Origin: Planococcus wigleyi
GTDB lineage: Bacteria; Bacillota; Bacilli; Bacillales_A; Planococcaceae
Assembly: GCF_014836985.1 (NCBI RefSeq)
Contig: NZ_JACSPU010000001.1
Location: forward strand, 431,473 to 495,472
Reading direction: 5' to 3'
DNA: 64,000 bases
Below are positions 1 through 64,000 of the stretch, one piece after another (position 1 is the first letter of the stretch; each line of letters starts with the position of its first letter). A model generated the notes under the pieces. That model searched no databases, was not told where the DNA came from, and saw only the letters and a list, made by a program, of their open reading frames with translations. The position numbers and the translations under genes are program-made.

Positions 1-204
1 GCGCTTGCCGCCTTCCAATTTTGCGATGGTTTCCTCTAATGCCAGACGTGTCGGATTCCCGGAACGGCTGTAATCAAATGGGCCAAATGAATCCAGGCTT
101 TTCTGATGGAATGTGGAAGATAAATAAATCGGTACGTTGACAGCTCCGGTTAATGGGTCAACTCCGGTAGAATGAATAAACTTGGTTTCGATGCGATCAG
201 TCAT
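1..204 (-). CDS. metC: Cystathionine beta-lyase, N-terminal part (partial)
   Basis: Incomplete: the gene runs off the left edge. The visible 68 residues begin MTDRIETKFIHSTGVD and continue with the Cys/Met-metabolism PLP-enzyme signature region (TGAVNVPIYLSSTFHQ, then DYSRSGNPTR), paralogous to the upstream metI product. The family cleaves cystathionine to homocysteine, pyruvate and ammonia in methionine synthesis. The ATG at 202-204 overlaps the end of metI by 8 bp, which suggests translational coupling, and the two genes share the SAM riboswitch upstream of metI. The beta-lyase call rests on this B. subtilis-like metI-metC order. The PLP lysine lies outside the window, so a gamma-lyase cannot be excluded. 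Confidence 0.82.
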   Translation of the reverse strand, partial: MTDRIETKFIHSTGVDPLTGAVNVPIYLSSTFHQKSLDSFGPFDYSRSGNPTRLALEETIAKLEGGKR

Positions 205-1321
205 ATTCAACAACCTCCTTCTTCAATTTCGAAAATGCCTGTGTCAAATCGGCAATTAAATCTTCAGCGAGTTCGACGCCAACTGAGAAGCGCAATAGCC
301 GGTTGCAAACGCCGCGCCGGGTACGTTCTTCAAATGGAATATCTGCATGGGTTTGGGTAGCCGGATAAGTGATGAAGCTTTCGACGCCGCCTAAACTCTC
401 GGCAAATGTAATGAGTTTAATGTTTTCAAGAAAAGGGCCAACCCCTTCTTCGTCCTGCAGGCGGAAGGATAACATGCCGCCTTTTCCCGGGTAGAGCACA
501 TCAGAAACAACTGATTGCTGCAACAGGAATTCCGCAATGGTTTTGGCATTGGCTTCATGTTGGCGCATGCGTAATGGCAAAGTCTTCAATCCGCGTATCA
601 ACAACCAGGAATCGAAAGGCGACAGTACGGCGCCGACCGAGTTATGGAATGTTGAAAGCCTTTCACAAATGCTTTCGCCTTTTGCGACAACCAAACCAGC
701 GAGTACATCGTTGTGGCCGCCGATGTACTTTGTGGCGCTGTGGATGACTATATCCGCTCCGAGTGCAATCGGCTGCTGGAGATAGGGGGTCAAGAACGTG
801 TTGTCGACAATCAGCAGCAGGTCATGCTTTTTCGCTAAAGCTGCATAGGCAACAAGATCAATTTCCTGCATGAGTGGATTGGTCGGCGTTTCAATGAACA
901 ATGCCCGTGTATTCGATGTTATTTTTTCTTCTGTATCTTCAACGTTCTTAAATTCGGCATAGGTGGGATGAATGTTATAGGCGGAAGCAAAGTGGTCAAG
1001 CAGGCGGTATGTTCCACCATATATATCTTCCGGAACCAACAATTCGTCGCCAGGACGGAAGAGGGACAAGACCAATTGGATAGCCGCCATTCCCGAGCTG
1101 CAGGCAAATCCGGCATCGGCGCCTTCGAGTTCCGCAAAGCCTTCTTCAAGGACAGCGCGTGTCGGGTTTTTGGTTCGTGTGTAATCATAGCCCGTCGATT
1201 TGCCAAGTCCTTCATGTTCATAAGCCGTCGATAAATATATGGGCGGATTCACAGCTCCTGTAGTTGAATCGCTGCGATTGCCTAATTGAACCAATAAAGT
1301 TTCCAAGCTGTTTTTTGTCAT
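197..1321 (-). CDS. metI: Cystathionine gamma-synthase / O-acetylhomoserine thiolyase family
   Basis: PLP-dependent transsulfuration enzyme that condenses an activated homoserine with cysteine to give cystathionine. The 374-residue product has the full family layout: N-terminal TGAVNPPIYLSTAY, DYTRTKNPTR, the cofactor loop around CSSGMAAIQL, ETPTNPLMQEIDL, and the PLP-lysine motif HSATKYIGGHND. The ATG at 1321 was chosen because GGGAGG lies 9 bp upstream. An in-frame ATG at 1330 is too close to that site, and a longer 388-residue reading would start inside the leader terminator. The gene sits downstream of a SAM-I riboswitch and overlaps metC by 8 bp, so expression should fall when S-adenosylmethionine is plentiful. 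Confidence 0.92.
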   Translation of the reverse strand: MTKNSLETLLVQLGNRSDSTTGAVNPPIYLSTAYEHEGLGKSTGYDYTRTKNPTRAVLEEGFAELEGADAGFACSSGMAAIQLVLSLFRPGDELLVPEDIYGGTYRLLDHFASAYNIHPTYAEFKNVEDTEEKITSNTRALFIETPTNPLMQEIDLVAYAALAKKHDLLLIVDNTFLTPYLQQPIALGADIVIHSATKYIGGHNDVLAGLVVAKGESICERLSTFHNSVGAVLSPFDSWLLIRGLKTLPLRMRQHEANAKTIAEFLLQQSVVSDVLYPGKGGMLSFRLQDEEGVGPFLENIKLITFAESLGGVESFITYPATQTHADIPFEERTRRGVCNRLLRFSVGVELAEDLIADLTQAFSKLKKEVVEYD

Positions 1322-1344
1322 TCCACTCATCCTCCCAACAATAA

Positions 1345-1383
1345 AACAGGGGCTTTTCTTCAATGAAAGAAGAAAGCCCCTGT
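1345..1383 (-). terminator. Riboswitch-controlled intrinsic terminator upstream of metI
   Basis: On the minus strand AGGGGCTTTCTTC pairs with GAAGAAAAGCCCCT, followed by a T-rich run. It lies between the SAM aptamer and the metI ribosome binding site, where an expression-platform terminator is expected. Confidence 0.85.
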
Positions 1384-1502
1384 CTAGAAACGCATTCTTC
1401 TCATCTTTTAGGCGCAGCCTATTGGAATTAGCACCGTGTCTTCGTCAGACTGGTTGCTGAGACTTCACAGGGCCAAATCCCTCCGTCTCTCTAGATAAGA
1501 AA
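1383..1502 (-). promoter_or_regulatory. SAM-I riboswitch (S-box) aptamer
   Basis: The minus strand has S-box landmarks in order: a P1 strand around CTTATCTAGAGAGACGGAGG, GGGATTTGGCCC, GAAGTCTCAGCAACC, then GACACGGTGCTAATTCC and the closing P1 strand TTTCTAGACAG. Binding of S-adenosylmethionine by this family stabilises the downstream terminator and shuts off the methionine genes. Here it controls metI and, through the overlap, metC. Confidence 0.95.
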
Positions 1503-1753
1503 TATCTTATTAAGTTTATGTTGTATCTATTACGATGTTTCTAATCTTAAATCATTTAGCCATGGAAAGCAAGGGCGAATTTTAAATAGTTAAAATAGAA
1601 AGAAAACAGTAAGCGGAAATTGTAGATAGAGCCTTGTACATCCATGTCAGATCGGATGTCGCATCAGTAAGTAGAATAATTTGCTATCAGTTAAAGAATC
1701 AGGGCTCATCACTACAGAACCGCGGTATTCTTTTAATTCGTATATCGAAGTGT

Positions 1754-1759
1754 TATAAT
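1754..1759 (+). promoter_or_regulatory. Candidate -10 box for the 1796-3869 operon
   Basis: A perfect TATAAT lies 37 bp before the first start codon of the B12/STAS operon. The region 17 bp upstream (TTTTAA) is only a weak -35 match, so the promoter may be weak, activated, or read by another factor. The rest of 1503-1795 shows nothing else recognisable. Confidence 0.35.
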
Positions 1760-1795
1760 TTATGGAGGAAATTTTGTGTATAAAGGAGAAAGCAA

Positions 1796-2101
1796 ATGTA
1801 TATTGTCACTTCGACGGTAGTTGTTCCGCCTGAAAAAACCGAGGAAGTTATCGGGATTTACCAAAAGCGTTCACGCCGCGTCGATCGGGCGGAAGGCTTT
1901 CATTTATTTAGATTGATCCAAAACACCAAAAAGAAAAATGAATTGACGGTCCATATGGAATGGCATACGAAAGCATCTTATATGGCGTGGGTGAGAAGCC
2001 AGGAATTCAAGGAGATTCATGATCTTGAGAAAAATTACCCGGACCAGGAATTAGCGGGAATTATCCCCGTTGTTCGGCAGTACGAAGTGGTGGCAGAATG
2101 A
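1796..2101 (+). CDS. ABM-domain (heme-degrading monooxygenase-like) protein
   Basis: A 101-residue single-domain protein of the antibiotic-biosynthesis-monooxygenase fold. The pattern is MYIVTSTVVVPPEK, a central helix, FHLFRLIQN, LTVHMEWHTKASYMAWVRS, then a short C-terminal strand. In this superfamily (HmoA/HmoB, IsdG and others) the ferredoxin-like dimer often degrades heme or oxidises small molecules. The heme-ligand residues cannot be assigned from sequence alone, so the substrate is open. RBS AAAGGAG lies 7 bp upstream. The stop overlaps the next gene by 4 bp (ATGA), making this the first gene of a tight four-gene operon with B12-binding and STAS proteins. Confidence 0.75.
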   Translation: MYIVTSTVVVPPEKTEEVIGIYQKRSRRVDRAEGFHLFRLIQNTKKKNELTVHMEWHTKASYMAWVRSQEFKEIHDLEKNYPDQELAGIIPVVRQYEVVAE

Positions 2102-2451
2102 AGAACGACGTAAAAAATAAAATTGCTTCTGAAACGGCAAAAAGCATATATGCTGCATACCCGACACTTTGGGAGCGTTTTGGAGAGCGCGGTTTTGAGC
2201 ATACAGAAAAAGATAACCATCACCACCTGGATCATTTGGAGACTGCGTTTTCCCTCAAGGATGAACAGGTATTTATTGATTACGCCATTTGGCTGGAAAC
2301 TGTTTTGACAAGCCGGAATGTTGAAAGAGCCTTGATCATCGATAATTTTGACCGCTTACTGCAGATCCTTCCGGGGAATACAGAACAAGAGGAAGAAGTC
2401 TTTATGTCAGGTTGTTTGCAAAGTGCCATTGCGGTGTTGAAACCTTCATAG
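2098..2451 (+). CDS. Small helical protein linked to the B12-binding gene
   Basis: A 117-residue, predominantly helical, acidic protein without signal peptide or membrane segment. A His/Asp-rich patch (KDNHHHLDHLETAF) is followed by FIDYAIWLETVLTSRNVERA. My recollection is that comparable helical stretches precede the B12 module in some longer cobalamin-binding sensor proteins, so this may be a detached sensor or adaptor part; that is inference. It overlaps the ABM gene by 4 bp and ends 16 bp before the B12-binding gene, so the products are probably made together. No catalytic motif is recognised. Confidence 0.7.
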   Translation: MKNDVKNKIASETAKSIYAAYPTLWERFGERGFEHTEKDNHHHLDHLETAFSLKDEQVFIDYAIWLETVLTSRNVERALIIDNFDRLLQILPGNTEQEEEVFMSGCLQSAIAVLKPS

Positions 2452-2467
2452 AGTAAAGGAGGCTGAC

Positions 2468-3127
2468 ATGAATAATCAATCTAAAGAGTTGGCCGAGTTA
2501 TTTTTGGCCGGCAATGAAAAGCAGGCTTTGCATACAGTTCAAGCCTATTTGCAAAACCATACAAAAAATGAGCTTTACCAGCATATATTGACGCCTGCCA
2601 TGTATTGGATAGGGGAATTATGGGAAAAGAATATCATTACAGTGGCTGATGAGCATTTAGCAACGGCCATTTGCGATTATGTGGTGTCAGTGACAGAAAT
2701 GCGTAAAGGGGAACAAACTCCTGAGCAAAAGAAAGTGATGGTCCTCGGACCTGAAGGGGAAGACCATTATATCGGCTTGAAAATGGTGGCTTCGTTATTC
2801 AAAGAAAACGGTTGGGAAGTTCGATACCTCGGACCGAATTTGCCGCTCGGTGCCGCCATCGAAACAGCTAACCGCTGGAAACCGGATGCCATCGCATTGT
2901 CAGCGGCTTTGGTATACCGTCTGCCTGTATTGAAGAAATACACAGAAGCTTTCAGAGCGCTTGATTTCAAACCATCAGTCATCCTTGGAGGACGGGCGGT
3001 GGCCATGGCGAATTGGCCAGCTTCAGAATCTGAAGGCGTCTTGATTGTAAAAGAGTTGGATCAGCTGAAAAATTGGATCCAAACCGGAAAGGAACCTGAC
3101 AATGAATTCGATATCTCATTTGGATGA
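2468..3127 (+). CDS. CarH/LitR-like cobalamin-binding protein without DNA-binding domain
   Basis: A 219-residue, two-domain cobalamin protein. Residues 5-80 form a predicted four-helix cap containing W52-x9-E62-H63. This is the W/EH motif that caps adenosylcobalamin in the CarH/LitR photoreceptors. Residues 88-210 form a B12-binding Rossmann domain with E98-x-H100-x-x-G103 (a variant of DxHxxG supplying the lower cobalt ligand), a Ser/Leu region near ALSAALVYRL, and the GG loop VILGGRA. The MerR helix-turn-helix of CarH is absent, so it cannot act alone as a repressor; output by protein contact is likely. RBS AAAGGAGG lies just upstream. The coding end overlaps the STAS gene by 26 bp. Confidence 0.85.
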   Translation: MNNQSKELAELFLAGNEKQALHTVQAYLQNHTKNELYQHILTPAMYWIGELWEKNIITVADEHLATAICDYVVSVTEMRKGEQTPEQKKVMVLGPEGEDHYIGLKMVASLFKENGWEVRYLGPNLPLGAAIETANRWKPDAIALSAALVYRLPVLKKYTEAFRALDFKPSVILGGRAVAMANWPASESEGVLIVKELDQLKNWIQTGKEPDNEFDISFG

Positions 3128-3869
3128 ATGGCCGCTGCCTGCTTTTAAATTGAATAATAAACTGGCAATCGTGGAGTCATCTGAAGAGGCAGAGAAATTA
3201 GTCGGCAGCTGTTCCGATTTTCTAGATTTTGTCGATGAAGGAAGCCGGCAAAAAGCATTAAGTTTTTTGCTGAGTAGTGAATCGGCGAGACCACTTGAGT
3301 TGAATTTCATTTCAAAAACCGGCGAACTGTTCCTTGGAGATGTCTACAGCAAATGGATCAGTGATTTTAGTTTGAACATCGTCCTTGTGCCGAAAGATAA
3401 CCGGCTCATGGAGATCACCAACCAGTTGTTGAGCCTTCGCCGGCGCCTGCAGGAAACCGACTATGACCTGCTTCTTGAAAAGGAACGGACGGAGGAGCTG
3501 CTTCAACAGGTTCGGGAGTTGTCTGCCCCTTGTATCGACCTCGGCAAAAAGCACGTGCTGATTCCGCTATTCGGCGATTTGGATCCCCACAAGATTGAAG
3601 TGATCCGTTTTCATATCCTGAATCAAGTTTATGAAAATGGCGCCGAAACCGTCATCATGGATTTGACTGCTATGGAGAAGTTGGAACAGGATGGCGCCGA
3701 TTATTTGAAGTCGTTAATGCAGACCTTTAAAGTGATGGGCATTGAGGGCATCATCACCGGAATCAACCCACAGCATGCCCAACAGCTCCATCATCTCCAA
3801 ACGGGGCTGGACCTGCATTTTGTTTCTTCTTTGCAGATGGTCTTGGCTTCACGGAATTTACTTATATAG
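3102..3869 (+). CDS. PAS-like/STAS-domain protein, RsbR-like stressosome candidate
   Basis: A 255-residue protein with three parts. Residues 10-100 are a PAS-like sensor region (SEEAEKLVGSCSDFLDFV, then SKTGELFLGDVY). Residues 101-140 are a charged coiled-coil linker. Residues 141-255 are a STAS domain that opens SAPCIDLGKKHVLIPLFG, as in RsbR-type antagonists. T189 (DLTAME) and T219 (ITGINP) lie near the positions of the two threonines phosphorylated by RsbT in RsbR. The start overlaps the B12-binding gene by 26 bp with GGAAAGGAA just upstream. The arrangement suggests that a B12 sensor feeds a stressosome-like STAS platform. No rsbS, rsbT or sigB gene lies in this window. Confidence 0.8.
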   Translation: MNSISHLDEWPLPAFKLNNKLAIVESSEEAEKLVGSCSDFLDFVDEGSRQKALSFLLSSESARPLELNFISKTGELFLGDVYSKWISDFSLNIVLVPKDNRLMEITNQLLSLRRRLQETDYDLLLEKERTEELLQQVRELSAPCIDLGKKHVLIPLFGDLDPHKIEVIRFHILNQVYENGAETVIMDLTAMEKLEQDGADYLKSLMQTFKVMGIEGIITGINPQHAQQLHHLQTGLDLHFVSSLQMVLASRNLLI

Positions 3870-3880
3870 AATATGTTGTG

Positions 3881-3912
3881 AAAAGCGAAGCGGATAGCTT
3901 CGCTTTTTTGTT
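3881..3912 (+). terminator. Terminator of the B12/STAS operon
   Basis: GCGAAGC-GGATA-GCTTCGC followed by a run of T, starting about 12 bp after the STAS stop codon. Confidence 0.85.
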
Positions 3913-3927
3913 TTTTAAAATTAACGC

Positions 3928-4385
3928 TTCCGCTTTTCTAGTGTCCAGCTTCAGCGCCCAGCTCTTTGGGTCATAAGCCAGCCCAACTGCGTGGCAAAGA
4001 GCGCCACACTGCCGGTCTGTCTTATGCCCGGCAGAGCTACACGGGCGCTTTAGCTTTTCTTCGTGTCCAGACTCCAACGGCCAACTCCTCGGGTCATAAG
4101 CCACTCTGGCTGTGCGGCCGTTTCCGCTTTTCTTCTTGTTCAGCTTCAGCAGCCAGCCCCTCGAGTCGCTTCAGCCTTACCAGCAATGGCAAGAACGCCA
4201 TTACCAGTAAGGCTTCCAGCGCTTGTCAGGGCTTAGCGGCTGCTTCCGCTTTTCTAGTGTCCAGCTTCAGCGCCCAGGTCCTAGGGTCATAAGCCCATCT
4301 GACTATGCGGCAAAAACACGCCGCTTCGCCAGCTTGTCTTATGCCCGTCGGAGGCCCGCAGGAAGCGGGTCAGCTAACCGTTGCG
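3928..4385. repeat. Four-unit degenerate intergenic repeat cluster
   Basis: Four related units begin near 3931, 4053, 4126 and 4248. Each opens with a form of GCTTTTCTAGTGTCCAGC, followed by CAGCGCC-type text and GGGTCATAAGCC. Units 1 and 4 also share a later GTCTTATGCCCG segment. The third unit carries a perfect-looking hairpin, CTTACCAG...CTGGTAAG-like, at about 4169-4208. Elements of this style are scattered between genes in Bacillaceae and Planococcaceae genomes. Long open frames across the cluster have no ribosome binding site or recognisable product. GC content is clearly higher than in flanking intergenic DNA. Confidence 0.8.
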
Positions 4386-4508
4386 ACAGGAAGTCGCGCA
4401 CTTAGCTTAGCTTCATCTTTTGATCGCTTGCGCTTTTCTCTCCTGAGCAGGAAAAAGGAAGTTTTTGTGAAACATCGATACAATAGAATGGATAGGAGTG
4501 GAGATAGA

Positions 4509-5516
4509 ATGGGAATTAAGAAATTCGAAAATATACCGTTGGCTGTGCTTGATTTGGCACCGATCAACGAAGGTGCTGAAACTGCACAAGCGTTCAAGAA
4601 CAGTGTGGAATTGGCGCAGCATGTGGAGAAGTTGGGATTCAATCGTTATTGGCTGGCGGAGCACCATAATATGCCAGGCATCGGAAGTTCTGCGACGTCG
4701 GTTCTTATTGGCCACATCGCTGGGGCAACGGAATCCATTCGAGTGGGCTCAGGCGGCATCATGCTGCCAAACCATGCGCCACTTGTTATTGCAGAACAGT
4801 TTGGTACATTGGAAACTCTTTATCCAGGGCGCATTGACTTGGGTCTGGGCCGTGCACCGGGGAGTGACCAGGCGACTGCCTATGCGCTGCGACGTACTTT
4901 GCAGAGCAGCGGGGATGATTTTCCTCAACAGGTTGCGGAGTTGGAAAATTACTTCTCGGAAAATCCGGTTGGCCGTGTTCGGGCTTATCCGGGCACCAAT
5001 TTGAAAATACCGCTTTGGCTATTGGGATCGAGCGGATTCAGTGCACAACTTGCAGCACTTAAAGGCTTGCCGTTTTCTTTCGCCAGCCATTTTGCGCCGG
5101 ACTATATGATGCAGGCTTTGCAGTTGTATCATCAAAATTTCAAGCCTTCTCCTGCTTTGGCATCGCCTTATGCAATGCTGGGCGTCAATGTTATTGCTGC
5201 AGAGACACAGGAGCGCGCTGAATGGCTCGCAACTTCTTCCCAGCAGCAAATGTTCTCACTGATGAGAGGGGAACCGACGACGTTCCAGGCACCGATTGAT
5301 GATTTGGAAGAAGTTTGGACAGATCGGGAAATTGCTATTTTCCGTGAGAAATTGGATTCTGAATCGATGATTGTCGGTACACCGGATGTCGTCAAACAAA
5401 AACTGAAAAATTTCATCCAAAAAACAAGAGCTAACGAAGTGATCGTCAACTCACCGATTTTCCATCAGGAAGATCGCCTGCGTTCTTACGATTACTTGGC
5501 AGAAATGATGAACTAA
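4509..5516 (+). CDS. LLM-class flavin-dependent oxidoreductase (luciferase-like)
   Basis: A 335-residue TIM-barrel, FMN/F420-superfamily monooxygenase-like protein. It has the usual family opening ([13 protein letters not shown]), [49 protein letters not shown] and the late [14 protein letters not shown]. Members close to this pattern are usually annotated MsnO8-type oxidoreductases; the substrate is unknown. The ATG at 4509 is chosen because AGGAG/GTGGAG lies 5-10 bp upstream and the family starts here. The in-frame extension upstream lies inside the repeat cluster and is not credible. Monocistronic, followed directly by a terminator. Confidence 0.88.
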
Positions 5517-5518
5517 AG

Positions 5519-5548
5519 AAAATCCCGTTCCTATGAACGGGATTTTTT
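5519..5548 (+). terminator. Terminator after the LLM oxidoreductase gene
   Basis: AATCCCGTTC-CTAT-GAACGGGATT followed by TTTT, directly downstream of the stop codon. Confidence 0.88.
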
Positions 5549-5553
5549 GCATG

Positions 5554-5584
5554 AAAAAGCATCTCTCCAGATTGGAGAGATGCT
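5554..5584 (-). terminator. Terminator of the small gene 5594-5764
   Basis: On the minus strand GCATCTCTCC-AATC-TGGAGAGATGC followed by TTTTT, ten bases after the small gene's stop. Confidence 0.85.
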
Positions 5585-5593
5585 GAGCCGGCG

Positions 5594-5764
5594 TCAGTGA
5601 AGTTCTTTCGCCTTGTCTTCTTCACGCTGCCGTTCTTTTGGAAACTCCTCTTCATCATAGGCTGCATAATCAGGTGCACCTTCGCCAATCATATTCAGAA
5701 CCGCATTGAAATCCTCATCTAACCGAAGTTCAACTTCTCGTGGATCAAGTACTTTGCGTTCCAT
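5594..5764 (-). CDS. Small acidic hypothetical protein (56 aa)
   Basis: A short open frame of 56 residues starting MERKVLDPREVELRLDEDFN. It is strongly charged, with a run of acidic residues near the middle and no membrane segment. Evidence for translation is good: a consensus AAGGAGG site sits 7-8 bp before the ATG at 5764, and a strong terminator follows 10 bp after the stop. It is convergent with the LLM oxidoreductase gene. I do not recognise a family. Confidence 0.7.
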   Translation of the reverse strand: MERKVLDPREVELRLDEDFNAVLNMIGEGAPDYAAYDEEEFPKERQREEDKAKELH

Positions 5765-5904
5765 TATGATCAACCTCCTTCTTTACTATTCAGCAGCCTT
5801 ATCGTCATGAAGGTGGATTCCTATCTCACTTCTATTATACAGACTATTCCGTTTAATTGGAAGGGAACTGTTTGCAAGCCTTAGCAAAAAGGGTCCGGAA
5901 AATA

Positions 5905-5940
5905 AAAACCGTTAAAGCAAGGGCTTTAACGGTTTTTGGC
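5905..5940. terminator. Terminator of the 5943-6827 gene (possibly bidirectional)
   Basis: AAAAACCGTTAAAGC-AAGG-GCTTTAACGGTTTTT. The stem is flanked by A-rich sequence on one side and T-rich sequence on the other, so it can act in both directions. It ends beside the stop of the minus-strand gene. Confidence 0.85.
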
Positions 5941-5942
5941 TA

Positions 5943-6827
5943 TTATTGTTGATTGATTTCTGCATTTAAGATCAATGATTCAAAGAACAGGGAAGGTGCA
6001 GTTTCATTCCACTCAAGAGAAGTCAAATCGGCTGTGCGTTTAGGCAGATTGCCATATGCGAGTTCTGTTCGCGGATCATCCGTCAATTCGAGTTTGACGT
6101 AAGGGCCTTCCGGCGTCAGCCAATTCAACTGGGACAGGCGGTTCTCCAGAGAAAACTCGATCCATTCGTCTTCTGCTTCATCCGTTTCGAATAACGGTTC
6201 CTGAGCAGCCATCAGCCATGTTTGGCTTGAATGCTGAGGCGGCAACCAGAGATTTTTTGACAGTTTGCCTTCTTCAACTGTAAACTCTGCAATTTCGTGG
6301 CGCAGTTCCTGTACCCAGTCGCCGTTGCCTAATTGCAGTCTGCGGGAAACATAGACATTGCCGATTAGAATTTCGCTGCTTCCGTTTGTGAAGACGCCAT
6401 AAGGATTGGACGTTGGATCTGGACCATATATTGTTTCGTCAAGCCGTGTAGTGGATTTGGGATTCCAAGATTTAAAATCGGCATCCTCCAAATTATTGAC
6501 ATTCATCGATACTGTATAAGGGACCCACCCGGTATTTTTGATTTCTTCGAAAATGATGGAAGAGCCATTATTAAGCGACCGGTCGACCAATGTATACGTG
6601 CCGACGTTCAGGCCGAGCAAGGTCATCTGGTAGACCTGTGTAAGGTCAGTGCCGCTTTCAGTTACTTCGGGTTCGCTCAGCGTAATAAAAGTCGGTTTTT
6701 CAATAGTGACCGATACATTGTTTTCAGAATGAATTTCGACTTCATTTTTTAAGAACATGACGGCTGTAAAGACGATCAGCGACATGAAAAATACTACACC
6801 CATTAAAATAATGATCTTTCTAAACAC
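5943..6827 (-). CDS. Membrane-anchored hypothetical protein
   Basis: 294 residues with one N-terminal transmembrane segment (after MFRKIIILMGVVFFMSLIV) and a long extracytoplasmic beta-rich, acidic domain. No catalytic motif or known family is recognised. The topology (type II anchor plus a soluble domain of about 260 residues) suggests a cell-envelope role. The GTG at 6827 is preferred because GAGGTG lies 6 bp upstream; the frame is open a little further (to a TTG at 6851) without a site. It is separated from the ABC transporter genes by that operon's terminator, so it is probably a single gene. Confidence 0.65.
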   Translation of the reverse strand: MFRKIIILMGVVFFMSLIVFTAVMFLKNEVEIHSENNVSVTIEKPTFITLSEPEVTESGTDLTQVYQMTLLGLNVGTYTLVDRSLNNGSSIIFEEIKNTGWVPYTVSMNVNNLEDADFKSWNPKSTTRLDETIYGPDPTSNPYGVFTNGSSEILIGNVYVSRRLQLGNGDWVQELRHEIAEFTVEEGKLSKNLWLPPQHSSQTWLMAAQEPLFETDEAEDEWIEFSLENRLSQLNWLTPEGPYVKLELTDDPRTELAYGNLPKRTADLTSLEWNETAPSLFFESLILNAEINQQ

Positions 6828-6949
6828 AATCTTCACCTCGGTTTTCTGCAAGTTTGCCAGTTTTGATTATAACATGTGGCAACAGCAAGAAAACCGGTGA
6901 TATTTGAGCATCGCATGAACAAACAAGGATACTCAGATGTATGGGAATC

Positions 6950-6981
6950 AAAAAAAGACGCCCCAGGGGACGCCTCTTACA
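6950..6981 (-). terminator. Terminator of the amino-acid ABC operon
   Basis: On the minus strand AGGCGTCC-CCTG-GGGCGTCT followed by seven T. The hairpin overlaps the last codons of the ATPase gene. Confidence 0.85.
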
Positions 6982-7699
6982 ATACCTTATCGAGGAAATC
7001 TTTGGCACGTTCCGTTTTTGGATGGCTGAAGAACTCATTAGGCTGGCCTTCTTCAACCAGTACGCCATGATCCAAAAACAGGACACGGTCTGCCACTTCA
7101 CGTGCAAAACCCATTTCATGTGTCACGACGACCATCGTCATGCCGGATTTCGCTAAATCTTTCATAACATCCAAAACTTCTTTGACCATTTCCGGATCAA
7201 GTGCTGAAGTCGGTTCATCAAACAGCATCAGTTCAGGTTCCATTGCCAAAGCCCGCGCAATCGCAACACGCTGTTTCTGCCCCCCTGATAAGCTGTTCGG
7301 ATAGGCTGTCTCTTTTTCCGATAGTCCAACACGTTCCAATAGAAGACGGGCTTTCATTTCAGCTTCTGCTTTTTTAATGCCTTTGGCTTTCATCGGTGCG
7401 TACGTCAGGTTTTCAAGAACCGTCAAATGAGGGAATAAATGAAAGTGCTGAAACACCATGCCGATTTGCTGGCGGATTTTATGGATGTTCTTTTTAGAAG
7501 ATGTCAGGTTCTTGCCATTGATGTCGATGGACCCGGAAGTGGGAACTTCAAGCAGGTTCAGACAGCGCAGGAACGTCGACTTTCCTGAACCGGAAGGGCC
7601 GATGATCGATACGACTTCACCTTTGCTTATAGTAGTGGAAATATCGCTTAGCACTTCATTGGTGCCAAATTTCTTATACAGATTCTGGACGTTAATCAC
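6977..7699 (-). CDS. Polar amino-acid ABC transporter, ATP-binding protein
   Basis: A 240-residue ABC ATPase of the GlnQ/ArtM-like family, supplying energy for amino-acid uptake. Walker A is GPSGSGKST, the Q-loop is near [10 protein letters not shown], the signature is LSGGQKQR, Walker B is [12 protein letters not shown], and the switch His is in [12 protein letters not shown], which is typical of amino-acid importers. It is the last gene of a minus-strand operon in the order binding protein, permease, ATPase, and overlaps the permease by 8 bp. The order and sequences resemble the arginine-type ArtPQR systems, but the substrate cannot be fixed from sequence. Confidence 0.92.
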
Positions 7700-8351
7700 T
7701 TTGTTTCAGCCTCCGTTCGAAAACTCTGCCGATCATCGTCAAGCCCATGACCATACACCAGTAAATGAGGCCGACGAATAACAGCGGTTCAAAGTTGCGA
7801 AACAAATCAGATCCAACAACTTGTGCGCGTCTCATGAGATCGAGATAACCGATGGTCGAGACGATAGCGGATTCTTTTGTTAAAGTAATGAATTCGTTCA
7901 TCAGAGCCGGCAGAATATTTTTGAGTGCCTGCGGCAAAATGATGTCTTTCATCATGGCCCGGTAGGGAACGCCTAACGCTTGTGCTGCTTCCATCTGACC
8001 TTTGTCGACCGCCTGGATTCCAGCACGAATGATTTCGGAAATGTAAGCAGATGAATTTAGTCCGAACGCCAGTATGGCGGACAGGAATGCGGAAATATCA
8101 TAGCCCGTCAACTGGGGAGTGGAATAATAGATGATCATCAATTGCAGAATCAGCGGTGTCCCGCGAAATATAGATGTATAAGCATCAGCAAACCATCTTA
8201 AGGGGATGATGCTGCCAATTTTGAACAATGCCAATATGGTTCCGAGGATTGACCCCAGAATGATGGCGAAAAATACGAATTTTAAGGTAGCCCATATCCC
8301 TTCCAGCATAAACGGGATATAAGGAACTATTTGTGAGAAATCCAGGTTCAT
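7692..8351 (-). CDS. Polar amino-acid ABC transporter, permease
   Basis: A 219-residue His/Glu/Gln/Arg/opine-type permease with about five membrane segments. The N-terminal [20 protein letters not shown] and [14 protein letters not shown] are family landmarks. The EAA coupling loop is visible as [23 protein letters not shown]. It works with the downstream ATPase (8-bp overlap) and the upstream binding protein 28 bp away. Confidence 0.92.
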
Positions 8352-8379
8352 CTATTACAACTCATTTCTAAAGGAAAGT

Positions 8380-9156
8380 TTACTCTTCGTCAGTCAGCCA
8401 TTCTTTCTTCAGTTCATCCAACTCGCCGCTTTCTTCCATTTCAGCAAGAACACTATTCACTTCTTCAACCAGGTCACTGCCTTTCGGAAAAGCAACAGCC
8501 ATACCCGGTGAAGCTGTTGTCGGGTCGTCGAAAGCCCCTAAATCCTGTGCTTCGATATAGCCGAGTGCAACTTGTTTGTCCATGTATGCAGCGTCAATTC
8601 GGCCAGATAGAATTTCTTGGATCAATGCGCCAGAATCATCAAGTGCTTTTAATTCGAAATTGATGTCTTCGTCTGCGATGATGCTTTTCGCACCTTCTTC
8701 TTGGATCGTTCCAAGCTGGACGCCTACATTTTTGCCTTCCAAAGATTCAAGTGTGGTCAATTCTGAACCTTTGAGCGTGACGAACATTTCGCCCGAATGA
8801 TTATATTCTGTAGAGAAATCAACATTTTCTCTGCGTGATTCTGTTGCGGACATGCCGGCAATCACCATGTCGACGCGGTCGTTCTGCAAAGCACCGATAA
8901 GGCCATCGAATTTCATGTCCGTAATTTTAAGTTCATAGCCAAGTTCATCAGCGATGTGGTTAGCCAGGTCAATATCAAATCCGACAATCTCACCTTCCGG
9001 ATTGCGTGATTCAAAAGGTGCAAATTCAGCGGATGTGCCCATTTCCAATACTTTTTTTTCTTCTGATGCGCCTTCGCTCGAACTATCACTGCCACATGCT
9101 CCTAGCAATAATGCGGACGTTGCAAATAAAGCAATCAATGGTTTTTTCTTAATCAT
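8380..9156 (-). CDS. Amino-acid ABC transporter substrate-binding lipoprotein
   Basis: A 258-residue family-3 solute receptor. The signal peptide ends in a lipobox (LLLGACGS, lipid on Cys21), so the mature protein is tethered outside the membrane. The binding domain shows MGTSAEFAPFESRN, GFDIDLANHIADELGY, DMVIAGMSATESRRENVDFS and the hinge and late SGELDELKKEW. The conserved Arg in MSATESRRE normally contacts the amino-acid carboxylate. It is the first gene of the operon. Confidence 0.92.
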   Translation of the reverse strand: MIKKKPLIALFATSALLLGACGSDSSSEGASEEKKVLEMGTSAEFAPFESRNPEGEIVGFDIDLANHIADELGYELKITDMKFDGLIGALQNDRVDMVIAGMSATESRRENVDFSTEYNHSGEMFVTLKGSELTTLESLEGKNVGVQLGTIQEEGAKSIIADEDINFELKALDDSGALIQEILSGRIDAAYMDKQVALGYIEAQDLGAFDDPTTASPGMAVAFPKGSDLVEEVNSVLAEMEESGELDELKKEWLTDEE

Positions 9157-9366
9157 GTATGTTTCCCCCTAAGTAATGTATGTTTATTCATTAAAATGAA
9201 TTTTAACACACCTTTCTGTTTTTGAGAAGTTTTTTTATGAGAGTGGAAAAAGTTTATTTTTTCAGAAATTTAAAAGGGCGAAAGACTGGCTCACTAGAAT
9301 TCTTCAGTGGGCACTCGTGGGAAAAGGGAAATGGGTTGCGTATAATAACAGGGAGGAGGCGATAAA

Positions 9367-9975
9367 ATGAGGAAATTGCTTTTGACCGGGTTCGAACCAT
9401 TTCTGGATTTTACGGTCAATCCAACGATGAAAATAGTAGAAGAGCTGGACGGTGAGTTAATTGGGGGCTATGAAATTATCGGGAAGATCATGCCGGTGGA
9501 CTTCAGTGCGTCTGGAGAAATGCTGCTTGATTTCATTGCGGAGGAAAATCCGGATGCGGTAATTTCTCTTGGTCTTGCAGCGGGGCGCTATAAGATTACG
9601 CCGGAACGGATTGCGATCAACGTCAAAGACGGGGCTGCTGATAACGAAGGCAATAAACCTGTCGATGAACCGATTCGCGAAGAAGGGGAGCCGGCATATC
9701 TATCCGCTTTGCCTATCCGGAAAATGGTCGACAGCCTGCTTGCTAATGGTTTGCCTGCAACGATCTCCAATACGGCGGGTGCATATCTATGCAATAATGT
9801 CATGTATGAAGGATTGCATTATGCGAAAACTACTAAACCAGAGATGAAAACAGGATTTATCCATATACCGGCTTCGCATGAATTGGCAATTCAGCATGGC
9901 CGCATTCCGAGCTGGTCACATGAGGATTTATTGAGAGGCGTTCGGATTTGTATCGAAGCGTTGGAAGAAGCATAA
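9367..9975 (+). CDS. pcp: Pyroglutamyl-peptidase I
   Basis: A 202-residue cysteine peptidase of family C15 that removes N-terminal pyroglutamate from peptides. The triad is visible: E80 (in KITPERIAIN), C142 (in NTAGAYLCNNVMY) and H166 (in GFIHIP). The opening LLTGFEPFLDFTVNPT is the family signature and the length matches. A GGAGG site lies about 8 bp upstream. The gene stands alone between the divergent ABC operon and a repeat element. Confidence 0.95.
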   Translation: MRKLLLTGFEPFLDFTVNPTMKIVEELDGELIGGYEIIGKIMPVDFSASGEMLLDFIAEENPDAVISLGLAAGRYKITPERIAINVKDGAADNEGNKPVDEPIREEGEPAYLSALPIRKMVDSLLANGLPATISNTAGAYLCNNVMYEGLHYAKTTKPEMKTGFIHIPASHELAIQHGRIPSWSHEDLLRGVRICIEALEEA

Positions 9976-9978
9976 AAA

Positions 9979-10226
9979 GGGGCTGTCCCAAAAGACCCGG
10001 CTGATGTCCAGTGCGGCGGACGCGTTCCGAGGGCACGGCTTCTGCCGCTTCCCTCGCTGCGCTCAGTCCAGTGGCTCCAGCTCGCGCTGTTCCCGCTGGA
10101 GTCGCCGCCTTCATTCCCATCAGCCAGCTGTTCTCAGAAAACGTATTCCCTCATCAAAAAACAGCCGGAGAAAAAGGCTTTCTTTCTCTCCGGCTGTTTT
10201 ATTTTAGAGACTTATGGAACAGCCCC
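9979..10226 (+). repeat. MITE-like intergenic element, copy A (GGGGCTGTCCCA ends)
   Basis: A 248-bp element bounded by GGGGCTGTCCCA and TGGAACAGCCCC, an imperfect terminal inverted repeat. It contains an internal hairpin around AACAGCCGGAGAAA...CTCCGGCTGTT. The reverse complement recurs at 41450-41684 with an internal deletion. It fills the gap between pcp and a convergent phosphatase gene, and its end hairpins probably serve as terminators for both. Open frames across it have no credible start signals. Confidence 0.8.
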
Positions 10227-10235
10227 TTCTTCTGA

Positions 10236-10895
10236 TTAGATGATTTCCCAATTGCGCTTGGCAGCAACTGTCCGCAGTCTTTCTTCGGGTTGGACGGCTA
10301 CCGGATGGCCGACCAGTTCAAGCACGGGCAAGTCTGAATGACTGTCGCCGTATGCGTAGCTATTGGCCCAATCAATGTCCTGGCCTTCGAGTGCTTCTTT
10401 GATTTTGGCTGTCTTTAGAGGGCCCTGGATATGTGAAATGGGTGTCCGGTGATCCAGGACGTTGTCTTTATAAAGGATTTCTGTTCCAATGATGGTCTTG
10501 ATCGGCAATTGTTTTGTGACCGCATGCAGAAGCGGTGTAAAGGCTCCCGATACCAGCATGACGTAATCGTTGTTGGCTACATGGTTTTTCAAACGCTCAA
10601 CGACGTTCGGATTCATATCGCCGTGCATTCGGTCTGCAATTTCGCCGAAATACTGTTCCAGCTCAACTTTCGTGAAAGTTTCGAGCGCAGACAGATAGGC
10701 CTGGACAGAGCGTTCGCGCATTTTCCGTTCGGGATAGATTTTCAGTTTATGGCCGATATAGGGAGGCATGATGGCCCGGTAAAATTGGCGGTAGCGTTTG
10801 CTGTGCTCAGGATGATTTTTCAAATGGTCCATCATCAGCTGGAAAGTTTCCTTCGAATACAAAGTTCCGTCAAAATCAAATATGGCTACACGCAA
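10236..10895 (-). CDS. HAD-IB family phosphatase
   Basis: A 219-residue HAD-superfamily hydrolase of the phosphoserine-phosphatase-like IB group. Motif I is FDFDGT (nucleophile Asp, then general-acid Asp), motif II is LVSGAF, and motif IV is YGDSHSDLPVLELVG. These enzymes dephosphorylate small metabolites; the substrate is unknown. The TTG at 10895 is chosen because GGAG lies 9 bp upstream. The slightly longer TTG start at 10904 almost abuts that site. The gene is convergent with pcp across the MITE-like element. Confidence 0.85.
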   Translation of the reverse strand: MRVAIFDFDGTLYSKETFQLMMDHLKNHPEHSKRYRQFYRAIMPPYIGHKLKIYPERKMRERSVQAYLSALETFTKVELEQYFGEIADRMHGDMNPNVVERLKNHVANNDYVMLVSGAFTPLLHAVTKQLPIKTIIGTEILYKDNVLDHRTPISHIQGPLKTAKIKEALEGQDIDWANSYAYGDSHSDLPVLELVGHPVAVQPEERLRTVAAKRNWEII

Positions 10896-10982
10896 GGTGA
10901 TCAACTCCGGTTTCTCAATTTTTTTCTATTGCTATTATCATAGCGGAAAAACAGAGCCTCTTCCAGCGGATGGCTGCTGCAG

Positions 10983-11009
10983 GTTTAGGCATTTTCTTCT
11001 TAAGGGTAT
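10983..11009 (+). promoter_or_regulatory. SigmaB-type promoter of gene 11050
   Basis: GTTTAG, 15-bp spacer, GGGTAT: 5/6 and 6/6 matches to the general-stress sigma consensus, located 40 bp before the start codon. Confidence 0.75.
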
Positions 11010-11049
11010 GGAAGGTTAAACGAATAATTACGCCACAGGAGGTTTTACG

Positions 11050-11343
11050 ATGGAAAAGCAGCGCATCACAGTCGGTTACGTCGAATTGACTCAGGAAGAG
11101 TCGGACCGGCTGTTTCAAGAAGTGAAAAAAGATAAAGATATCGAAAACTATAGCGAACTTCAAGGATTGATGGAAGATTTTGATTCTGTCATCATCGAAC
11201 CCGATGCACGGCCCCTCGCTGATATTCTTGATGGGGATGAAGCGCCCACAGAAACAGAACAGGGCGGCACCCGCTATATTGAAGTCTTTAATAAACTCGA
11301 AGAAGATACCCGTTATCGTTTCGAATCGTCAGATCAAAACTAA
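11050..11343 (+). CDS. Probable general-stress small protein
   Basis: A 97-residue, acidic, soluble protein (starts MEKQRITVGYVELTQEESDR) without a domain I recognise. The start has a CAGGAGG site 7 bp upstream. A very good SigmaB-type promoter lies 40 bp before the start and a terminator follows at once, so it is a monocistronic stress-induced unit. The stress role is inferred from the promoter only. Confidence 0.75.
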   Translation: MEKQRITVGYVELTQEESDRLFQEVKKDKDIENYSELQGLMEDFDSVIIEPDARPLADILDGDEAPTETEQGGTRYIEVFNKLEEDTRYRFESSDQN

Positions 11344-11344
11344 A

Positions 11345-11382
11345 ACCAGCCGCCCATTTTCTGTGTTGGGCGGTTTTGTTAT
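11345..11382 (+). terminator. Terminator after the 11050 gene
   Basis: AACCGCCCAACA-type stem: CCGCCCA...TGGGCGG followed by TTTTG, directly after the stop. Confidence 0.8.
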
Positions 11383-11481
11383 GGCAGATTCATTGGCAGA
11401 AGGCTTTCGTAAACGGAAAAAACAATTTTAGAGGAATTCACGGGAGTCTTGGCCTGATTATTCCTGATTGTCCTCACTTTA

Positions 11482-11520
11482 AAAAAGGATGACCCATTTT
11501 TGGGTCATCCTCTTTTTTAA
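11482..11520 (-). terminator. Terminator of the aceB operon
   Basis: On the minus strand GGATGACCCA-AAAA-TGGGTCATCC followed by TTTTTT, just after the YhfH-like gene. A-rich sequence on the far side makes it potentially bidirectional. Confidence 0.85.
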
Positions 11521-11527
11521 GTTTCTT

Positions 11528-11659
11528 CTATTCTTCTATTTTTCCGATGCAGCGTTCACATTCGTAGATGATCGATTCACGTTGTTCCTTGATTTCGCAT
11601 CCACATTCCCGGCATTCCTTTTTCGAGCGAGTTTCATAAGTCTGTGTGTTTTTCATCAT
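11528..11659 (-). CDS. YhfH-like small zinc-ribbon protein
   Basis: 43 residues, starting MMKNTQTYETRSKKECRECG, with two CxxC pairs (CRECG and CERCI) that probably bind one zinc ion. This resembles the short YhfH family of Bacillus, whose function is unknown to me. GGAGGAG sits directly upstream of tandem ATG codons at 11659 and 11656. It lies 16 bp downstream of aceB and before the operon terminator, so it is probably co-transcribed with malate synthase. Confidence 0.75.
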   Translation of the reverse strand: MMKNTQTYETRSKKECRECGCEIKEQRESIIYECERCIGKIEE

Positions 11660-11675
11660 GATCTCCTCCAATGGT

Positions 11676-13268
11676 TTAGTTTAGTATGTCGTACCCAGGC
11701 AGTGTCAGGAATTCAGCAAAATCACTTTGCAGCGTGAGGCTTGTAAACAATTCGCGGGCTTCCGCGTAGTTTCCAGTTGAATATTTCGCTTCGCCGACGG
11801 CTTGTTTGATTTTGGCGGCTTCTTCTTCGGTAACTTCATGGAATAACGAAACATCGATAGTACGGCCGTCTTCCAAAATCCCTTTCGGGTGGCGAATCCA
11901 TTGCCATACTTGAGAGCGTGAAATTTCAGCTGTTGCGGCATCTTCCATCAAGTTATTGATAGGTGCTGCGCCGTTTCCTGACAACCAGGAAGCGATGTAT
12001 TGGATACCGACTGAAATATTGGAGCGAAGGCCATCTTCTGTAATCGTGCCCTCGGGAACTTCAACTAGTTGCGCAGCCGTCACTTGGACATCTTCCCGTT
12101 TCTTATCGATCTGGTTAGGAGTGGGCATGTGTTCGTTGAATTGTTCCATCGCGATTGCGACCATCCCGGGATGGGCAACCCATGTGCCGTCGTGGCCGTC
12201 CACCGCTTCACGGCGTTTGTCTTCTGCTACTTTTTGGAATGCAGCTGCGTTGGCTTCATCATTTCCTTTAACAGGAATCTGAGCGGCCATCCCGCCGAGT
12301 GCCGGTGCATTGCGTTTATGGCAAGTCTTGATGCAAAGCTGTGTATAGGCTCGCATGAACGGGACGGTCATCGTCACTTGTGAACGATCCGGGAAAATGT
12401 ATTCCGGAAGGTTGCGCATCCGTTTGATGACGCTGAAGATGTAATCCCAGCGCCCGCAGTTTAAGCCAGCAGAGTGATCGCGTAATTCGTAGAGGATTTC
12501 ATCCATTTCAAATGCAGCCAAAATGGTTTCAATCAATACAGTTGCTCGAATGGTGCCTTGCGGAATCCCCAGTTCATCTTGTGCGAAAACGAAAACGTCG
12601 TTCCACAGGCGAGCTTCTAAATGGCTTTCCATTTTTGGAAGATAGAAATAAGGGCCGCTTCCACGCTCAATTAATTCTTTAGCGTTGTGGAAAAAGTATA
12701 ATCCGAAATCGACCAGGCTGCCGGAAATCGGCTGTCCGTTAATATGGATATTTTTCTCCATTAAATGCCAGCCGCGAGGACGAACCATCAACACTGCTGT
12801 TTGTTCATTCAAAGCATACTTCTTTCCGGTTTCAGGAGCTTTAAAATCAATTTGGCGTCGAACCGCATCACGTAAATTTATTTGTCCATCAATGACGTTG
12901 AACCAATTTGGTGCAGTAGCGTCTTCCAAATCCGCCATGAACATCTTGGCGCCGGAGTTCAATGCGTTGATCAGCATTTTCCGGTTGGTCGGACCTGTGA
13001 TTTCGACACGTCGGTCCTTCATGTCTTCTGGGAGTGGGGCAATGGTCCAATTATTATTTCGGATATGTTTGGTTTCAGGAAGAAAGTCGAGTTTCTTGCC
13101 GGCATCAATTTCTTTTTGGCGAACTTGTCGTTTTTCGAGAAGTTTAACTCGCTGTTTATCAAAATTTGTATGAAGCTTTTCAATAAATTCTAAAGCTTCA
13201 GGTGTTAAAATTGTCTCCATTCCCGGAACTTTTTCACCTTTTATAGTCACAGTCGATTTAGTCAACAA
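11676..13268 (-). CDS. aceB: Malate synthase A
   Basis: About 530 residues, matching the malate synthase A length. The enzyme condenses glyoxylate with acetyl-CoA to malate in the glyoxylate bypass. Conserved stretches include the N-terminal [17 protein letters not shown] and [12 protein letters not shown], the central [21 protein letters not shown] and [12 protein letters not shown], then [14 protein letters not shown] and late [10 protein letters not shown]. The start is uncertain. The ATG at 13277 abuts AAAGGG, whereas the TTG at 13268 has that site 9 bp upstream and is preferred. No isocitrate lyase gene lies in the window. A LytTR regulator is divergent across 175 bp containing two palindromes. 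Confidence 0.93.
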
Positions 13269-13304
13269 ACAAATCATCCCTTTCTGAGAAAAAATTTAGA
13301 ACAT

Positions 13305-13342
13305 CTGTATTAATACAGTTTGTTTTGATGTATATTAATATA
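13305..13342. promoter_or_regulatory. Two ATTAAT-centred palindromes between aceB and the LytTR gene
   Basis: CTGTATTAATACAG (13305-13318) and TATATTAATATA (13331-13342) are both perfect palindromes with the same ATTAAT core. Their centres are 25 bp apart, in the divergent control region. They are candidate operators for a dimeric regulator; which one is not known, since LytTR proteins usually bind direct repeats. Confidence 0.5.
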
Positions 13343-13443
13343 TAACAGAAAATTCTAACTGTCTTGCAAACAGGACGAAAAGGAGTATTCAGCGATAAAA
13401 GCAGTTATAAGGGGATAAACACATTTGGAAGGGGAGTCAGGGG

Positions 13444-14094
13444 ATGGAAAACAGTATGTTGGAACAAATGGGGTTTATTATGGGAGACTGGATTCCGAAA
13501 GAAGCATCGATTGCGATTGCGGTAGAGGATAGCTACATCTACTATAAAGCAGGTATTCATGACTTGAAGATCCGGGAAGGCGAACCCGTACTGCCAGGCA
13601 GTATTGCTGCACGTGCAAAAACCGATGGGAAGCGGATTGAGATGTATGTAGAGGAATCGATTTTGGGAACAGCTTATTATGGCATCGGTTACCCAATCAG
13701 GTTTGGCGGCATTGAAGGTGTGTTGGTGATCATCCTGCCGCCTGATTACTTAGTCCGCAAAAAACAGCCGATCCGATTTTTAACTGGGAAAATCGACGAA
13801 ACGTGGAAGCCGGTTCCAATCGATCAAGTTTCCCATATTGAAAGCAGCCAAAAGAAAACCTGGTTTTACACGGAGCAGGAAACCTATTGTTCTATCCATA
13901 CCCTGAAAAACTTGAAGCATCAATTGCCGGATACCTTCTTGCCGATTCACCGCTCTTATATCGTGAATATCAATTATATAGAAGAAATCTCCCGGGATAT
14001 TGCATCAAATTATCAATTGACCCTTAGAAACGGCTCAGTTTTGCCGGTAAGCCAAAATTACACTGCAAGTGTAAGGGAACGGCTGGGGTTTTAA
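13444..14094 (+). CDS. LytTR-family transcriptional regulator with N-terminal sensor
   Basis: 216 residues. The C-terminal 100 are a LytTR DNA-binding domain (PIDQVSHIESSQKKTWFYT, THLK-like SIHTLKNLKHQLP, then FLPIHRSYIVNINYIEEI and NGSVLPVSQNY). The N-terminal 110 residues do not form a response-regulator receiver. They look like a small ligand or redox sensing domain (AIAVEDSYIYYKAG, TAYYGIGYPIRFGG). It is divergent from aceB, so local control of glyoxylate metabolism is a reasonable inference. The ATG follows GGGGAGTCAGGGG. Confidence 0.85.
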   Translation: MENSMLEQMGFIMGDWIPKEASIAIAVEDSYIYYKAGIHDLKIREGEPVLPGSIAARAKTDGKRIEMYVEESILGTAYYGIGYPIRFGGIEGVLVIILPPDYLVRKKQPIRFLTGKIDETWKPVPIDQVSHIESSQKKTWFYTEQETYCSIHTLKNLKHQLPDTFLPIHRSYIVNINYIEEISRDIASNYQLTLRNGSVLPVSQNYTASVRERLGF

Positions 14095-14157
14095 TCGAAT
14101 ACAGAGAAACTTCACTCGGCAGGGTTCTTCATGGCAACTGACCCTTAAAGCAGGGAA

Positions 14158-14204
14158 AACGAAAAGCCAGCTGAGGATTTTTACTCCTCAGCTGGCTTTT
14201 ATGC
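14158..14204. terminator. Bidirectional terminator between the LytTR and GlcD-type genes
   Basis: AAAAGCCAGCTGAGGA-TTTTTAC-TCCTCAGCTGGCTTTT. It serves the LytTR gene on the plus strand and the oxidase gene on the minus strand, whose stop lies inside the stem region. Confidence 0.85.
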
Positions 14205-15563
14205 AAACATTTTTCCTGGGTTCAGTAGATTATCAGGATCCAGCATGCGCTTCATATTCTTCATGACAGCAATAGCTGCTCCGTGTTCGGCATCCTGATA
14301 TTTCATTTTGCCAAGCCCGACACCATGTTCACCTGTGCACGTGCCTTCCAATTCAATGGCACGGAAGGCGAGCTTTTCGTTGATTTTTTCAGCTTCCAGT
14401 TTTTGAAAAGGATCTTTGGCATCGTATGAAATCGTCGTATGGAAATTCCCGTCGCCGATATGTCCCAAGGCTCCGCCTTCCAATCCGCTTTCTGCAATGA
14501 GTTCCAGAGCGTAATCGATGAGTTCCGGAAGTTTGGAAATCGGTACGCAGACATCACCGCCCGTGACAGTCATTCCGGACTGATGCCTGAAGGCGTAAGC
14601 CATTTCATGGCGGGCTTTCCAAATCATCGCCCGTTCTTCTGAATCTGCCGCAACACGCCAATTTTCAGCGTTCATGTCATGCATCAGTTCTTGTGCCAAA
14701 GCCGCTTCTTCTTCAACAGCATTTTTCATGCCGGCAAACTCAAAAAAGAGGGAATGCTTTTCAGGCAGTCCATAGTTTCCGTAAGCATTCACTTTTCCAA
14801 TGCTATAGGCGTCGACGAATTCCATGCGCTGGACAGGAATGCCGCTCAGCAAAATCATATGTGCGGCTTCTGCACATTGGTGGGGAGTTTCGAAAGTACA
14901 ACTGGCAGCAATGGTGTGCTCAGGAATTCCGTGTAGCTTTAATGTGATTTCCGTAATGATGCCAAGCGTGCCTTCTGAACCGGTGAACAGCCCGGTCAAA
15001 TGGTAGCCGGAAGATGATTTTTTGGCTTTTGTGCCGGTATGGAGCAATGTGCCGTCTGCCAATACCACTTCCAAATCGACAATTTGATCACGCATGACGC
15101 CATAGCGCACTGCTGTGGTTCCGCTGGCGTTGTTGGCCGCCATGCCGCCGATGGATGCATCTGCACCAGGGTCCACCGGAAACTGCAGGCCATGCCGATT
15201 GATGATGTTGTTCAATTGCAGGCGCGTGATGCCGGGCTGAACGGTGACCAATAAGTCTTCGGGTGAAAATTTCACGATTTGGTTCATGCGTTCGAAATTA
15301 AGCGAAATCCCGCCATTCAAAGGAATGGCTTGTCCTTCCAAGCCTGAACCGATGCCGAATGGAGTAATAGGAATGGAAGCATCACGGGCAATTTTCATGA
15401 TGGCGATCACATCCTCTGTGGATTCCGGGAAGCAGACAAGTTCAGGTTCGACAGGTGGATGCTCGGATTCATCATGGCTATGCCTGTATAATTCGCTGAT
15501 GCTTTTTGAATATTGATCTGTTTTTAAGATGCTTTCTATTTGCGTGATCCAATGATTTGTCAT
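14199..15563 (-). CDS. FAD-linked 2-hydroxyacid oxidase, GlcD / D-lactate dehydrogenase type
   Basis: A 454-residue flavoenzyme of the vanillyl-alcohol-oxidase fold. The FAD-binding N-terminal half has TPFGIGSGLEGQAIP, VTVQPGITRLQLN and the PGADASIGGMAANNASGT loop. The C-terminal cap ends with the typical GALGHIGDGNFHTT and GTCTGEHGVGLGK, and LDPDNLLNPGKMF. Enzymes of this type oxidise D-lactate or glycolate to the keto acid. RBS AAAGGAG lies 9 bp upstream. It is divergent from the TRAP transporter receptor gene, suggesting that the carrier imports the oxidase substrate (inference). Confidence 0.9.
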   Translation of the reverse strand: MTNHWITQIESILKTDQYSKSISELYRHSHDESEHPPVEPELVCFPESTEDVIAIMKIARDASIPITPFGIGSGLEGQAIPLNGGISLNFERMNQIVKFSPEDLLVTVQPGITRLQLNNIINRHGLQFPVDPGADASIGGMAANNASGTTAVRYGVMRDQIVDLEVVLADGTLLHTGTKAKKSSSGYHLTGLFTGSEGTLGIITEITLKLHGIPEHTIAASCTFETPHQCAEAAHMILLSGIPVQRMEFVDAYSIGKVNAYGNYGLPEKHSLFFEFAGMKNAVEEEAALAQELMHDMNAENWRVAADSEERAMIWKARHEMAYAFRHQSGMTVTGGDVCVPISKLPELIDYALELIAESGLEGGALGHIGDGNFHTTISYDAKDPFQKLEAEKINEKLAFRAIELEGTCTGEHGVGLGKMKYQDAEHGAAIAVMKNMKRMLDPDNLLNPGKMFA

Positions 15564-15665
15564 GCGGGTGACTCTCCTTTTATTTTATTAATAATTGATG
15601 AATGACAAAGGTTTAGTACAAATTCAAATCAGGGTAAAGAGTCTAAAAATCACTGAGGAGGAGCT

Positions 15666-16688
15666 ATGAAAAAACTCATCGGATTTGCACTGATTTTACT
15701 GGTGTTGCTTGCTGCTTGCGGACGGCCTGCTGATCAATCCACTTCAACAGAACAAGAAGGAGAACAAGAAACCTATACAATCCGAATAGCTTATCTGGTG
15801 CCCGAAGAACATTCTGCCCATATCCAATCTTTGAAATTCAAAGAAAAACTGGAAGAAGAGTCTGATGGGCGGCTTATTGTAGAATTGTATCCGAATGGCC
15901 AATTATATGGATCGGACCGTGAAGCGATTGAAGCGGTACAGCTGGGCAATCTGGAAATGACCATTCCGGCGGTAGCCCCATTAGCTTCATTCAATGAGAA
16001 GTTTCTGGTTTTCGATTTGCCGTTTCTTTTTAATGATTACGATGCCGCCTATACAGCATTGGACGGAGAGCTGGGCCAGGAACTGCTGGACAGTCTGGAG
16101 CAAAACGATTTAAAGGGACTGGTATTCGGTGAAAATGGCTTCCGGCATGTTTCCAATAACGACAAGCCGATCCAATCCCCTGAAGACATGGAAGGGCTGA
16201 AACTGCGGACCCTGGAGAATCCATTGCATACAGATACTTTTAAGGCGTTCGGAGCCAATGCCTCTCCATTTGCGTTTGGAGAACTTTATACGGCCTTGCA
16301 GCAAGGAACGTATGATGCGATGGAGTGCCCGATTTCCCTGTACTACACGAATAAATTCTATGAAGTCCAGGATTATTTAACTTTGACGGGACATGTCTAT
16401 GCAGCTGCCATTCTTCTGGCCAACAACGATTTCTACACTAGCTTGCCTGAAGATCTGCAGCAACTGGTCATGGAAGCGTCTGAGGAATTCAAGGATGAAC
16501 AGCGTGCACTCGCCCAGCAGCAGGATGTTGAATTCCTGGAACAACTGAAAGCGGAAGGCATGCAAGTCAACGATTTGATAGCTGAACAACGCGATGAATT
16601 TCGTCAAGCAGCGCAGTCTGTCTATGAGAAATACGAAAGCCAAATCGGCAAAGATCTGATCGATCGGGCATTGGCGGCGAATGAATAG
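15666..16688 (+). CDS. TRAP transporter solute receptor, copy 1 (DctP type)
   Basis: A 340-residue lipoprotein (lipobox LLAACG, lipid on Cys18) of the TRAP DctP family. Marks include YLVPEEHSAHIQSLKFKEKL, ELYPNGQLYGSDREAIEAVQ, the Arg-bearing GLKLRTLENPLHTDTF, and the downstream AFGELYTALQQGTYDA. It is a close duplicate of the receptor at 17523, with long identical blocks in the core. It is separated from the rest of the TRAP operon by a terminator and the GntR gene, so the two receptors can be controlled separately. The ATG follows GAGGAGGAGCT. Confidence 0.93.
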   Translation: MKKLIGFALILLVLLAACGRPADQSTSTEQEGEQETYTIRIAYLVPEEHSAHIQSLKFKEKLEEESDGRLIVELYPNGQLYGSDREAIEAVQLGNLEMTIPAVAPLASFNEKFLVFDLPFLFNDYDAAYTALDGELGQELLDSLEQNDLKGLVFGENGFRHVSNNDKPIQSPEDMEGLKLRTLENPLHTDTFKAFGANASPFAFGELYTALQQGTYDAMECPISLYYTNKFYEVQDYLTLTGHVYAAAILLANNDFYTSLPEDLQQLVMEASEEFKDEQRALAQQQDVEFLEQLKAEGMQVNDLIAEQRDEFRQAAQSVYEKYESQIGKDLIDRALAANE

Positions 16689-16697
16689 AAAAGAGTG

Positions 16698-16729
16698 GCA
16701 ACCAGGGAGCGTTCCCTGGTTTTTTTGAT
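16698..16729 (+). terminator. Terminator after TRAP receptor copy 1
   Basis: AACCAGGGA-GCGT-TCCCTGGTT followed by TTTTT, 10 bp after the stop. Confidence 0.88.
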
Positions 16730-16812
16730 TTCAAGCAAACCGGTAAAGAGAGAAAGTTATTAGAAAATTGTAATTCTTACTATACAAACGAATCTGTCTA
16801 TTCTATACTTTC

Positions 16813-16827
16813 TGTATACAGTATACA
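16813..16827. promoter_or_regulatory. Probable GntR operator (TGTATAC-A-GTATACA)
   Basis: A perfect 7+1+7 inverted repeat 34 bp before the GntR gene. It fits the GT-N-AC style sites bound by FCD-type GntR repressors. It lies just after a possible -10 (TATACT, 16804-16809), where binding would block transcription. Autoregulation of gntR and the TRAP operon is the likely use. Confidence 0.7.
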
Positions 16828-16860
16828 CTGTACAAGATTTTTATGTAGAGGGGAGGAATT

Positions 16861-17526
16861 ATGGAGAAAATCGTGAAACAAGCCACATTGGCGGATCAAG
16901 CATACGAGTATATCAAGAAAATGATCATTACTGGAAAGTTGAAACCGGGCCAGGAATTGCCGGAAGAAAAACTGGCATTGGAACTCGGCATCAGCCGGAC
17001 GCCTTTAAGAGAAGCTCTAAAAAGACTGGCTGTTGATGCGCTTATCGAGTTAAGAAAAACACGGCCTGCCATAGTAGCAGCCTTTACATTCCAGGATGTC
17101 CAGGAAATCATGGAGCTGCGCAGGCTATTGGAAATCTATGGTCTTGAAAATCTTTCGAAGGCAGATCAACAGCCTGTCATGAATGAACTGAGAAAAAATG
17201 TGGAACGCCAATTTCAGGCCGTGCAAGCTGAGAGGGTGGTGGAATTTATGGATTTGGACCAGGAGTTCCACTCCTTCCTCTACCAGAATCATGCCAACAA
17301 TCGCTTGAAGGAAATGATAAAAGGCATTAACAGTGGCGGCAGCCGGGCATTTTTGCTGCTGTCAGACACTGCAGCCGATAGTTCCAAAAAGGCATATGGG
17401 GAACACTTGTCCATCCTCAAGGCAATTGAAGATGGTGATATCGACAAAGCCAAACAGCAGTTGGCCATCCATTTGGACAATATCGAAAGCCGGCTGCTGA
17501 AATACATTTCACAGGAGGAACTATGA
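16861..17526 (+). CDS. GntR-family (FCD) regulator of the TRAP operon
   Basis: 221 residues. Residues 8-75 form the GntR winged helix (AYEYIKKMIITGKLKPGQEL, ELGISRTPLREALKRLAVDALIEL). Residues 85-215 form an all-helical FCD ligand domain with metal-ligand candidates in MDLDQEFHSFLYQ, the DTAADSSKKAYGEH region and the final H of QQLAIHLDNIE. FCD regulators usually sense organic acids such as lactate or glycolate. The gene overlaps the second receptor gene by 4 bp (ATGA), so it is part of the operon it probably controls through the palindrome at 16813. Confidence 0.92.
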   Translation: MEKIVKQATLADQAYEYIKKMIITGKLKPGQELPEEKLALELGISRTPLREALKRLAVDALIELRKTRPAIVAAFTFQDVQEIMELRRLLEIYGLENLSKADQQPVMNELRKNVERQFQAVQAERVVEFMDLDQEFHSFLYQNHANNRLKEMIKGINSGGSRAFLLLSDTAADSSKKAYGEHLSILKAIEDGDIDKAKQQLAIHLDNIESRLLKYISQEEL

Positions 17527-18551
17527 AAAAACTACTTGGACTATTTCTTATTGCACTATTTATCTTATCAGCCTGCGGAAGACCGGATAGCGGTACGACG
17601 TCGACAGAAGACGGCGGGGCCGGGGAAGACACGTATACAATTCGTTTGGCTCACTTAGTGCCGGAAGAACAATCTTCGCATGTGGCAGCAGTGGCATTCA
17701 AAGAAAAATTGGAAGCGGAATCAGATGGCCGTCTGACAGTGGAATTGTATCCGAATGGCCAACTTTACGGTTCAGACCGTGAAGCGATTGAAGCAGTTCA
17801 GCTCGGCAATGTTGAAATGACGATTCCGGCTGTCGCAGCAATGGCTTCATTCAACGAGAAATTCCAGGTATTTGACCTGCCGTTCCTGTTTAATAATAAC
17901 GAAGCGGCTTACCGCGCATTGGACGGCGAGCTTGGCCAGGAACTATTGGCTGATCTGGAAAACAACGGCATGAAAGGCTTGGTCTTCGGTGAGAACGGAT
18001 TCCGCCATGTTTCCAATAACGATGCGCCGATTGAAGCGCCGGAAGATATGGAAGGCCTGAAAATGCGGACGTTGGAAAGCCCATTGCATACGGATACCTT
18101 TAATGCTTTTGGAGCAAACGCTTCTCCATTTGCTTTTGGAGAGCTTTATACAGCACTTCAGCAAGGCACATACGATGCCATGGATTGCCCAATTTCCCTT
18201 TACTATACAAATAAATTCTACGAGGTACAGGATTACCTGACATTGACTGGCCACGTGTATGCAGCAACGGCCTTGTTGGTGAACAATGATTTCTACAATA
18301 CCCTTCCAGCGGATCTGCAGGATCTGATCACGGAAGCGTCGGAAGAATTCCGGACGGAACAGCGTGAACTGGCACAGCAGCAGGATGGAGAATTCCTGGA
18401 GCAGCTGGAAGCGGAAGGCATGCAGATCAACGATTTGACAGATGAACAGCGCAACCAATTCCGTGAAGCGGCAGAATCCGTTTACACGAAATACGAAGAT
18501 CAGATCGGCAAAGATGTCATAGATCGCGCGTTGGCAGCAAATGAAGGATAA
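17523..18551 (+). CDS. TRAP transporter solute receptor, copy 2 (DctP type)
   Basis: A 342-residue lipoprotein (lipobox LSACG) very similar to copy 1 throughout, with differences mainly in the N-terminal linker and surface positions. The ligand-binding segment reads GLKMRTLESPLHTDTF and the same AFGELYTALQQGTYDAMDCP core follows. It overlaps gntR by 4 bp. Being adjacent to the dctQ and dctM genes, it is the receptor most likely to be expressed with the permease. Confidence 0.93.
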   Translation: MKKLLGLFLIALFILSACGRPDSGTTSTEDGGAGEDTYTIRLAHLVPEEQSSHVAAVAFKEKLEAESDGRLTVELYPNGQLYGSDREAIEAVQLGNVEMTIPAVAAMASFNEKFQVFDLPFLFNNNEAAYRALDGELGQELLADLENNGMKGLVFGENGFRHVSNNDAPIEAPEDMEGLKMRTLESPLHTDTFNAFGANASPFAFGELYTALQQGTYDAMDCPISLYYTNKFYEVQDYLTLTGHVYAATALLVNNDFYNTLPADLQDLITEASEEFRTEQRELAQQQDGEFLEQLEAEGMQINDLTDEQRNQFREAAESVYTKYEDQIGKDVIDRALAANEG

Positions 18552-18568
18552 GTGAAAAGGACAGTTGA

Positions 18569-18600
18569 AGAATCAAGGAAGAAATTCCTTGATTTTTCAT
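18569..18600 (+). terminator. Weak hairpin between receptor 2 and dctQ
   Basis: AATCAAGGAA-GAAA-TTCCTTGATT followed by TTTCATTTTTT. It may be a partial terminator that makes the receptor more abundant than the membrane subunits, a common need in TRAP operons (inference). Confidence 0.6.
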
Positions 18601-18662
18601 TTTTTCTGCACTAATGGACGCTGTTCTGCCGGTTGAAGGTTTTTAAGAAAGGAAGTGTAAAA

Positions 18663-19157
18663 ATGATTAAAAAATTTGAGAAGGCAGAAGAGGCCTTTCT
18701 GGTTTTTACATTAGTCGTTATGGTGGCTTTAATCTTTGGGCAAGTCGTTGGACGCTACGTTTTTTCCAATGCACCCAGTTGGACAGAAGAGATGGCTCGC
18801 TATATACATATTTTTCAAGTATGGATAGGAGCGAGTTATGCAGTGAAATTGCGTGAACATATACGGGTGGAAGCCTTCATTACACGCTTTAAAGGCCTGC
18901 CAAGAAAGATTCTGGAAACGATCTCATTGATCATTTGGTTCGCGATGGCTTTATTCCTGGCTTATTTTGGAACCGATCTTGTGTTGAGCAGCATCGCCAA
19001 TGGACAGGTCACGCCAGCGATGCAATTGCCGATGTGGATTCCATTTTTGGCTATCCCACTGGGCGGCATCGGAATGTGTATCCGATTGATCCAGCAATTG
19101 ATCAAAATTTGGCAGGGCGATTACGAGATGCATAAAGGAGGGGACCTTCCGGCATGA
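18663..19157 (+). CDS. dctQ: TRAP transporter small permease
   Basis: 164 residues with four predicted membrane segments, the DctQ topology. Landmarks are VGRYVFSNAPSWTEEMARYIHIFQVWIGASYAV, then the hydrophilic AVKLREHIRVEAF. The ATG at 18663 follows AAGGAAG; a longer TTG reading at 18633 lacks a site. The stop overlaps dctM by 4 bp. It forms the membrane complex with DctM. Confidence 0.9.
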   Translation: MIKKFEKAEEAFLVFTLVVMVALIFGQVVGRYVFSNAPSWTEEMARYIHIFQVWIGASYAVKLREHIRVEAFITRFKGLPRKILETISLIIWFAMALFLAYFGTDLVLSSIANGQVTPAMQLPMWIPFLAIPLGGIGMCIRLIQQLIKIWQGDYEMHKGGDLPA

Positions 19158-20443
19158 CAATAGCTCTGTTATTCGGCACCTTATTCATTTGTTTGCTGAT
19201 CGGCGTACCGATTGCGATTGCGTTGGGCGTTTCAGCGTTGACAGCGATTTATTTCGGCACAACTTTACCGCTCAGCATCATCACTCAAAAAGCATTCACT
19301 TCACTCGACTCGTTTCCTTTGCTGGCGATTCCGTTCTTTATGCTGGCAGGAATTCTTATGGGAAAAGGCGGCGTTTCCAAGAGGCTATTGGCGTTTGCGT
19401 CAGCTTTGGTCGGCTGGATGACAGGCGGATTGAGCATGGTGACCATCGTGGCCTGTATGTTTTTTGCGGCTATTTCCGGATCAGGTCCAGCAACAGTTGC
19501 AGCAATCGGCGGCTTTATGATCCCGGCAATGATTGCGCGTAAATACGACGGGGGCTTTGCTTCAGCTGTTGCAGCTTCTGCAGGATCTATCGGTGTCATC
19601 ATTCCGCCGAGTATTCCATTTGTCTTGTATGGGGTTATCGGGGGAGTTTCAGTCGGCAGCATGTTCCTGGCAGGCATTATTCCAGGGTTGATCATCGGTG
19701 CTGGCCTGCTGTTGACTGCATATCTTATTTCCAAGAAGCGTGGCTATAAGCCGGAACCTGGCGAAGCATCGTCCTTTGAATTTAAGGACGTGCTGAAAAC
19801 CTTCTGGGACGCCAAATGGGCTTTGTTGATTCCTGTCATTATCCTGGGCGGAATATACGGCGGTATCTTTTCTCCAACTGAAGCGGCCGTAGTTGCTGTA
19901 GTATATGCTATAATAATCGGCAAATTCGTTTATAAAGAATTATCCTGGCACGGACTTTATGAAAGCTTCAGAGAAGCCATTGTCATCAATGCCACCACGA
20001 TGATCATCATTGGTTTATCGGTATCGTTTGCTTACTTTATGACCATCGAACAAATTCCTGGAGAAATCTCTGACTACTTAACAGCATTGTCGACGAATCC
20101 ATTGGTCATTCTTTTAGCCATCAATTTATTGTTGCTGGTGGTTGGAATGTTCATTGATACCATTTCGGCATTGGTCGTCCTGACTCCGATTCTGTTGCCG
20201 ATTGTTGTTTCTGTCGGAGTGGATCCGATCCATTTCGGTGTCATTCTTGTAGCCAACTTGGCAATCGGTTTTGTCACACCACCGCTTGGAGTCAACTTGT
20301 TTGTGGCTTCAAGTGTCGGAGGGGTTCGCTTCGAACGCATTGCTTTGGCCGTTGTGCCATTCCTGTTATCGATGATTGTATGTCTGTTGATCATCACATT
20401 CATCCCTGCTCTATCTCTGTGGCTGCCAGGACTTTATGAATAA
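19154..20443 (+). CDS. dctM: TRAP transporter large permease
   Basis: 429 residues with about 12 hydrophobic segments, the DctM ion-coupled translocator. Typical stretches are FPLLAIPFFMLAGILMGKGG, FAAISGSGPATVAAIG, SAGSIGVIIPPSIPFVLYG, and the late GFVTPPLGVNLFVASS. Starts in an ATGA overlap with dctQ. An aminotransferase gene follows after 33 bp, probably in the same transcript. Confidence 0.93.
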   Translation: MTIALLFGTLFICLLIGVPIAIALGVSALTAIYFGTTLPLSIITQKAFTSLDSFPLLAIPFFMLAGILMGKGGVSKRLLAFASALVGWMTGGLSMVTIVACMFFAAISGSGPATVAAIGGFMIPAMIARKYDGGFASAVAASAGSIGVIIPPSIPFVLYGVIGGVSVGSMFLAGIIPGLIIGAGLLLTAYLISKKRGYKPEPGEASSFEFKDVLKTFWDAKWALLIPVIILGGIYGGIFSPTEAAVVAVVYAIIIGKFVYKELSWHGLYESFREAIVINATTMIIIGLSVSFAYFMTIEQIPGEISDYLTALSTNPLVILLAINLLLLVVGMFIDTISALVVLTPILLPIVVSVGVDPIHFGVILVANLAIGFVTPPLGVNLFVASSVGGVRFERIALAVVPFLLSMIVCLLIITFIPALSLWLPGLYE

Positions 20444-20476
20444 CGAAGATTTTTAATGAGAGAAAGGTTGTCACGT

Positions 20477-21634
20477 ATGAGCATTTCTATTAATAGCCGG
20501 ATCAAGTCGATTGAAATTTCAGGCATCCGGCAGTTTTCCAATCAACTGATCGATTTTCCGGAAGCCATTAACTTAACGATTGGACAACCCGATTTCCCGA
20601 CACCTGAAGCTGTAAAACTGGCCGCGATCGAGGCGATCCACAACGATCAGACCAGTTATACGCATAACGCAGGCTTGCTTGAGCTGCGTGCGGAAATTGC
20701 GTCTTTTTTCCAGGACAAATATGGGTTGAACTATGACCATAAAACAGAAGTCATCGTTACCAACGGCGCCAGTGAAGGATTGGATTCCCTTTTTCGAACG
20801 ATTCTTGAAGAAGGCGATGAAGTTATTTTGCCTGCACCTGCTTATCCGGGATACCAGCCGATCATCGAACTATGTGGCGGGAAAGCGGTTTATTTGGACA
20901 CTTCAGATACCGGTTTCCAACCCGATCCGCAGCGCCTGGAAGGTTTGATTACTGAACGGACCAAAGCCGTGCTAATGAATTTTCCATCCAATCCGACAGG
21001 AATCACCATGGAGTCGGAGCAGCTTGAAAAAGTAGCTGCGGTACTGGAAAAACATGAGCTCTTTATCGTTACCGACGAAATATACAGCGAAAATTCATAT
21101 GGTGAAAAACATTCTACATTTGCCCGTTTTGAAAGTTTACGAAACCGGACATTTTTGGTGCACGGTCTATCAAAATCACATTCCATGACTGGCTGGAGAA
21201 TCGGTTTTGTGCTTGGGCCGGAAATGTATATGAAGCATGTACTGAAAGTTCATCAGTATAATGCCATTTGTGCAGCTGTACCAAGCCAATTTGCAGCGCT
21301 TGAAGCGATGAAAAACCAACGCCACGTACCTGCAGAAATGAATAAGGAGTATCTTCAGAGAAGAGATTTCGTCTATGGCCGTTTAACTGGAATGGGTATT
21401 GATGTCATCCTGCCGAATGGAGCGTTTTATATTTTTCCGTCAATTGAGAAATTCGGAATGTCATCTTTTGAGTTCGCTACGCGATTGCTGAAAGAAGGCG
21501 GAGTAGCAGCAGTACCAGGCTCGGCCTTCACAATATATGGCGAAGGTTTTGTGCGGATTTCCTATGCCTATAGCATGGCAGTGCTCGAAGAAGGCATGGA
21601 CCGATTGGAGAAATTCATCGATACATTAAACTGA
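20477..21634 (+). CDS. patA: Class I/II aminotransferase, PatA-like
   Basis: 385 residues of a PLP fold-type I aminotransferase. NLTIGQPDFPTPEAV, TNGASEGLDSLFRTIL, NFPSNPTGITM and VTDEIYSENSYG are visible. The cofactor lysine is in LVHGLSKSHSMTGWRIG and the substrate-carboxylate Arg is in GFVRISYAYS. The closest pattern I recognise is PatA, the N-acetyl-diaminopimelate aminotransferase of lysine synthesis; an aromatic or alanine activity is also possible. The ATG at 20477 has AAAGG 10 bp upstream. Its place behind the TRAP permease is odd for a lysine gene and may be a chance junction. Confidence 0.82.
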   Translation: MSISINSRIKSIEISGIRQFSNQLIDFPEAINLTIGQPDFPTPEAVKLAAIEAIHNDQTSYTHNAGLLELRAEIASFFQDKYGLNYDHKTEVIVTNGASEGLDSLFRTILEEGDEVILPAPAYPGYQPIIELCGGKAVYLDTSDTGFQPDPQRLEGLITERTKAVLMNFPSNPTGITMESEQLEKVAAVLEKHELFIVTDEIYSENSYGEKHSTFARFESLRNRTFLVHGLSKSHSMTGWRIGFVLGPEMYMKHVLKVHQYNAICAAVPSQFAALEAMKNQRHVPAEMNKEYLQRRDFVYGRLTGMGIDVILPNGAFYIFPSIEKFGMSSFEFATRLLKEGGVAAVPGSAFTIYGEGFVRISYAYSMAVLEEGMDRLEKFIDTLN

Positions 21635-21701
21635 TTCGAGGACTCTGCGATTACTATGCTTCTATCGGGGTAAAGTTCCATAAAGAAAGGAGCTGATAGG
21701 C

Positions 21702-22196
21702 ATGGGAAATTTTAGGTTTTATCGATTTGAAGACGATGGGGTTATCCCTAACAACCCAACGCTTGAAGTGATAGTTTATCCGGCTGCCTTCAAGGAGAAC
21801 AAGCAAGAAATAGAAGAAGTGTTCAACCGCCATGAGTGGACGAACAGCTGGACAGGCGGTGTATTTGAATATCACCATTACCACAGCAATACACACGAAG
21901 TATTGGGGGTACTCAGTGGAACTGCCACGCTGCAGCTGGGCGGTGAGCAAGGTGAAATTTTGGATATTGCAGCAGGGGATGCAGTCTTGCTTCCGGCAGG
22001 AACCGGCCATAAAAAATTGGATGCCAGCAGTGATTTTGAAATTGTCGGAGCTTATCCGGGAGGTGTCTCTTATAACCTCAAGACCGGTGAACCCGGAGAG
22101 CGCCCTTATGTGCTGGAAGATATCCAAAACACGCCGTTGCCGAAAATGGATCCCGTTTTCGGCGACAGCGGACCCGTTAATGAAAACTGGTCATGA
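21702..22196 (+). CDS. Cupin-domain protein, YjlB-like
   Basis: 164 residues with one cupin barrel. Motif 1 is EYHHYHSNTHEVLGVLSG, giving His and Glu metal ligands. Motif 2 is GDAVLLPAGTGHKKL. The opening FEDDGVIPNNPTLEVIVYP resembles Bacillus YjlB. The metal-binding set looks intact, but the reaction is unknown. RBS AAAGGAG lies 9 bp upstream; it is followed by its own terminator. Confidence 0.82.
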   Translation: MGNFRFYRFEDDGVIPNNPTLEVIVYPAAFKENKQEIEEVFNRHEWTNSWTGGVFEYHHYHSNTHEVLGVLSGTATLQLGGEQGEILDIAAGDAVLLPAGTGHKKLDASSDFEIVGAYPGGVSYNLKTGEPGERPYVLEDIQNTPLPKMDPVFGDSGPVNENWS

Positions 22197-22200
22197 AACT

Positions 22201-22243
22201 CACAAAAGCCCCTTGCCGGATTTTTCAGGCAAGGGGCTTTTGC
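22201..22243 (+). terminator. Terminator after the cupin gene
   Basis: AAAAGCCCCTTGCC-GGATTTTTCA-GGCAAGGGGCTTTTGC, a long stem directly after the stop. Confidence 0.85.
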
Positions 22244-22272
22244 ATGTTAAAGGCGTCTAAGGTGCAACTCTG

Positions 22273-23121
22273 TTACTCATAGTAGCCTTCCGTCGATTTA
22301 CGGAACGTTTTGAACTGGTTCGCATCATGGCCAAACCAGACATCGGAATTGGTTTCTTTTGCGATTCTGCGTATTTTTTCAACTGCAGTCGTATAGCCCA
22401 CTGAATCATATAAGATGCCCGGCGGCTTGATTGGCGGGCCGTAACTCTCTGCCGTATAGATGGCATCCGAGGCCAAGATGATGCCGCCTGTTTCCGGCAT
22501 TTGTATCTGAAGGCCGAGCATGCCCCACGCATGCCCGCTTCCGAAGTTCAGGATTTTGATGCCTTCAGCCAGTTGCAGCCCGTCCTCTGTCCGTTTGACG
22601 GTCTGCCATTGCAGGTTGTTCTTGATCCAGGCGTCGATGTCGCCCCAGATATAGGCACCTTCCTTCATGTTGCGGGCATAGGTCTGCAAAGCGCCATTCA
22701 GTTCATCTTCGTGAACGATGATGGTCGCATTGGTGAACAGCTCAAGGCAGCCGGCGTGATCCAAATGCAGATGGGAAGCCACTACATATTTGATGTCTTC
22801 AGGCCGGACATTCAATTCCTCCAAGCGGTGATGGAGGTAGCACTCTTCCGGCATATCAATCGGAAACAGTGATTGCGTCACTTTCCCCCAACGTCCTTCG
22901 GCACCCATTGAATTCGGATTGCAGGCGGTGTCGAACAGGATTTTGCCTTCAGGATGATCGATCAATACGGTGTAGACTGGAAATGTCACCATTTCACTCG
23001 GTGGATTTGGATTTTCTGCACTTGCGGGATTATGCATGGAAATCAGGTAGTTCTTATCCATGCTCAATGTGCCATTGTCCATTACGTACAGTTTCGGGTT
23101 TGCCTTGATAATACCAGTCAT
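22273..23121 (-). CDS. MBL-fold hydrolase, N-acyl-homoserine-lactonase family
   Basis: 282 residues of a metallo-beta-lactamase fold. The dinuclear zinc site is visible: HLHLDH (in YVVASHLHLDHAG), the third His in FGSGHAWGML, the bridging Asp in ILASDAIY, and the final His in VWFGHDANQF. The long N-terminal part (VYTVLIDHPEGKILFDTACNP) matches the AiiA/AttM-type lactonase group. Such enzymes open the lactone ring of AHL signals, but many relatives act on other esters. The ATG at 23121 follows GAGGGGG. The gene is convergent with the cupin gene. Confidence 0.85.
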   Translation of the reverse strand: MTGIIKANPKLYVMDNGTLSMDKNYLISMHNPASAENPNPPSEMVTFPVYTVLIDHPEGKILFDTACNPNSMGAEGRWGKVTQSLFPIDMPEECYLHHRLEELNVRPEDIKYVVASHLHLDHAGCLELFTNATIIVHEDELNGALQTYARNMKEGAYIWGDIDAWIKNNLQWQTVKRTEDGLQLAEGIKILNFGSGHAWGMLGLQIQMPETGGIILASDAIYTAESYGPPIKPPGILYDSVGYTTAVEKIRRIAKETNSDVWFGHDANQFKTFRKSTEGYYE

Positions 23122-23185
23122 CAAATGTCCCCCTCTCAGAATAATTACATAATATCATAATATTCAGTTTACTGTGAAGGGATAT

Positions 23186-23222
23186 AAAAACTCCTGAACC
23201 AATAAGTTCAGGAGTTAAAAGG
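23186..23222 (-). terminator. Terminator of the aspartokinase gene
   Basis: On the minus strand AACTCCTGAAC-TTATTG-GTTCAGGAGTT followed by TTTAT, 9 bp after the stop. Confidence 0.85.
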
Positions 23223-23230
23223 GAGTGAGG

Positions 23231-24595
23231 TTAATGAACCAATGCAGGCTCAAAGAATTCTTTGTATAATTCGTTCAATATCTTTTGTTCATCTTCTTTT
23301 AGAATGCCGAAGACTAAACTTACTTCAGAAGAACCCTGGTTGATCATTTCGATGTTGACGCCGGTTCTGGCAAAAGCGTTTGCTGCACGTGCAGTAAGTC
23401 CTTTTGTATTGTTCATGCCTTCACCAACCAAAACAATCATGGAAAAATCATTGCGGATATGGACGTCATCAGCCTGCAGTTCAGATTTGACCCGATCGAC
23501 AATCCGCTGTTCTTTATCAGCAGTCAATTGATGGCTGCGCAAAATGACGGATAAGTTATCGATGCCGGATGGAATATGTTCATAGGAAATGCACTCATCT
23601 TCCAAAATCTGCAGCAGTTTTCGGCCAAACCCGATTTCACGGTTCATCAAGTATTTGCTGACATAAAGCGTCGAGAAACCGCTATCTGCCGAAATTCCTG
23701 TAACCGGGCGCAGGGAAGTGTCGCGTTCTGCAACAATCATCGTACCAGGGGCAGATGGATTATTGGTATTGCGGATGCATAAAGGAACCGCTGCTTTAAA
23801 AACAGGCATTAAAGCTTCATCGTGCAAGACGGCAAATCCCGCATACGAAAGCTCGCGCATTTCACGGTAAGTCATCTGTTCGATTTCGACCGGATTAGCG
23901 ACGACGCGTGGATTGGCGACAAACACACAATCGACGTCAGTAAAGTTTTCATACAGCTCAGCTTTGACGGAAGCTGCAAGAATCGATCCGGTGATATCCG
24001 AGCCGCCACGCTCGAATGTCCGAAGAACGCCTTCTTTTGTATAACCAAAAAAGCCGGGGAAAACAGTGATGGTTTCTTTATTGCGCAGTTCTGCTAATCG
24101 GTCATAGGCTTCTGGAAGTGCCTGTGCCCGTTCAGGCAAGCCGTTTACAAATAGACCGGCATCAAACGGGTTGACATATTCGGCATTCAAGCCGATTGAA
24201 GTCAGGTAAGCAGCGATTAATTTTGCAGAGTTGTCTTCACCGCTTGCTTTGATCGAGTCAGCAAAAAGTGGGGGAGAGCTTTTATCTGCCTGAAGGCGGT
24301 TCAGAAGGTCTGTTTTGATGACTTGCTTAATGTCATTGCCCAGCTCCAACTCGTCAGCAATTTCCGCATAGCGTTCAACGACCTTTTCCAAGGCAGTATC
24401 CGTCGGTTCCTCGCGTAGCGCAGCTGCCGATAAATTAATTAACAAATCTGTCACTTTTACATCTCCATCAAATCGCTTGCCTGGAGCAGATACCACAATG
24501 ATCTTACGAGAAGGCTCTGCTTTAACGATTGCTGCCACTTTTTTGATCTGTTGTGCACTAGCTACTGAAGTACCGCCAAATTTGCTTACTTTCAT
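23231..24595 (-). CDS. Aspartokinase (ThrD/YclM-like, threonine branch)
   Basis: 454 residues, the length of B. subtilis aspartokinase III. The N-terminal kinase domain opens VSKFGGTSVASAQQIKK and has GKRFDGDVKVTDLL, FPGFFGYTKEGVLRTFERGGSD and the late SDIT-type phosphate loop. The C-terminal 150 residues hold two ACT domains (ISADSGFSTLYVSKYLM and FSMIVLVGEGM), implying feedback by threonine, lysine or both. The ATG at 24595 is chosen because the family begins MKV.KFGG; a slightly longer start at 24610 is possible. Divergent from hom-thrC-thrB, for which it supplies aspartyl phosphate. Confidence 0.92.
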   Translation of the reverse strand: MKVSKFGGTSVASAQQIKKVAAIVKAEPSRKIIVVSAPGKRFDGDVKVTDLLINLSAAALREEPTDTALEKVVERYAEIADELELGNDIKQVIKTDLLNRLQADKSSPPLFADSIKASGEDNSAKLIAAYLTSIGLNAEYVNPFDAGLFVNGLPERAQALPEAYDRLAELRNKETITVFPGFFGYTKEGVLRTFERGGSDITGSILAASVKAELYENFTDVDCVFVANPRVVANPVEIEQMTYREMRELSYAGFAVLHDEALMPVFKAAVPLCIRNTNNPSAPGTMIVAERDTSLRPVTGISADSGFSTLYVSKYLMNREIGFGRKLLQILEDECISYEHIPSGIDNLSVILRSHQLTADKEQRIVDRVKSELQADDVHIRNDFSMIVLVGEGMNNTKGLTARAANAFARTGVNIEMINQGSSEVSLVFGILKEDEQKILNELYKEFFEPALVH

Positions 24596-24634
24596 CCAAT
24601 CAAGTCCCATCTTTTTTAATAGTCTGTAAAAGGG

Positions 24635-24663
24635 TTGTTTTAACTAAGATATAATACTATAAT
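24635..24663 (+). promoter_or_regulatory. SigmaA-type promoter of hom-thrC-thrB
   Basis: TTGTTT, 17-bp spacer, TATAAT (perfect -10), located about 60 bp before the hom start codon. Confidence 0.7.
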
Positions 24664-24722
24664 GTCCCTATGACAAAAACAGCTGTTTTTTCACAGTGTA
24701 CACACCATGGGAGGAATCGTCA

Positions 24723-26015
24723 ATGAAAAATGAAATTTCAATCGGATTATTAGGCCTTGGAACGGTGGGCAGCGGAGTTGCTAAAATCATTCAGCAGCAT
24801 CAGCAGGATTTGCATCATAAATTAGGTGCCCAAGTTTCAGTAAAGAAAGTACTGGTCAGAGACACCAATAAAGACCGGCTTTCCAGTTTAGATCCGAGTG
24901 TATTCACGACGGATATAGAAGATATATTGAATGATTCTTCTCTCGATATTATTGTTGAAGTGATGGGCGGCATCGATGGTGCGAAGTCAGCTATTGAACA
25001 AGCGCTTAAAAATGGGAAACAGGTCGTAACGGCCAATAAAGATGTGATGGCTGAATATGGCCACGATCTATTAAAACTGGCAGACGCTGAAAAGTGTGAC
25101 CTGTTCTATGAGGCCAGTGTTGCAGGCGGTGTGCCGATCATCCGCACATTGGAAGATGGACTCGCTTCAGACCGGATTTCGAGCCTGATGGGAATCGTCA
25201 ATGGCACGACCAACTTCATCATGACGAAAATGAAAAAAGAAAACATGACTTATGACGACGCATTAGCTGAAGCTACTGCATTAGGTTATGCCGAAGCCGA
25301 TCCTTCTGCTGACGTCGATGGCATCGATGCGGCAAGGAAAATGGTGATCTTGTCTTCGCTGGCCTTCTCAACCGAAGTCCATTTGGATGATGTCCTGGTA
25401 AGAGGCATGAAAGAAATCCGTGACGGTGACCTGGAACTCGCGAATAAGTTTGGTTATACCATGAAAATGGTCGGTTCTTCAACTAAAGACGAAGATGGAA
25501 TCGAAGTTTCAGTAGAGCCGATCTTCCTGGCGAACTCACATCCGCTTGCTTCGGTCAACAATGAATTCAACGCAGTTTACATATACGGCGATGCAGTAGG
25601 TGAAACGATGCTTTATGGACCAGGTGCCGGTTCATTGCCGACGGCTACATCTGTGGTCTCTGATATCATTGCAGCTTGCCGCAACCTGCAGTTGGGCGTC
25701 AACGGAAAACGCGCACACGCAGCTCAGCATGAACGCGTTATAAAACCAGAATCGAAATGCTTTTCGAAGTATTGCCACCGTCTGCTTGTAAATGATGAAG
25801 TGGGCGTGTTGTCGAAAATGACTGCAGTCTACAGCAGGCATGGGGCGAGCATCCAGTCGGTTATACAGTCTCCGGCAAACGAAGACGGCAAAGCCGAACT
25901 GGTGCTGCTGACGCATCAGATTTCACGCCAGCAGCATTTGGATGTATTGAAGGAATTACAAGGAACGGCGAGCGTCATTAGCCATTACCGCATAGAAGGA
26001 GAGGAAACAGCATGA
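24723..26015 (+). CDS. hom: Homoserine dehydrogenase
   Basis: 430 residues. The N-terminal NAD(P) domain opens [17 protein letters not shown]. The catalytic part carries [38 protein letters not shown] and [18 protein letters not shown]. The C-terminal ACT domain is around [21 protein letters not shown]. It reduces aspartate semialdehyde to homoserine. The ATG at 24723 was chosen for GGGAGG 8 bp upstream. The stop overlaps thrC by 4 bp, so hom-thrC-thrB is one operon as in B. subtilis. Confidence 0.96.
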
Positions 26016-27073
26016 GATGGCAAGGACTGATTGAAGAACATAAAGAGTGGCTTCCCGTTACAGAACATACACCTTCACTGACGTTACAGGAAGGCAATAC
26101 GCCGTTGGTGCATTTGGAGAAACTATCAAAAAAATGGGGAATTGACCTCTATGTAAAACTGGAAGGGGCAAATCCGACCGGTTCCTTCAAAGACCGCGGC
26201 ATGGTGATGGCTGTCGCGAAAGCCAAAGAAGAAGGCAAGACGGTATTGATTTGCGCTTCAACCGGCAATACATCCGCCTCTGCAGCTGCATATGGAGCAA
26301 GAGCGGGTATGCGCACCATTGTTGTTATTCCTGAAGGGCGCATTGCGCTTGGGAAACTGGCGCAAGCCAAAATGTACGGAGCGGAGATTCTTGAAATCAA
26401 AGGCAATTTTGATGAAGCGCTGCAAATGGTTCGTGAGGTTGGCCAGGAGGCAGGCATTGCCCTCGTCAATTCCGTCAATCCTTACCGTTTGGAAGGACAA
26501 AAAACCATTGCGTTTGAAGTTATTGACCAATTAGGCCAAGTACCCGATATTTTCGCGTTGCCTGTCGGCAATGCCGGCAATATCTCTGCTTCTTGGAAAG
26601 GGTTCACGGAGTACGCAGAACGTACTGGCGAAAAACGCCCGACACTCTTAGGGGTGCAAGCAGCTGGAGCGGCACCGATCGTCAATAATAAAGTTGTGGA
26701 AAATCCCGAAACAGTGGCAACAGCCATTCGAATCGGAAATCCCGCGAGCTGGCAGCTGGCACTTGATGCCTTGGACCAGTCAAACGGAACGATTCTCGCA
26801 GCTACCGATGAAGAGATTCTGGAAGCCTATCAGTTGTTGGCTTCAACCGAAGGGGTATTTGCAGAACCGGCATCGTGTGCTTCCATCGCAGGCATCAAAA
26901 AGCAAGTGGAGAGCGGCCAATTGCCGAAAGGTTCAAAAGTTGTAGCTGTTCTGACAGGCAATGGATTGAAAGATCCGGAAACAGCGATTTCGGTCAATCA
27001 GCATAAAGCGCTTTTGGTTCCAGAAGACATGGAACGCTTTTGGGAGGATTTGAAAAAAGGAGTGAAAATATGA
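26012..27073 (+). CDS. thrC: Threonine synthase
   Basis: 353 residues of a PLP fold-type II enzyme that converts phosphohomoserine to threonine. The PLP lysine lies in [13 protein letters not shown], the Asn/Ser cofactor contacts in [14 protein letters not shown], and the phosphate cup in [15 protein letters not shown]. The length fits the short Firmicute thrC. It overlaps hom and thrB by 4 bp each. Confidence 0.96.
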
Positions 27074-27975
27074 GCTGGAAAGAATTTTCTGTAACCGTTC
27101 CGGCTTCAACAGCCAATCTGGGTCCAGGATTTGATTCGATCGGGTTGGCATTGGATCTTCATATGTTTGTTCATGCCTCACCAGCAGCAGAGTGGCTGGT
27201 CGAATATAAAGATTCAGGCTATCAAGGGATTGCGAGCGGTGCCGACAACTTGATTGTCGCTACTGCCCAAGCTGTTGCGGATAAATATGGACAGCCATTG
27301 CCAAGCGCGAAATTGGTGGTCGAGACGGAAATCCCGTTGAGCAGAGGTTTGGGCAGCAGCGCATCCGCAATTGCGGCTGGCATTGAAATTGCTGACAGAT
27401 TAGCGGGATTAAAACTGCCGATGAAAGATAAATTGAGAATAGGAACGGAAATGGAGGGGCATCCCGACAATATTTCCGCTTCACTTCTCGGTGGGCTGAC
27501 GATTTCCTATTTCGACGATGATGATTTGGAAATTGTCCATGTTCCTGAAGTGGAGATTGGCGTGGTCATCCTGGTTCCGCCGACTGAATTTCTGACTTCG
27601 GAATCCCGCAATTTATTGCCGGAAACGCTGTCCCATAAAACAGCGACGCGCGGCGGTGCTGCAGGCAACGTCATGGCGGCTGCTTTGGCGAGAGGGGATT
27701 GGCAAACTGCTGGCCGGATGATGCAGAAAGACGTTTTTCATGAACCTTACCGCAAAGAGCGGTTCCGGGATTTCGATGCTATCCAGCAAGGATGCCGGGA
27801 TCTTGGCGTCTACGGCTCTGCAATCAGCGGAGCTGGTCCATCTTTGTTCATCGCTGTGGAAAAAGGCCGTGAAAAAACGGTGGCAGCCCAATTGGAAGAG
27901 AAATTTCCACATTACGAATGCCTAGTCACCAGACCATCCTCACACGGAATCAAAATATGTGAAACAGTGATTTAA
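27070..27975 (+). CDS. thrB: Homoserine kinase
   Basis: 301 residues of the GHMP kinase family. Motif 1 is [16 protein letters not shown], the ATP loop is [16 protein letters not shown], and motif 3 is [13 protein letters not shown]. It phosphorylates homoserine for ThrC. The ATG at 27070 has AAAGGAG 6-7 bp upstream and overlaps the thrC stop; an earlier in-frame start at 27040 has no site. Last gene of the operon. Confidence 0.95.
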
Positions 27976-27980
27976 ACGCA

Positions 27981-28019
27981 AAGAAGCTGCCCGGAATTCC
28001 GGGCAGCTTCTTTTTTTTC
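27981..28019 (+). terminator. Terminator of the hom-thrC-thrB operon
   Basis: AAAGAAGCTGCCCGG-AATT-CCGGGCAGCTTCTTT followed by more T. Confidence 0.9.
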
Positions 28020-28042
28020 GAGCAGTATTTGCTGTTCTCTAT

Positions 28043-29467
28043 TTATATTTTAATGGACACATACTTGGTTTCCAAGAAGGCTTCCAATCCTTCTTGTCCG
28101 CCTTCACGGCCAACGCCGCTTTCCTTCATTCCGCCGAATGGAGCTTGAGCAGTAGAAGGGGCACCGTCGTTCCAGCCGACAATTCCGTAATCAAGGTTTT
28201 CGGATAGATAAGTGCCGCGTGACATGCTTTCGGTAAAGAAATAAGCCGCCAAGCCAAAGCGCGTATCATTCGCCAGTTTGACTGCTTCTTCATCTGTTTC
28301 AAAAGACATGATTGGCGCTACAGGACCAAACGTTTCTTCATTCATGACCAGCATATCTGAAGTGGCATCGACCAGTACCGTTGGATTAAAGAAGTACGCG
28401 TTGTTTTCTGTACGGCCATCTCCGCCTACCAATACTTTGGCGCCTTTTTCGACGGCATCATTAACATGCTTCTCAACTTTTTCATAGCCGTCTTTGTCGA
28501 CTAACGGACCGATTTGTACGCCTTCATCCAGACCATTGCCGACTTTCAGATTGCCTGCAGCTTGTTGGAGTTTCTGTGAAAACTCCTCGACGATACTTTT
28601 CTGAACGTAGATCCGATTGCCGCAGACGCAAGTCTGTCCGGCATTACGGAATTTCGAAGCCATGACGCCTTCAACAGCGAGGTCCATGTCCGCATCTTCC
28701 AAAACGATGATAGGTGCATGGCCTCCAAGCTCAAGTGAAAGGTTCAACATAGTTTCTGAAGCCTGTTTCATCAATTCCTTGCCAATTTCTGTAGACCCTG
28801 TGAACGTCAGTTTGCGGACATCCGGATGGCTGGTGAACACTTTGCCGATCTTGCCGGCGCTGCCCGTCACTAGATTAATGACACCTTTAGGGAAGCCTGC
28901 CTCAATAGCCAGCTCGTACATTTTAACAGCAGTTAATGGTGTCATTTTCGCTGGCTTCGCTACAAAGGTGCATCCAGCAGCTAAAGCAGGTGCCATTTTT
29001 CTGGCCATCATCGCTGCAGGGAAATTCCATGGGGTAATGGATACAACAACGCCGACCGGCTGCTTGTTGATTTGAATCCGTTTGCCTTCTTTGCTTGCCG
29101 GAATAGTGCGTCCATACATGCGCTTGCCTTCTTCAGCAAACCAGGAAACGAAAGAAGCCGAGTACTCAATTTCACCGATAGCTTCAGCTAAAGGTTTGCC
29201 CATTTCCTTCGTTAAAATTTCACCGATTTCTTCTTTATGCTCAAGTAGCAAATCATGCCATTTCATCAGCAGTTCAGCACGATGGTAGGCTGTTGTCTTC
29301 GACCATTCCGGAAAAGCCGCTGCTGCAGCTTCAATTGCAGCTGTGGCTTCTTCTTCGCCTCCGTTGGGTACTGAGCCAACAATCTCGCCAGTTGCTGGAT
29401 TCATGACCTCTATTTTTCCATCTCCTGTTTCAGTCCATTCACCATTGATATAATGTCTGCCATTCAT
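28043..29467 (-). CDS. gabD: Succinate-semialdehyde dehydrogenase (NAD(P)-dependent)
   Basis: 474 residues of the aldehyde dehydrogenase superfamily. The fold marks are ITPWNFPAAMMARKMAPALAAGC, FTGSTEIGKELM, the general-base Glu in LSLELGGHAP, and the catalytic Cys in RNAGQTCVCGNRIYV, followed by NEETFGPVAP. The pattern fits GabD, oxidising succinate semialdehyde to succinate. The usual KPA-S/E cofactor position reads KPAKMTPLTA, a small oddity that may affect NAD versus NADP preference. A SigmaB-like promoter lies upstream; no gabT gene is in the window. Confidence 0.88.
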   Translation of the reverse strand: MNGRHYINGEWTETGDGKIEVMNPATGEIVGSVPNGGEEEATAAIEAAAAAFPEWSKTTAYHRAELLMKWHDLLLEHKEEIGEILTKEMGKPLAEAIGEIEYSASFVSWFAEEGKRMYGRTIPASKEGKRIQINKQPVGVVVSITPWNFPAAMMARKMAPALAAGCTFVAKPAKMTPLTAVKMYELAIEAGFPKGVINLVTGSAGKIGKVFTSHPDVRKLTFTGSTEIGKELMKQASETMLNLSLELGGHAPIIVLEDADMDLAVEGVMASKFRNAGQTCVCGNRIYVQKSIVEEFSQKLQQAAGNLKVGNGLDEGVQIGPLVDKDGYEKVEKHVNDAVEKGAKVLVGGDGRTENNAYFFNPTVLVDATSDMLVMNEETFGPVAPIMSFETDEEAVKLANDTRFGLAAYFFTESMSRGTYLSENLDYGIVGWNDGAPSTAQAPFGGMKESGVGREGGQEGLEAFLETKYVSIKI

Positions 29468-29495
29468 TTGTTCGAATCCTCCTTTTGAATTTTGC

Positions 29496-29519
29496 CTATC
29501 CTAATAAATACCTCTAAAC
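29496..29519 (-). promoter_or_regulatory. Possible SigmaB-type promoter of gabD
   Basis: On the minus strand GTTTAG, 12-bp spacer, GGATAG, about 30 bp before the start codon. The -10 matches only 4/6, so this is tentative. The remainder of 29520-29788 is AT-rich and holds no other clear signal. Confidence 0.45.
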
Positions 29520-29788
29520 GCGAGGAGGTAAACGTTTGGAGTGAAGCAGCAAGAATGCCGTTCGCAAAATATACACATTTATAAAACGGGAAAGGGATAT
29601 GCAATATATAGCTATTGGAATCGGTTACATTAAAAATGAATGGCCACTCAATTTAATATTATTTCAAAATAGTCGTTTTATTCTATTTATTCCCTGCTGT
29701 TTGTGTGCTACTATTGCATCATTATAAAAGTTATCTTTAGAAAGCTTTGAGTTCAATAGCTTATTAAGAGAAAGAGGAGGAAATGGAT

Positions 29789-30985
29789 ATGGCCCAGATG
29801 CTCGCATTACCGATTTTGATTTTTGTTTTATTTATTGGCGAAGTAATCTCAACTCGCACAAAAGCGTGGATCCCTTCAATATTTGTCAGTGGGGTATTGT
29901 TTCTGCTGGGATATTGGACGTTCTTTCCTCCTGAAATTGTTGCCATTGCAGGGATACCGCCTGCAGTAGCTGTTATGCTGATTTATCTGTTGATCACCAA
30001 TATGGGGACTTTACTGTCTCTGGAAGAATTAAAAAACCAATGGAAAACCATCCTGATCGCTATAGCCGGAATTTTAGGGATTATTGCGGCATTGTTCAGT
30101 ATCGGAATTCTGCTGTTCGATTTTGAAACAGTGGTGGTGGCGATTCCGCCATTGGTGGGTGGACTGGTTTCCGCGTTGATCATGTCAGAAGGTGCAGCAG
30201 CTGCTGGACTTCCGACGCTAGCAGTATTCGCCATCGTCATTTATGTTGTTCAAGGGTTTGCAGGCTATCCGCTGACTTCAATTATGTTGAAAAAAGAAGG
30301 CCAGAACTTATTGAATAGATACAGAAATAATGAATTGACTGCAAAGCAGCTGCCTGGTGAACAAACAGGGGCATCGGGCAAAGCGGTCAAGGAACCGCGT
30401 ATGTTTGCCAATATGCCGGATAAATACAATACGGATTTCTTTAAATTTTTCAGGTTGGCATTGGTTGGTTACCTGGCGTATCTGACTTCAACTCTTGCAG
30501 CTCCAATCGTGGAAATAAGCCCGTTCGTCCTGTGTCTGCTGTTCGGAGTTATCGGACGCAGCATCGGTTTCCTTGAGCGCCATCCACTGCAAAAAGCAAA
30601 TGGCTTCGGATTCGCTATCATGGGCTTATTGCTTTATATTTTCGACGGATTGAAAAATGCTACACCGAGCATGATGCTTGAAATCCTGTATCCGCTTATT
30701 GGTTGTATCGTTATCGGTGTAATTGGGATGTACATCTTTTCATTCATCATCGGGAAACTTCTTAAAGTCAGCAAGGAAATGGCATTTGCGGTTTCATTGA
30801 CAGCCCTTTATGGATTCCCGGCAGATTATATCATCACGGTGGAAGTCATCAATTCACTGACGAAAGACGAAGAAGAACGGAAAGTACTGACCAGCCATAT
30901 GCTGCCGCCGATGCTTGTGGCAGGATTCATCACCGTTACAATCGTTTCTGTAATATTGGCCGGTATATTTGTCGGCTTCCTATAA
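29789..30985 (+). CDS. Polytopic membrane protein, putative transporter
   Basis: 398 residues with about ten predicted membrane segments and a cytoplasmic loop near residues 165-205. Two glycine-rich re-entrant-looking stretches (GGLVSALIMSEGAAAAGLP and the late ALYGFPADYII) recall sodium-coupled amino-acid carriers such as the GltS type, but I cannot assign the family firmly. The ATG at 29789 has GGAGG 8 bp upstream. It is followed 19 bp later by an M20 amidohydrolase and then a carbamoylase-like gene, which suggests import of an N-acyl or carbamoyl amino-acid substrate (inference). Confidence 0.75.
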   Translation: MAQMLALPILIFVLFIGEVISTRTKAWIPSIFVSGVLFLLGYWTFFPPEIVAIAGIPPAVAVMLIYLLITNMGTLLSLEELKNQWKTILIAIAGILGIIAALFSIGILLFDFETVVVAIPPLVGGLVSALIMSEGAAAAGLPTLAVFAIVIYVVQGFAGYPLTSIMLKKEGQNLLNRYRNNELTAKQLPGEQTGASGKAVKEPRMFANMPDKYNTDFFKFFRLALVGYLAYLTSTLAAPIVEISPFVLCLLFGVIGRSIGFLERHPLQKANGFGFAIMGLLLYIFDGLKNATPSMMLEILYPLIGCIVIGVIGMYIFSFIIGKLLKVSKEMAFAVSLTALYGFPADYIITVEVINSLTKDEEERKVLTSHMLPPMLVAGFITVTIVSVILAGIFVGFL

Positions 30986-31004
30986 GAACTGGAGGAAATT
31001 CATC

Positions 31005-32180
31005 ATGATCAATCAAACCATCAAAAATGCCATAAAAGAAAACAGCAACGAAATGATTCAAATACGGCGCAAGCTTCACAGCGAACCTGAACTGTCGTGG
31101 GAAGAGTACCAAACTTCCCAATTTGTCTTTGACTATCTAACGGAGCTCGGGATTGAAGCGCGAAAAACTGAGCCAACCGGTGTTGTTGGGGAGCTGAAAG
31201 GCGGAAAAGCAGGCAAAACTGTTGCCCTGCGTGCCGATATGGACGCTTTGTCTGTGGAAGAATTGAATGCGGATTTGTCTTATAAATCAAAAGAACTCGG
31301 GAAGATGCATGCATGTGGCCATGATGCCCATACTTCGATGCTGCTGGCTGCTGCAAAAGCATTGGCCAGCGTGAAAGATGACATTCCAGGGAATGTGCGG
31401 TTTATTTTCCAACCGGCAGAAGAAGTGGCGACCGGTGCAAAAGCAATGGTTGAGCAAGGTGCAGTAGCGGGTGTCGATGATGTGTTCGGCATTCATATTT
31501 GGTCCCAAAGCCCAACAAAGACTGTCGCTTGCAATCCTGGAGCCTCATTTGCATCGGCTGATATTTTCAAAGTTCATTTGAAAGGGCAAGGAGGACACGG
31601 AGCAATCCCGGAAGCCTGTATTGATGCGGCTGTCATCGCTTCTTCTTTTGTCATGAATTTGCAGTCCATAGTATCGAGGACCATTGATCCTCAACAGGCA
31701 GCAGTCGTAACTGTCGGGAAGATGGTTGTTGGAACGCGTTTCAACATCATTGCTGAAAATGCAGAAATCGAAGGAACAGTGAGGTGCTTCGATCCTGCGA
31801 CACGGGACCACATCGAACAACAGCTTCAAGTCTACGCTGAAAACACAGCGGCTATCTACGGAGGAACTGCTGAAGTCGAGTATATCAGAGGAACACAAGC
31901 CGTCATCAATGGCAAAGAAAGTGCCGATTTGGTCCAGAAAGTGGCACGGGAAGCATTCGGTGAAGAGTCCATCTATGATGAAAAACCGACGATGGGCGGA
32001 GAAGATTTTTCATTCTATTTAGATGAAGTACCAGGCAGCTTCGCATTAGTAGGAAGCGGTAATCCAGAAAAAGATACCGAATGGGCTCACCATCACGGCA
32101 AGTTCAATATCGATGAAGAGGCAATGGAAACAGGCGCTGAGCTCTATGCACAATATGCCTGGGCGTTCTTAACTAAATGA
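31005..32180 (+). CDS. M20-family amidohydrolase (N-acyl amino acid hydrolase type)
   Basis: 391 residues of a dinuclear metal peptidase/amidohydrolase. The metal-binding pieces are the DMDAL pocket (VALRADMDALSVEE), HACGHDAHTSMLL, the catalytic Glu pair in QPAEEVATGAKAM, and GGEDFSFYL near the end. Relatives hydrolyse N-acetyl or N-acyl amino acids or IAA conjugates. The ATG at 31005 has TGGAGG 7-8 bp upstream. The stop overlaps a possible ATG of the next gene, and the operon continues. Confidence 0.9.
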   Translation: MINQTIKNAIKENSNEMIQIRRKLHSEPELSWEEYQTSQFVFDYLTELGIEARKTEPTGVVGELKGGKAGKTVALRADMDALSVEELNADLSYKSKELGKMHACGHDAHTSMLLAAAKALASVKDDIPGNVRFIFQPAEEVATGAKAMVEQGAVAGVDDVFGIHIWSQSPTKTVACNPGASFASADIFKVHLKGQGGHGAIPEACIDAAVIASSFVMNLQSIVSRTIDPQQAAVVTVGKMVVGTRFNIIAENAEIEGTVRCFDPATRDHIEQQLQVYAENTAAIYGGTAEVEYIRGTQAVINGKESADLVQKVAREAFGEESIYDEKPTMGGEDFSFYLDEVPGSFALVGSGNPEKDTEWAHHHGKFNIDEEAMETGAELYAQYAWAFLTK

Positions 32181-32218
32181 TCCAACGGATTTCACCAATC
32201 AAAAACAAGGAGGAAGTT

Positions 32219-33520
32219 ATGCCAGCAAATAATGATAATCCTTTATATGAAGAGCTGCTGAATGACTACGATGATCGCCTTGACCACTCAGGCATCCGTG
32301 GCGAACGGATTGCGAGACGGTTGTTTGAATTATCTCAGATTGGATTTGTGCAAGTGGGTGGCGTAAAGCGGCCCGGTTACTCGAATGAAGAAAAAGAAGC
32401 AAAAGAACTCGTCAAAAAGTGGCTGTCCGAAGCAGGACTAGCGACTCGAGAAGACGGTGCCGGCAATCTCATGGCACGGCTGGAAGGGAAAACGGAAGGA
32501 GCGGCAATTGCTTCAGGTTCCCATCTGGACAGCGTACCTAGCGGCGGGAATTTTGATGGGCCACTTGGCGTCCTGTCTGCATTGGAAGTGGCGGAGTCCT
32601 GGAAAGAAAGTGGCTATGTCCCCGACAAGCCATATGAAGTGATTATTTTTTCCGATGAAGAAGGATCTCGTTTCAACAGTGGATTAACAGGAAGCCGGGC
32701 AATGACGGGAGCCATCTCAAGACAGGAAATGGAACAGCTTCGGGATTACAATGGAGAAACTCTTGAACAAGTGCTGCAACAGTATGGCAGTACACTTGAT
32801 GCTTATGAAGAAGCTAAAAGAGATCTATCAGACCTGGAATTGTTTGTAGAAGTGCATATAGAGCAAGGCAAGAAGCTTGAAAAAGCCGCACAGCCGGTAG
32901 GTATCGTCAATGGCATAGCTGGTCCTGCCTGGCTCGAAATGGAGTTTATCGGAGAAGCGGGCCATGCTGGAAACACTCCGATGATTGGCAGGAGAGATTC
33001 TCTCGTAACGGCGGCTGAATTTCTGCAGTCCATTCCGGATTTTCCGAAAACAGTCAGTGATACAGCAGTGGCCACAGTCGGAAAATTAGAGGTCTTTCCA
33101 AATGGGGCGAATGTTATCCCGGAAAAAGTGAAGTTGCTTGTCGACATTCGGGATATCATCGAAGAAACTAGAGACCGACTGATTGATTTGCTGATTGAAC
33201 AGGCAGAAAAGGTTGCTGCAAAGAACGATATTCTGCTGAATATTAAGCTGAATACAAAAATCCAACCGGTACCGATTGCTGAAGACTTGCAGAAACAGCT
33301 GGCAGCCTCTTTAGAAAAATACGGAATTACGCCACAGTATATCCCCAGTGGAGCAGGACACGATGCCATGAATCTTGGACGTTACTTGCCGGTGGCCATG
33401 TTGTTTGTCAGAAGCAAAGATGGCATCAGCCATAATCCAAAAGAATGGTCATCCTTAAATGACTGCGTAATGGGAATTCATGTATTGAAAGACTTTATTG
33501 AAAACAAAATGAAACAATAA
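32219..33520 (+). CDS. N-carbamoyl-L-amino-acid hydrolase / hydantoinase-carbamoylase family
   Basis: 433 residues of the AmaB/allantoate-amidohydrolase branch of M20. Metal-site landmarks are GSHLDSVPSGGNFDGPLGVL, FSDEEGSRFN (catalytic Glu), LELFVEVHIEQGKKLE and SGAGHDAMNL, with late RSKDGISHNPKEW. It would cleave a carbamoyl group from an N-carbamoyl amino acid or ureido substrate. AAGGAGG sits directly before the ATG at 32219; an in-frame ATG at 32177 overlaps the previous stop but has no site. Confidence 0.9.
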   Translation: MPANNDNPLYEELLNDYDDRLDHSGIRGERIARRLFELSQIGFVQVGGVKRPGYSNEEKEAKELVKKWLSEAGLATREDGAGNLMARLEGKTEGAAIASGSHLDSVPSGGNFDGPLGVLSALEVAESWKESGYVPDKPYEVIIFSDEEGSRFNSGLTGSRAMTGAISRQEMEQLRDYNGETLEQVLQQYGSTLDAYEEAKRDLSDLELFVEVHIEQGKKLEKAAQPVGIVNGIAGPAWLEMEFIGEAGHAGNTPMIGRRDSLVTAAEFLQSIPDFPKTVSDTAVATVGKLEVFPNGANVIPEKVKLLVDIRDIIEETRDRLIDLLIEQAEKVAAKNDILLNIKLNTKIQPVPIAEDLQKQLAASLEKYGITPQYIPSGAGHDAMNLGRYLPVAMLFVRSKDGISHNPKEWSSLNDCVMGIHVLKDFIENKMKQ

Positions 33521-33525
33521 TAGAG

Positions 33526-33554
33526 AAAAACTGTTCTAAGGAACGGTTTTTTTG
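33526..33554 (+). terminator. Terminator of the amidohydrolase operon
   Basis: AAACTGTTC-TAAG-GAACGGTTTTTTT, with one G-T pair in the stem. Confidence 0.75.
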
Positions 33555-33620
33555 ATTTGTTTATCCACATAATGGAAAATTAAAATTTTTTTTGGAATTA
33601 TCAGTATTTATTAAAAATGT

Positions 33621-33647
33621 GTGTATAATTTTAACAAGACAGGGTAT
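33621..33647 (+). promoter_or_regulatory. Possible SigmaB-type promoter of gene 33698
   Basis: GTGTAT, 15-bp spacer, GGGTAT, 50 bp before the start. The -10 is perfect and the -35 is 4/6. A TATAAT overlaps the -35 region, so a SigmaA promoter is an alternative. Confidence 0.45.
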
Positions 33648-33697
33648 AGAAATAATAAGGACATGCCAAGTGGCTGATACTTTTTGGAGGTGGTTAG

Positions 33698-33997
33698 ATG
33701 AAAGTAATGGAAAATCAGTATTCCAGTAGAACCAAGCTTTTTTCAGAAGACAAGCTTCTCAATGAATGCCGGTCGTATTTTTCATCAGAAACTGAAAAAA
33801 CGGCAGAAATTGGAGAGAAATTTATTCACTACTTTCTGAAGAATGCTTCACCTGAAGGAGTTCTCTTTAAAACAATCAAAGACATTACAACAGACATTAA
33901 TATTTCCCACCAAACATTGACTAAAGTTCTAAAAACACTTGAGTCAAAAGAAATTATATACCGAAGAAACGGCATCATCGGTCTATGGAAAGAATAA
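33698..33997 (+). CDS. Small winged-helix protein, RepL-like
   Basis: 99 residues. The C-terminal 60 form a winged helix-turn-helix (LFKTIKDITTDINISHQTLT, VLKTLESKEIIYRRNGIIGL) that resembles the DNA-binding end of Firmicute plasmid RepL proteins. The N-terminal 35 residues are helical and unlike a full replication protein. GGAGGTGG lies 7 bp upstream and a terminator follows. It may be a plasmid-derived relic recruited as a regulator, or a general small wHTH; no plasmid genes surround it. Confidence 0.65.
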   Translation: MKVMENQYSSRTKLFSEDKLLNECRSYFSSETEKTAEIGEKFIHYFLKNASPEGVLFKTIKDITTDINISHQTLTKVLKTLESKEIIYRRNGIIGLWKE

Positions 33998-34001
33998 TGA
34001 A

Positions 34002-34034
34002 AGCATCTCTCTATTGAAGGAGAGGTGCTTTTTT
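34002..34034 (+). terminator. Terminator after the winged-helix gene
   Basis: AGCATCTCTC-TATTGAAG-GAGAGGTGCT followed by ten T. Confidence 0.85.
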
Positions 34035-34394
34035 TTTTGCTGAATTAATTAGCTATAGAGGAACCGTTTTAACAGGGAAATATAAAGTGAAGACAGGCTC
34101 CAACTTCACAGCTTTTTTACCTTGATTGATAATAAGCATATGAAAAACCGATGGTGGTTAATTATACCTAATATATAGGAATTAACTTTAAAATAAAATA
34201 TTATGAAAGACTAAATACTTATAATATCCTTGAGAATTTTAAAAAATATCCTTATAGGTGTAGATTGAGTCAATAAAATATGATATAAATGAACTATAAT
34301 AATCTGAATTTTTAGAAATAAATTCAAATTAATTGTCTTCTTATATCAAAGAAAGGGGACTGCAAGGAGTTGTTTTAAGAGGGTGATTCATTTT
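34035..34394. other. AT-rich intergenic region without a recognised gene
   Basis: About 360 bp, much richer in A/T than its neighbours. Several TATAAT-like boxes occur (around 34230 and 34300), but none has a well-spaced -35. Two Shine-Dalgarno-like strings (GAAAGGGG and AAGGAG, 34350-34372) precede the Wzz-like gene without an attached open frame. It may hold the promoter of the 34395-36607 genes. Confidence 0.5.
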
Positions 34395-35027
34395 ATGGAG
34401 AAATTGAAAAATCATACTCAGATCCTATCCATTTTTGTCGCTCTCTTTCTGTTGGCGGTTTGGCTCTTTCTATCTTTTATTATGGATCCGAAGTACCAAG
34501 CATCAAGTCAATTGCTTATAGAAGAAAAAGGGAGAGCTTTACAAGAGGTGGCATCACATAGTAATCGCCTGGATCCTCAAGCCATCGAAGCATTTGCTGC
34601 TTTTGTTAAAAGCCCGGAAGTGTTGGAGGAACTAAGAGCGGATCTGAAATTGGAAATATCCCTTTCTGACCTTCAAAAGCAGATTACAGTAAATCATTCG
34701 AGTGATTCTCCGGTCCTTACAATCACTGCCTTTTCTGATAGCGGTCAGCAATCTGTAGAAATTGCAAATAGCTTATCTTCTATATTCCAAGATAACGTGA
34801 GCAAAAATTTGGACACCGCTACTATTCGGATTATTTTACAGGCTGTGGAAGCCCGAAAAGCAAATATCGTAACCGAGAATTGGGTTCTGGGCTTAGTAGC
34901 AGCGACAATACTGGGTTTTATCTTTAAGTTGCTTGCCGGATACATAAGCATATCAGCGAAAGCATGGGCTGAAATAAGAAAAGATGCAAGAAAAAAAGAG
35001 AATCAATTGCAGACAGTGTTCAAGTGA
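34395..35027 (+). CDS. Wzz/chain-length-determinant-like membrane protein
   Basis: 210 residues with membrane segments at both ends (about residues 12-30 and 162-185) and an extracytoplasmic middle. The segment after the first helix (MDPKYQASSQLLIEEKG) is the usual Wzz start. Such proteins set the length of exopolysaccharide or activate a BY-kinase. The proline-rich stretch of typical Wzz and a partner kinase are absent here. The ATG at 34395 follows GAGGG at 11 bp; a GTG at 34383 is too close to the site. It begins a small accessory cluster with a FemAB-like gene. Confidence 0.7.
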   Translation: MEKLKNHTQILSIFVALFLLAVWLFLSFIMDPKYQASSQLLIEEKGRALQEVASHSNRLDPQAIEAFAAFVKSPEVLEELRADLKLEISLSDLQKQITVNHSSDSPVLTITAFSDSGQQSVEIANSLSSIFQDNVSKNLDTATIRIILQAVEARKANIVTENWVLGLVAATILGFIFKLLAGYISISAKAWAEIRKDARKKENQLQTVFK

Positions 35028-35055
35028 TTTTCTAGGTGAAGCAGGGGTGGAATTT

Positions 35056-36069
35056 ATGTTTGAGCTAATATCGATACAACAGCACAGTCGCTGGCAAAAG
35101 ATTCTCGACAGTCTGCAAATAACGGATATTTATTATACCAGCCAATATTTTTTTAGTGCATTGAAATTGGATCCAGGAGAAGCTTTGCTTTTTTATTATA
35201 AAGATGAAGAAGGAGAAGTAGCTTACCCTTACATTAAAAGGCATATAAACAATAATCGCGGCAATACGTATTTTGACATCACAACCCCTTTTGGATATGG
35301 AGGGCCAGTGGTTAAAGCCGAAAATGACTATGCAAAGTTGATTGCGAATTTCAGGGGAACTTTTACGGAGTACTGCCATAAGGAAAAGATCGTTGCCGAG
35401 TACATCCGTTTTCATCCTTTGAAAGGAAATGCTCTTTTTTTCAAAGAACACTTGAAGTTATCTGCGCTGTACGAAACCTTTACAATCAGCCTGAGAGATT
35501 ACTTCGCTTCTGGAGCAGCTACTCAGCTTTCCAGTGGCAGTTTTGGGAAGAATTCTGACTTGGTAATCAAAAAGTTGGGAACTGTACGCCATATGTTCGA
35601 GTTTTTGGTATTGTATTATTCGGCTGCCAGAAGAAGAGAAGAGTCAGACAGCTATTATTTTTTCACCAATGATTACTTTGAAACGCTTATCAGTTCTATG
35701 GGGCCGAACCTTCATTTATTCGGTGCCTATCACGACAATAAACTGGTTTCTGCCTGTTATGTCCTATCTATGGGGGATACAATCTACTTCCACTTGGAAG
35801 GCAGTTTGTCGAATGCAGATAACGAAATAACGATGCAGCAGCTGCTGCTGAAAGTTGCTGAATGGGGAGAAGAGAATTATTACGCTTATTTCCATTTGGG
35901 CGGAGACTTCCAAGGGGACGTATACAGTGGAAAGCCGATGAAAAAAGAAATGGCAAATTGCGAACCAGAGGTTTTCTACATTGGCCAGAAAGTATACGAT
36001 CAGGAAGTTTATAACCAATTGGTGGCATTGGAAGATCATGATATCGTTCGAAGATACAGAAACGTCTAA
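35056..36069 (+). CDS. FemAB/GNAT-fold acyltransferase-like protein
   Basis: 337 residues with a FemAB-style pattern: YYTSQYFFSALKLDPGEAL, DITTPFGYGGPVV, EYIRFHPL, and in the second half ISLRDYF, LFGAYHDNKLVSACYVLSMGD and YFHLGGDF. The C-terminal half resembles a GNAT domain. Proteins like this modify cell-envelope polymers by transferring amino acids or acyl groups. The ATG at 35056 follows GGGGTGG; the reading open from 34984 overlaps the Wzz-like gene and lacks a site. It is probably co-transcribed with that gene. Confidence 0.75.
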   Translation: MFELISIQQHSRWQKILDSLQITDIYYTSQYFFSALKLDPGEALLFYYKDEEGEVAYPYIKRHINNNRGNTYFDITTPFGYGGPVVKAENDYAKLIANFRGTFTEYCHKEKIVAEYIRFHPLKGNALFFKEHLKLSALYETFTISLRDYFASGAATQLSSGSFGKNSDLVIKKLGTVRHMFEFLVLYYSAARRREESDSYYFFTNDYFETLISSMGPNLHLFGAYHDNKLVSACYVLSMGDTIYFHLEGSLSNADNEITMQQLLLKVAEWGEENYYAYFHLGGDFQGDVYSGKPMKKEMANCEPEVFYIGQKVYDQEVYNQLVALEDHDIVRRYRNV

Positions 36070-36124
36070 ACGACAGACGGAATAAAACGCATAAAGATCA
36101 ACATTATACCGGGGAGGCATAATA

Positions 36125-36607
36125 ATGAGATACATGCAATATAAGGGCGTCGTAGAAAGAGAATATAAGAAGTCGTTAAGAAAGATTATGTATGAAATAT
36201 GTGTGGTGGAGGGGTTAAATGCTTCTCTTGGCGCGAAAAAATTAGGTGTTGCAAAGGAGATTTTCATCTTTTGGAGACATTTTTATCGTCTGGATAAGAA
36301 TCAGCAAGTGTTTGATCAGGCAGTCAGTGACTTGGACCAGATGAAATTCCTGTATCTGAATGAAGTGAAAGAAATAGATGCGTCACGGCCACTGCAGCAT
36401 GAGGCGGAAGAGTCGCTTCAGGGGCTTGAAGAATTGATTGATCGGATGGTAGAGTATTATAAATGTCTACATGCTGAGAGCGGGGGGCTGGCGACGGAAA
36501 CAGGAAAACTTCCGTTGTACGAGTTTGCTAAGGAACTTCTGACAGATTATCGAAATGGAGATTTGCTGAAGGAAGTAAAGGCTCAATCAGACAAGGCATC
36601 TTCATAA
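36125..36607 (+). CDS. Hypothetical protein with possible HTH (160 aa)
   Basis: 160 mostly helical residues. The N-terminal part (GLNASLGAKKLGVAKEIFIFWRH) could form a helix-turn-helix like those in transposases, but no integrase or nuclease motif follows. The rest is acidic and coiled. GGGGAGG lies 8 bp upstream. It follows the FemAB-like gene by 55 bp. I do not recognise it; association with the envelope cluster is only positional. Confidence 0.6.
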   Translation: MRYMQYKGVVEREYKKSLRKIMYEICVVEGLNASLGAKKLGVAKEIFIFWRHFYRLDKNQQVFDQAVSDLDQMKFLYLNEVKEIDASRPLQHEAEESLQGLEELIDRMVEYYKCLHAESGGLATETGKLPLYEFAKELLTDYRNGDLLKEVKAQSDKASS

Positions 36608-36631
36608 AACAAATTGGAATGGATGGAAGAA

Positions 36632-36955
36632 ATGCATACTTTCACAGAAAAAGCTGTAGCTGTCATCAAAGAGATTCCTCCGGGAAAAATTATGACCTAT
36701 GGACAAGTTGCTGCTGTTGCTGGAAGCCCGCGTGCTGCTCGGCAAGTAACGCGTATTCTCCATAGCATGAGTGCCAAGCATAACTTGCCTTGGCATAGAA
36801 TTGTTAATGCACAGGGACGAATCATGTTGCGCGATGAAGAGTCGCGGTTTTTTCAACGGAAATCGCTGCAGGAAGAAGGGGTAGAAGTGGACCAGGATGA
36901 TTGCATCGATTTAAGCCGTTACCGCTTTACTCCTTTCGCGGATGATAAAGAGTAG
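36632..36955 (+). CDS. Alkyltransferase-like protein (MGMT family, Cys-to-Trp)
   Basis: About 107 residues of the O6-alkylguanine-DNA alkyltransferase C-terminal domain. EIPPGKIMTYGQVAAVAGSPRAARQV is present, but the active-site PCHR reads PWHR (LPWHRIVNAQG). That makes it an alkyltransferase-like (ATL) protein, which binds O6-alkylguanine without repairing it and flags it for nucleotide excision repair. The start is uncertain; ATG at 36632 is taken, with 36623 as a near alternative. Confidence 0.88.
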   Translation: MHTFTEKAVAVIKEIPPGKIMTYGQVAAVAGSPRAARQVTRILHSMSAKHNLPWHRIVNAQGRIMLRDEESRFFQRKSLQEEGVEVDQDDCIDLSRYRFTPFADDKE

Positions 36956-37075
36956 TATCTGATCAGGCCCTGAAAAGGGTTTTTTTATTGAGCTGGATTA
37001 GGGTTTATACAAAGTATGCATAAGACAGAATATCCTTGGGTATAGAAATAGTGAGTTCTTGGTAGAAAGCTAAAT

Positions 37076-37102
37076 GTTTATCATTTTAATGAATAAGGGT
37101 AT
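37076..37102 (+). promoter_or_regulatory. SigmaB-type promoter of gene 37147
   Basis: GTTTAT, 15-bp spacer, GGGTAT (perfect -10), 45 bp before the start codon. A second GGGTAT lies at about 37038 with a poorer -35. Confidence 0.7.
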
Positions 37103-37146
37103 ATAGAACAATGGACAATTTGAATAAGTGGAAAAGAGGAAGTTAA

Positions 37147-37881
37147 ATGTCAAATGAAAACAAACCGGTTATCGGGATTACAGCACGAGTTGAAGAAGAT
37201 CAAACCTACTCATTGGATCCAGTATACGGAAGAGCGATTTTGCAGGCTGGGGGTTTGCCGCTGATAGTACCGATTGTGGATAAAGAAGACATCCCTTTGT
37301 TATGCGAGCGCTTGGACGGCTTGATTGTCACTGGAGGTGGGGATATCAATCCTACTTTGTACGGGGAAGAGCCACATTTACGCTTGGGCGCCGTATACCC
37401 TGGCAGTGATGAGTATGAAAAAGAACTGATTTTGAAGTTTCTTGAACTCGATAAACCGTTTATCGGAATGTGCCGTGGGTTGCAGATGTTAAATATTTCA
37501 TTAGGCGGCACAAATTATCAGGATTTAGAGGCTCAATTTGAAGGCAATTTGCATCAGCACAAACAAATGGCTATGCGGACACATCGTACCCATTCGGTAA
37601 CTTTGGAAGACGAAAGCCTACTGTATGAGATTATGAAAGAGAAAAAATTCAATGTGAACTCTTTCCACCATCAAGGCGTCAAAGACGTTTCGGATCAATT
37701 GACGGTAGCCGCTTATGCTGCTGATGGTCTGGTGGAAGCATTGGAAAGCAAGCACCATCAATTCGCTATGGGCATCCAATGGCATCCAGAAGAATTCGCT
37801 CTTCAAGGCGATGATGCTTCCATGAACATATTTAAGCGTTTTGTTGACGAATGCCTGGTAGACAAAAAGCAAAATCAATAA
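37147..37881 (+). CDS. Gamma-glutamyl-GABA hydrolase-like class I amidotransferase (PuuD type)
   Basis: 244 residues of peptidase family C26. The catalytic Cys is in FIGMCRGLQMLN and the His-Glu pair in GIQWHPEEFA. The glycine-rich DGLIVTGGGDINPTLYGEE is typical of PuuD. It would hydrolyse gamma-glutamyl-GABA or related gamma-glutamyl compounds. A good SigmaB-type promoter implies stress induction, which pairs suggestively with the possible SigmaB site of gabD, also a GABA-pathway enzyme. Confidence 0.87.
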   Translation: MSNENKPVIGITARVEEDQTYSLDPVYGRAILQAGGLPLIVPIVDKEDIPLLCERLDGLIVTGGGDINPTLYGEEPHLRLGAVYPGSDEYEKELILKFLELDKPFIGMCRGLQMLNISLGGTNYQDLEAQFEGNLHQHKQMAMRTHRTHSVTLEDESLLYEIMKEKKFNVNSFHHQGVKDVSDQLTVAAYAADGLVEALESKHHQFAMGIQWHPEEFALQGDDASMNIFKRFVDECLVDKKQNQ

Positions 37882-37888
37882 ATACAGA

Positions 37889-37926
37889 AAAAAGATTCAG
37901 GGATCTCTTATCCCTGAATCTTTTTT
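37889..37926. terminator. Bidirectional terminator between genes 37147 and 37897
   Basis: AAAAAAGATTCAGGGAT-CTCT-TATCCCTGAATCTTTTTT. The stem overlaps the last codons of the minus-strand metalloprotease gene. Confidence 0.88.
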
Positions 37927-38505
37927 ATTGCCTTCAGGAGTAAATAGAGCGGTTGCTTTTCCGTTGTCCTGAAATAGTGTGTCTGCCGGCGAGGTTAATG
38001 CGATATAAGCCTGTATATAATCTCCGGCAGAACCTGCAAAGTTTACGATCATTAAAATATAAACACTTAGAAACAAGGGGTTCGTAACGAGGGCCAATAG
38101 GGAAATCAATGCTGCTCCCCATATCGTTACAGGTGCCAAAGCGATGATGATAAAACTTCTTCGATTAAAATAAGCTTCACTGCCAACTGAAAGGAACGGA
38201 AACCGAATTCGATAGGCAGGGCGGCTGCGGGAAAAGATCTTTATGAAGACTGCGTGCATGGTTTCATGAAGAGCCATATAAACTAAAACCAAAACAACGG
38301 TAATAAAAAAAGACAAGAAAGGATTCAAAGTGCTAGATAAAGGCAAGCCTGTCCATAAAGCTAAGCCAATCAAAATGCCAGTGATCAAGACAAAGCAGGA
38401 CTGGATCAAAACATTAAGATGTTTATCCTGAGCTAAATCGATTGTGCGCTCTATATTATAATGAGGTGGCAAACTAAGAGTATTTTCATTCATCTTCTTC
38501 CCCAT
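37897..38505 (-). CDS. Membrane zinc metalloprotease-like protein (DUF3267 type)
   Basis: 202 residues with four to five hydrophobic segments. An HExxH motif (H80-E81-T-M-H84, in MALHETMHAVF) lies at the end of a membrane helix and a possible third ligand D162 in FAGSAGDYIQAYIAL, as in the DUF3267 putative zincin group. The ATG at 38505 has AAGGAGG 7 bp upstream. The same frame is open through the whole peptide gene, but that extension is only a shadow of the repeats. It is 100 bp downstream of the tandem-repeat peptide gene, so a role in precursor processing is attractive but unproven. Confidence 0.78.
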   Translation of the reverse strand: MGKKMNENTLSLPPHYNIERTIDLAQDKHLNVLIQSCFVLITGILIGLALWTGLPLSSTLNPFLSFFITVVLVLVYMALHETMHAVFIKIFSRSRPAYRIRFPFLSVGSEAYFNRRSFIIIALAPVTIWGAALISLLALVTNPLFLSVYILMIVNFAGSAGDYIQAYIALTSPADTLFQDNGKATALFTPEGNKKDSGIRDP

Positions 38506-38547
38506 GCATATTCCTCCTTGTAGATAGAAGTAGGAACGAACTTTAAA

Positions 38548-38585
38548 AGTAAAAAGACTGTCGCCAAGTGAATAAGCGACAGTCT
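38548..38585 (-). terminator. Terminator between the peptide gene and the metalloprotease gene
   Basis: On the minus strand AGACTGTCGC-TTATTCACTTG-GCGACAGTCT followed by TTTTAC. The stem has ten perfect pairs but the T run is short, so readthrough into the metalloprotease gene is plausible. Confidence 0.75.
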
Positions 38586-38605
38586 GGGTAGGAGTAGAAA
38601 GAATA

Positions 38606-39031
38606 CTAAGCCTGTTGATTTTTAACGGACCAAGGTTCAGGAACACGGGCTTGAGCAGCAACTTCTTTGCCGACGGACCAAGGTTCAGGAACGCGGGCTT
38701 GAGCAGCAACTTCTTTGCCGATAGACCAAGGTTCAGGGACGCGGGCCTGAGCAGCAACTTCTTTGCCGATAGACCAAGGTTCAGGGACGCGGGCCTGAGC
38801 AGCAACCTCTTTGCCGACAGACCAAGGTTCAGGGACGCGGGCTTGAGCAGCAACCTCTTTGCCGACGGACCAAGGTTCAGGAACGCGGGCTTGAGCAGCA
38901 ACTTCAGTGCCGACGGACCAAGGTTCAGGCACACGAGCCTGAGCAGCAAAGTCAGTACTTGAGGCATTATCTAAAGAGAAAATATTTAACGCGAGAATTG
39001 AGAAAAATAATATTGTAACTCCTTTTTTCAT
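38606..39031 (-). CDS. Secreted tandem-repeat pheromone precursor (putative)
   Basis: 141 residues. MKKGVTILFFSILALNIFSL is a Sec-type signal peptide. From residue 29 the protein is seven tandem copies of AAQARVPEPWSVGKEV (16 residues), with only small changes (T for K in copy 1, I for V in copies 4 and 5) and a last copy ending SVKNQQA. Nothing else is present. This is the build of a multi-copy peptide-signal precursor: each unit has an Ala-x-Ala-like junction (AAQA) before a Pro/Trp-containing core such as RVPEPWSV. AGGGAG lies 8 bp before the ATG at 39031. It starts 12 bp after an HTH-TPR regulator gene, the arrangement of RNPP regulator/peptide pairs. The signalling role is inference. Confidence 0.88.
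   Translation of the reverse strand: MKKGVTILFFSILALNIFSLDNASSTDFAAQARVPEPWSVGTEVAAQARVPEPWSVGKEVAAQARVPEPWSVGKEVAAQARVPEPWSIGKEVAAQARVPEPWSIGKEVAAQARVPEPWSVGKEVAAQARVPEPWSVKNQQA
38624..38947 (-). repeat. Seven tandem 48-bp repeats inside the peptide gene
   Basis: In transcription order six full 48-bp units run from 38947 to 38660, then a partial 36-bp seventh unit covers 38659-38624. The units are nearly identical at the DNA level, including third codon positions. That points to recent expansion or ongoing homogenisation rather than purely protein-level constraint. Because 48 is a multiple of three, all reading frames stay open across the array on both strands. Confidence 0.92.
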
Positions 39032-39043
39032 TATGTCCACTCC

Positions 39044-40333
39044 CTAAAATAAGATAGTTGTACTTTTGTATGCTTTTCTTGCTTTATTCATAATTTCAGC
39101 TGCTTCTTTATATCTTTTTTGTTCATAAAAAACTTCACCCAAATGTCCGTAAAAGTATCCTATTTCAAAGAAATTCTCATTGCTTTCTAAACTTGGAACA
39201 AGTTGATTCAAAACATAGTTTTCAAAGCCTTCATGATTTCTATTCACTAAGTGATCGAGGCAAAGAAATTCAATGTAAGCTTCTTTAAAGGCTCGGTTTG
39301 TAGGGGAGTGGATACTTATTTTTTTGTTTTCTACTATATCAAAGCCTTTTTTTAACCAACTCTTAGCAATTTCATGATTACCAAGCTCATAATTACATTT
39401 AATTAAAACACAATAACTAATTAAAATATCGGCGGGGTATTCAGGATGAATATAGTCTAGAGAGCGTTCAGTATGTTTGATGGCTGGTTCATAATTTTGA
39501 AATAGAAAGTAAGCATATCCTATATTGTACTCAGTGGTAAAACGCAGAATATCAATTTCTAGCTTATTGCCAATAGTTAGTGCGTTCTTATAATGTTCCA
39601 TTGACATTCTGAAGTTGCCAAAGTGCTGATGAGAGATGGCTATATTCAAATGGCATTCAACGATGCGTTTTGGAATGAATTCCTGTTGGTAAATCTTCAG
39701 GGCCATCTCCGTGTACTTATAAGCCATTTCGGTTTCTCTGCATTTTGTACTGGAAATCCCGATTGAATAATACAAATCACCGATCTCAGAAGCAGAAATC
39801 GTGTTGGGAGCAATTTTTTCAGCGACGAGATAAGTCTTCAAGGCTTTTTCAAAATCATTCAAGATGTAATTATAGTTTCCGTTGTACTTATGGAATAAAT
39901 AAAACTGTTCTTGATTCATAAATTCCCTGAATCGATCGATTTCCTTGATTTTTTCTTCGGCGCTATCCAAATCCCCTGTAATGATGAAGTATCTAATTTG
40001 TTGAATGCTGTATTCCAGTTCCACATCTTCATCAGCATGCAATAAAGGATGATCTTGAATATCAGCATACTGTTCCATGATCTTTGCCTTGTTCTGCGGA
40101 TGCAATAATGAGTTTTTAAAATTTTTCACAAGTACTTTTCCAATGGGATTGTCTTTAGGTGCCAAAGGGATGGCTAATTTTTTGCATAAAGCTTCAAGTT
40201 CCTTCAATGCTGGATCTTTGAGGCCGGTTTCAATTTTTTTCAGTTCTCTGGGAGTCAGTATGCCAGAGGCTAATTCTTCTAAACTAATTTTCTTTTTTAA
40301 ACGATGGTATTTCAAGCGCATTCCCGTGTCCAT
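39044..40333 (-). CDS. HTH-TPR peptide-responsive regulator (RNPP/NprR-like)
   Basis: 429 residues. Residues 5-60 form an Xre-type helix-turn-helix (MRLKYHRLKKKISLEELASG, then PRELKKIETGLKDPALKELE). Residues from about 105 to the end are TPR-like helical hairpins, for example YYSIGISSTKCRETEMAYKY, CHLNIAISHQHFGNFRMSME and YFYGHLGEVFYEQKRYKEAA. This domain order and length match NprR-like RNPP quorum-sensing regulators (Rap, NprR, PlcR, PrgX), whose TPR pocket binds an imported peptide. The ATG at 40333 has AAAGGAG 7 bp upstream; the frame is open to 40513 without a site. The repeat-peptide gene follows after 12 bp. Confidence 0.88.
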   Translation of the reverse strand: MDTGMRLKYHRLKKKISLEELASGILTPRELKKIETGLKDPALKELEALCKKLAIPLAPKDNPIGKVLVKNFKNSLLHPQNKAKIMEQYADIQDHPLLHADEDVELEYSIQQIRYFIITGDLDSAEEKIKEIDRFREFMNQEQFYLFHKYNGNYNYILNDFEKALKTYLVAEKIAPNTISASEIGDLYYSIGISSTKCRETEMAYKYTEMALKIYQQEFIPKRIVECHLNIAISHQHFGNFRMSMEHYKNALTIGNKLEIDILRFTTEYNIGYAYFLFQNYEPAIKHTERSLDYIHPEYPADILISYCVLIKCNYELGNHEIAKSWLKKGFDIVENKKISIHSPTNRAFKEAYIEFLCLDHLVNRNHEGFENYVLNQLVPSLESNENFFEIGYFYGHLGEVFYEQKRYKEAAEIMNKARKAYKSTTILF

Positions 40334-40484
40334 TACTGCTCTCCTTTCCTTTTGCAAGGGCAGTACTTCTGTCATCCATGTAGGAGAGTTGTTTTCCGCC
40401 TTTTTCGGATCGTCCGAGAAGTAAGAAGAAAATAGATCGCTAAGTACGATAATTGCCGCCTCCACATCCCATAGTTGCTTTGTT

Positions 40485-40513
40485 TTTACATCTTTTATAC
40501 ATGATATCATCAA
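40485..40513 (-). promoter_or_regulatory. Possible promoter and palindrome upstream of the HTH-TPR gene
   Basis: On the minus strand TTGATG, 17-bp spacer, TGTAAA (4/6 each). The perfect palindrome ATGATATCAT (40501-40510) overlaps it and could be an operator. A leader of about 145 nt would result. The region 40514-40787 is AT-rich and shows nothing else. Confidence 0.3.
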
Positions 40514-40787
40514 TTTTCGAAATAAACTGCTTTTTTATTTTAGATTTCGATAAAAAGAGAAAAAAGGGAATAAAAGCCTACTCCGGTAATTGTTGAGTAA
40601 CTGAATACTCATAAAAGTTATTTTTATGGGTATATTTATCCAATATTTATTAAAGCGCTAATAACTCTTATTTGAACTTTTCATTTTTGAAAAAATAGTT
40701 ACACAAGCAAAGTACGCTGATTTCCTGTGTTTTATACCTGATCATAGTATATTCATGAGGGATTTTTTTATTCTGCTCCTAAAGAAT

Positions 40788-40813
40788 GTTATGGATGTTT
40801 CCATCGAGGGTAA
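40788..40813 (+). promoter_or_regulatory. Possible SigmaB-type promoter of gene 40855
   Basis: GTTATG, 14-bp spacer, GGGTAA, 42 bp before the start. The -10 is 5/6 and the -35 only 3/6. The call leans on the stress-protein family of the gene. Confidence 0.45.
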
Positions 40814-40854
40814 AGAAAGAATAGGAAATTTTATAATGTTATGGAGGTTTTTAT

Positions 40855-41448
40855 ATGGATACGGATAAAAAAGTATTGGCAGTGGTATTTTCGGAAAGTG
40901 ATCTGCAAAGAAAAGTGGAAGATTTAAAGAATGCGGGGTATGAGGAACGCGATCTTCATATCATCGCCAAAGACGTAAAGCATTTTGATAACTACGCTTT
41001 CGATAAAACAGAAGTCGATTCATTTGCTGATAAGTTTAAAGGATTTATTTCAGGTGAGAGTGGTGTCCGTGAAGGAGTGAAATCATTAGGCCTTTCGGAT
41101 TCGGAAACAGAACGCTATACGGCTGATCTCGCAAAAGGTGGAATCTTAATATACAAAGATGAAGAAAATAAAACCATTATAGACGTGATTTCAAATAAAA
41201 ATGTAGCAGCGGGACAGGAAAATCCGAATGATCTGCAAAGACAGCAGTATATCAATTCGGTTGACAATAACTTTGATGAACAGGAAGATCGTTTTGCCCG
41301 TGGAGAAACATTCATGCAGGATCCGACCTTAGTGAAAGATGAAAAACATAATTCATTCACTACCCAAGAAAATCCGGATGTCGAGAAAGCTAGAGGCGGC
41401 TCCAGTGAAGCTGAAAAGCATAGCCAAAGCGATCGGAAGTACAAATAA
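40855..41448 (+). CDS. General stress protein, YflT/GS17M domain (first copy)
   Basis: 197 residues. The N-terminal 105 form a YflT domain (VLAVVFSESDLQRKVEDLKN, DLHIIAKDV, VREGVKSLGLSDSETERYTADLAKGGILIYKDE). The C-terminal 90 are hydrophilic and probably disordered. Proteins of this kind (GS17M, YflT) are SigmaB-dependent stress proteins of unknown biochemical role. A paralogue with a longer tail follows at 41785; between them lies copy B of the MITE-like element. Confidence 0.85.
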   Translation: MDTDKKVLAVVFSESDLQRKVEDLKNAGYEERDLHIIAKDVKHFDNYAFDKTEVDSFADKFKGFISGESGVREGVKSLGLSDSETERYTADLAKGGILIYKDEENKTIIDVISNKNVAAGQENPNDLQRQQYINSVDNNFDEQEDRFARGETFMQDPTLVKDEKHNSFTTQENPDVEKARGGSSEAEKHSQSDRKYK

Positions 41449-41449
41449 A

Positions 41450-41684
41450 GGGGCTGTCCCATGAGTCTCTAAAATAAAACAGCGGGAGAGAAAGAAAGCC
41501 TTTTTCTCCGGCTGTTTTTTGATGGGGGAATACGTTTTCTGAGAGCAGCTGGCTGATGGAATGGAAGCCGCAGAAGCCGTGCCCACGGAACGCGTCCGCC
41601 GCAATGGACATCTGCCGAGTCTTTCGGGAACAACAAAAGGGCTGTCACCAAAAGTCATTTTTCATGACCTTTTGGGACACCCCC
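41450..41684 (-). repeat. MITE-like intergenic element, copy B
   Basis: Reverse-complement relative of 9979-10226, starting GGGGCTGTCCCA and ending in TTTTGGGACACCCCC. It shares the AATACGTTTTCTGAGA, CTCCGGCTGTTTT and GCGGCGGACGCGTTCC-type segments with copy A, but a block near the middle is missing. The last 45 bp form a separate strong hairpin (CCAAAAG...CTTTTGG) that can terminate transcription of the first YflT gene. Confidence 0.8.
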
Positions 41685-41724
41685 TTTTTACAGGCATCAA
41701 TATTGCCTGAACTCCCGGTTCCAG

Positions 41725-41751
41725 GTTTTAGGTATCCATCTGAATGGGTAA
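41725..41751 (+). promoter_or_regulatory. SigmaB-type promoter of gene 41785
   Basis: GTTTTA, 15-bp spacer, GGGTAA: 5/6 in each box, 33 bp before the start codon. Confidence 0.65.
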
Positions 41752-41784
41752 ACAAAAGTAACACAGTACACAGGAGGTTTTATA

Positions 41785-42657
41785 ATGAGATCGGGAAATC
41801 GTGAGTTTGAAATCGTCTACAGCAAAGCAGAAATGGAAACAGCCATACAGGCATTAAAAGCGAAAGGCTATCATGAAGGAGATATTCATTTGTTGGCGAA
41901 TGATAGAGGAGTTGTTGAATCGGCCGGAAAAGAAGGCGTTCAGGCAGACCAAGCGAACTCCATCTCTAATCGCTTTAAATCTTTTCTTAGTGGAAAAGAT
42001 ATCGTCAGAAAAGAGCTTGACCGGTTTAACTTGAACAAGGACCGGGCAGACGACTACGAACGTGAAATCGAAAAAGGCGCCGTCCTTCTTTATACAGATG
42101 GGCAAGCGATATCCGGTGAAGATGAACATTTCTCATCATTAGATGATTCCAACGATCCGATGGATATGGAAGGCAGCAGCGGACAAAGATCTGGCGACAA
42201 AGTTATTCCTCGCTACGATGACAAACCCCATAACCCTGATGAAATCTATGCGCGCGAAGTTTCCAGAGAAGACCAGCATGCCCGCGCAGGGAAGAGTGAT
42301 CGATTGCAGGACTCTCGCTTAAAAGGGGATGAAATCCATCCAACTGCTGGATTGAACAAAGATGAAGGTTCTGCTCGTGAGAAGGAATTGGACCATGAGC
42401 CCGGTTTACAGACTAAAGAAGGAGAAGACAATCTATTGCGTGAAGACGGTGTCAACCGCCGTCAAGATGAACCTTCTCCTGGAGTGGATCCGAATTTAGG
42501 GCCTGCACCTTTTGGGCGTGATTCAGAAGAAGAGCATCTGCTGAATGACGAGCGCAGAGATGATTTGGATAAACCAAGAAACAAGCGCGAACACTACAAT
42601 GAACACGAAGAAAAAAGCAAAAACAATGATACTCCGCCATCGCCAAGATTGTTTTAA
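41785..42657 (+). CDS. General stress protein, YflT/GS17M domain (second copy, long tail)
   Basis: 290 residues. The N-terminal 100 are a YflT domain (REFEIVYSKAEMETAIQALK, DIHLLANDRG, DIVRKELDRFNLNKDRADDY). A long, highly charged tail of about 190 residues is rich in Asp, Glu, Arg and Pro and likely disordered. A GGAGG site and a SigmaB-type promoter precede it. It is a paralogue of the gene at 40855, separated only by a repeat element. Confidence 0.85.
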   Translation: MRSGNREFEIVYSKAEMETAIQALKAKGYHEGDIHLLANDRGVVESAGKEGVQADQANSISNRFKSFLSGKDIVRKELDRFNLNKDRADDYEREIEKGAVLLYTDGQAISGEDEHFSSLDDSNDPMDMEGSSGQRSGDKVIPRYDDKPHNPDEIYAREVSREDQHARAGKSDRLQDSRLKGDEIHPTAGLNKDEGSAREKELDHEPGLQTKEGEDNLLREDGVNRRQDEPSPGVDPNLGPAPFGRDSEEEHLLNDERRDDLDKPRNKREHYNEHEEKSKNNDTPPSPRLF

Positions 42658-42660
42658 AGA

Positions 42661-42699
42661 AAAAAGGAGCCTCCCGATACACCGGGAAGGCTCCTTTAA
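42661..42699. terminator. Bidirectional terminator between gene 41785 and brnQ
   Basis: AAAGGAGCCTCCCG-ATACAC-CGGGAAGGCTCCTTT, with one bulge in the stem. Confidence 0.85.
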
Positions 42700-44021
42700 T
42701 TCGTACGATGGGATAAGCGCGCAATGATGACGCCGATTAAAGTCCCGACAAAAGCTGGGGCTATCCAGCCGATGCCTTGTTCAAAAAACAACAGGTGGCT
42801 TAACAAAGCATCTATTGGTTCAAACATAATTCCAGTGGAACGAAGTGCATCGAAAATACTGACAATTGCGGTCGCTCCAAGTGCCAATATATACACATAA
42901 GGCTTCCGATAGAACATGAGATCAAAGAACGACAAAATGACTAAGACAATCGCTATCGGATAAATTGCTAATAACACCGGAAGCGAGATAGCGATTAATT
43001 GCGTTAAGCCCACATTGGCGATAACGGCGGAGAACCCTGCAAAAAATAATACATAAACGATATAGGAAATCTTCGGAAATATCTTATAAAAAAATTGTGC
43101 TGTTGCAGAAACCAGGCCGATTGAAGTCGTCAAACACGCGAAGGTGATCGCGGCAGACAAAATGATTCCACCGATATCTCCGTACAAAACACGTGAAGCC
43201 ATGGCGATAACGATGCCGCCATTGTCCTGTAGGCCAATGGAATCAACACTCGTCGCGCCAATATAACTTAACGATATGTAAACGGCAGACATGCCGATGG
43301 CTGCTATAAAACCGGCATACGCAGTCGATTTCAATATTGTCCGGGTATCCGTGACTCCCTTATGTTGTATAGATTGAATGATGACAATTCCAAAAACAAG
43401 CGCAGCAATGGCATCCATTGTCAGATAGCCTTGCAGAAAGCTTTCGAAAAACGCTTCCGTATCATAATTTCCAATCGGAGAATTGATGGAGCCCATTGGA
43501 GTCAAAAAGCTTTTTACAGCCAACAGTCCAATGACCAAGATCAGCAAAGGAGTCAAAATTTTGCCGATTCTGTCCACCAACTTTGTTGGATTCATTGCAA
43601 ACAGCACCGTAATGATAAAGAAGACAAGAGTGAAGATAAATAAAGACCAGAATGATTCTGCAAAATCAGCTGGAAGAAAAGGGGCGGTCCCGATTTCAAA
43701 AGCTACTGTAGCTGTACGAGGGATTCCAAAGAAAGGCCCGATTGCCAGGTAAACAATCAAGGTGAAGACGATACCGAAAACTGGATTGACACGTCCCGCT
43801 ATAGATTGAAGGTCTCCTCCGGCTTTGGCGATCGCTAAAATTCCAAGTAGAGGCAGACCTACCCCTGTCAACAAGAAACCAGTTACAGCGATCGCCAACT
43901 CATCCCCGGCAAGCTGTCCTAGATAAGGAGGGAATATAATATTTCCTGCTCCGAGGAACAAGGCGAAAAGCATAAGTCCCAATGTAAAAATCTCTGTATT
44001 TGTAAGCGCCTTCTTTTCCAT
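42696..44021 (-). CDS. brnQ: Branched-chain amino-acid carrier (LIVCS family)
   Basis: 441 residues with about 12 membrane segments. The N-terminal FALFLGAGNIIFPPYLGQLAG is the BrnQ signature, and GIVIIQSIQHKGVTD and the late GWIAPAFVGTLIGVI also fit. It is a sodium-coupled carrier for leucine, isoleucine and valine. The ATG at 44021 has AAGGAG 6 bp upstream; a longer reading to 44063 has none. No T-box or leucine-responsive leader is visible in the short upstream gap. Confidence 0.93.
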   Translation of the reverse strand: MEKKALTNTEIFTLGLMLFALFLGAGNIIFPPYLGQLAGDELAIAVTGFLLTGVGLPLLGILAIAKAGGDLQSIAGRVNPVFGIVFTLIVYLAIGPFFGIPRTATVAFEIGTAPFLPADFAESFWSLFIFTLVFFIITVLFAMNPTKLVDRIGKILTPLLILVIGLLAVKSFLTPMGSINSPIGNYDTEAFFESFLQGYLTMDAIAALVFGIVIIQSIQHKGVTDTRTILKSTAYAGFIAAIGMSAVYISLSYIGATSVDSIGLQDNGGIVIAMASRVLYGDIGGIILSAAITFACLTTSIGLVSATAQFFYKIFPKISYIVYVLFFAGFSAVIANVGLTQLIAISLPVLLAIYPIAIVLVILSFFDLMFYRKPYVYILALGATAIVSIFDALRSTGIMFEPIDALLSHLLFFEQGIGWIAPAFVGTLIGVIIARLSHRTN

Positions 44022-44107
44022 AAAAAACTCCTTAATAAATAACATGGATGCACGAATTTTCATTATAACCGAATTCTTGCACTTTTGAAAACATTAATCT
44101 TGCCATA

Positions 44108-44138
44108 AGAAAAACCCGGTTAGAAAACCGGGTTTCGG
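44108..44138 (-). terminator. Terminator of the csbD-like gene
   Basis: AAAACCCGGTT-AGAA-AACCGGGTTT, right after the minus-strand csbD stop. Confidence 0.85.
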
Positions 44139-44139
44139 A

Positions 44140-44322
44140 TTACTTATTATCTTTTTTGAAATCGCCGATCTTATCTTGGACGTTTCCTTTGGCTTTATCG
44201 ATTTTACCTTCAGCCTGTTTGTTGGGATCGTTTGTAGCATTTCCGATTTGATCCTTCACTTCGCCTTTGCCTTTGTTTACTGCACCTTTTAATTTATCAG
44301 AGAATCCGTTGTTGTCGCTCAT
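44140..44322 (-). CDS. csbD: CsbD-family stress protein
   Basis: 60 residues, hydrophilic, with the CsbD repeat-like pattern (DKLKGAVNKGKGEVKDQIGN, then AEGKIDKAKGNVQDKIGD). CsbD proteins are small SigmaB-controlled stress proteins of unknown mechanism. The ATG at 44322 follows AAGGAGGAG; a SigmaB-type promoter lies 38 bp upstream. Confidence 0.92.
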   Translation of the reverse strand: MSDNNGFSDKLKGAVNKGKGEVKDQIGNATNDPNKQAEGKIDKAKGNVQDKIGDFKKDNK

Positions 44323-44359
44323 CAATAACTCCTCCTTCAAATTTATAACTACTTATATA

Positions 44360-44385
44360 ATATCCTTCTGAAGAAGAATCTAAAC
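44360..44385 (-). promoter_or_regulatory. SigmaB-type promoter of csbD
   Basis: On the minus strand GTTTAG, 14-bp spacer, GGATAT, 5/6 in each box. It sits in the short gap after the upstream minus-strand gene. Confidence 0.7.
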
Positions 44386-44386
44386 A

Positions 44387-44689
44387 TTATCGGGCAGATT
44401 CGGATTTGGCAGAAAGATTCCATAAAGTTTTTGAGGCGGTTTCTTTAACCGTAATGCATAAATCTTCCTCGCTAAGCCTCGTTAATGTTTGAAGAGGCGT
44501 ATGGCCGTTTTGTGCGACGCCGAACCTTACTTCAGCATGCTGGTCCATCGATAGGTCTACAAGCAATCCTTCACAATTAATGATGCTAGCCAGCTCTGCG
44601 CGGGACTGGTAGTCCATTTTCAAAACAGCGGCTTCATCCCAAGGCGTCCACACTGTCTTCAGTGAATAAAATTGTATTGCATCATCCAT
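44387..44689 (-). CDS. Small HEAT/LRV-like hypothetical protein
   Basis: 100 residues. The C-terminal half (DQHAEVRFGVAQNGHTPLQT, LTRLSEEDLCITVKETASKT) looks like two variant leucine-rich or HEAT-like helical repeats. AGGGGTG lies 8 bp before the ATG. No enzyme motif is present. Readthrough could reach csbD, but that gene has its own promoter. Confidence 0.7.
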   Translation of the reverse strand: MDDAIQFYSLKTVWTPWDEAAVLKMDYQSRAELASIINCEGLLVDLSMDQHAEVRFGVAQNGHTPLQTLTRLSEEDLCITVKETASKTLWNLSAKSESAR

Positions 44690-44794
44690 CTAGTTTGCAC
44701 CCCTAAAAAATATTTGAAAATTCGTGCTATTTTATTCAATATATCATATTATGATTGATATAGTAAGCAAAATTACTTATAAAGGAGCATTCAT

Positions 44795-45757
44795 ATGAAA
44801 ATATTAGTTATTGGAGGCACATCTTTTGTAGGGCGTCATATAGTAGAGGCACTGTTGGAAAAAGAACATGAGGTAGTTTTGTTCAATCGGGGCAAAAGCA
44901 ATCCGCACCTTTTTCCGCAACTGCAGAAAATACTGGGGGACCGAAGGAAAGATGCAGAAAAACTGGCAATAGAAAAATGGGATGCCGTTATTGATTCGTC
45001 AGCTTACACGCCAGCTGATTTAAAACCAGTTCTTAAGAATCTTAAAACAAACCATTATATCTTTATCTCGACCATTTCCGTATACGATGATTTTAAAAAT
45101 GGCCCTGTCCGAGAAAGTGGAACCCTCTTTAAAACGGAGGTGACAGAAGATGAGGTTACTGGAAGTACATATGGGCCGTTAAAAGTGATGTGTGAAAATT
45201 ATATAGAAAAGAATTTATCGGACAAGGCGTTGATTCTTCGACCGGGTATTGTGGTAGGTCCGTATGACCCGACAGACCGTTTTACATATTGGATGATGAA
45301 ATTAAACGGCAAAGGCCCTGTCCTCGTTCCCGGCAGTAAAGAAAGAAAAATTCAGTGGGTTGACGCGAGAGACTTAGCTGAGTTCACAGTACTTCAAATG
45401 GAAAATAAAACAACGGGTGTCTATAATGTGGCGGCTGATGCTGTGTCTATGGAAGAACTTGTCCAAACTTTAAATGGTGGCGAAGCGGATTGTGTTTGGG
45501 CGGATGATCATTTTTTGTTGGAACAAGGGTTGAAAGCATTCGAATTGCCGTTTTGGATTCCATTTTCTGCAGAATTTCCGGAAGGCTTCCTGCTGGTGGA
45601 CAATGAAAAAGCGAAAGGTGCAGGGCTGGGCATGCGTTCTGTGAAGCAGTCTGCCCAAGATACTTTGGAGTGGGCTCAGAAAGAGGGCTTGTCACGATTA
45701 AAAACAGGAATTAGTGAAAATAGGGAACGTGAATTATTGAATAAAATAATGAAGTGA
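44795..45757 (+). CDS. NAD-dependent epimerase/dehydratase (extended SDR, atypical)
   Basis: 320 residues. The N-terminal Rossmann motif is LVIGGTSFVGRHIVEAL. The usual Tyr-x3-Lys appears as YGPLK in GSTYGPLKVMCE, with Ser in FISTISVYDD. DARDLAEFTV and the substrate-domain C-terminus also fit sugar-nucleotide-type epimerases, but the substrate is unknown. AAGGAG lies 7-8 bp upstream. Single gene, divergent from 44387. Confidence 0.85.
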   Translation: MKILVIGGTSFVGRHIVEALLEKEHEVVLFNRGKSNPHLFPQLQKILGDRRKDAEKLAIEKWDAVIDSSAYTPADLKPVLKNLKTNHYIFISTISVYDDFKNGPVRESGTLFKTEVTEDEVTGSTYGPLKVMCENYIEKNLSDKALILRPGIVVGPYDPTDRFTYWMMKLNGKGPVLVPGSKERKIQWVDARDLAEFTVLQMENKTTGVYNVAADAVSMEELVQTLNGGEADCVWADDHFLLEQGLKAFELPFWIPFSAEFPEGFLLVDNEKAKGAGLGMRSVKQSAQDTLEWAQKEGLSRLKTGISENRERELLNKIMK

Positions 45758-45956
45758 TTTGAAAAAGAATCCATTCTTCCAACACGGTTGTACACATCGT
45801 TTAACCAAAATATGTACAGCTGAAACTTTGTGAAAGAGGGAGCGTCCTATACTATATAGAGGGAATGAAGAGACAGGTTTTTCTTTATTTCTGTTCCAGT
45901 CATGCTATAATGACAATGGATATGTATGTATAGAAGATGTTTTAAGGAGGAAAGAT

Positions 45957-47033
45957 ATGCTATACCTTACCATGGTCTTGGCATTTATCGCTTCGATTTT
46001 GCTGACTCCGATTGTTAAACGCATTGCTTTTCGCGTAGGAGCAGTTGACCGACCAAATTACCGAAAAGTTCATGCGAGAATTATGCCGCGTTTAGGCGGG
46101 TTGGCCATTTTTGGTTCATTTTTGATAGCATATTTTATATTAAAACCTCAAGATCCGATTTCCAATGCAATTGAAGCATCGTTTATTCCGATTGAAACAG
46201 CTATAATCATAGGCGCTTTATTGATTATCATCACCGGTGTACTGGATGATATGTATGAAATCAGCGCAAAAGCGAAACTACTGGGTCAATTGGTAGCTGC
46301 AGGAATTGTCGTAGTCGGCGGGGGACTTGAAATTTCTTTCATCAACCTGCCATTCGGTGGTGTTTTGGATTTTGGTTATTTGAGTATTCCATTGACGATT
46401 CTGTGGATAGTCGGAATCACCAACGCCATCAATTTAATTGATGGACTTGATGGATTGGCAGCTGGCGTTTCGACAGTCGCTCTATTGACACTGGCAGCAA
46501 TGGCTTTCATTATGGGCGATGTTTATGTTATGTCGATGGCTGCACTTTTGGCAGCGAGCACATCAGGATTTCTGGTCTATAATTTCCACCCTGCAAAAAT
46601 TTTCATGGGTGATACCGGAGCATTGTTCCTAGGTTTCATGATTTCAGTCTTGGCCTTGATGGGATTCAAGAATGTCACAGTTGTGGCATTGATCATTCCG
46701 ATCATCATGCTCGGCGTACCGATTTCAGATACGTTTTTTGCCATCGTTCGGAGAGTGCGTGAAAAGAAATCGATCTCAGAAGCAGACAAGTCCCATTTGC
46801 ATCATTGTTTACTGAACATCGGCTTTTCACATAGCCAAACCGTGCTGATCATTTATGGAATTGCTGCTTTGTTTGGGCTTGCAGCGCTATTGTTTTCTCA
46901 GGCGACCTTATGGGGAGGAATCCTGTTGATCAGCGTCATGCTGGTGGCAATTGAATTGTTCGTTGAGGTTGTTGGGTTGGCAGGGAAGAATTACCGGCCA
47001 TTATTGAATCTTGTTAAATTTATAGGCAAATAA
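45957..47033 (+). CDS. tagO: Undecaprenyl-phosphate N-acetylglucosamine-1-phosphate transferase
   Basis: 358 residues with about eleven membrane segments, of the MraY/WecA/TagO family. Key parts are VDRPNYRKVHARIMPRLGG, the metal-binding VLDDMYEISAKAK, NLIDGLDGLAAG, FMGDTGALFLGF and the histidine cluster SEADKSHLHHCLLN. It starts wall teichoic acid and related polymer synthesis by loading GlcNAc-1-phosphate onto the lipid carrier. AAGGAGG lies 6 bp upstream. Its neighbour is an LCP-family ligase, as in B. subtilis. Confidence 0.93.
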   Translation: MLYLTMVLAFIASILLTPIVKRIAFRVGAVDRPNYRKVHARIMPRLGGLAIFGSFLIAYFILKPQDPISNAIEASFIPIETAIIIGALLIIITGVLDDMYEISAKAKLLGQLVAAGIVVVGGGLEISFINLPFGGVLDFGYLSIPLTILWIVGITNAINLIDGLDGLAAGVSTVALLTLAAMAFIMGDVYVMSMAALLAASTSGFLVYNFHPAKIFMGDTGALFLGFMISVLALMGFKNVTVVALIIPIIMLGVPISDTFFAIVRRVREKKSISEADKSHLHHCLLNIGFSHSQTVLIIYGIAALFGLAALLFSQATLWGGILLISVMLVAIELFVEVVGLAGKNYRPLLNLVKFIGK

Positions 47034-47081
47034 AAAAAGATTGAACTTGAAGCGCATTGCTTTGATTTCAATCTTTTTTTC
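47033..47081 (+). terminator. Terminator after tagO
   Basis: AAAAAAAGATTGAA...TTCAATCTTTTTTT with a long interior around a smaller hairpin. Confidence 0.75.
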
Positions 47082-47135
47082 TTTTGTGTAAAAGATACGG
47101 GGAATGCTTTAGAAAGCTCCAGTGACAATTGAACA

Positions 47136-47166
47136 AAAAAACACCACAGTTTTCACTGTGATGTGT
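47136..47166 (-). terminator. Terminator of the LCP gene
   Basis: On the minus strand CACATCACAGT-GAAA-ACTGTGGTG followed by seven T. It overlaps the final codons. Confidence 0.85.
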
Positions 47167-48187
47167 CGTCTTCTACTAGGTCTCTTGCTACGTTTTGTTC
47201 TATCTCATTGGTGGTTAAGTTGGACGTATCCGGTTTTAAACCGAGGTGGCTTTGCAGAACATCTTGTATTTCCATCAGGGATTCTTCTTTCAATTTCCAA
47301 TAGTAAATCCCGGTGGACATATCATCATAACCGTCAAGCGTAATGGTTTCCACGTCTGGTTTACCGTTTTTAGCGTATTCGAACAATGCACGCATATCCT
47401 CGAATCTCATGTTCGTTTTCATGTTGTCTCCAACTGCTTCGAAAACATCACCGTATTTGGTGATTGAACCGACTGATAAGGCGCGGTTCATAATGGATTC
47501 AAGAATCATTTGCTGGCGTTTGCCCCGTTCAATGTCATTATCGTAATGGCGTGTTCTCGCAAGTGCCAGCGCTTCGCTGCCATTCAGGAACTGGATGCCT
47601 TCTTTTAGTTCAATGGCATCCTGCGAATCATTTTCATCTTGTTCCGTGATGTCATAAGGCACTTCTACTTTAATGCCGCCGAGGGCATCGATCACATCGA
47701 TGAAGGCGTCAAAGTTCATCCGCAGGTAATAATTTACCGGTACTTCCAAAAGTCCTTCTACACTTTCGATGGTTGAACTCGGCCCATTCAAAGCATAAGC
47801 ATGAGTGATTTTATCTTCTTTTCCGCTATCCGGAATATAGGTATACGTATCACGAGGGATACTGACCAGTTTAATGGACTTGTCTTGGTTGTTCAATGTT
47901 GCCAGGACGAGTGCATCTGAACGGATATTGTCGTCACTTTGGTTGCGTTCTTGGCTGTCATCCACGCCAATGAACAGGATGGAGATGTTGTCCGTAAGCG
48001 GTTCAACCGGTTCATCTACGTTTCCTGTAGACTCATAAGCGCTGTTGACGGCCAATTCCGCTTGTTTGACCAGGTAAATCCCGTAAGCTGAAACGCAGAT
48101 CAACAATGAAACAACTAAAGTGAGAATCACTTTTATAATTGTTCGTTTCCTGTCCGACTTGGTTTTCCGATAATGTTTTCGGTTCAT
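47153..48187 (-). CDS. LytR-CpsA-Psr (LCP) family wall-polymer ligase
   Basis: 344 residues. A charged N-terminus, one membrane anchor (about residues 17-38), then the extracytoplasmic LCP domain. DNISILFIGVDDSQERN, IRSDALVLATL, LVSIPRDTYTYIP, KITHAYAL and LARTRHYDNDIERGKRQQMI carry the Arg and Asp residues that hold the polyprenyl pyrophosphate. LCP enzymes attach teichoic acids to peptidoglycan. Convergent with tagO. Confidence 0.92.
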   Translation of the reverse strand: MNRKHYRKTKSDRKRTIIKVILTLVVSLLICVSAYGIYLVKQAELAVNSAYESTGNVDEPVEPLTDNISILFIGVDDSQERNQSDDNIRSDALVLATLNNQDKSIKLVSIPRDTYTYIPDSGKEDKITHAYALNGPSSTIESVEGLLEVPVNYYLRMNFDAFIDVIDALGGIKVEVPYDITEQDENDSQDAIELKEGIQFLNGSEALALARTRHYDNDIERGKRQQMILESIMNRALSVGSITKYGDVFEAVGDNMKTNMRFEDMRALFEYAKNGKPDVETITLDGYDDMSTGIYYWKLKEESLMEIQDVLQSHLGLKPDTSNLTTNEIEQNVARDLVEDDTSQ

Positions 48188-48366
48188 ATTTATTTGCTCC
48201 TCTATAGGTAATGGGCCAACCGAGTTATCTGTTCGGATAAATCCATTTTCTTAATTAGCGACAGGCTTTTTGCTCTTGAAAAAAATTTTTGTATGTGCCG
48301 ACAATCTGTTTTTTTCTGTGCTGTTGACATTATACAGTGATTTTTAACAGCCGTAAATGAAAAGAA

Positions 48367-49002
48367 TCATGACTTTGAAAATTCGAGGAATTCACTGCTC
48401 GTGATGCTGACGTCTGCTTGTCCATTCGTCATTTCATTTATCCAATCGATGAATTCCTGCTCTTTTTCAACAGGAACGTAAATATAGATGTCTACACCTT
48501 CCATATATTCTAAGCGGTCAAGCGGATACGGGGACTGACGAATTTCGTTTTCAAGTTTACCGAGCCATGTGTAGTCTATAGAAGCTTTCATCAAATGATG
48601 AAGTTTTCTTTCTACAACGCCTGCAGCAGCAATAGCTGCGGAAGCCGATTTGCCATATGCCCGAATTAAACCGCCACTGCCCAATTTTATGCCGCCATAA
48701 TATCGGGTGACCACCAGTACAGTATCTTTCAAGCCTTGTTTTTTCAAGACTTCAAGCATGGGGAACCCGGCAGTGCCACTTGGTTCTCCATCGTCATTTG
48801 CCTTTTGGATAGAATCGTGTTCTCCAATAAGGTAAGCTGAGCAATTGTGGGTGGCTGTCCGGTGCAAGAGTTTAATCGAATCAATAAAGTTAAGCGCCTG
48901 CTGTTCTGTTTCAGCGCGTGCTGCATGTCCGATGAACCTGGATTTTTGGATAAGTATTTCTGCATTGGCAGAATCGCCTACAGTTGTGTAATTTTCTCGC
49001 AA
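48367..49002 (-). CDS. yvyE: YigZ/IMPACT-family protein
   Basis: 211 residues. The N-terminal domain shows SRFIGHAARAETEQQALNFI, NCSAYLIG, DDGEPSGTAGFPMLEVL and VVTRYYGGIKLGSGGLIRAYG, the IMPACT/YigZ signature; the C-terminal part is the DUF1949 fold. Function is poorly known (a translation-related role is known in eukaryotic IMPACT). It is divergent from degS, the same order as in B. subtilis. Confidence 0.92.
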   Translation of the reverse strand: MRENYTTVGDSANAEILIQKSRFIGHAARAETEQQALNFIDSIKLLHRTATHNCSAYLIGEHDSIQKANDDGEPSGTAGFPMLEVLKKQGLKDTVLVVTRYYGGIKLGSGGLIRAYGKSASAAIAAAGVVERKLHHLMKASIDYTWLGKLENEIRQSPYPLDRLEYMEGVDIYIYVPVEKEQEFIDWINEMTNGQADVSITSSEFLEFSKS

Positions 49003-49156
49003 TTTAGCGCCTCCTGTTGTAAAATGAAATCAGATAATTTGTAACGTATATTTAATATGGTCTTGCTTATAAAGTGATATACTTAATACAGCCGACAAGG
49101 TATAAAGAATTAAGGTTTTTACCTGATACAGTCAGTATAGCTAAGGCGGTTTTAGA

Positions 49157-50302
49157 ATGGCAAAGAAAATCGGTGCAAAAACACCTGATTCTATTTTTAA
49201 TGAAATGCTTGCTGGAATAGAACAGGCTAAACAAGATATTTTCGTCATTAGTGAAGAAAGTCGCCAAAGTTATGAAAAGATGAAAGACGAATTGGAAGAT
49301 GTCCGCATCAATATTGCTCGAGTGATTGAAGATGGAGATGTTTTGGAAGAAAAGACACGTGCAGCTCGACGGCGGTTGGCTGAGGTTTCGCAATTTTTCA
49401 ACTCTTTTACAGAGAGTCAGGTTCGCCAAGTTTACGAGCAGGCAAATAATCTTCAAGTACAATTATCACTCAACCGGAACGAAGAAAAAAAGTATCGGCA
49501 AAAGCGTGATAAATTGCAGCGCAGACTTCAAGTTTTACTGCAGACAATAGAGCGGGCGGAAAGCTTGGTCAATCAAATCAATGTCGCCGGCAGCTATTTG
49601 ACTTCAGATTTCGAGAATGCTGATGAAGCCGTCGGCAAGAATAAGTCAAGTCAAGATTATAGCCTCCGCATCATTGAAGCGCAAGAGGAAGAAAGAAAAC
49701 GTCTCTCAAGGGAAATCCATGATGGACCTGCCCAAATGATGGCTAACGTATTGCTTCGTTCCGATTTAATTGAGAAGACATATCGTGAAAAAGGCCCTGA
49801 ACCCGCTTTTCAAGAGATTACGTCATTAAAGGATATGGTGAGGCAGGCGCTTACGGAGGTCAGGAGAATCATATACGATTTACGGCCTATGGCATTGGAT
49901 GATTTAGGACTTGTGCCTACGCTGAAGAAATACATGGACACCATCGAAGAGTACAACAAAGGCATCAGGATGGATTTCCAATCGATTGGAAAAGAAGTGC
50001 GGTTGCCGAACAAATACGAAACCGCTATTTTCCGTCTGGTGCAAGAAGGTATTTCAAATGCGATACGCCATGGGAAATCTTCTGAAATTACAGTTGAAAT
50101 GGACTGGTTGAAAGACCAGGTGAAAATTACAGTAACAGATAACGGAACTGGTTTTGACCAAGGAATTGTCAAACACCAATCATTCGGATTAGCAGGTATG
50201 AGAGAAAGAATTGAATTGGTCGAAGGAGAGTTTTTCATTAATTCTTCGCCAGGGAACGGTACAGTCTTAATGTTTCATATACCTTTTGAAAAGGGTATAT
50301 AA
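49157..50302 (+). CDS. degS: Sensor histidine kinase DegS
   Basis: 381 residues, cytoplasmic. Residues 1-165 are a long coiled coil (DegS sensor domain, DKLQRRLQVLLQTIE region). HisKA_3 follows with the phospho-acceptor H188 in RLSREIHDGPAQMMAN, and a HATPase domain with EGISNAIRHGKSS, VTDNGTGFD and FGLAGMRERIELVEG. With DegU it governs exoenzymes, competence and motility. RBS AAGGCGG lies upstream; degU follows after 27 bp. Confidence 0.96.
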   Translation: MAKKIGAKTPDSIFNEMLAGIEQAKQDIFVISEESRQSYEKMKDELEDVRINIARVIEDGDVLEEKTRAARRRLAEVSQFFNSFTESQVRQVYEQANNLQVQLSLNRNEEKKYRQKRDKLQRRLQVLLQTIERAESLVNQINVAGSYLTSDFENADEAVGKNKSSQDYSLRIIEAQEEERKRLSREIHDGPAQMMANVLLRSDLIEKTYREKGPEPAFQEITSLKDMVRQALTEVRRIIYDLRPMALDDLGLVPTLKKYMDTIEEYNKGIRMDFQSIGKEVRLPNKYETAIFRLVQEGISNAIRHGKSSEITVEMDWLKDQVKITVTDNGTGFDQGIVKHQSFGLAGMRERIELVEGEFFINSSPGNGTVLMFHIPFEKGI

Positions 50303-50329
50303 GATAGGGTATTCGAGGAGGACGACATA

Positions 50330-51004
50330 ATGACAAAAATAATTATTATTGACGATCACCAACTTTTCCGTGAAGGTGTAAAGAGAATTTTAGATTTTGA
50401 AAGTTCATTTGAAGTCGTTGCTGAAGGCGGAGACGGCAACGAAGTCATCAAATTATATGAAGAAAATCAACCGGATGTGGTATTGATGGATATCAATATG
50501 CCACAAAAAAATGGTGTAGAAGCTACTGGGGAATTGATTGAAAAGTTCCCGGATGCAAAAGTCATTATGCTGTCCATTCACGATGATGAATCTTATGTGA
50601 CCCATGCTTTGAAAACTGGTGCTTTAGGTTATATGCTTAAAGAAATGGATGCAGATGCGATTATTCAAGCAATTAAAGTTGTAGCGAAAGGCGGTTCTTA
50701 TTTACATCCAAAAGTTACACGCAACTTAGTGATGGAATTCCGCCGTCTAAGCGAACGTGAAAATAAAGGTTCTTTCCATCAAACGGAAATCCGTCGTCCT
50801 TATCATTTATTGACGAAACGCGAAAGTGAAGTTCTTCAATTATTGACGGATGGCCAAAGCAATCGCGTCATCGGGGAAACTCTGTTCATCTCTGAGAAAA
50901 CAGTCAAAAACCACGTGTCGAGCATTTTACAGAAAATGCAGGTCAATGATCGGACGCAAGCAGTTGTAACGGCTATTAAAAACGGTTGGGTAGAAGTAAG
51001 ATAA
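50330..51004 (+). CDS. degU: Response regulator DegU
   Basis: 224 residues. The receiver domain shows the acidic pocket [13 protein letters not shown], phospho-acceptor D54 in VVLMDINMP, and a Lys in [10 protein letters not shown]. The C-terminal 65 residues are a LuxR/NarL helix-turn-helix ([38 protein letters not shown]). It is the partner of DegS in the same operon and precedes a strong terminator. Confidence 0.96.
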
Positions 51005-51017
51005 CTGCCAAATAGTG

Positions 51018-51062
51018 AAGACGGTGTACCTGCCTTTTGGCAGGTACACCGTTTTTTTTATT
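51018..51062 (+). terminator. Terminator of the degSU operon
   Basis: ACGGTGTACCTGCC-TTTT-GGCAGGTACACCGT followed by eight T. Confidence 0.92.
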
Positions 51063-51116
51063 AGCCAACTTAACTGTGCATTGAGCATCATTATTTGCAG
51101 ATGCCAGCTTCTTTCT

Positions 51117-51725
51117 TTAAAGCCGGTCGTAGCAGTATTGATAGATGGCCGCTGTTGCCAGGCAGTCGCCTAATGCATCGTGGGCGTCATGCTCAAGCTT
51201 TAGAAAAGCGGTCAAGGTAGTTAGTTTGTGGTTAGGTGTCTGAGTGATCGCTTTTCTCGCCAATTTGACTGTATCAATAACCGTGTATTCAGGAATGGGC
51301 GTGATTTCTTCCAAAGCGTAAAGGAAGCCCATATCAAAAGGTGCATTATGTGCAATGAGTGGCAAACCGCCGATAAAAGCGATCAGTTCATGTGCAATTT
51401 CTTCGATGGTGGGGGCGTTTTCTACATCTTTATTGGTGATGCCGGTAATTCGGGTGATGGTGCTCGAAATGAAGCATTCGGGATTGACCATAAGATACAT
51501 TGTTTCCTTGCGTTCATGGTTAATGTATTTGACAGCACCGATTTGAATGATTTTATCACTTCCTGCACGTAAGCCGGTCGTTTCGAAATCGAGGACAACG
51601 TAGTCTTCAACCTTCTGCATGCTCGATTTATACTTCTTTGGCCGGGCCGGCTGTTTACGGCTCCATTGAGGGCGCGTTTCCTTCATTTTCTGTTCCAGTA
51701 TCTGCCGTGCATCTCTTTTTTCCAT
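51117..51725 (-). CDS. DnaQ-like 3'-5' exonuclease
   Basis: 202 residues of the DEDDh family. Exo I is YVVLDFETTGLRAGSDKIIQIGAV, Exo II is in LIAHNAPFDMGFL, and Exo III is HDAHDALGDCLATAAIYQY (His and Asp). The first 40 residues are basic. This is a stand-alone exonuclease like the epsilon proofreading domain; a role in DNA repair or nucleotide turnover is likely. Confidence 0.9.
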   Translation of the reverse strand: MEKRDARQILEQKMKETRPQWSRKQPARPKKYKSSMQKVEDYVVLDFETTGLRAGSDKIIQIGAVKYINHERKETMYLMVNPECFISSTITRITGITNKDVENAPTIEEIAHELIAFIGGLPLIAHNAPFDMGFLYALEEITPIPEYTVIDTVKLARKAITQTPNHKLTTLTAFLKLEHDAHDALGDCLATAAIYQYCYDRL

Positions 51726-51851
51726 ACGATGCCTCCTTTTTTACTTTCTAGTGTACCGCAAAACTGAAAAAAATTCCGTTTTGGCAGATGACACAGTTTC
51801 TTCATTGTATTCGCCATCTGCCTATGGCAAAATGAAGCGCAGGAGGAATGC

Positions 51852-52424
51852 ATGATGAAAAAAATGATTATTGCGGTTGGGCTGATTTTGACGCTAGCTG
51901 CCTGTTCGAATTCAGAAGAACCTTCAGTCAATGGAAATACGGTCGAAGACGGCAATGCCTCTAATGAAAATAATGCTGTTGACCATGGCATTAAAGAAAA
52001 TAAGGATGAAAAAGTCGGCTTTACAGTAGATGATGAAGGAAATGTCATTGAAGCAGATGTGCCTGAAGAAAAGGCAAGTGAACTTCTTGCTGCCTATGAT
52101 GAATATATTGCTGCTTTCAATTCTGAAGATATTGATCGGTATATGGAAACCATTGCACAAGAACCGGACGGTTTCGATCGCGAAGAAGACAAAGCAGCAT
52201 TGGCTCAGGCTTTTGAAGCTTTTGACAGCAAATATGAAACCAATGACGAAACAATTGTCAAATATGAAGAAAGCCGTGCGGAAGTTTTTGCAACACTGAA
52301 TGTTAAGATGAAAGATGCAAAGTCATCTGACGCCATCGAGCAGTCAGGACGCCAAGTGGTCGTATTCAAAAAAGAGAATGATGAATGGAAAGTAACTAGC
52401 GTTCACTTTATCGGTAATCAATAA
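51852..52424 (+). CDS. Lipoprotein with NTF2-like domain
   Basis: 190 residues. The signal peptide ends LTLAACSNS (lipidated Cys), followed by an Asn/Glu/Asp-rich linker. The C-terminal 120 residues look like a SnoaL/NTF2-type fold (LAAYDEYIAAFNSEDIDRYM, VVFKKENDEWKVTSVHFIG). No catalytic residues are assigned; it may bind a small ligand outside the membrane. AGGAGG lies upstream; a terminator follows. Confidence 0.8.
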   Translation: MMKKMIIAVGLILTLAACSNSEEPSVNGNTVEDGNASNENNAVDHGIKENKDEKVGFTVDDEGNVIEADVPEEKASELLAAYDEYIAAFNSEDIDRYMETIAQEPDGFDREEDKAALAQAFEAFDSKYETNDETIVKYEESRAEVFATLNVKMKDAKSSDAIEQSGRQVVVFKKENDEWKVTSVHFIGNQ

Positions 52425-52426
52425 AA

Positions 52427-52458
52427 GATATCCCGCTATGTGCGGGATTTTTTTTATT
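52427..52458 (+). terminator. Terminator after the NTF2-like lipoprotein gene
   Basis: ATATCCCGC-TATGT-GCGGGAT followed by eight T. Confidence 0.85.
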
Positions 52459-52527
52459 GTGACTTTTCACATTATGTCTTTTCTATGTCTTTTTTTGGTA
52501 AACTAGCAAGGGGGGCTTGATCGAGTA

Positions 52528-53361
52528 ATGAAAACAGCAATTGTAACAGATAGCACATCTTATTTGCCTATAAAAACACGTGAAGCATTAAAGATCCATA
52601 CAGTTTCACTAGAAGTGACGTTTGGGAACCAGTCATTTAAAGAAATAGATTTAACAGAAGAAGTATTTTATCAGAAAGCTAAAGAAGAATTCCCGAAAAC
52701 TTCACAGCCGCCTCTGGGAGAATTCGTTGCGCTGTATGAAGATCTTTCAGCCGACCACGCTGAAGTTGTATCCATCCATTTGTCGAGCGGCATCAGTGGC
52801 ACCTACGCAGGTTCCAAACAGGCTGCTGAAATGGTTGATGGCGTCAAAGTTTATTCTTTTGATACAGAACTTACTTGTGGCCTACAGGGGTTTTATGCAA
52901 TTAAGGCCGCCAAAATGGCTGAAGATGGAGCAGATGCCCAAACGATTTTAACCGAATTAAACGAAATGAAAAAAACCTTGCGTGCTTACTTCATGGTGGA
53001 AGACCTGAAACACCTGCAGCGTGGCGGACGATTGTCGACTGCACAGGCGCTGGTTGGCGGTATGCTGCAAATCAAACCGATTTTGCATTTCCAGGAAAAA
53101 GTCATTGTTCCGTTTGAAAAAATACGGACACGCAAAAAAGCGATGAATCGGATTGTTGATTTATTGAAAGCAGACGTCAACGAGGGTTTGGGATTCCAGG
53201 CAACAATTATCCATGCGAACCGGCCGGAAGAAGCTGAACGATGGAAAAAAGAATTGGAGGTTGCCTGTCCTGAAGTGGATTTTGAAATTTCCTATTTTGG
53301 GCCAGTCATCGGAACACATTTAGGAGAAGGAGCAATGGGTCTTGGTTGGGTGAAGAAATAA
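52528..53361 (+). CDS. DegV-family fatty-acid-binding protein (FakB type)
   Basis: 277 residues, complete DegV fold. Lipid-binding landmarks are AIVTDSTSYLP, KTSQPPLGEF, SIHLSSGISGTYAGSKQAA, and LKHLQRGGRLSTAQALVG, with late GTHLGEGAMGLGW. FakB proteins hold a fatty acid for phosphorylation by FakA. It lies between degSU and comFA, as the homologous gene does in B. subtilis. Confidence 0.92.
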   Translation: MKTAIVTDSTSYLPIKTREALKIHTVSLEVTFGNQSFKEIDLTEEVFYQKAKEEFPKTSQPPLGEFVALYEDLSADHAEVVSIHLSSGISGTYAGSKQAAEMVDGVKVYSFDTELTCGLQGFYAIKAAKMAEDGADAQTILTELNEMKKTLRAYFMVEDLKHLQRGGRLSTAQALVGGMLQIKPILHFQEKVIVPFEKIRTRKKAMNRIVDLLKADVNEGLGFQATIIHANRPEEAERWKKELEVACPEVDFEISYFGPVIGTHLGEGAMGLGWVKK

Positions 53362-53400
53362 ACCTGCTGAGGCTTTTTCTCTATCGAAAGGTGGTAGTCC

Positions 53401-54729
53401 ATGAAAGATATAGAAGAGTTTTTGACTGGGCGGGTGTGGCTTAGAAATTTCACGCCCTTTCCAAAAGAGCAGATTGACCAGGCTATTTTAAACGGGAAAA
53501 TCAGCATCAGCCGAGGCATTACGGATGAGCTTCAGTGTGCCCGTTGCCTCGAAAAGTCACCACAAAAAATTATTTCTTTTTTCTGCAGTGCATGTGTCGG
53601 CATCTGTTATTATTGCAGACATTGCATTAGAATGGGACGCGTCAGTTCCTGTACAGAATTGATCACCTGGTCATCTCCTTCAACGATTACTCCTCAGAGC
53701 CATTCTTTTCACTGGAATGGCAACCTCACACCTTTGCAGGAAAGAGCTTCCCAGGAAGTTCAAAAAAGCCTCTTTCAACAAAATGACCATCTTGTTTACG
53801 CCGTCTGCGGAGCAGGAAAAACGGAGTTGTTGTTTCCGCCGATTTTCGCTGCGTTGCAAAAAGGGCAACGCGTTTGTGTCGCTGCACCCAGAACGGATGT
53901 CGTATTGGAACTTTCACCGCGCTTGCGTGCCGTCTTTCCGGATACGATCATCCACAGCCTGTACGGGAATTCTCCCGAAGAATCGGGTTTTGCGTCGCTG
54001 GTCATTGCAACGACCCATCAATTATACCGATTTCAAAATGCCTTCGATGTCATGATTGTCGATGAAGCAGATGCATTTCCCTATTCTTATGACCTTGCTT
54101 TGAAAAATGCAGTGATAAAAGCGCGGAAGAAAGACGCACCTATTGTTTATGTATCTGCTACTCCTTCGGATCAATTGCAGAAGCAAGTGCCGGAGATATC
54201 TCAAATTTTTAATCGCTTTCATGGGCATCCTTTGCCGGTTCCTGAATTTCGGTCATTATGGGGATACGACAAAGCTTTTGCAAAAGGGAAGATTCCTAAA
54301 AAGCTGATTGCCTGGGTAGATGAAAAAATAGAAAAAGAAGAGCCGTTTCTTGTGTTTTTTCCGACAATCGAAATGATTGAGCAGGCCATCCCTTTATTGC
54401 AAGAGCGCCATCCGGAAATTGCGGCGGTGCATTCAAAAGATCCGGATAGAAAAGAAAAAGTGATGAAGTTGCGCCAAAGGCAAATCCCAGGAGTTCTGAC
54501 ATCGACCATCCTTGAGCGCGGAATCACGATTCCTAATGTGCAAGTGGCAGTAGTGGGCGCTGATCAGCCTGTTTTCAATGCGGCTGCTTTGATTCAGATT
54601 GCCGGACGGGCTGGAAGATCAGCGGATTATCCCGATGGAGAAGTTGTGTTTTTCCATAATGGCATCGTTCGCCAAATGGATAAAGCCAAGCAGTTAATCA
54701 TTTCCTATAATGGAGGGAGCCGCCGATGA
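53401..54729 (+). CDS. comFA: Late competence DNA helicase/translocase ComFA
   Basis: 442 residues. An N-terminal zinc-finger region has paired cysteines (C46, C49, C62, C65 and more to C84). A superfamily 2 helicase core follows: Walker A CGAGKT (136-141), DEAD box in MIVDEADAFP, SAT in VYVSATPSDQ, and the arginine-finger region IQIAGRAGRSADYP. It drives uptake of single-stranded DNA in transformation. It overlaps comFC by 4 bp, so there is no comFB gene between them as there is in B. subtilis. Confidence 0.93.
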   Translation: MKDIEEFLTGRVWLRNFTPFPKEQIDQAILNGKISISRGITDELQCARCLEKSPQKIISFFCSACVGICYYCRHCIRMGRVSSCTELITWSSPSTITPQSHSFHWNGNLTPLQERASQEVQKSLFQQNDHLVYAVCGAGKTELLFPPIFAALQKGQRVCVAAPRTDVVLELSPRLRAVFPDTIIHSLYGNSPEESGFASLVIATTHQLYRFQNAFDVMIVDEADAFPYSYDLALKNAVIKARKKDAPIVYVSATPSDQLQKQVPEISQIFNRFHGHPLPVPEFRSLWGYDKAFAKGKIPKKLIAWVDEKIEKEEPFLVFFPTIEMIEQAIPLLQERHPEIAAVHSKDPDRKEKVMKLRQRQIPGVLTSTILERGITIPNVQVAVVGADQPVFNAAALIQIAGRAGRSADYPDGEVVFFHNGIVRQMDKAKQLIISYNGGSRR

Positions 54730-55382
54730 ACTGTTATTTATGCGAGCGGGATATGCCTCTCCAAGCAAATTGGCGAAGCCTTTTTTTAAACGACTTGGAA
54801 GAAGTAATCTGCAGCCGGTGCCGCAGCAGTTTCGAACGGCTGGAAAAAGGCTGCCGTATTTGCGGGGGGTTAGGAACAGACATCTGCTCCGACTGCAGCA
54901 AATGGGAAACGACAGCCTACGCCGGAGTGATTGACTCCGGCAAAAGTTTATTCCGCTACAACCCTGCAATGAAAGAATACTTGCATCAATATAAGTTTTT
55001 AAAAGATATCGTGTTGGCAGAAGTGTTCGCACCAGTCCTGCGGGAAGAGCTGCGCAGCCAAAAAGCAGTGATCGTTCCAATTCCAATGAATGAAAACAAA
55101 TTGAAGGAGCGTACGTTTCCACAAGTCGATCGGCTGTTGGATGCGGCCTCTCTGCCTTATGTCTACTATCTCGGGAAAAACGAAGTAAGACTGGGAGGGA
55201 AATCAAAAGCTGATCGAATTGCTTCGGAAGATGTCTTTTGGTGGAATGGAAAACCGGTCCCTGAAAAAGTGCTATTGTTCGATGATCTGTACACCACAGG
55301 AAGCACGATGAGAATGGCTGCTAAAGCCTTAAAAGCGGAAGGCGTCAAAGAAATTACCATTCTGGCGCTCATCCGTGCCTAA
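54726..55382 (+). CDS. comFC: Competence phosphoribosyltransferase-like protein ComFC
   Basis: 218 residues. The N-terminal 65 hold CxxC pairs (CYLCERDM, CSRCRSSF, CRICGG, CSDCSKW) for zinc. The C-terminal phosphoribosyltransferase domain ends with VLLFDDLYTTGSTMRMAAKAL, the PRPP loop. It acts with ComFA in DNA uptake. ATGA overlap with comFA. Confidence 0.93.
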   Translation: MNCYLCERDMPLQANWRSLFLNDLEEVICSRCRSSFERLEKGCRICGGLGTDICSDCSKWETTAYAGVIDSGKSLFRYNPAMKEYLHQYKFLKDIVLAEVFAPVLREELRSQKAVIVPIPMNENKLKERTFPQVDRLLDAASLPYVYYLGKNEVRLGGKSKADRIASEDVFWWNGKPVPEKVLLFDDLYTTGSTMRMAAKALKAEGVKEITILALIRA

Positions 55383-55422
55383 TAGGTAAAGTTATAATAC
55401 AGGATAACGAGGAGGGACATGA

Positions 55423-55782
55423 ATGTTTTATAAAAGGTCAGAAAGTTTTCGTTACACCTTCGGCACGCCGCCAGAAATCCATATGCACGTATCGGGGGCA
55501 GTAGAAAGTCCATCCAAGACGACTAAAATATATGGCTTACTGCTTGATATCTCTCCAAAAGGAGCCAAATTGTTTTCAGAAAGGAAATTGCAGCCGGGAG
55601 AAGAAAATGTCAGACTGGAATTTGTCTTAAACCACGAAACAATCCGGTCGGGCGCAACCATTGTCTGGAAACAGCAATACGAGGAAGGCTGGATCTACGG
55701 TGCAGATTTCGAACGCAATTCAATCAAGGAAATGCTTATTTTAAATGAAATCAGAGAACTGAAAGAAATAGAAATGAAATAA
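55423..55782 (+). CDS. PilZ-domain protein
   Basis: 119 residues with a PilZ beta barrel. The N-terminal R-rich switch is weak (KRSESFRYTF), and the DxSxxG-type motif is LLDISPKGAKLFS, followed by IVWKQQYEEGWIYGADFE. PilZ proteins can bind cyclic-di-GMP; the second Arg of the RxxxR motif is not clear, so binding is uncertain. GAGGAGG lies 6-9 bp upstream. The gene ends exactly at the insertion described next. Confidence 0.82.
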   Translation: MFYKRSESFRYTFGTPPEIHMHVSGAVESPSKTTKIYGLLLDISPKGAKLFSERKLQPGEENVRLEFVLNHETIRSGATIVWKQQYEEGWIYGADFERNSIKEMLILNEIRELKEIEMK

Positions 55783-56257
55783 AACCGGCCTTGGCCGGTT
55801 CAGACTGTAGACAAAGTCTTTACAAAATGAATAGCGGTGCATACCCCCAACCGGTCCGGCCACTTCGCGTTCCGTGGGCTCAGCTTCAGCCTCCTCGTCA
55901 CTGCGTTCCTACGGGGTCTTCAGCTTTCGCTGTCCCACAGGAGTCTCCGTGGCCAGCCCGGTCGGGGGCGTGTAGCTCTAATCAAAGAAAAGGGCTTGCT
56001 AGTCAGAATCCCGAAGACATCGTCCAAACAAACTTGGTAAATCCATCAAAGGATCCGTAGCGCAAGGCGGCGACTCCAGCGGGATAGTGAAGTGCCGAAA
56101 TCCACTCGGGCGTCAGTCCGAGTTAGTTCGGCGCGAGCCCGCAGGAAAGCGTCCGCCTGGAGCGCAGGATCTAGTGTAAATAAGATAAAATGAATAATTA
56201 TTCTTTAAAGGATATAACTATTCTTTTGTCTACAAGCTGAACCGGCCTTGGCCGGTT
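55783..56257. mobile_element. 439-bp MITE-like insertion flanked by 18-bp duplication of a terminator
   Basis: The core spans 55801-56239. It is bounded by imperfect 16-bp inverted ends: CAGACTGTAGACAAAG on the left and, read inward from the right, CAGCTTGTAGACAAAA (13/16 identical). Directly outside on both sides stands the same 18-bp AACCGGCCTTGGCCGGTT, the stem of a bidirectional terminator for the convergent PilZ and SDR genes. Inside are GC-rich inverted blocks (GGCCACTTCGCG...GTCTCCGTGGCC) and a GTCCGCCTGGAGCG segment of the kind found in Planococcaceae repeats. No transposase is encoded. Confidence 0.8.
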
Positions 56258-56259
56258 TT

Positions 56260-56967
56260 TTAGTGCTCGTATATCATTTTTCTTGTCATGCCGCCGTCGA
56301 TATTCAGGCATTCGCCCGTGATGAATGAGTTTTGTGGATTGCTCAGAAACAGGCAAGCCCGTGCGATGTCGTCGGGATTTCCGACGCGTCCGCTCCAATG
56401 CTGCTTGTGGTCCACATCGCGCAATTCGGCAGTGTCCCCAGTATGGATCCAGCCTGGAGCGATTGAGTTGACGCGGATTCCTTGTTCGCTGAAAGTGGCG
56501 GCGAGTGAATGGGTCAATGCGAAAATGCCGCCTTTTGATGCCGAATAGGTTTCTGTATTGGGTTCCGACATGAAAGCCCGTGTCGAGGCCATGTTAATGA
56601 TGGAACGGATATCGTCTTTCATATAGCGAGCTGCTTCACGGCTGCAGATGAAGACACTTTTTAAGTTAGTGTCCAGAACCTGATCCCATTCCTGTTCATC
56701 CACTTCCCAGATGGATTTGAACGTTGAAATCCCGGCATTGTTGATCAATGCATGGATAGCACCGTAATCCTCATGGATTTTTTTGAATACAGCCATTACT
56801 TCCGTGAAATCTCCCACATCGCATTTTCGGTATTCCACGTTCTCCAATTCGACCGGTTGGATATCTAACCCGATAACACGCGCATTTTCAGCTGCGAAAT
56901 GTGTGGCAATGCTGCGGCCAATTCCTTGCGATGCTCCTGTAACGACAATGGTTTTATTAGTGAACAT
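56260..56967 (-). CDS. Short-chain dehydrogenase/reductase
   Basis: 235 residues of the classical SDR fold. The cofactor loop is TGASQGIGRSIA, then NNAGISTF, Ser in IINMASTRAFMS, and YSASKGG for Tyr and Lys. The late APGWIHTGDTAE and GECLNIDGGMTRKM are typical. An acidic residue after the second strand (VIGLDIQ) suggests NAD(H). Substrate unknown. The ATG at 56967 has AAGGAG 9 bp upstream. Convergent with the PilZ gene. Confidence 0.9.
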   Translation of the reverse strand: MFTNKTIVVTGASQGIGRSIATHFAAENARVIGLDIQPVELENVEYRKCDVGDFTEVMAVFKKIHEDYGAIHALINNAGISTFKSIWEVDEQEWDQVLDTNLKSVFICSREAARYMKDDIRSIINMASTRAFMSEPNTETYSASKGGIFALTHSLAATFSEQGIRVNSIAPGWIHTGDTAELRDVDHKQHWSGRVGNPDDIARACLFLSNPQNSFITGECLNIDGGMTRKMIYEH

Positions 56968-57025
56968 GAACTTCATCTCCTTGTCATAATGTTTACCTGT
57001 AATCCATGTTCTTAAAACTTTTTTG

Positions 57026-57051
57026 GTTTTAAGAAGGAAAGACTAGGGAAG
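57026..57051 (+). promoter_or_regulatory. SigmaB-type promoter of hpf
   Basis: GTTTTA, 14-bp spacer, GGGAAG, 43 bp before the start. The -10 matches 4/6; stress-sigma control of the homologous B. subtilis yvyD supports the call. Confidence 0.5.
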
Positions 57052-57093
57052 ATGTAGAATTGTACAAGTAGCACAATAGAAGGAGGAGTTAAC

Positions 57094-57663
57094 ATGTTGC
57101 AATTTAACATCAGAGGCGAAAATATTGAGGTAACTCCCGCAATACGCGACCACATCGAAAAGAAAGTGGAAAAAATTGAACGCTATTTTACCGACGGAGC
57201 AAATGCTACCGCGATGGTCAACTTAAAATCCTACAATCATAGCCAAACAAAAGTGGAAGTCACAATACCAATGAAAAATTTAACATTACGTGCTGAAGAA
57301 CGGCATGATGATATGTATGCTGCAATTGATTTGATCGTCAGCAAACTAGAGCGCCAAATCCGTAAGTACAAAACTAAAGTCAACCGCAAATTCCGTGAGC
57401 GGGATGGCATTGGGCTTGCTTTTGCAACAGCAGAAAATGATACACGTGCACAGAATGAAATTGAGGAAGAAGAAGAAGATTTGACAATCGTTCGCACTAA
57501 ACAGTTCGACTTGAAACCGATGGATGAAGAAGAAGCGGTTTTACAGATGAACATGCTTGGGCATAACTTCTTCGTCTTCACGGATGCAGAATCCAATGAA
57601 ACGAATATTGTCTATAAACGAAAAGACGGAAGCTACGGACTGATCGAGACTTCTGCACAATAA
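57094..57663 (+). CDS. hpf: Long ribosome hibernation promoting factor
   Basis: 189 residues. The N-terminal 105 are the HPF/YfiA domain (NIRGENIEVTPAIRDHIEKK, RAEERHDDMYAAIDLIVSKL), and after an acidic linker the C-terminal 60 are the dimerisation domain (VRTKQFDLKPMDEEEAVLQM, FVFTDAESNETNIVYKRKDG). The long form pairs 70S ribosomes into 100S dimers in stationary phase or stress. AGAAGGAGG lies upstream. Confidence 0.95.
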   Translation: MLQFNIRGENIEVTPAIRDHIEKKVEKIERYFTDGANATAMVNLKSYNHSQTKVEVTIPMKNLTLRAEERHDDMYAAIDLIVSKLERQIRKYKTKVNRKFRERDGIGLAFATAENDTRAQNEIEEEEEDLTIVRTKQFDLKPMDEEEAVLQMNMLGHNFFVFTDAESNETNIVYKRKDGSYGLIETSAQ

Positions 57664-57682
57664 AGGCATCTCCAATAGGATG

Positions 57683-57715
57683 TTAAAGCCTCTCCTTGCG
57701 AGAGGCTTTTTTAGT
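57683..57715 (+). terminator. Terminator after hpf
   Basis: AAAGCCTCTC-CTTGC-GAGAGGCTTTTTT. Confidence 0.88.
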
Positions 57716-57987
57716 TGCTTTTTTCGATAGGAAACATTTTTCATATTAGGCTTTAGAGACAATAGATGGCGGATTCAGGCGCTTTAACGACAAAGAAAGA
57801 GAATCCATAATTTGCACGCATTTCAGCGCAGTGTTAAAATGAATAGTGAGATTTTTTTTGAAACAACCGATGATGATTTGGGTAAATATGTTCTTATAGG
57901 TATTACTTAAAAGAACACTATAAAAGCTAAAGCGATCATCCGGCATGACAGGTGCCGGCGGACACTTACGCAGGGAGCGGTATAATT

Positions 57988-60504
57988 ATGCTAGGAGTAT
58001 TGAATAAGGTATTTGATCCGAATAAACGGGATTTGAAGCGATTAGAAAAAACGGCAGATCGGGTAGAAGCGTTGGCTTCTGAGTTTGCAGCTTTGTCCGA
58101 TGATGCATTAAAGGCGAAAACCGAAGAATTTATCGCACGCCATGCAAAAGGCGAATCATTGGATGACTTGCTGCCTGAAGCATTCGCGACTATTCGTGAA
58201 GCGTCGAAACGTGTACTTGGCCTGTACCCATTCCGCGTACAGATCATGGGGGCTGTTTCTCTTCATGAAGGGAATATTTCTGAGATGAAGACAGGTGAAG
58301 GTAAAACTTTGACCTCTACTTTAGCCGTCTACTTGAACGCTATCAGCAAAAAAGGTGTGCATGTCGTGACGGTCAACGAATATTTGGCTAGCCGAGATGC
58401 TATGGAGATGGGCCAACTTTACGAATGGCTTGGACTATCTGTTGGATTGAACTTGAACAATTTGACCAAAGACGAAAAACGGGCGGCGTATCAGGCTGAC
58501 GTAACATATAGCACCAACAACGAATTGGGCTTTGATTACCTGCGGGATAATATGGTCCTTTACAAAGAAGATATGGTTCAGCGGCCATTGAATTACGCTG
58601 TAATTGATGAAGTCGATTCAATTTTGATCGATGAAGCGCGGACTCCGCTGATCATTTCCGGACAGGCAGCCAAAGCGGCGCAATTGTATCAGCAGTCTAA
58701 TGCGTTTGCACGCCTTCTGACAAAAGACCAGGATTATACTTACGATGAAACGACCAAAGGTGTGGTGTTGACGGAAGAAGGCATCGAAAAGGTTGAGAAA
58801 GCCTTTGGAATCGATAATCTTTTTGATATCAAACACGTGCGGCTGAACCACACGATCAACCAATCATTAAAGGCATATGTCACCATGCACAAAGACGTTG
58901 ATTACGTGGTACAGGAAGGCGAAGTCGTCATTGTCGACCAATTTACGGGCCGTCTAATGAAAGGGCGCCGTTATTCGGATGGGCTTCACCAGGCAATTGA
59001 GGCGAAAGAAGGCCTGGAAATCCAAAACGAATCTATGACGATGGCTACCATTACATTCCAGAACTATTTCCGTATGTATGATAAGTTGTCCGGTATGACA
59101 GGGACAGCGAAGACGGAGGAAGAAGAGTTCCGCAATATCTACAATATGTACGTTGTGGTCATTCCGACGAATAAACCGATCATCCGTGAAGACCGTGTAG
59201 ATTTGATTTATTCTACAACTGCCGGTAAATACAAAGCGGTAGGCGACGATATCGCTGAACGAAACGCAAAAGGACAACCTGTATTGGTGGGTACTGTAGC
59301 GATCGAGACTTCTGAAATCATTTCAGAGTACTTGACGAAAAAAGGCATCAAGCATTCGGTATTGAATGCCAAAAACCACGCCCATGAAGCAGAAATCATT
59401 TTGAACGCAGGCCAAAAAGGTTCTGTTACGATTGCCACCAACATGGCTGGACGCGGTACAGATATCAAGCTTGGCGAAGGTGTCATCGAGGCAGGCGGAC
59501 TGGCTGTTATCGGGACAGAGCGCCATGAATCACGCCGTATCGATAATCAGCTGCGCGGACGTTCAGGACGCCAAGGCGATCCGGGTGTCACTCAATTCTA
59601 CCTGTCTCTTGAAGATGACTTGATGCGCCGCTTTGGATCAGATGCGATGCGCAACATGATGGGCAAATTAGGCATGGACGATTCACAGCCATTGCAATCA
59701 AAAATGGTGACACGTTCTGTGGAATCAGCACAAAAACGGGTTGAAGGCAATAACTTTGATGCACGGAAACGCTTGCTCCAATACGATGATGTGCTTCGCC
59801 AGCAACGCGAAATCATCTACAAAGAGCGTATGGAAGTTTTGGACACTGACAATATGCGTACATTGGTTGAAAATATGATCAATAGCTCTATTGAACGCAT
59901 GGTTTATACGCATACTGTTGAGGAAAAACAGGAAGACTGGCACCTGAAGACACTTTCTGAAACAATAGCTGCCAACCTGCTTCCCGAAGATACAGTCACT
60001 GAAGCTGATCTGCAAGGAAAAACCCAGGAAGAATTGATCGACTTCATCAAGGCAGCTGTCGCTGTGCGTTACGATGAAAAGGAAGTTGAGATGACGCCTG
60101 AACGGATGCGTGAATTCGAGAAAGTTGTCTTGCTTCGTTCGATTGATACGAAATGGATTGACCACATTGATGCAATGGATCAGTTGCGCCAGGGAATTCA
60201 TTTGCGTGCTTATGGACAAAATGATCCGCTTCGCGAATACCAAAGTGAAGGATTCGCCATGTTCGAGGCAATGGTTGAAGCCATCGAAGAAGATGTCGCG
60301 AAGTATTCCATGAAAGCTGAAATCCGCAATAATCTTGAACGTGAAGAAGTTGCAAAAGGGCAGGCCGTCAACCCGAAAGAAGACGGACCGGCACCGAAAA
60401 AGAAAAAGGCTCCTGTCCGCAAAGACATGGAAGTTGGGCGCAATGAACTTTGCCCATGCGGCAGCGGCAAGAAATTTAAGAATTGCCATGGCACAGCTTC
60501 ATAA
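57988..60504 (+). CDS. secA: Protein translocase ATPase SecA
   Basis: 838 residues, full length. Nucleotide-binding motifs are MKTGEGKT, the DEVD box in [15 protein letters not shown], and [12 protein letters not shown]. The helical scaffold and substrate-binding domain follow, and the C-terminal zinc tail is [14 protein letters not shown]. It drives Sec export of signal-peptide proteins, including the repeat precursor at 38606. The ATG at 57988 follows GGGAGCGG; an in-frame extension to 57952 has no site. The 270 bp upstream contain no other gene. Confidence 0.97.
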
Positions 60505-60516
60505 GAGTGTGTGAAA

Positions 60517-60551
60517 ATACCGAAGAGCATATGCTCTTCGGTGTTATTTTG
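60517..60551 (+). terminator. Hairpin between secA and prfB
   Basis: ACCGAAGAGC-ATAT-GCTCTTCGGTGTTATTTT. The T run is broken, so partial readthrough into prfB is likely. Confidence 0.7.
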
Positions 60552-60565
60552 AGGAGGAACATATA

Positions 60566-61670
60566 ATGATGGAATTAGCAGACATCCGTAACGAGCTCGA
60601 CAAATCAGCCAGTAAATTGGCGGACTTTAGGGGGTCTCTTTGACTTAGAAAACAAAGAAGCCCGCATACAGGAATTGGATGAAATGATGCTCGATCCGGA
60701 TTTTTGGAATAACCAAGAATCGGCGCAGACAGTCATATCGGAATTGAATGGGTTGAAGGAAATCGTTAATGCTTATTACGGTTTCGTAGAAACCCAGGAA
60801 AACATGGAAATGTCTTTAGAGCTATTAAGAGAAGAAGACGATGAAGAGTTGCATGAAGATGTTAACACTGAAATGAAGGAATTCATTTCTAAGCTGGCAG
60901 ATTACGAATTGACGATGCTGCTCAGCGAACCGTATGACAAAAACAATGCCATATTAGAATTGCATCCAGGGGCAGGCGGAACTGAGTCTCAGGATTGGTG
61001 TTCAATGCTTTTGCGTATGTACACACGCTGGGCTGAAAAACGCGGATTCAAAGTAGAGACACTGGATTACTTGGCTGGAGATGAAGCAGGTGTTAAATCG
61101 GTGACTTTAGGGATTCGTGGACACAATGCCTATGGCTACTTGAAAGCTGAAAAAGGTGTTCATCGCCTGGTTCGGATATCGCCTTTTGATTCATCAGGCC
61201 GCCGTCATACTTCTTTTGTTTCCTGCGAAGTCATGCCGGAATTTACAGGTGAAATTGAAATCGATATTCGTACAGAAGACTTGAAAATCGATACGTATCG
61301 GGCAAGCGGCGCCGGTGGACAGCATATCAATACAACGGATTCCGCTGTCCGTATCACTCACCTTCCGACGGGGGCTGTTGTGACGTGCCAACAGGAACGT
61401 TCACAGATCAAAAACCGGGAAAAAGCCATGCAAATGTTGAAAGCGAAATTGTATGCGCTGAAAATCGAAGAAGAAGAAGCCCGTCTTCTTGAAATTCGTG
61501 GAGAACAAAAAGAAATCGGATGGGGAAGCCAAATCCGTTCTTATGTGTTCCATCCCTATTCGATGGTCAAAGATCACCGGACGAATTATGAAACAGGCAA
61601 TTTGAGTGCTGTCATGGACGGCGATATTGATGGATTCATCAATTCCTTATTGCGTTCTAAAATGGAATAG
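60566..61670 (+). CDS. prfB: Peptide chain release factor 2 (programmed +1 frameshift)
   Basis: The gene starts at ATG 60566 (GAGGAGG 8-9 bp upstream) and reads 25 codons to an in-frame TGA at 60641-60643. It continues in the +1 frame from GAC at 60642 to the stop at 61670, giving 367 residues. The shift site is AGGGGG-TCT-CTT-TGA, the universal prfB autoregulatory site. The protein carries the GGQ peptidyl-hydrolysis motif ([16 protein letters not shown]); the stop-codon anticodon loop lies in the preceding domain. RF2 reads UGA and UAA, so scarcity of RF2 raises its own synthesis. Confidence 0.97.
60629..60643 (+). promoter_or_regulatory. prfB programmed frameshift signal
   Basis: An internal Shine-Dalgarno AGGGGG (60629-60634) lies 3 bp before the slippery CTT and the UGA codon with a following C. 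This spacing pushes the ribosome into the +1 frame. The downstream frame is open and homologous to RF2. Confidence 0.96.
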
Positions 61671-61709
61671 AATTATGTAGTGGATTGTGAAAAATTGCTG
61701 CAGTTCTAG

Positions 61710-61756
61710 ACGAACGCCGCGAAAGCCAATGAGCTTTCGCGGCGTTTTGTCTTTGG
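61710..61756 (+). terminator. Terminator after prfB
   Basis: AACGCCGCGAAAGC-CAATGA-GCTTTCGCGGCGTT followed by TTGTCTTT. Confidence 0.85.
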
Positions 61757-61864
61757 GTGTCTGGCGAATGCCCTGCTTTACTTGAATGAAGTTCACAAAG
61801 TTCCATGCGTTTGGTATACTCTGACAGGGTTTAACCGAACATAACAGAGAAGAGGAAGAAACAG

Positions 61865-62737
61865 ATGGCTAAAAAAAATAGACGTATCCGTAAAGATCCA
61901 CATCCACTGCTAACGGTTTTCATAGATTATGCCAGTGTCATAATCGGTTCAGCGATTGTGGCCATTTCCTTTAACGTATTTTTGCTGCCTAACGAAGTAG
62001 CTTCGGGCGGAGTAAGTGGCATCAGTACTTTATTGAAAGGGTTATTTGAATGGAAACCAGCATTTGTGCAATGGGCATTCAATATCCCTTTGTTTATTGC
62101 AGGCTTGATTTTATTAGGGAAAAATTTTGGCGTTAAAACGGCTGTAGGGACCGTATTCCTTCCGTTTGTCGTCTTCCTGACAGAATCATGGGAACCATGG
62201 ACACGTGATCCCTTGCTTGGGGCTTTGTTCGGAGGGATCATGGTTGGTCTTGGATTAGGAATCGTATTCCGAGGGAAAGCATCTACAGGCGGGACGGATC
62301 TGGCCGCCCAGATCATTACCAAATTTACTGGGCTGACGCTCGGGACAAGTGTTGCCATGATTGATGGATTTATCGTATTGGCTGCGGCATTGGTATTTGA
62401 TATCGAGAAAGGCCTTTATGCATTGATCGGCCTTTACGTGACGACCAAAACCATCGACCTTGTCCAGGTAGGGTTTGGCCAATCCAAATTGGTTTATATT
62501 ATTACTACAAAACAAATGGAGATCCGTGATGCCATTTATGAAGAAGTGGACCGGGGGGTTACAGAATTGGCTGCAACCGGAGGTTATTCGGGAACAGAAA
62601 AACCTTTATTGATGGTGGTTATTCCTCAAACGGAATTTACGAAACTGAAACAATTGGTGAAATTTATCGATCCTTCCGCATTTGTTATTGTCTCGGATGC
62701 CTCAGAAGTTTTAGGTGAAGGTTTTAAACGGGCGTAA
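61865..62737 (+). CDS. yvjA: YitT-family membrane protein
   Basis: 290 residues: five hydrophobic segments (DUF161 units; NVFLLPNEVASGGVSGISTL and GTVFLPFVVFL) and a cytoplasmic C-terminal DUF2179 domain (KQMEIRDAIYEEVDRGVTEL, GGYSGTEKPLLMVVI). Function is unknown in the family. Position between prfB and the cytochrome c gene matches yvjA of B. subtilis. Confidence 0.9.
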   Translation: MAKKNRRIRKDPHPLLTVFIDYASVIIGSAIVAISFNVFLLPNEVASGGVSGISTLLKGLFEWKPAFVQWAFNIPLFIAGLILLGKNFGVKTAVGTVFLPFVVFLTESWEPWTRDPLLGALFGGIMVGLGLGIVFRGKASTGGTDLAAQIITKFTGLTLGTSVAMIDGFIVLAAALVFDIEKGLYALIGLYVTTKTIDLVQVGFGQSKLVYIITTKQMEIRDAIYEEVDRGVTELAATGGYSGTEKPLLMVVIPQTEFTKLKQLVKFIDPSAFVIVSDASEVLGEGFKRA

Positions 62738-62787
62738 CTTTGGTATACTCTAATAGGAAGAGATAATACATCTGAGGAGGTCACCAA

Positions 62788-63129
62788 ATGAAAAAACAGT
62801 TGATGGCTATATTATTCGGATCAGCACTTATCCTTGGTGCGTGCGGCGGCGGAGATACGACTGAACCGGAAGAGGCACCTGCTGACAGTGGCGGTGAAGA
62901 AGCAGCAGCGGTGGATGCGGAACAAGTGGTTCAGCAAAATTGCATTTCCTGCCATGGTGAAAACCTGGAAGGTGCAGGGAATTTCCCGGCTTTGAACAAT
63001 GTTGGTTCGCGTTTATCGCAAGATGAAATTCGCTCAGTAATCGAAAATGGTAAAGGTGCAATGCCAGCAAACATCATTGAAGGTGAAGAAGCCGATGCTG
63101 TTGCAGAGTACTTAGCAAGCATGAAATAA
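62788..63129 (+). CDS. cccB: Cytochrome c-551, lipoprotein
   Basis: 113 residues. The lipobox ends LILGAC (Cys19) and an acidic Glu/Asp/Ala linker follows. The heme attachment site is C52-I-S-C55-H56, and the axial Met is M92 in GAMPANI. Single-heme cytochromes like this shuttle electrons on the outer face of the membrane. Next to yvjA and ftsE, as in B. subtilis. Confidence 0.95.
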   Translation: MKKQLMAILFGSALILGACGGGDTTEPEEAPADSGGEEAAAVDAEQVVQQNCISCHGENLEGAGNFPALNNVGSRLSQDEIRSVIENGKGAMPANIIEGEEADAVAEYLASMK

Positions 63130-63130
63130 A

Positions 63131-63163
63131 TCTGCTAATTAGCAGGTTTATTTTTTTTTGCCA
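63131..63163 (+). terminator. Terminator after cccB
   Basis: AATCTGCT-AATT-AGCAGGTT followed by a T run. The following 63164-63398 are AT-rich and hold only upstream signals of ftsE. Confidence 0.75.
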
Positions 63164-63398
63164 AAAAATAGGTCCGAATAGCATATTTATGTTTAGAAAA
63201 AGGATAAAAATGGTTTTTAAAAGGTCTATAATTACGCCAAGAAGTATTTTTTCATATAGTTCTGATTATTCAGATTGAATTTTAAATGATACAGAAATGT
63301 AATAAAAATATATGTTTAAGGTGTTATAATGAGTTTGCTGCAAAATTCTATGGAAATAATTTTGGCATTTAGCCAATTAATAATAGGTGGGTAATAAA

Positions 63399-64000
63399 AT
63401 GATTCAAATGAAAAATGTCTACAAGAAATATCCGAATGGCATTGTCGCCTTGAACGGTCTGAACGTTGAAATCGAACAAGGAGAATTCGTATATATTGTA
63501 GGTCCGAGTGGAGCAGGGAAATCAACATTCATCAAAATGATGTATCGCGAAGAACGTCCATCTTCAGGCCAGATGTTTGTGGATGATATCGATATAGCAA
63601 CATTGAAGAACAGAAAAGTTCCGATGCTGCGCCGTCAGATCGGAGTCGTGTTCCAGGATTTCAAATTACTGACGAAGTTGAATGTTTATGAAAATGTAGC
63701 ATTTGCCTTGGAAGTAATTGAAGAAAAACCACAAGCAATCAAAAAGCGTGTCATGGAAGTATTGGATCTGGTTGGCTTGAAGCACAAAGCCAAAATGTTT
63801 CCGACTGAATTATCCGGTGGCGAACAGCAACGTGTTTCAATTGCGCGTTCGATCGTCAACATGCCGAAAGTAATGATAGCGGATGAACCGACTGGAAACC
63901 TGGATCCGGAGACAGCATGGGACATCATGAATTTGTTCGAGCGGATCAACAAAGCAGGAACAACGGTAATTATGGCAACGCATAATCAACAAATCGTCAA
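63399..64000 (+). CDS. ftsE: Cell-division ABC ATPase FtsE (partial, runs off the right edge)
   Basis: About 200 residues are visible, so only the last codons are missing. Walker A is VGPSGAGKSTFIKMM, the signature LSGGEQQRVSIARSI, Walker B IADEPTGNLD, and the switch His in IMATHN. FtsE with FtsX links peptidoglycan hydrolases to division or elongation. RBS GGTGGG lies about 10 bp before the ATG. Confidence 0.95.
   Translation, partial: MIQMKNVYKKYPNGIVALNGLNVEIEQGEFVYIVGPSGAGKSTFIKMMYREERPSSGQMFVDDIDIATLKNRKVPMLRRQIGVVFQDFKLLTKLNVYENVAFALEVIEEKPQAIKKRVMEVLDLVGLKHKAKMFPTELSGGEQQRVSIARSIVNMPKVMIADEPTGNLDPETAWDIMNLFERINKAGTTVIMATHNQQIV

Follow-up and report, generated by a model that had tools for sequence, protein, structure and literature searches.

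A receptor gene and an adjacent multi-copy peptide precursor with a Pro-Trp core in Planococcus: a probable RRNPPA-type signalling pair

Genes and features of the locus

Within the window, the 64 kb stretch of DNA that was analysed, a gene for an HTH-TPR regulator ends 12 bp before the ATG of a precursor gene, and the two share one reading frame (Table 1). A GTG codon at 39040 stands in frame 3 bp past the regulator stop. Open reading frames, Pfam matches and a tandem-repeat search bear out the first-pass annotation in its description of a regulator and a secreted-type precursor of seven units. The interval given there, 37897..40513, holds the pair and overshoots it on both sides, taking in the DUF3267 gene (37897-38505) and 40334-40513 upstream of the regulator ATG. 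An Rfam search over 37800-40900 returned a single match at chance level, scoring 20.7 bits where the gathering score is 92.6.

Table 1. Coordinates of the features at the locus, in window positions
Feature	Position	Strand	Basis
RRNPPA-like receptor/regulator, 429 aa + stop	39044..40333	-	ORF, Pfam, structure model
Pheromone precursor gene (putative), 141 aa	38606..39031 (ATG 39031, stop 38606)	-	ORF and repeat array
N-terminal signal peptide region MKKGVTILFFSILALNIFSLDNASSTDF	38948..39031	-	hydropathy
Seven tandem units, core RVPEPWS[VI], period 48 bp	38624..38947	-	repeat finding, copy comparison
DUF3267 putative zincin membrane protein	37897..38505	-	Pfam E 2e-19; outside conserved system
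Conserved leader, in frame with regulator	40334..40465	-	no in-frame stop in window and 45 relatives
Promoter-like block ending in extended -10 TGATATCAT	40501..40530	-	pattern in 46/46
Operator-like motif TAGGCTTTTATTCCCTTTT, TAGGYA...TTTACCT in relatives	40562..40580	-	fixed pattern, 43/46

The precursor has a basic start, a hydrophobic stretch, seven 16-residue units and the tail KNQQA. The best 12-residue hydropathy mean of the signal region is 2.57 as compared with 0.38 for the remainder, and an ATG with a signal-like N terminus is present in 46 of 48 precursors. Beyond the N-terminal 28 residues the protein consists of seven AAQARVPEPWS[VI] units, six of them followed by G[TK]EV. Tandem Repeats Finder placed the array at 38625-38949 (period 48, 6.8 copies, 93% matches, score 517), and it is the sole tandem array in the whole window; these statistics exclude a chance origin.

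The region upstream of the regulator is also conserved. About 44-45 codons before the regulator ATG are open in the regulator frame in all 46 genomes of the genus. Among 41 leaders in register, the regulator frame has 0 stop codons and the remaining frames 90 and 67, and pN/pS is 0.65 in the regulator frame versus 0.89 and 0.88. A start codon occurs at -44 in 42 of the 46 leaders. The leader contains the element GGAGGCGG (GGGGGCGA in some), after which a conserved ATC/ATA codon stands at a spacing suited to ribosome binding, and ends in a motif like NSPTWM.E.LP.Q.ERR. Since the leader is open without stops, a longer receptor form or an in-frame leader peptide is possible; judged by its sequence, it may be an N-terminal extension, a leader peptide fused in frame, or a start at a rare codon. 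A CTCTCCT in the leader is complementary to the regulator ribosome-binding site AGGAGAG, and 22 sequences retain this seven-base complement. Covariation of a leader hairpin was considered and dropped, as the seven pairs kept in those 22 sequences include zero compensatory changes in the helix.

The promoter-like block lies about 175 bp upstream of the regulator ATG. No second genomic copy of it was found at up to 3 mismatches, and its 19-base heart has one further genomic match with 2 mismatches; thus no regulon was found. The operator-like motif, about 70 bp further up from the block, is a candidate binding site. On the other side, a YflT-like stress gene (40855-41448) is upstream and divergent, as it is in all 30 named loci, which belong to Planococcus/Planomicrobium. 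Its own upstream region (about 40790-40860, plus strand) contains GGGTAAAG, with a GTTTAA-like partner in many relatives, which we take by eye to be a SigB-like promoter. With this divergent orientation and this upstream sequence, the gene was dropped as a target of the regulator.

Conservation of the pair and of its repeat core

At E 1e-20 the regulator has a match in 66 of 261 genomes of the family, including all 46 of the genus (59-100% identity). In a class-wide set of 398 genomes drawn evenly, E 1e-45 matches occurred in 12, namely 11 of the genus and G016; G017 and G071, which belong to the family and lie outside that draw, match as well. A search of Planococcaceae for the regulator followed by repeats, as the first-pass annotation had suggested, found the pairing kept across the genus, with at least two copies readable in 43 of 46 genomes (L018 reaches its contig end after two copies, and L045 has a few Ns inside). 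In none of the 46 does the regulator stand without repeats. The three unread arrays are cut inside, by Ns in L021 and by contig ends in L039 and L044, and each shows the core or most of it. Beside the pair, a glutamine-amidotransferase-like gene is downstream in 19 of 30 named loci, some of which end too early. DUF3267 adjoins the pair in just 3 of the 30 (L072-L074), and was rejected on that count as a maturation protease; a similar sequence lies behind the L008 array. A mobile origin was likewise rejected: there is no match in phage records or viral contigs, and 14 plasmid records match with a best identity of 27%.

Like layouts occur with other cores. Distant relatives carry IIPEPW (L048) and MYPPPW (L051), and G016 has VPPPF twice behind a frame-broken receptor (L049). 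Five Planococcus genomes that hold the main pair also have a second receptor, 31% identical, and the three of these loci inspected (L050, L069, L070) have ILWPQPW or IHP[NS]PW repeats behind it. In other genera of the family, receptors 22-28% identical have peptides such as DKPEITS encoded behind them; in one such locus (L063), five QDKP[DE]ITS copies lie at about 3379-3685 on the receptor strand, and in several relatives a DKPEITS-type sequence occurs once. These peptides resemble NprX; they were rejected as a bridge to NprR/NprX, as at E 0.001 the L063 receptor finds chains of Rap and PlcR and none of NprR. Separately, contig C17 of genome G000, which is the genome that also holds the main pair, bears at 20317-24027 (L002, L071) another RRNPPA-like receptor, with 21% identity across residues 1-237, then a 31-aa precursor MMKTKLFLLSALSTGLLGVMVIGGPNILPPI, beside a subtilase match at 22684-23475. 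From its sequence, this is a candidate single-copy pair.

Among the 43 readable genomes, copies per precursor range from 2 to 14 (median 7); the repeat period is 12-18 residues, apart from one value of 21 that spans Ns. With one consensus per array, numbered relative to Trp, there is little variation from -5 to +1: R 39 and K 4 at -5; V 24, I 16 and other 3 at -4; P 42 at -3; E 37, Q 3, D 2 and H 1 at -2; P 43 at -1; W 43 at Trp; and S 30, A 10 and F 3 at +1. The spacers are variable, save for E/Q/D at +5 (39), V/F/L at +6 (40) and Ala at +7 (40). In most arrays the internal copies and the last copy are alike as far as +1 or +2 and diverge after, which probably marks the end of the active stretch. 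The core expected earlier within RVPEPWSVG was close, with the Gly not included: conservation and last-copy divergence point to R-[VI]-P-E-P-W-[SA], perhaps with one more residue.

Within arrays, the core has 57 nonsynonymous versus 970 synonymous differences, a pN/pS of 0.019 (pairwise counts, which are not independent events), as compared with 0.233 for the spacers. The copies therefore had time to diverge, yet were kept alike as protein. This constraint on all copies argues against a mostly neutral array, expanded by slippage and with one copy in use, which we regard as very improbable even though copy number varies freely among close relatives and the last copy ends in a C-terminal tail of its own. 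A complete one-copy precursor was found in none of the 46 genomes; L043 does hold a degenerate copy, KVSQPENIKFD, ahead of two good ones. Another reading is that the repeat protein acts whole, as a secreted surface, structural or antimicrobial protein, with the HTH-TPR neighbour merely its transcriptional regulator. An export signal with a long repetitive mature part would suit such a protein, as would a cornifin-type repeat match, at 30.7 bits below the Pfam cut-off of 34.8. However, the 7-residue core stays while copy number and period vary, a pattern more in keeping with released units than with a folded protein. Of 46 precursors examined, 45 lack Cys, and the one that has it runs into its contig end; no third gene is kept downstream of the pair in every named locus. 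The position of the precursor also agrees with Bacillales RRNPPA systems, in which the pheromone gene sits immediately downstream of the receptor according to excerpts of PMC9765709. We consider the whole-protein alternative quite unlikely, and favour the release of peptides from the array.

The receptor and its relation to the core

The regulator matches HTH_3 (E 1.1e-6, residues 7-57) and TPR_12 (E 2.3e-15). Nine TPR-type helix pairs were counted at residues 63-423 of its AlphaFold2 model, in which the HTH has a pLDDT of about 90. The TPR superhelix is of the RRNPPA type, the length lies within the 250-500 aa of such receptors, and the adjacent gene encodes a predicted secreted propeptide. 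Asn270 matches the position of RapF Asn227, a peptide-backbone contact in RRNPPA receptors, and is invariant in 60 aligned receptors. In a single-chain AlphaFold2 model of the receptor with the first three repeats, the receptor was modelled well and none of the repeats was placed with confidence (pLDDT 22-37 in blocks over residues 431-510). The HTH at residues 7-57 sets the regulator apart from the Rap subfamily, which has no HTH and an N-terminal 3-helix bundle, and the architecture of HTH and nine TPRs fits the NprR subfamily. The NprX-contact residues R126, Y165, W167 and H201 of NprR, as listed in PMC4970707, align in a hand-read alignment with G120, N159, F161 and K197; since they are not kept, we did not file the regulator as NprR.

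A protein might instead be the main partner of the receptor, as Spo0F is for Rap and apo-NprR, with the HTH secondary and the peptide switching that interaction. The match of the HTH to Pfam and its confident model speak against this, as does the alignment of Y118 and Y223 with Q112 and F219, and we hold it to be unlikely. NprR itself acts both ways, on DNA and on a protein partner, and such a role is compatible with the peptide-sensing DNA-binding regulator that we prefer.

The first-pass annotation had also asked whether the core co-varies with the TPR pocket, and the outcome was mixed. In a tree of 51 receptors, each larger core change (PD, KxPQ/H, RVTE) is confined to one receptor clade. 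Position -2 relative to Trp holds E with 39 of the 46 Planococcus receptors, D with two, and Q or H with five (for L044 the residue comes from an incomplete unit). Of the 429 receptor columns, three (262, 266 and 419) separate the seven changed receptors from the 39. Residues 266 and 262 are one and two helix turns ahead of Asn270, and in RapF Arg223, one turn ahead of Asn227, touches the peptide. Full covariation of 262 and 266 with the core was dropped, as no column, these two included, differs in all nine changed-core receptors; columns emerged only when the comparison was narrowed to the residue ahead of Pro-Trp (7 versus 39). This comparison rests on just two core changes. In the control, 10 of 429 non-nested clade pairs had at least three separating columns, the pair under test among them; seven controls with a single clade each gave 1 to 23 columns that set the clade apart from the rest. 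Contrary cases exist in both directions: L040 and L041 have both 262 and 266 changed with the core unchanged, whereas the RVTEPW pair has a changed core with both residues unchanged. The covariation of columns 262, 266 and 419 with the core is thus suggestive at most.

Proposed mechanism and comparison with known systems

The pair is real and conserved, and a peptide-sensing role is its most likely function. An RNPP-type (RRNPPA) receptor with a multi-copy precursor, as first proposed, has good support: the fold, the key residue, the order of the genes, conservation across the genus and selection acting on the core all speak for it. We put at about 0.83 the probability that regulator and precursor form a self-contained RRNPPA-type signalling pair with a multi-copy pheromone, working as follows. 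With a gap of 12 bp, the two genes are probably co-transcribed. The precursor would be exported by Sec, and extracellular proteases would cut within the spacers, probably beside the near-constant [EQD][VFL]A. Each precursor would then yield several peptide copies, and conservation points to the core, with about one residue more, as their functional part. Oligopeptide permeases, for which transporter genes are present, could import the peptide, which would bind near Asn270 on the concave side of the TPR superhelix and switch the regulator. The HTH of the regulator would in turn contact DNA, possibly at the putative promoter of the regulator gene itself. Many copies per precursor would presumably give more signal per translation event, and might, as first suggested, steepen the response or lower its threshold.

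If this reading is true, it provides a peptide language for Planococcus, of which none was described among the literature matches listed. One orthologous receptor with 2 to 14 copies of one core in 43 readable genomes would also be a natural dose series for the purpose of multi-copy pheromone precursors. A wider proposal is more tentative, at somewhat less than even odds: a genus-wide, always multi-copy [RK]-x-P-[EDQH]-P-W class in which copy number is an evolvable gain, residues 262 and 266 read the residue before Pro-Trp, and second divergent pairs with their own core form separate channels in some species. The precursors also expose a blind spot in detection. The strict filter of RRNPP_detector, operational and not defining, takes propeptides of 10-100 aa (PMC10075063); the precursor described here exceeds it with 141 aa, and the filter would miss most of these genes, as 35 of the 43 readable precursors are longer than 100 aa.

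Several copies per precursor, put forward earlier as new, are already in print. Pheromone duplications within one Rap or NprX precursor appear in excerpts of PMC5199041; up to six copies per propeptide, with repeats in 17 of 17 large NprR-associated propeptides, in those of PMC9765709; and up to eight copies, with both matured in two phage precursors, in those of PMC11343458. The multi-copy architecture is thus known, and the PEPW-core family was not found described in the literature searched. VPEPWS, IPEPWS, RVPEPW, RIPEPW and PEPWSV are absent from that literature, supplements excepted, and Planococcus is absent from the main texts, as distinct from the supplements, of PMC5199041, PMC9765709, PMC10075063, PMC11343458 and PMC12700828.

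The closest known system is NprR-NprX of the Bacillus cereus group, which has in common the HTH with a TPR superhelix, a precursor directly downstream and Sec-type export. NprR is the best HTH-bearing match of the regulator in structure and sequence, with 20% identity over the structural alignment. The systems differ in the NprX contacts described above and in the core, RxPEPW in Planococcus versus SKPDIVG in NprX. Rap105-Phr105 and Rap3T-Phr3T of Bacillus phages are RRNPPA systems whose Rap lacks an HTH, unlike the regulator; Phr105 and Phr3T have two copies without a Pro-Trp core, and they are phage-borne, whereas the Planococcus query (P0001) has no match in phage or viral sequences. A plasmid of Mesobacillus foraminis (NZ_CP033045.1) encodes a 25% identical HTH-TPR receptor, followed by a gene of 414 bp (2763-3176, annotated as a hypothetical protein) with a signal-like start and EE[LF]PPPLAP-type repeats; in another genus and with another core, it is a candidate for another multi-copy system. 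Finally, the Planococcus spacer, [EQD][VFL]A with a few residues before the Arg of the core, resembles that of the Phr105 precursor, in which LKLA ahead of ERPVGT is cut by extracellular proteases according to excerpts of PMC11343458.
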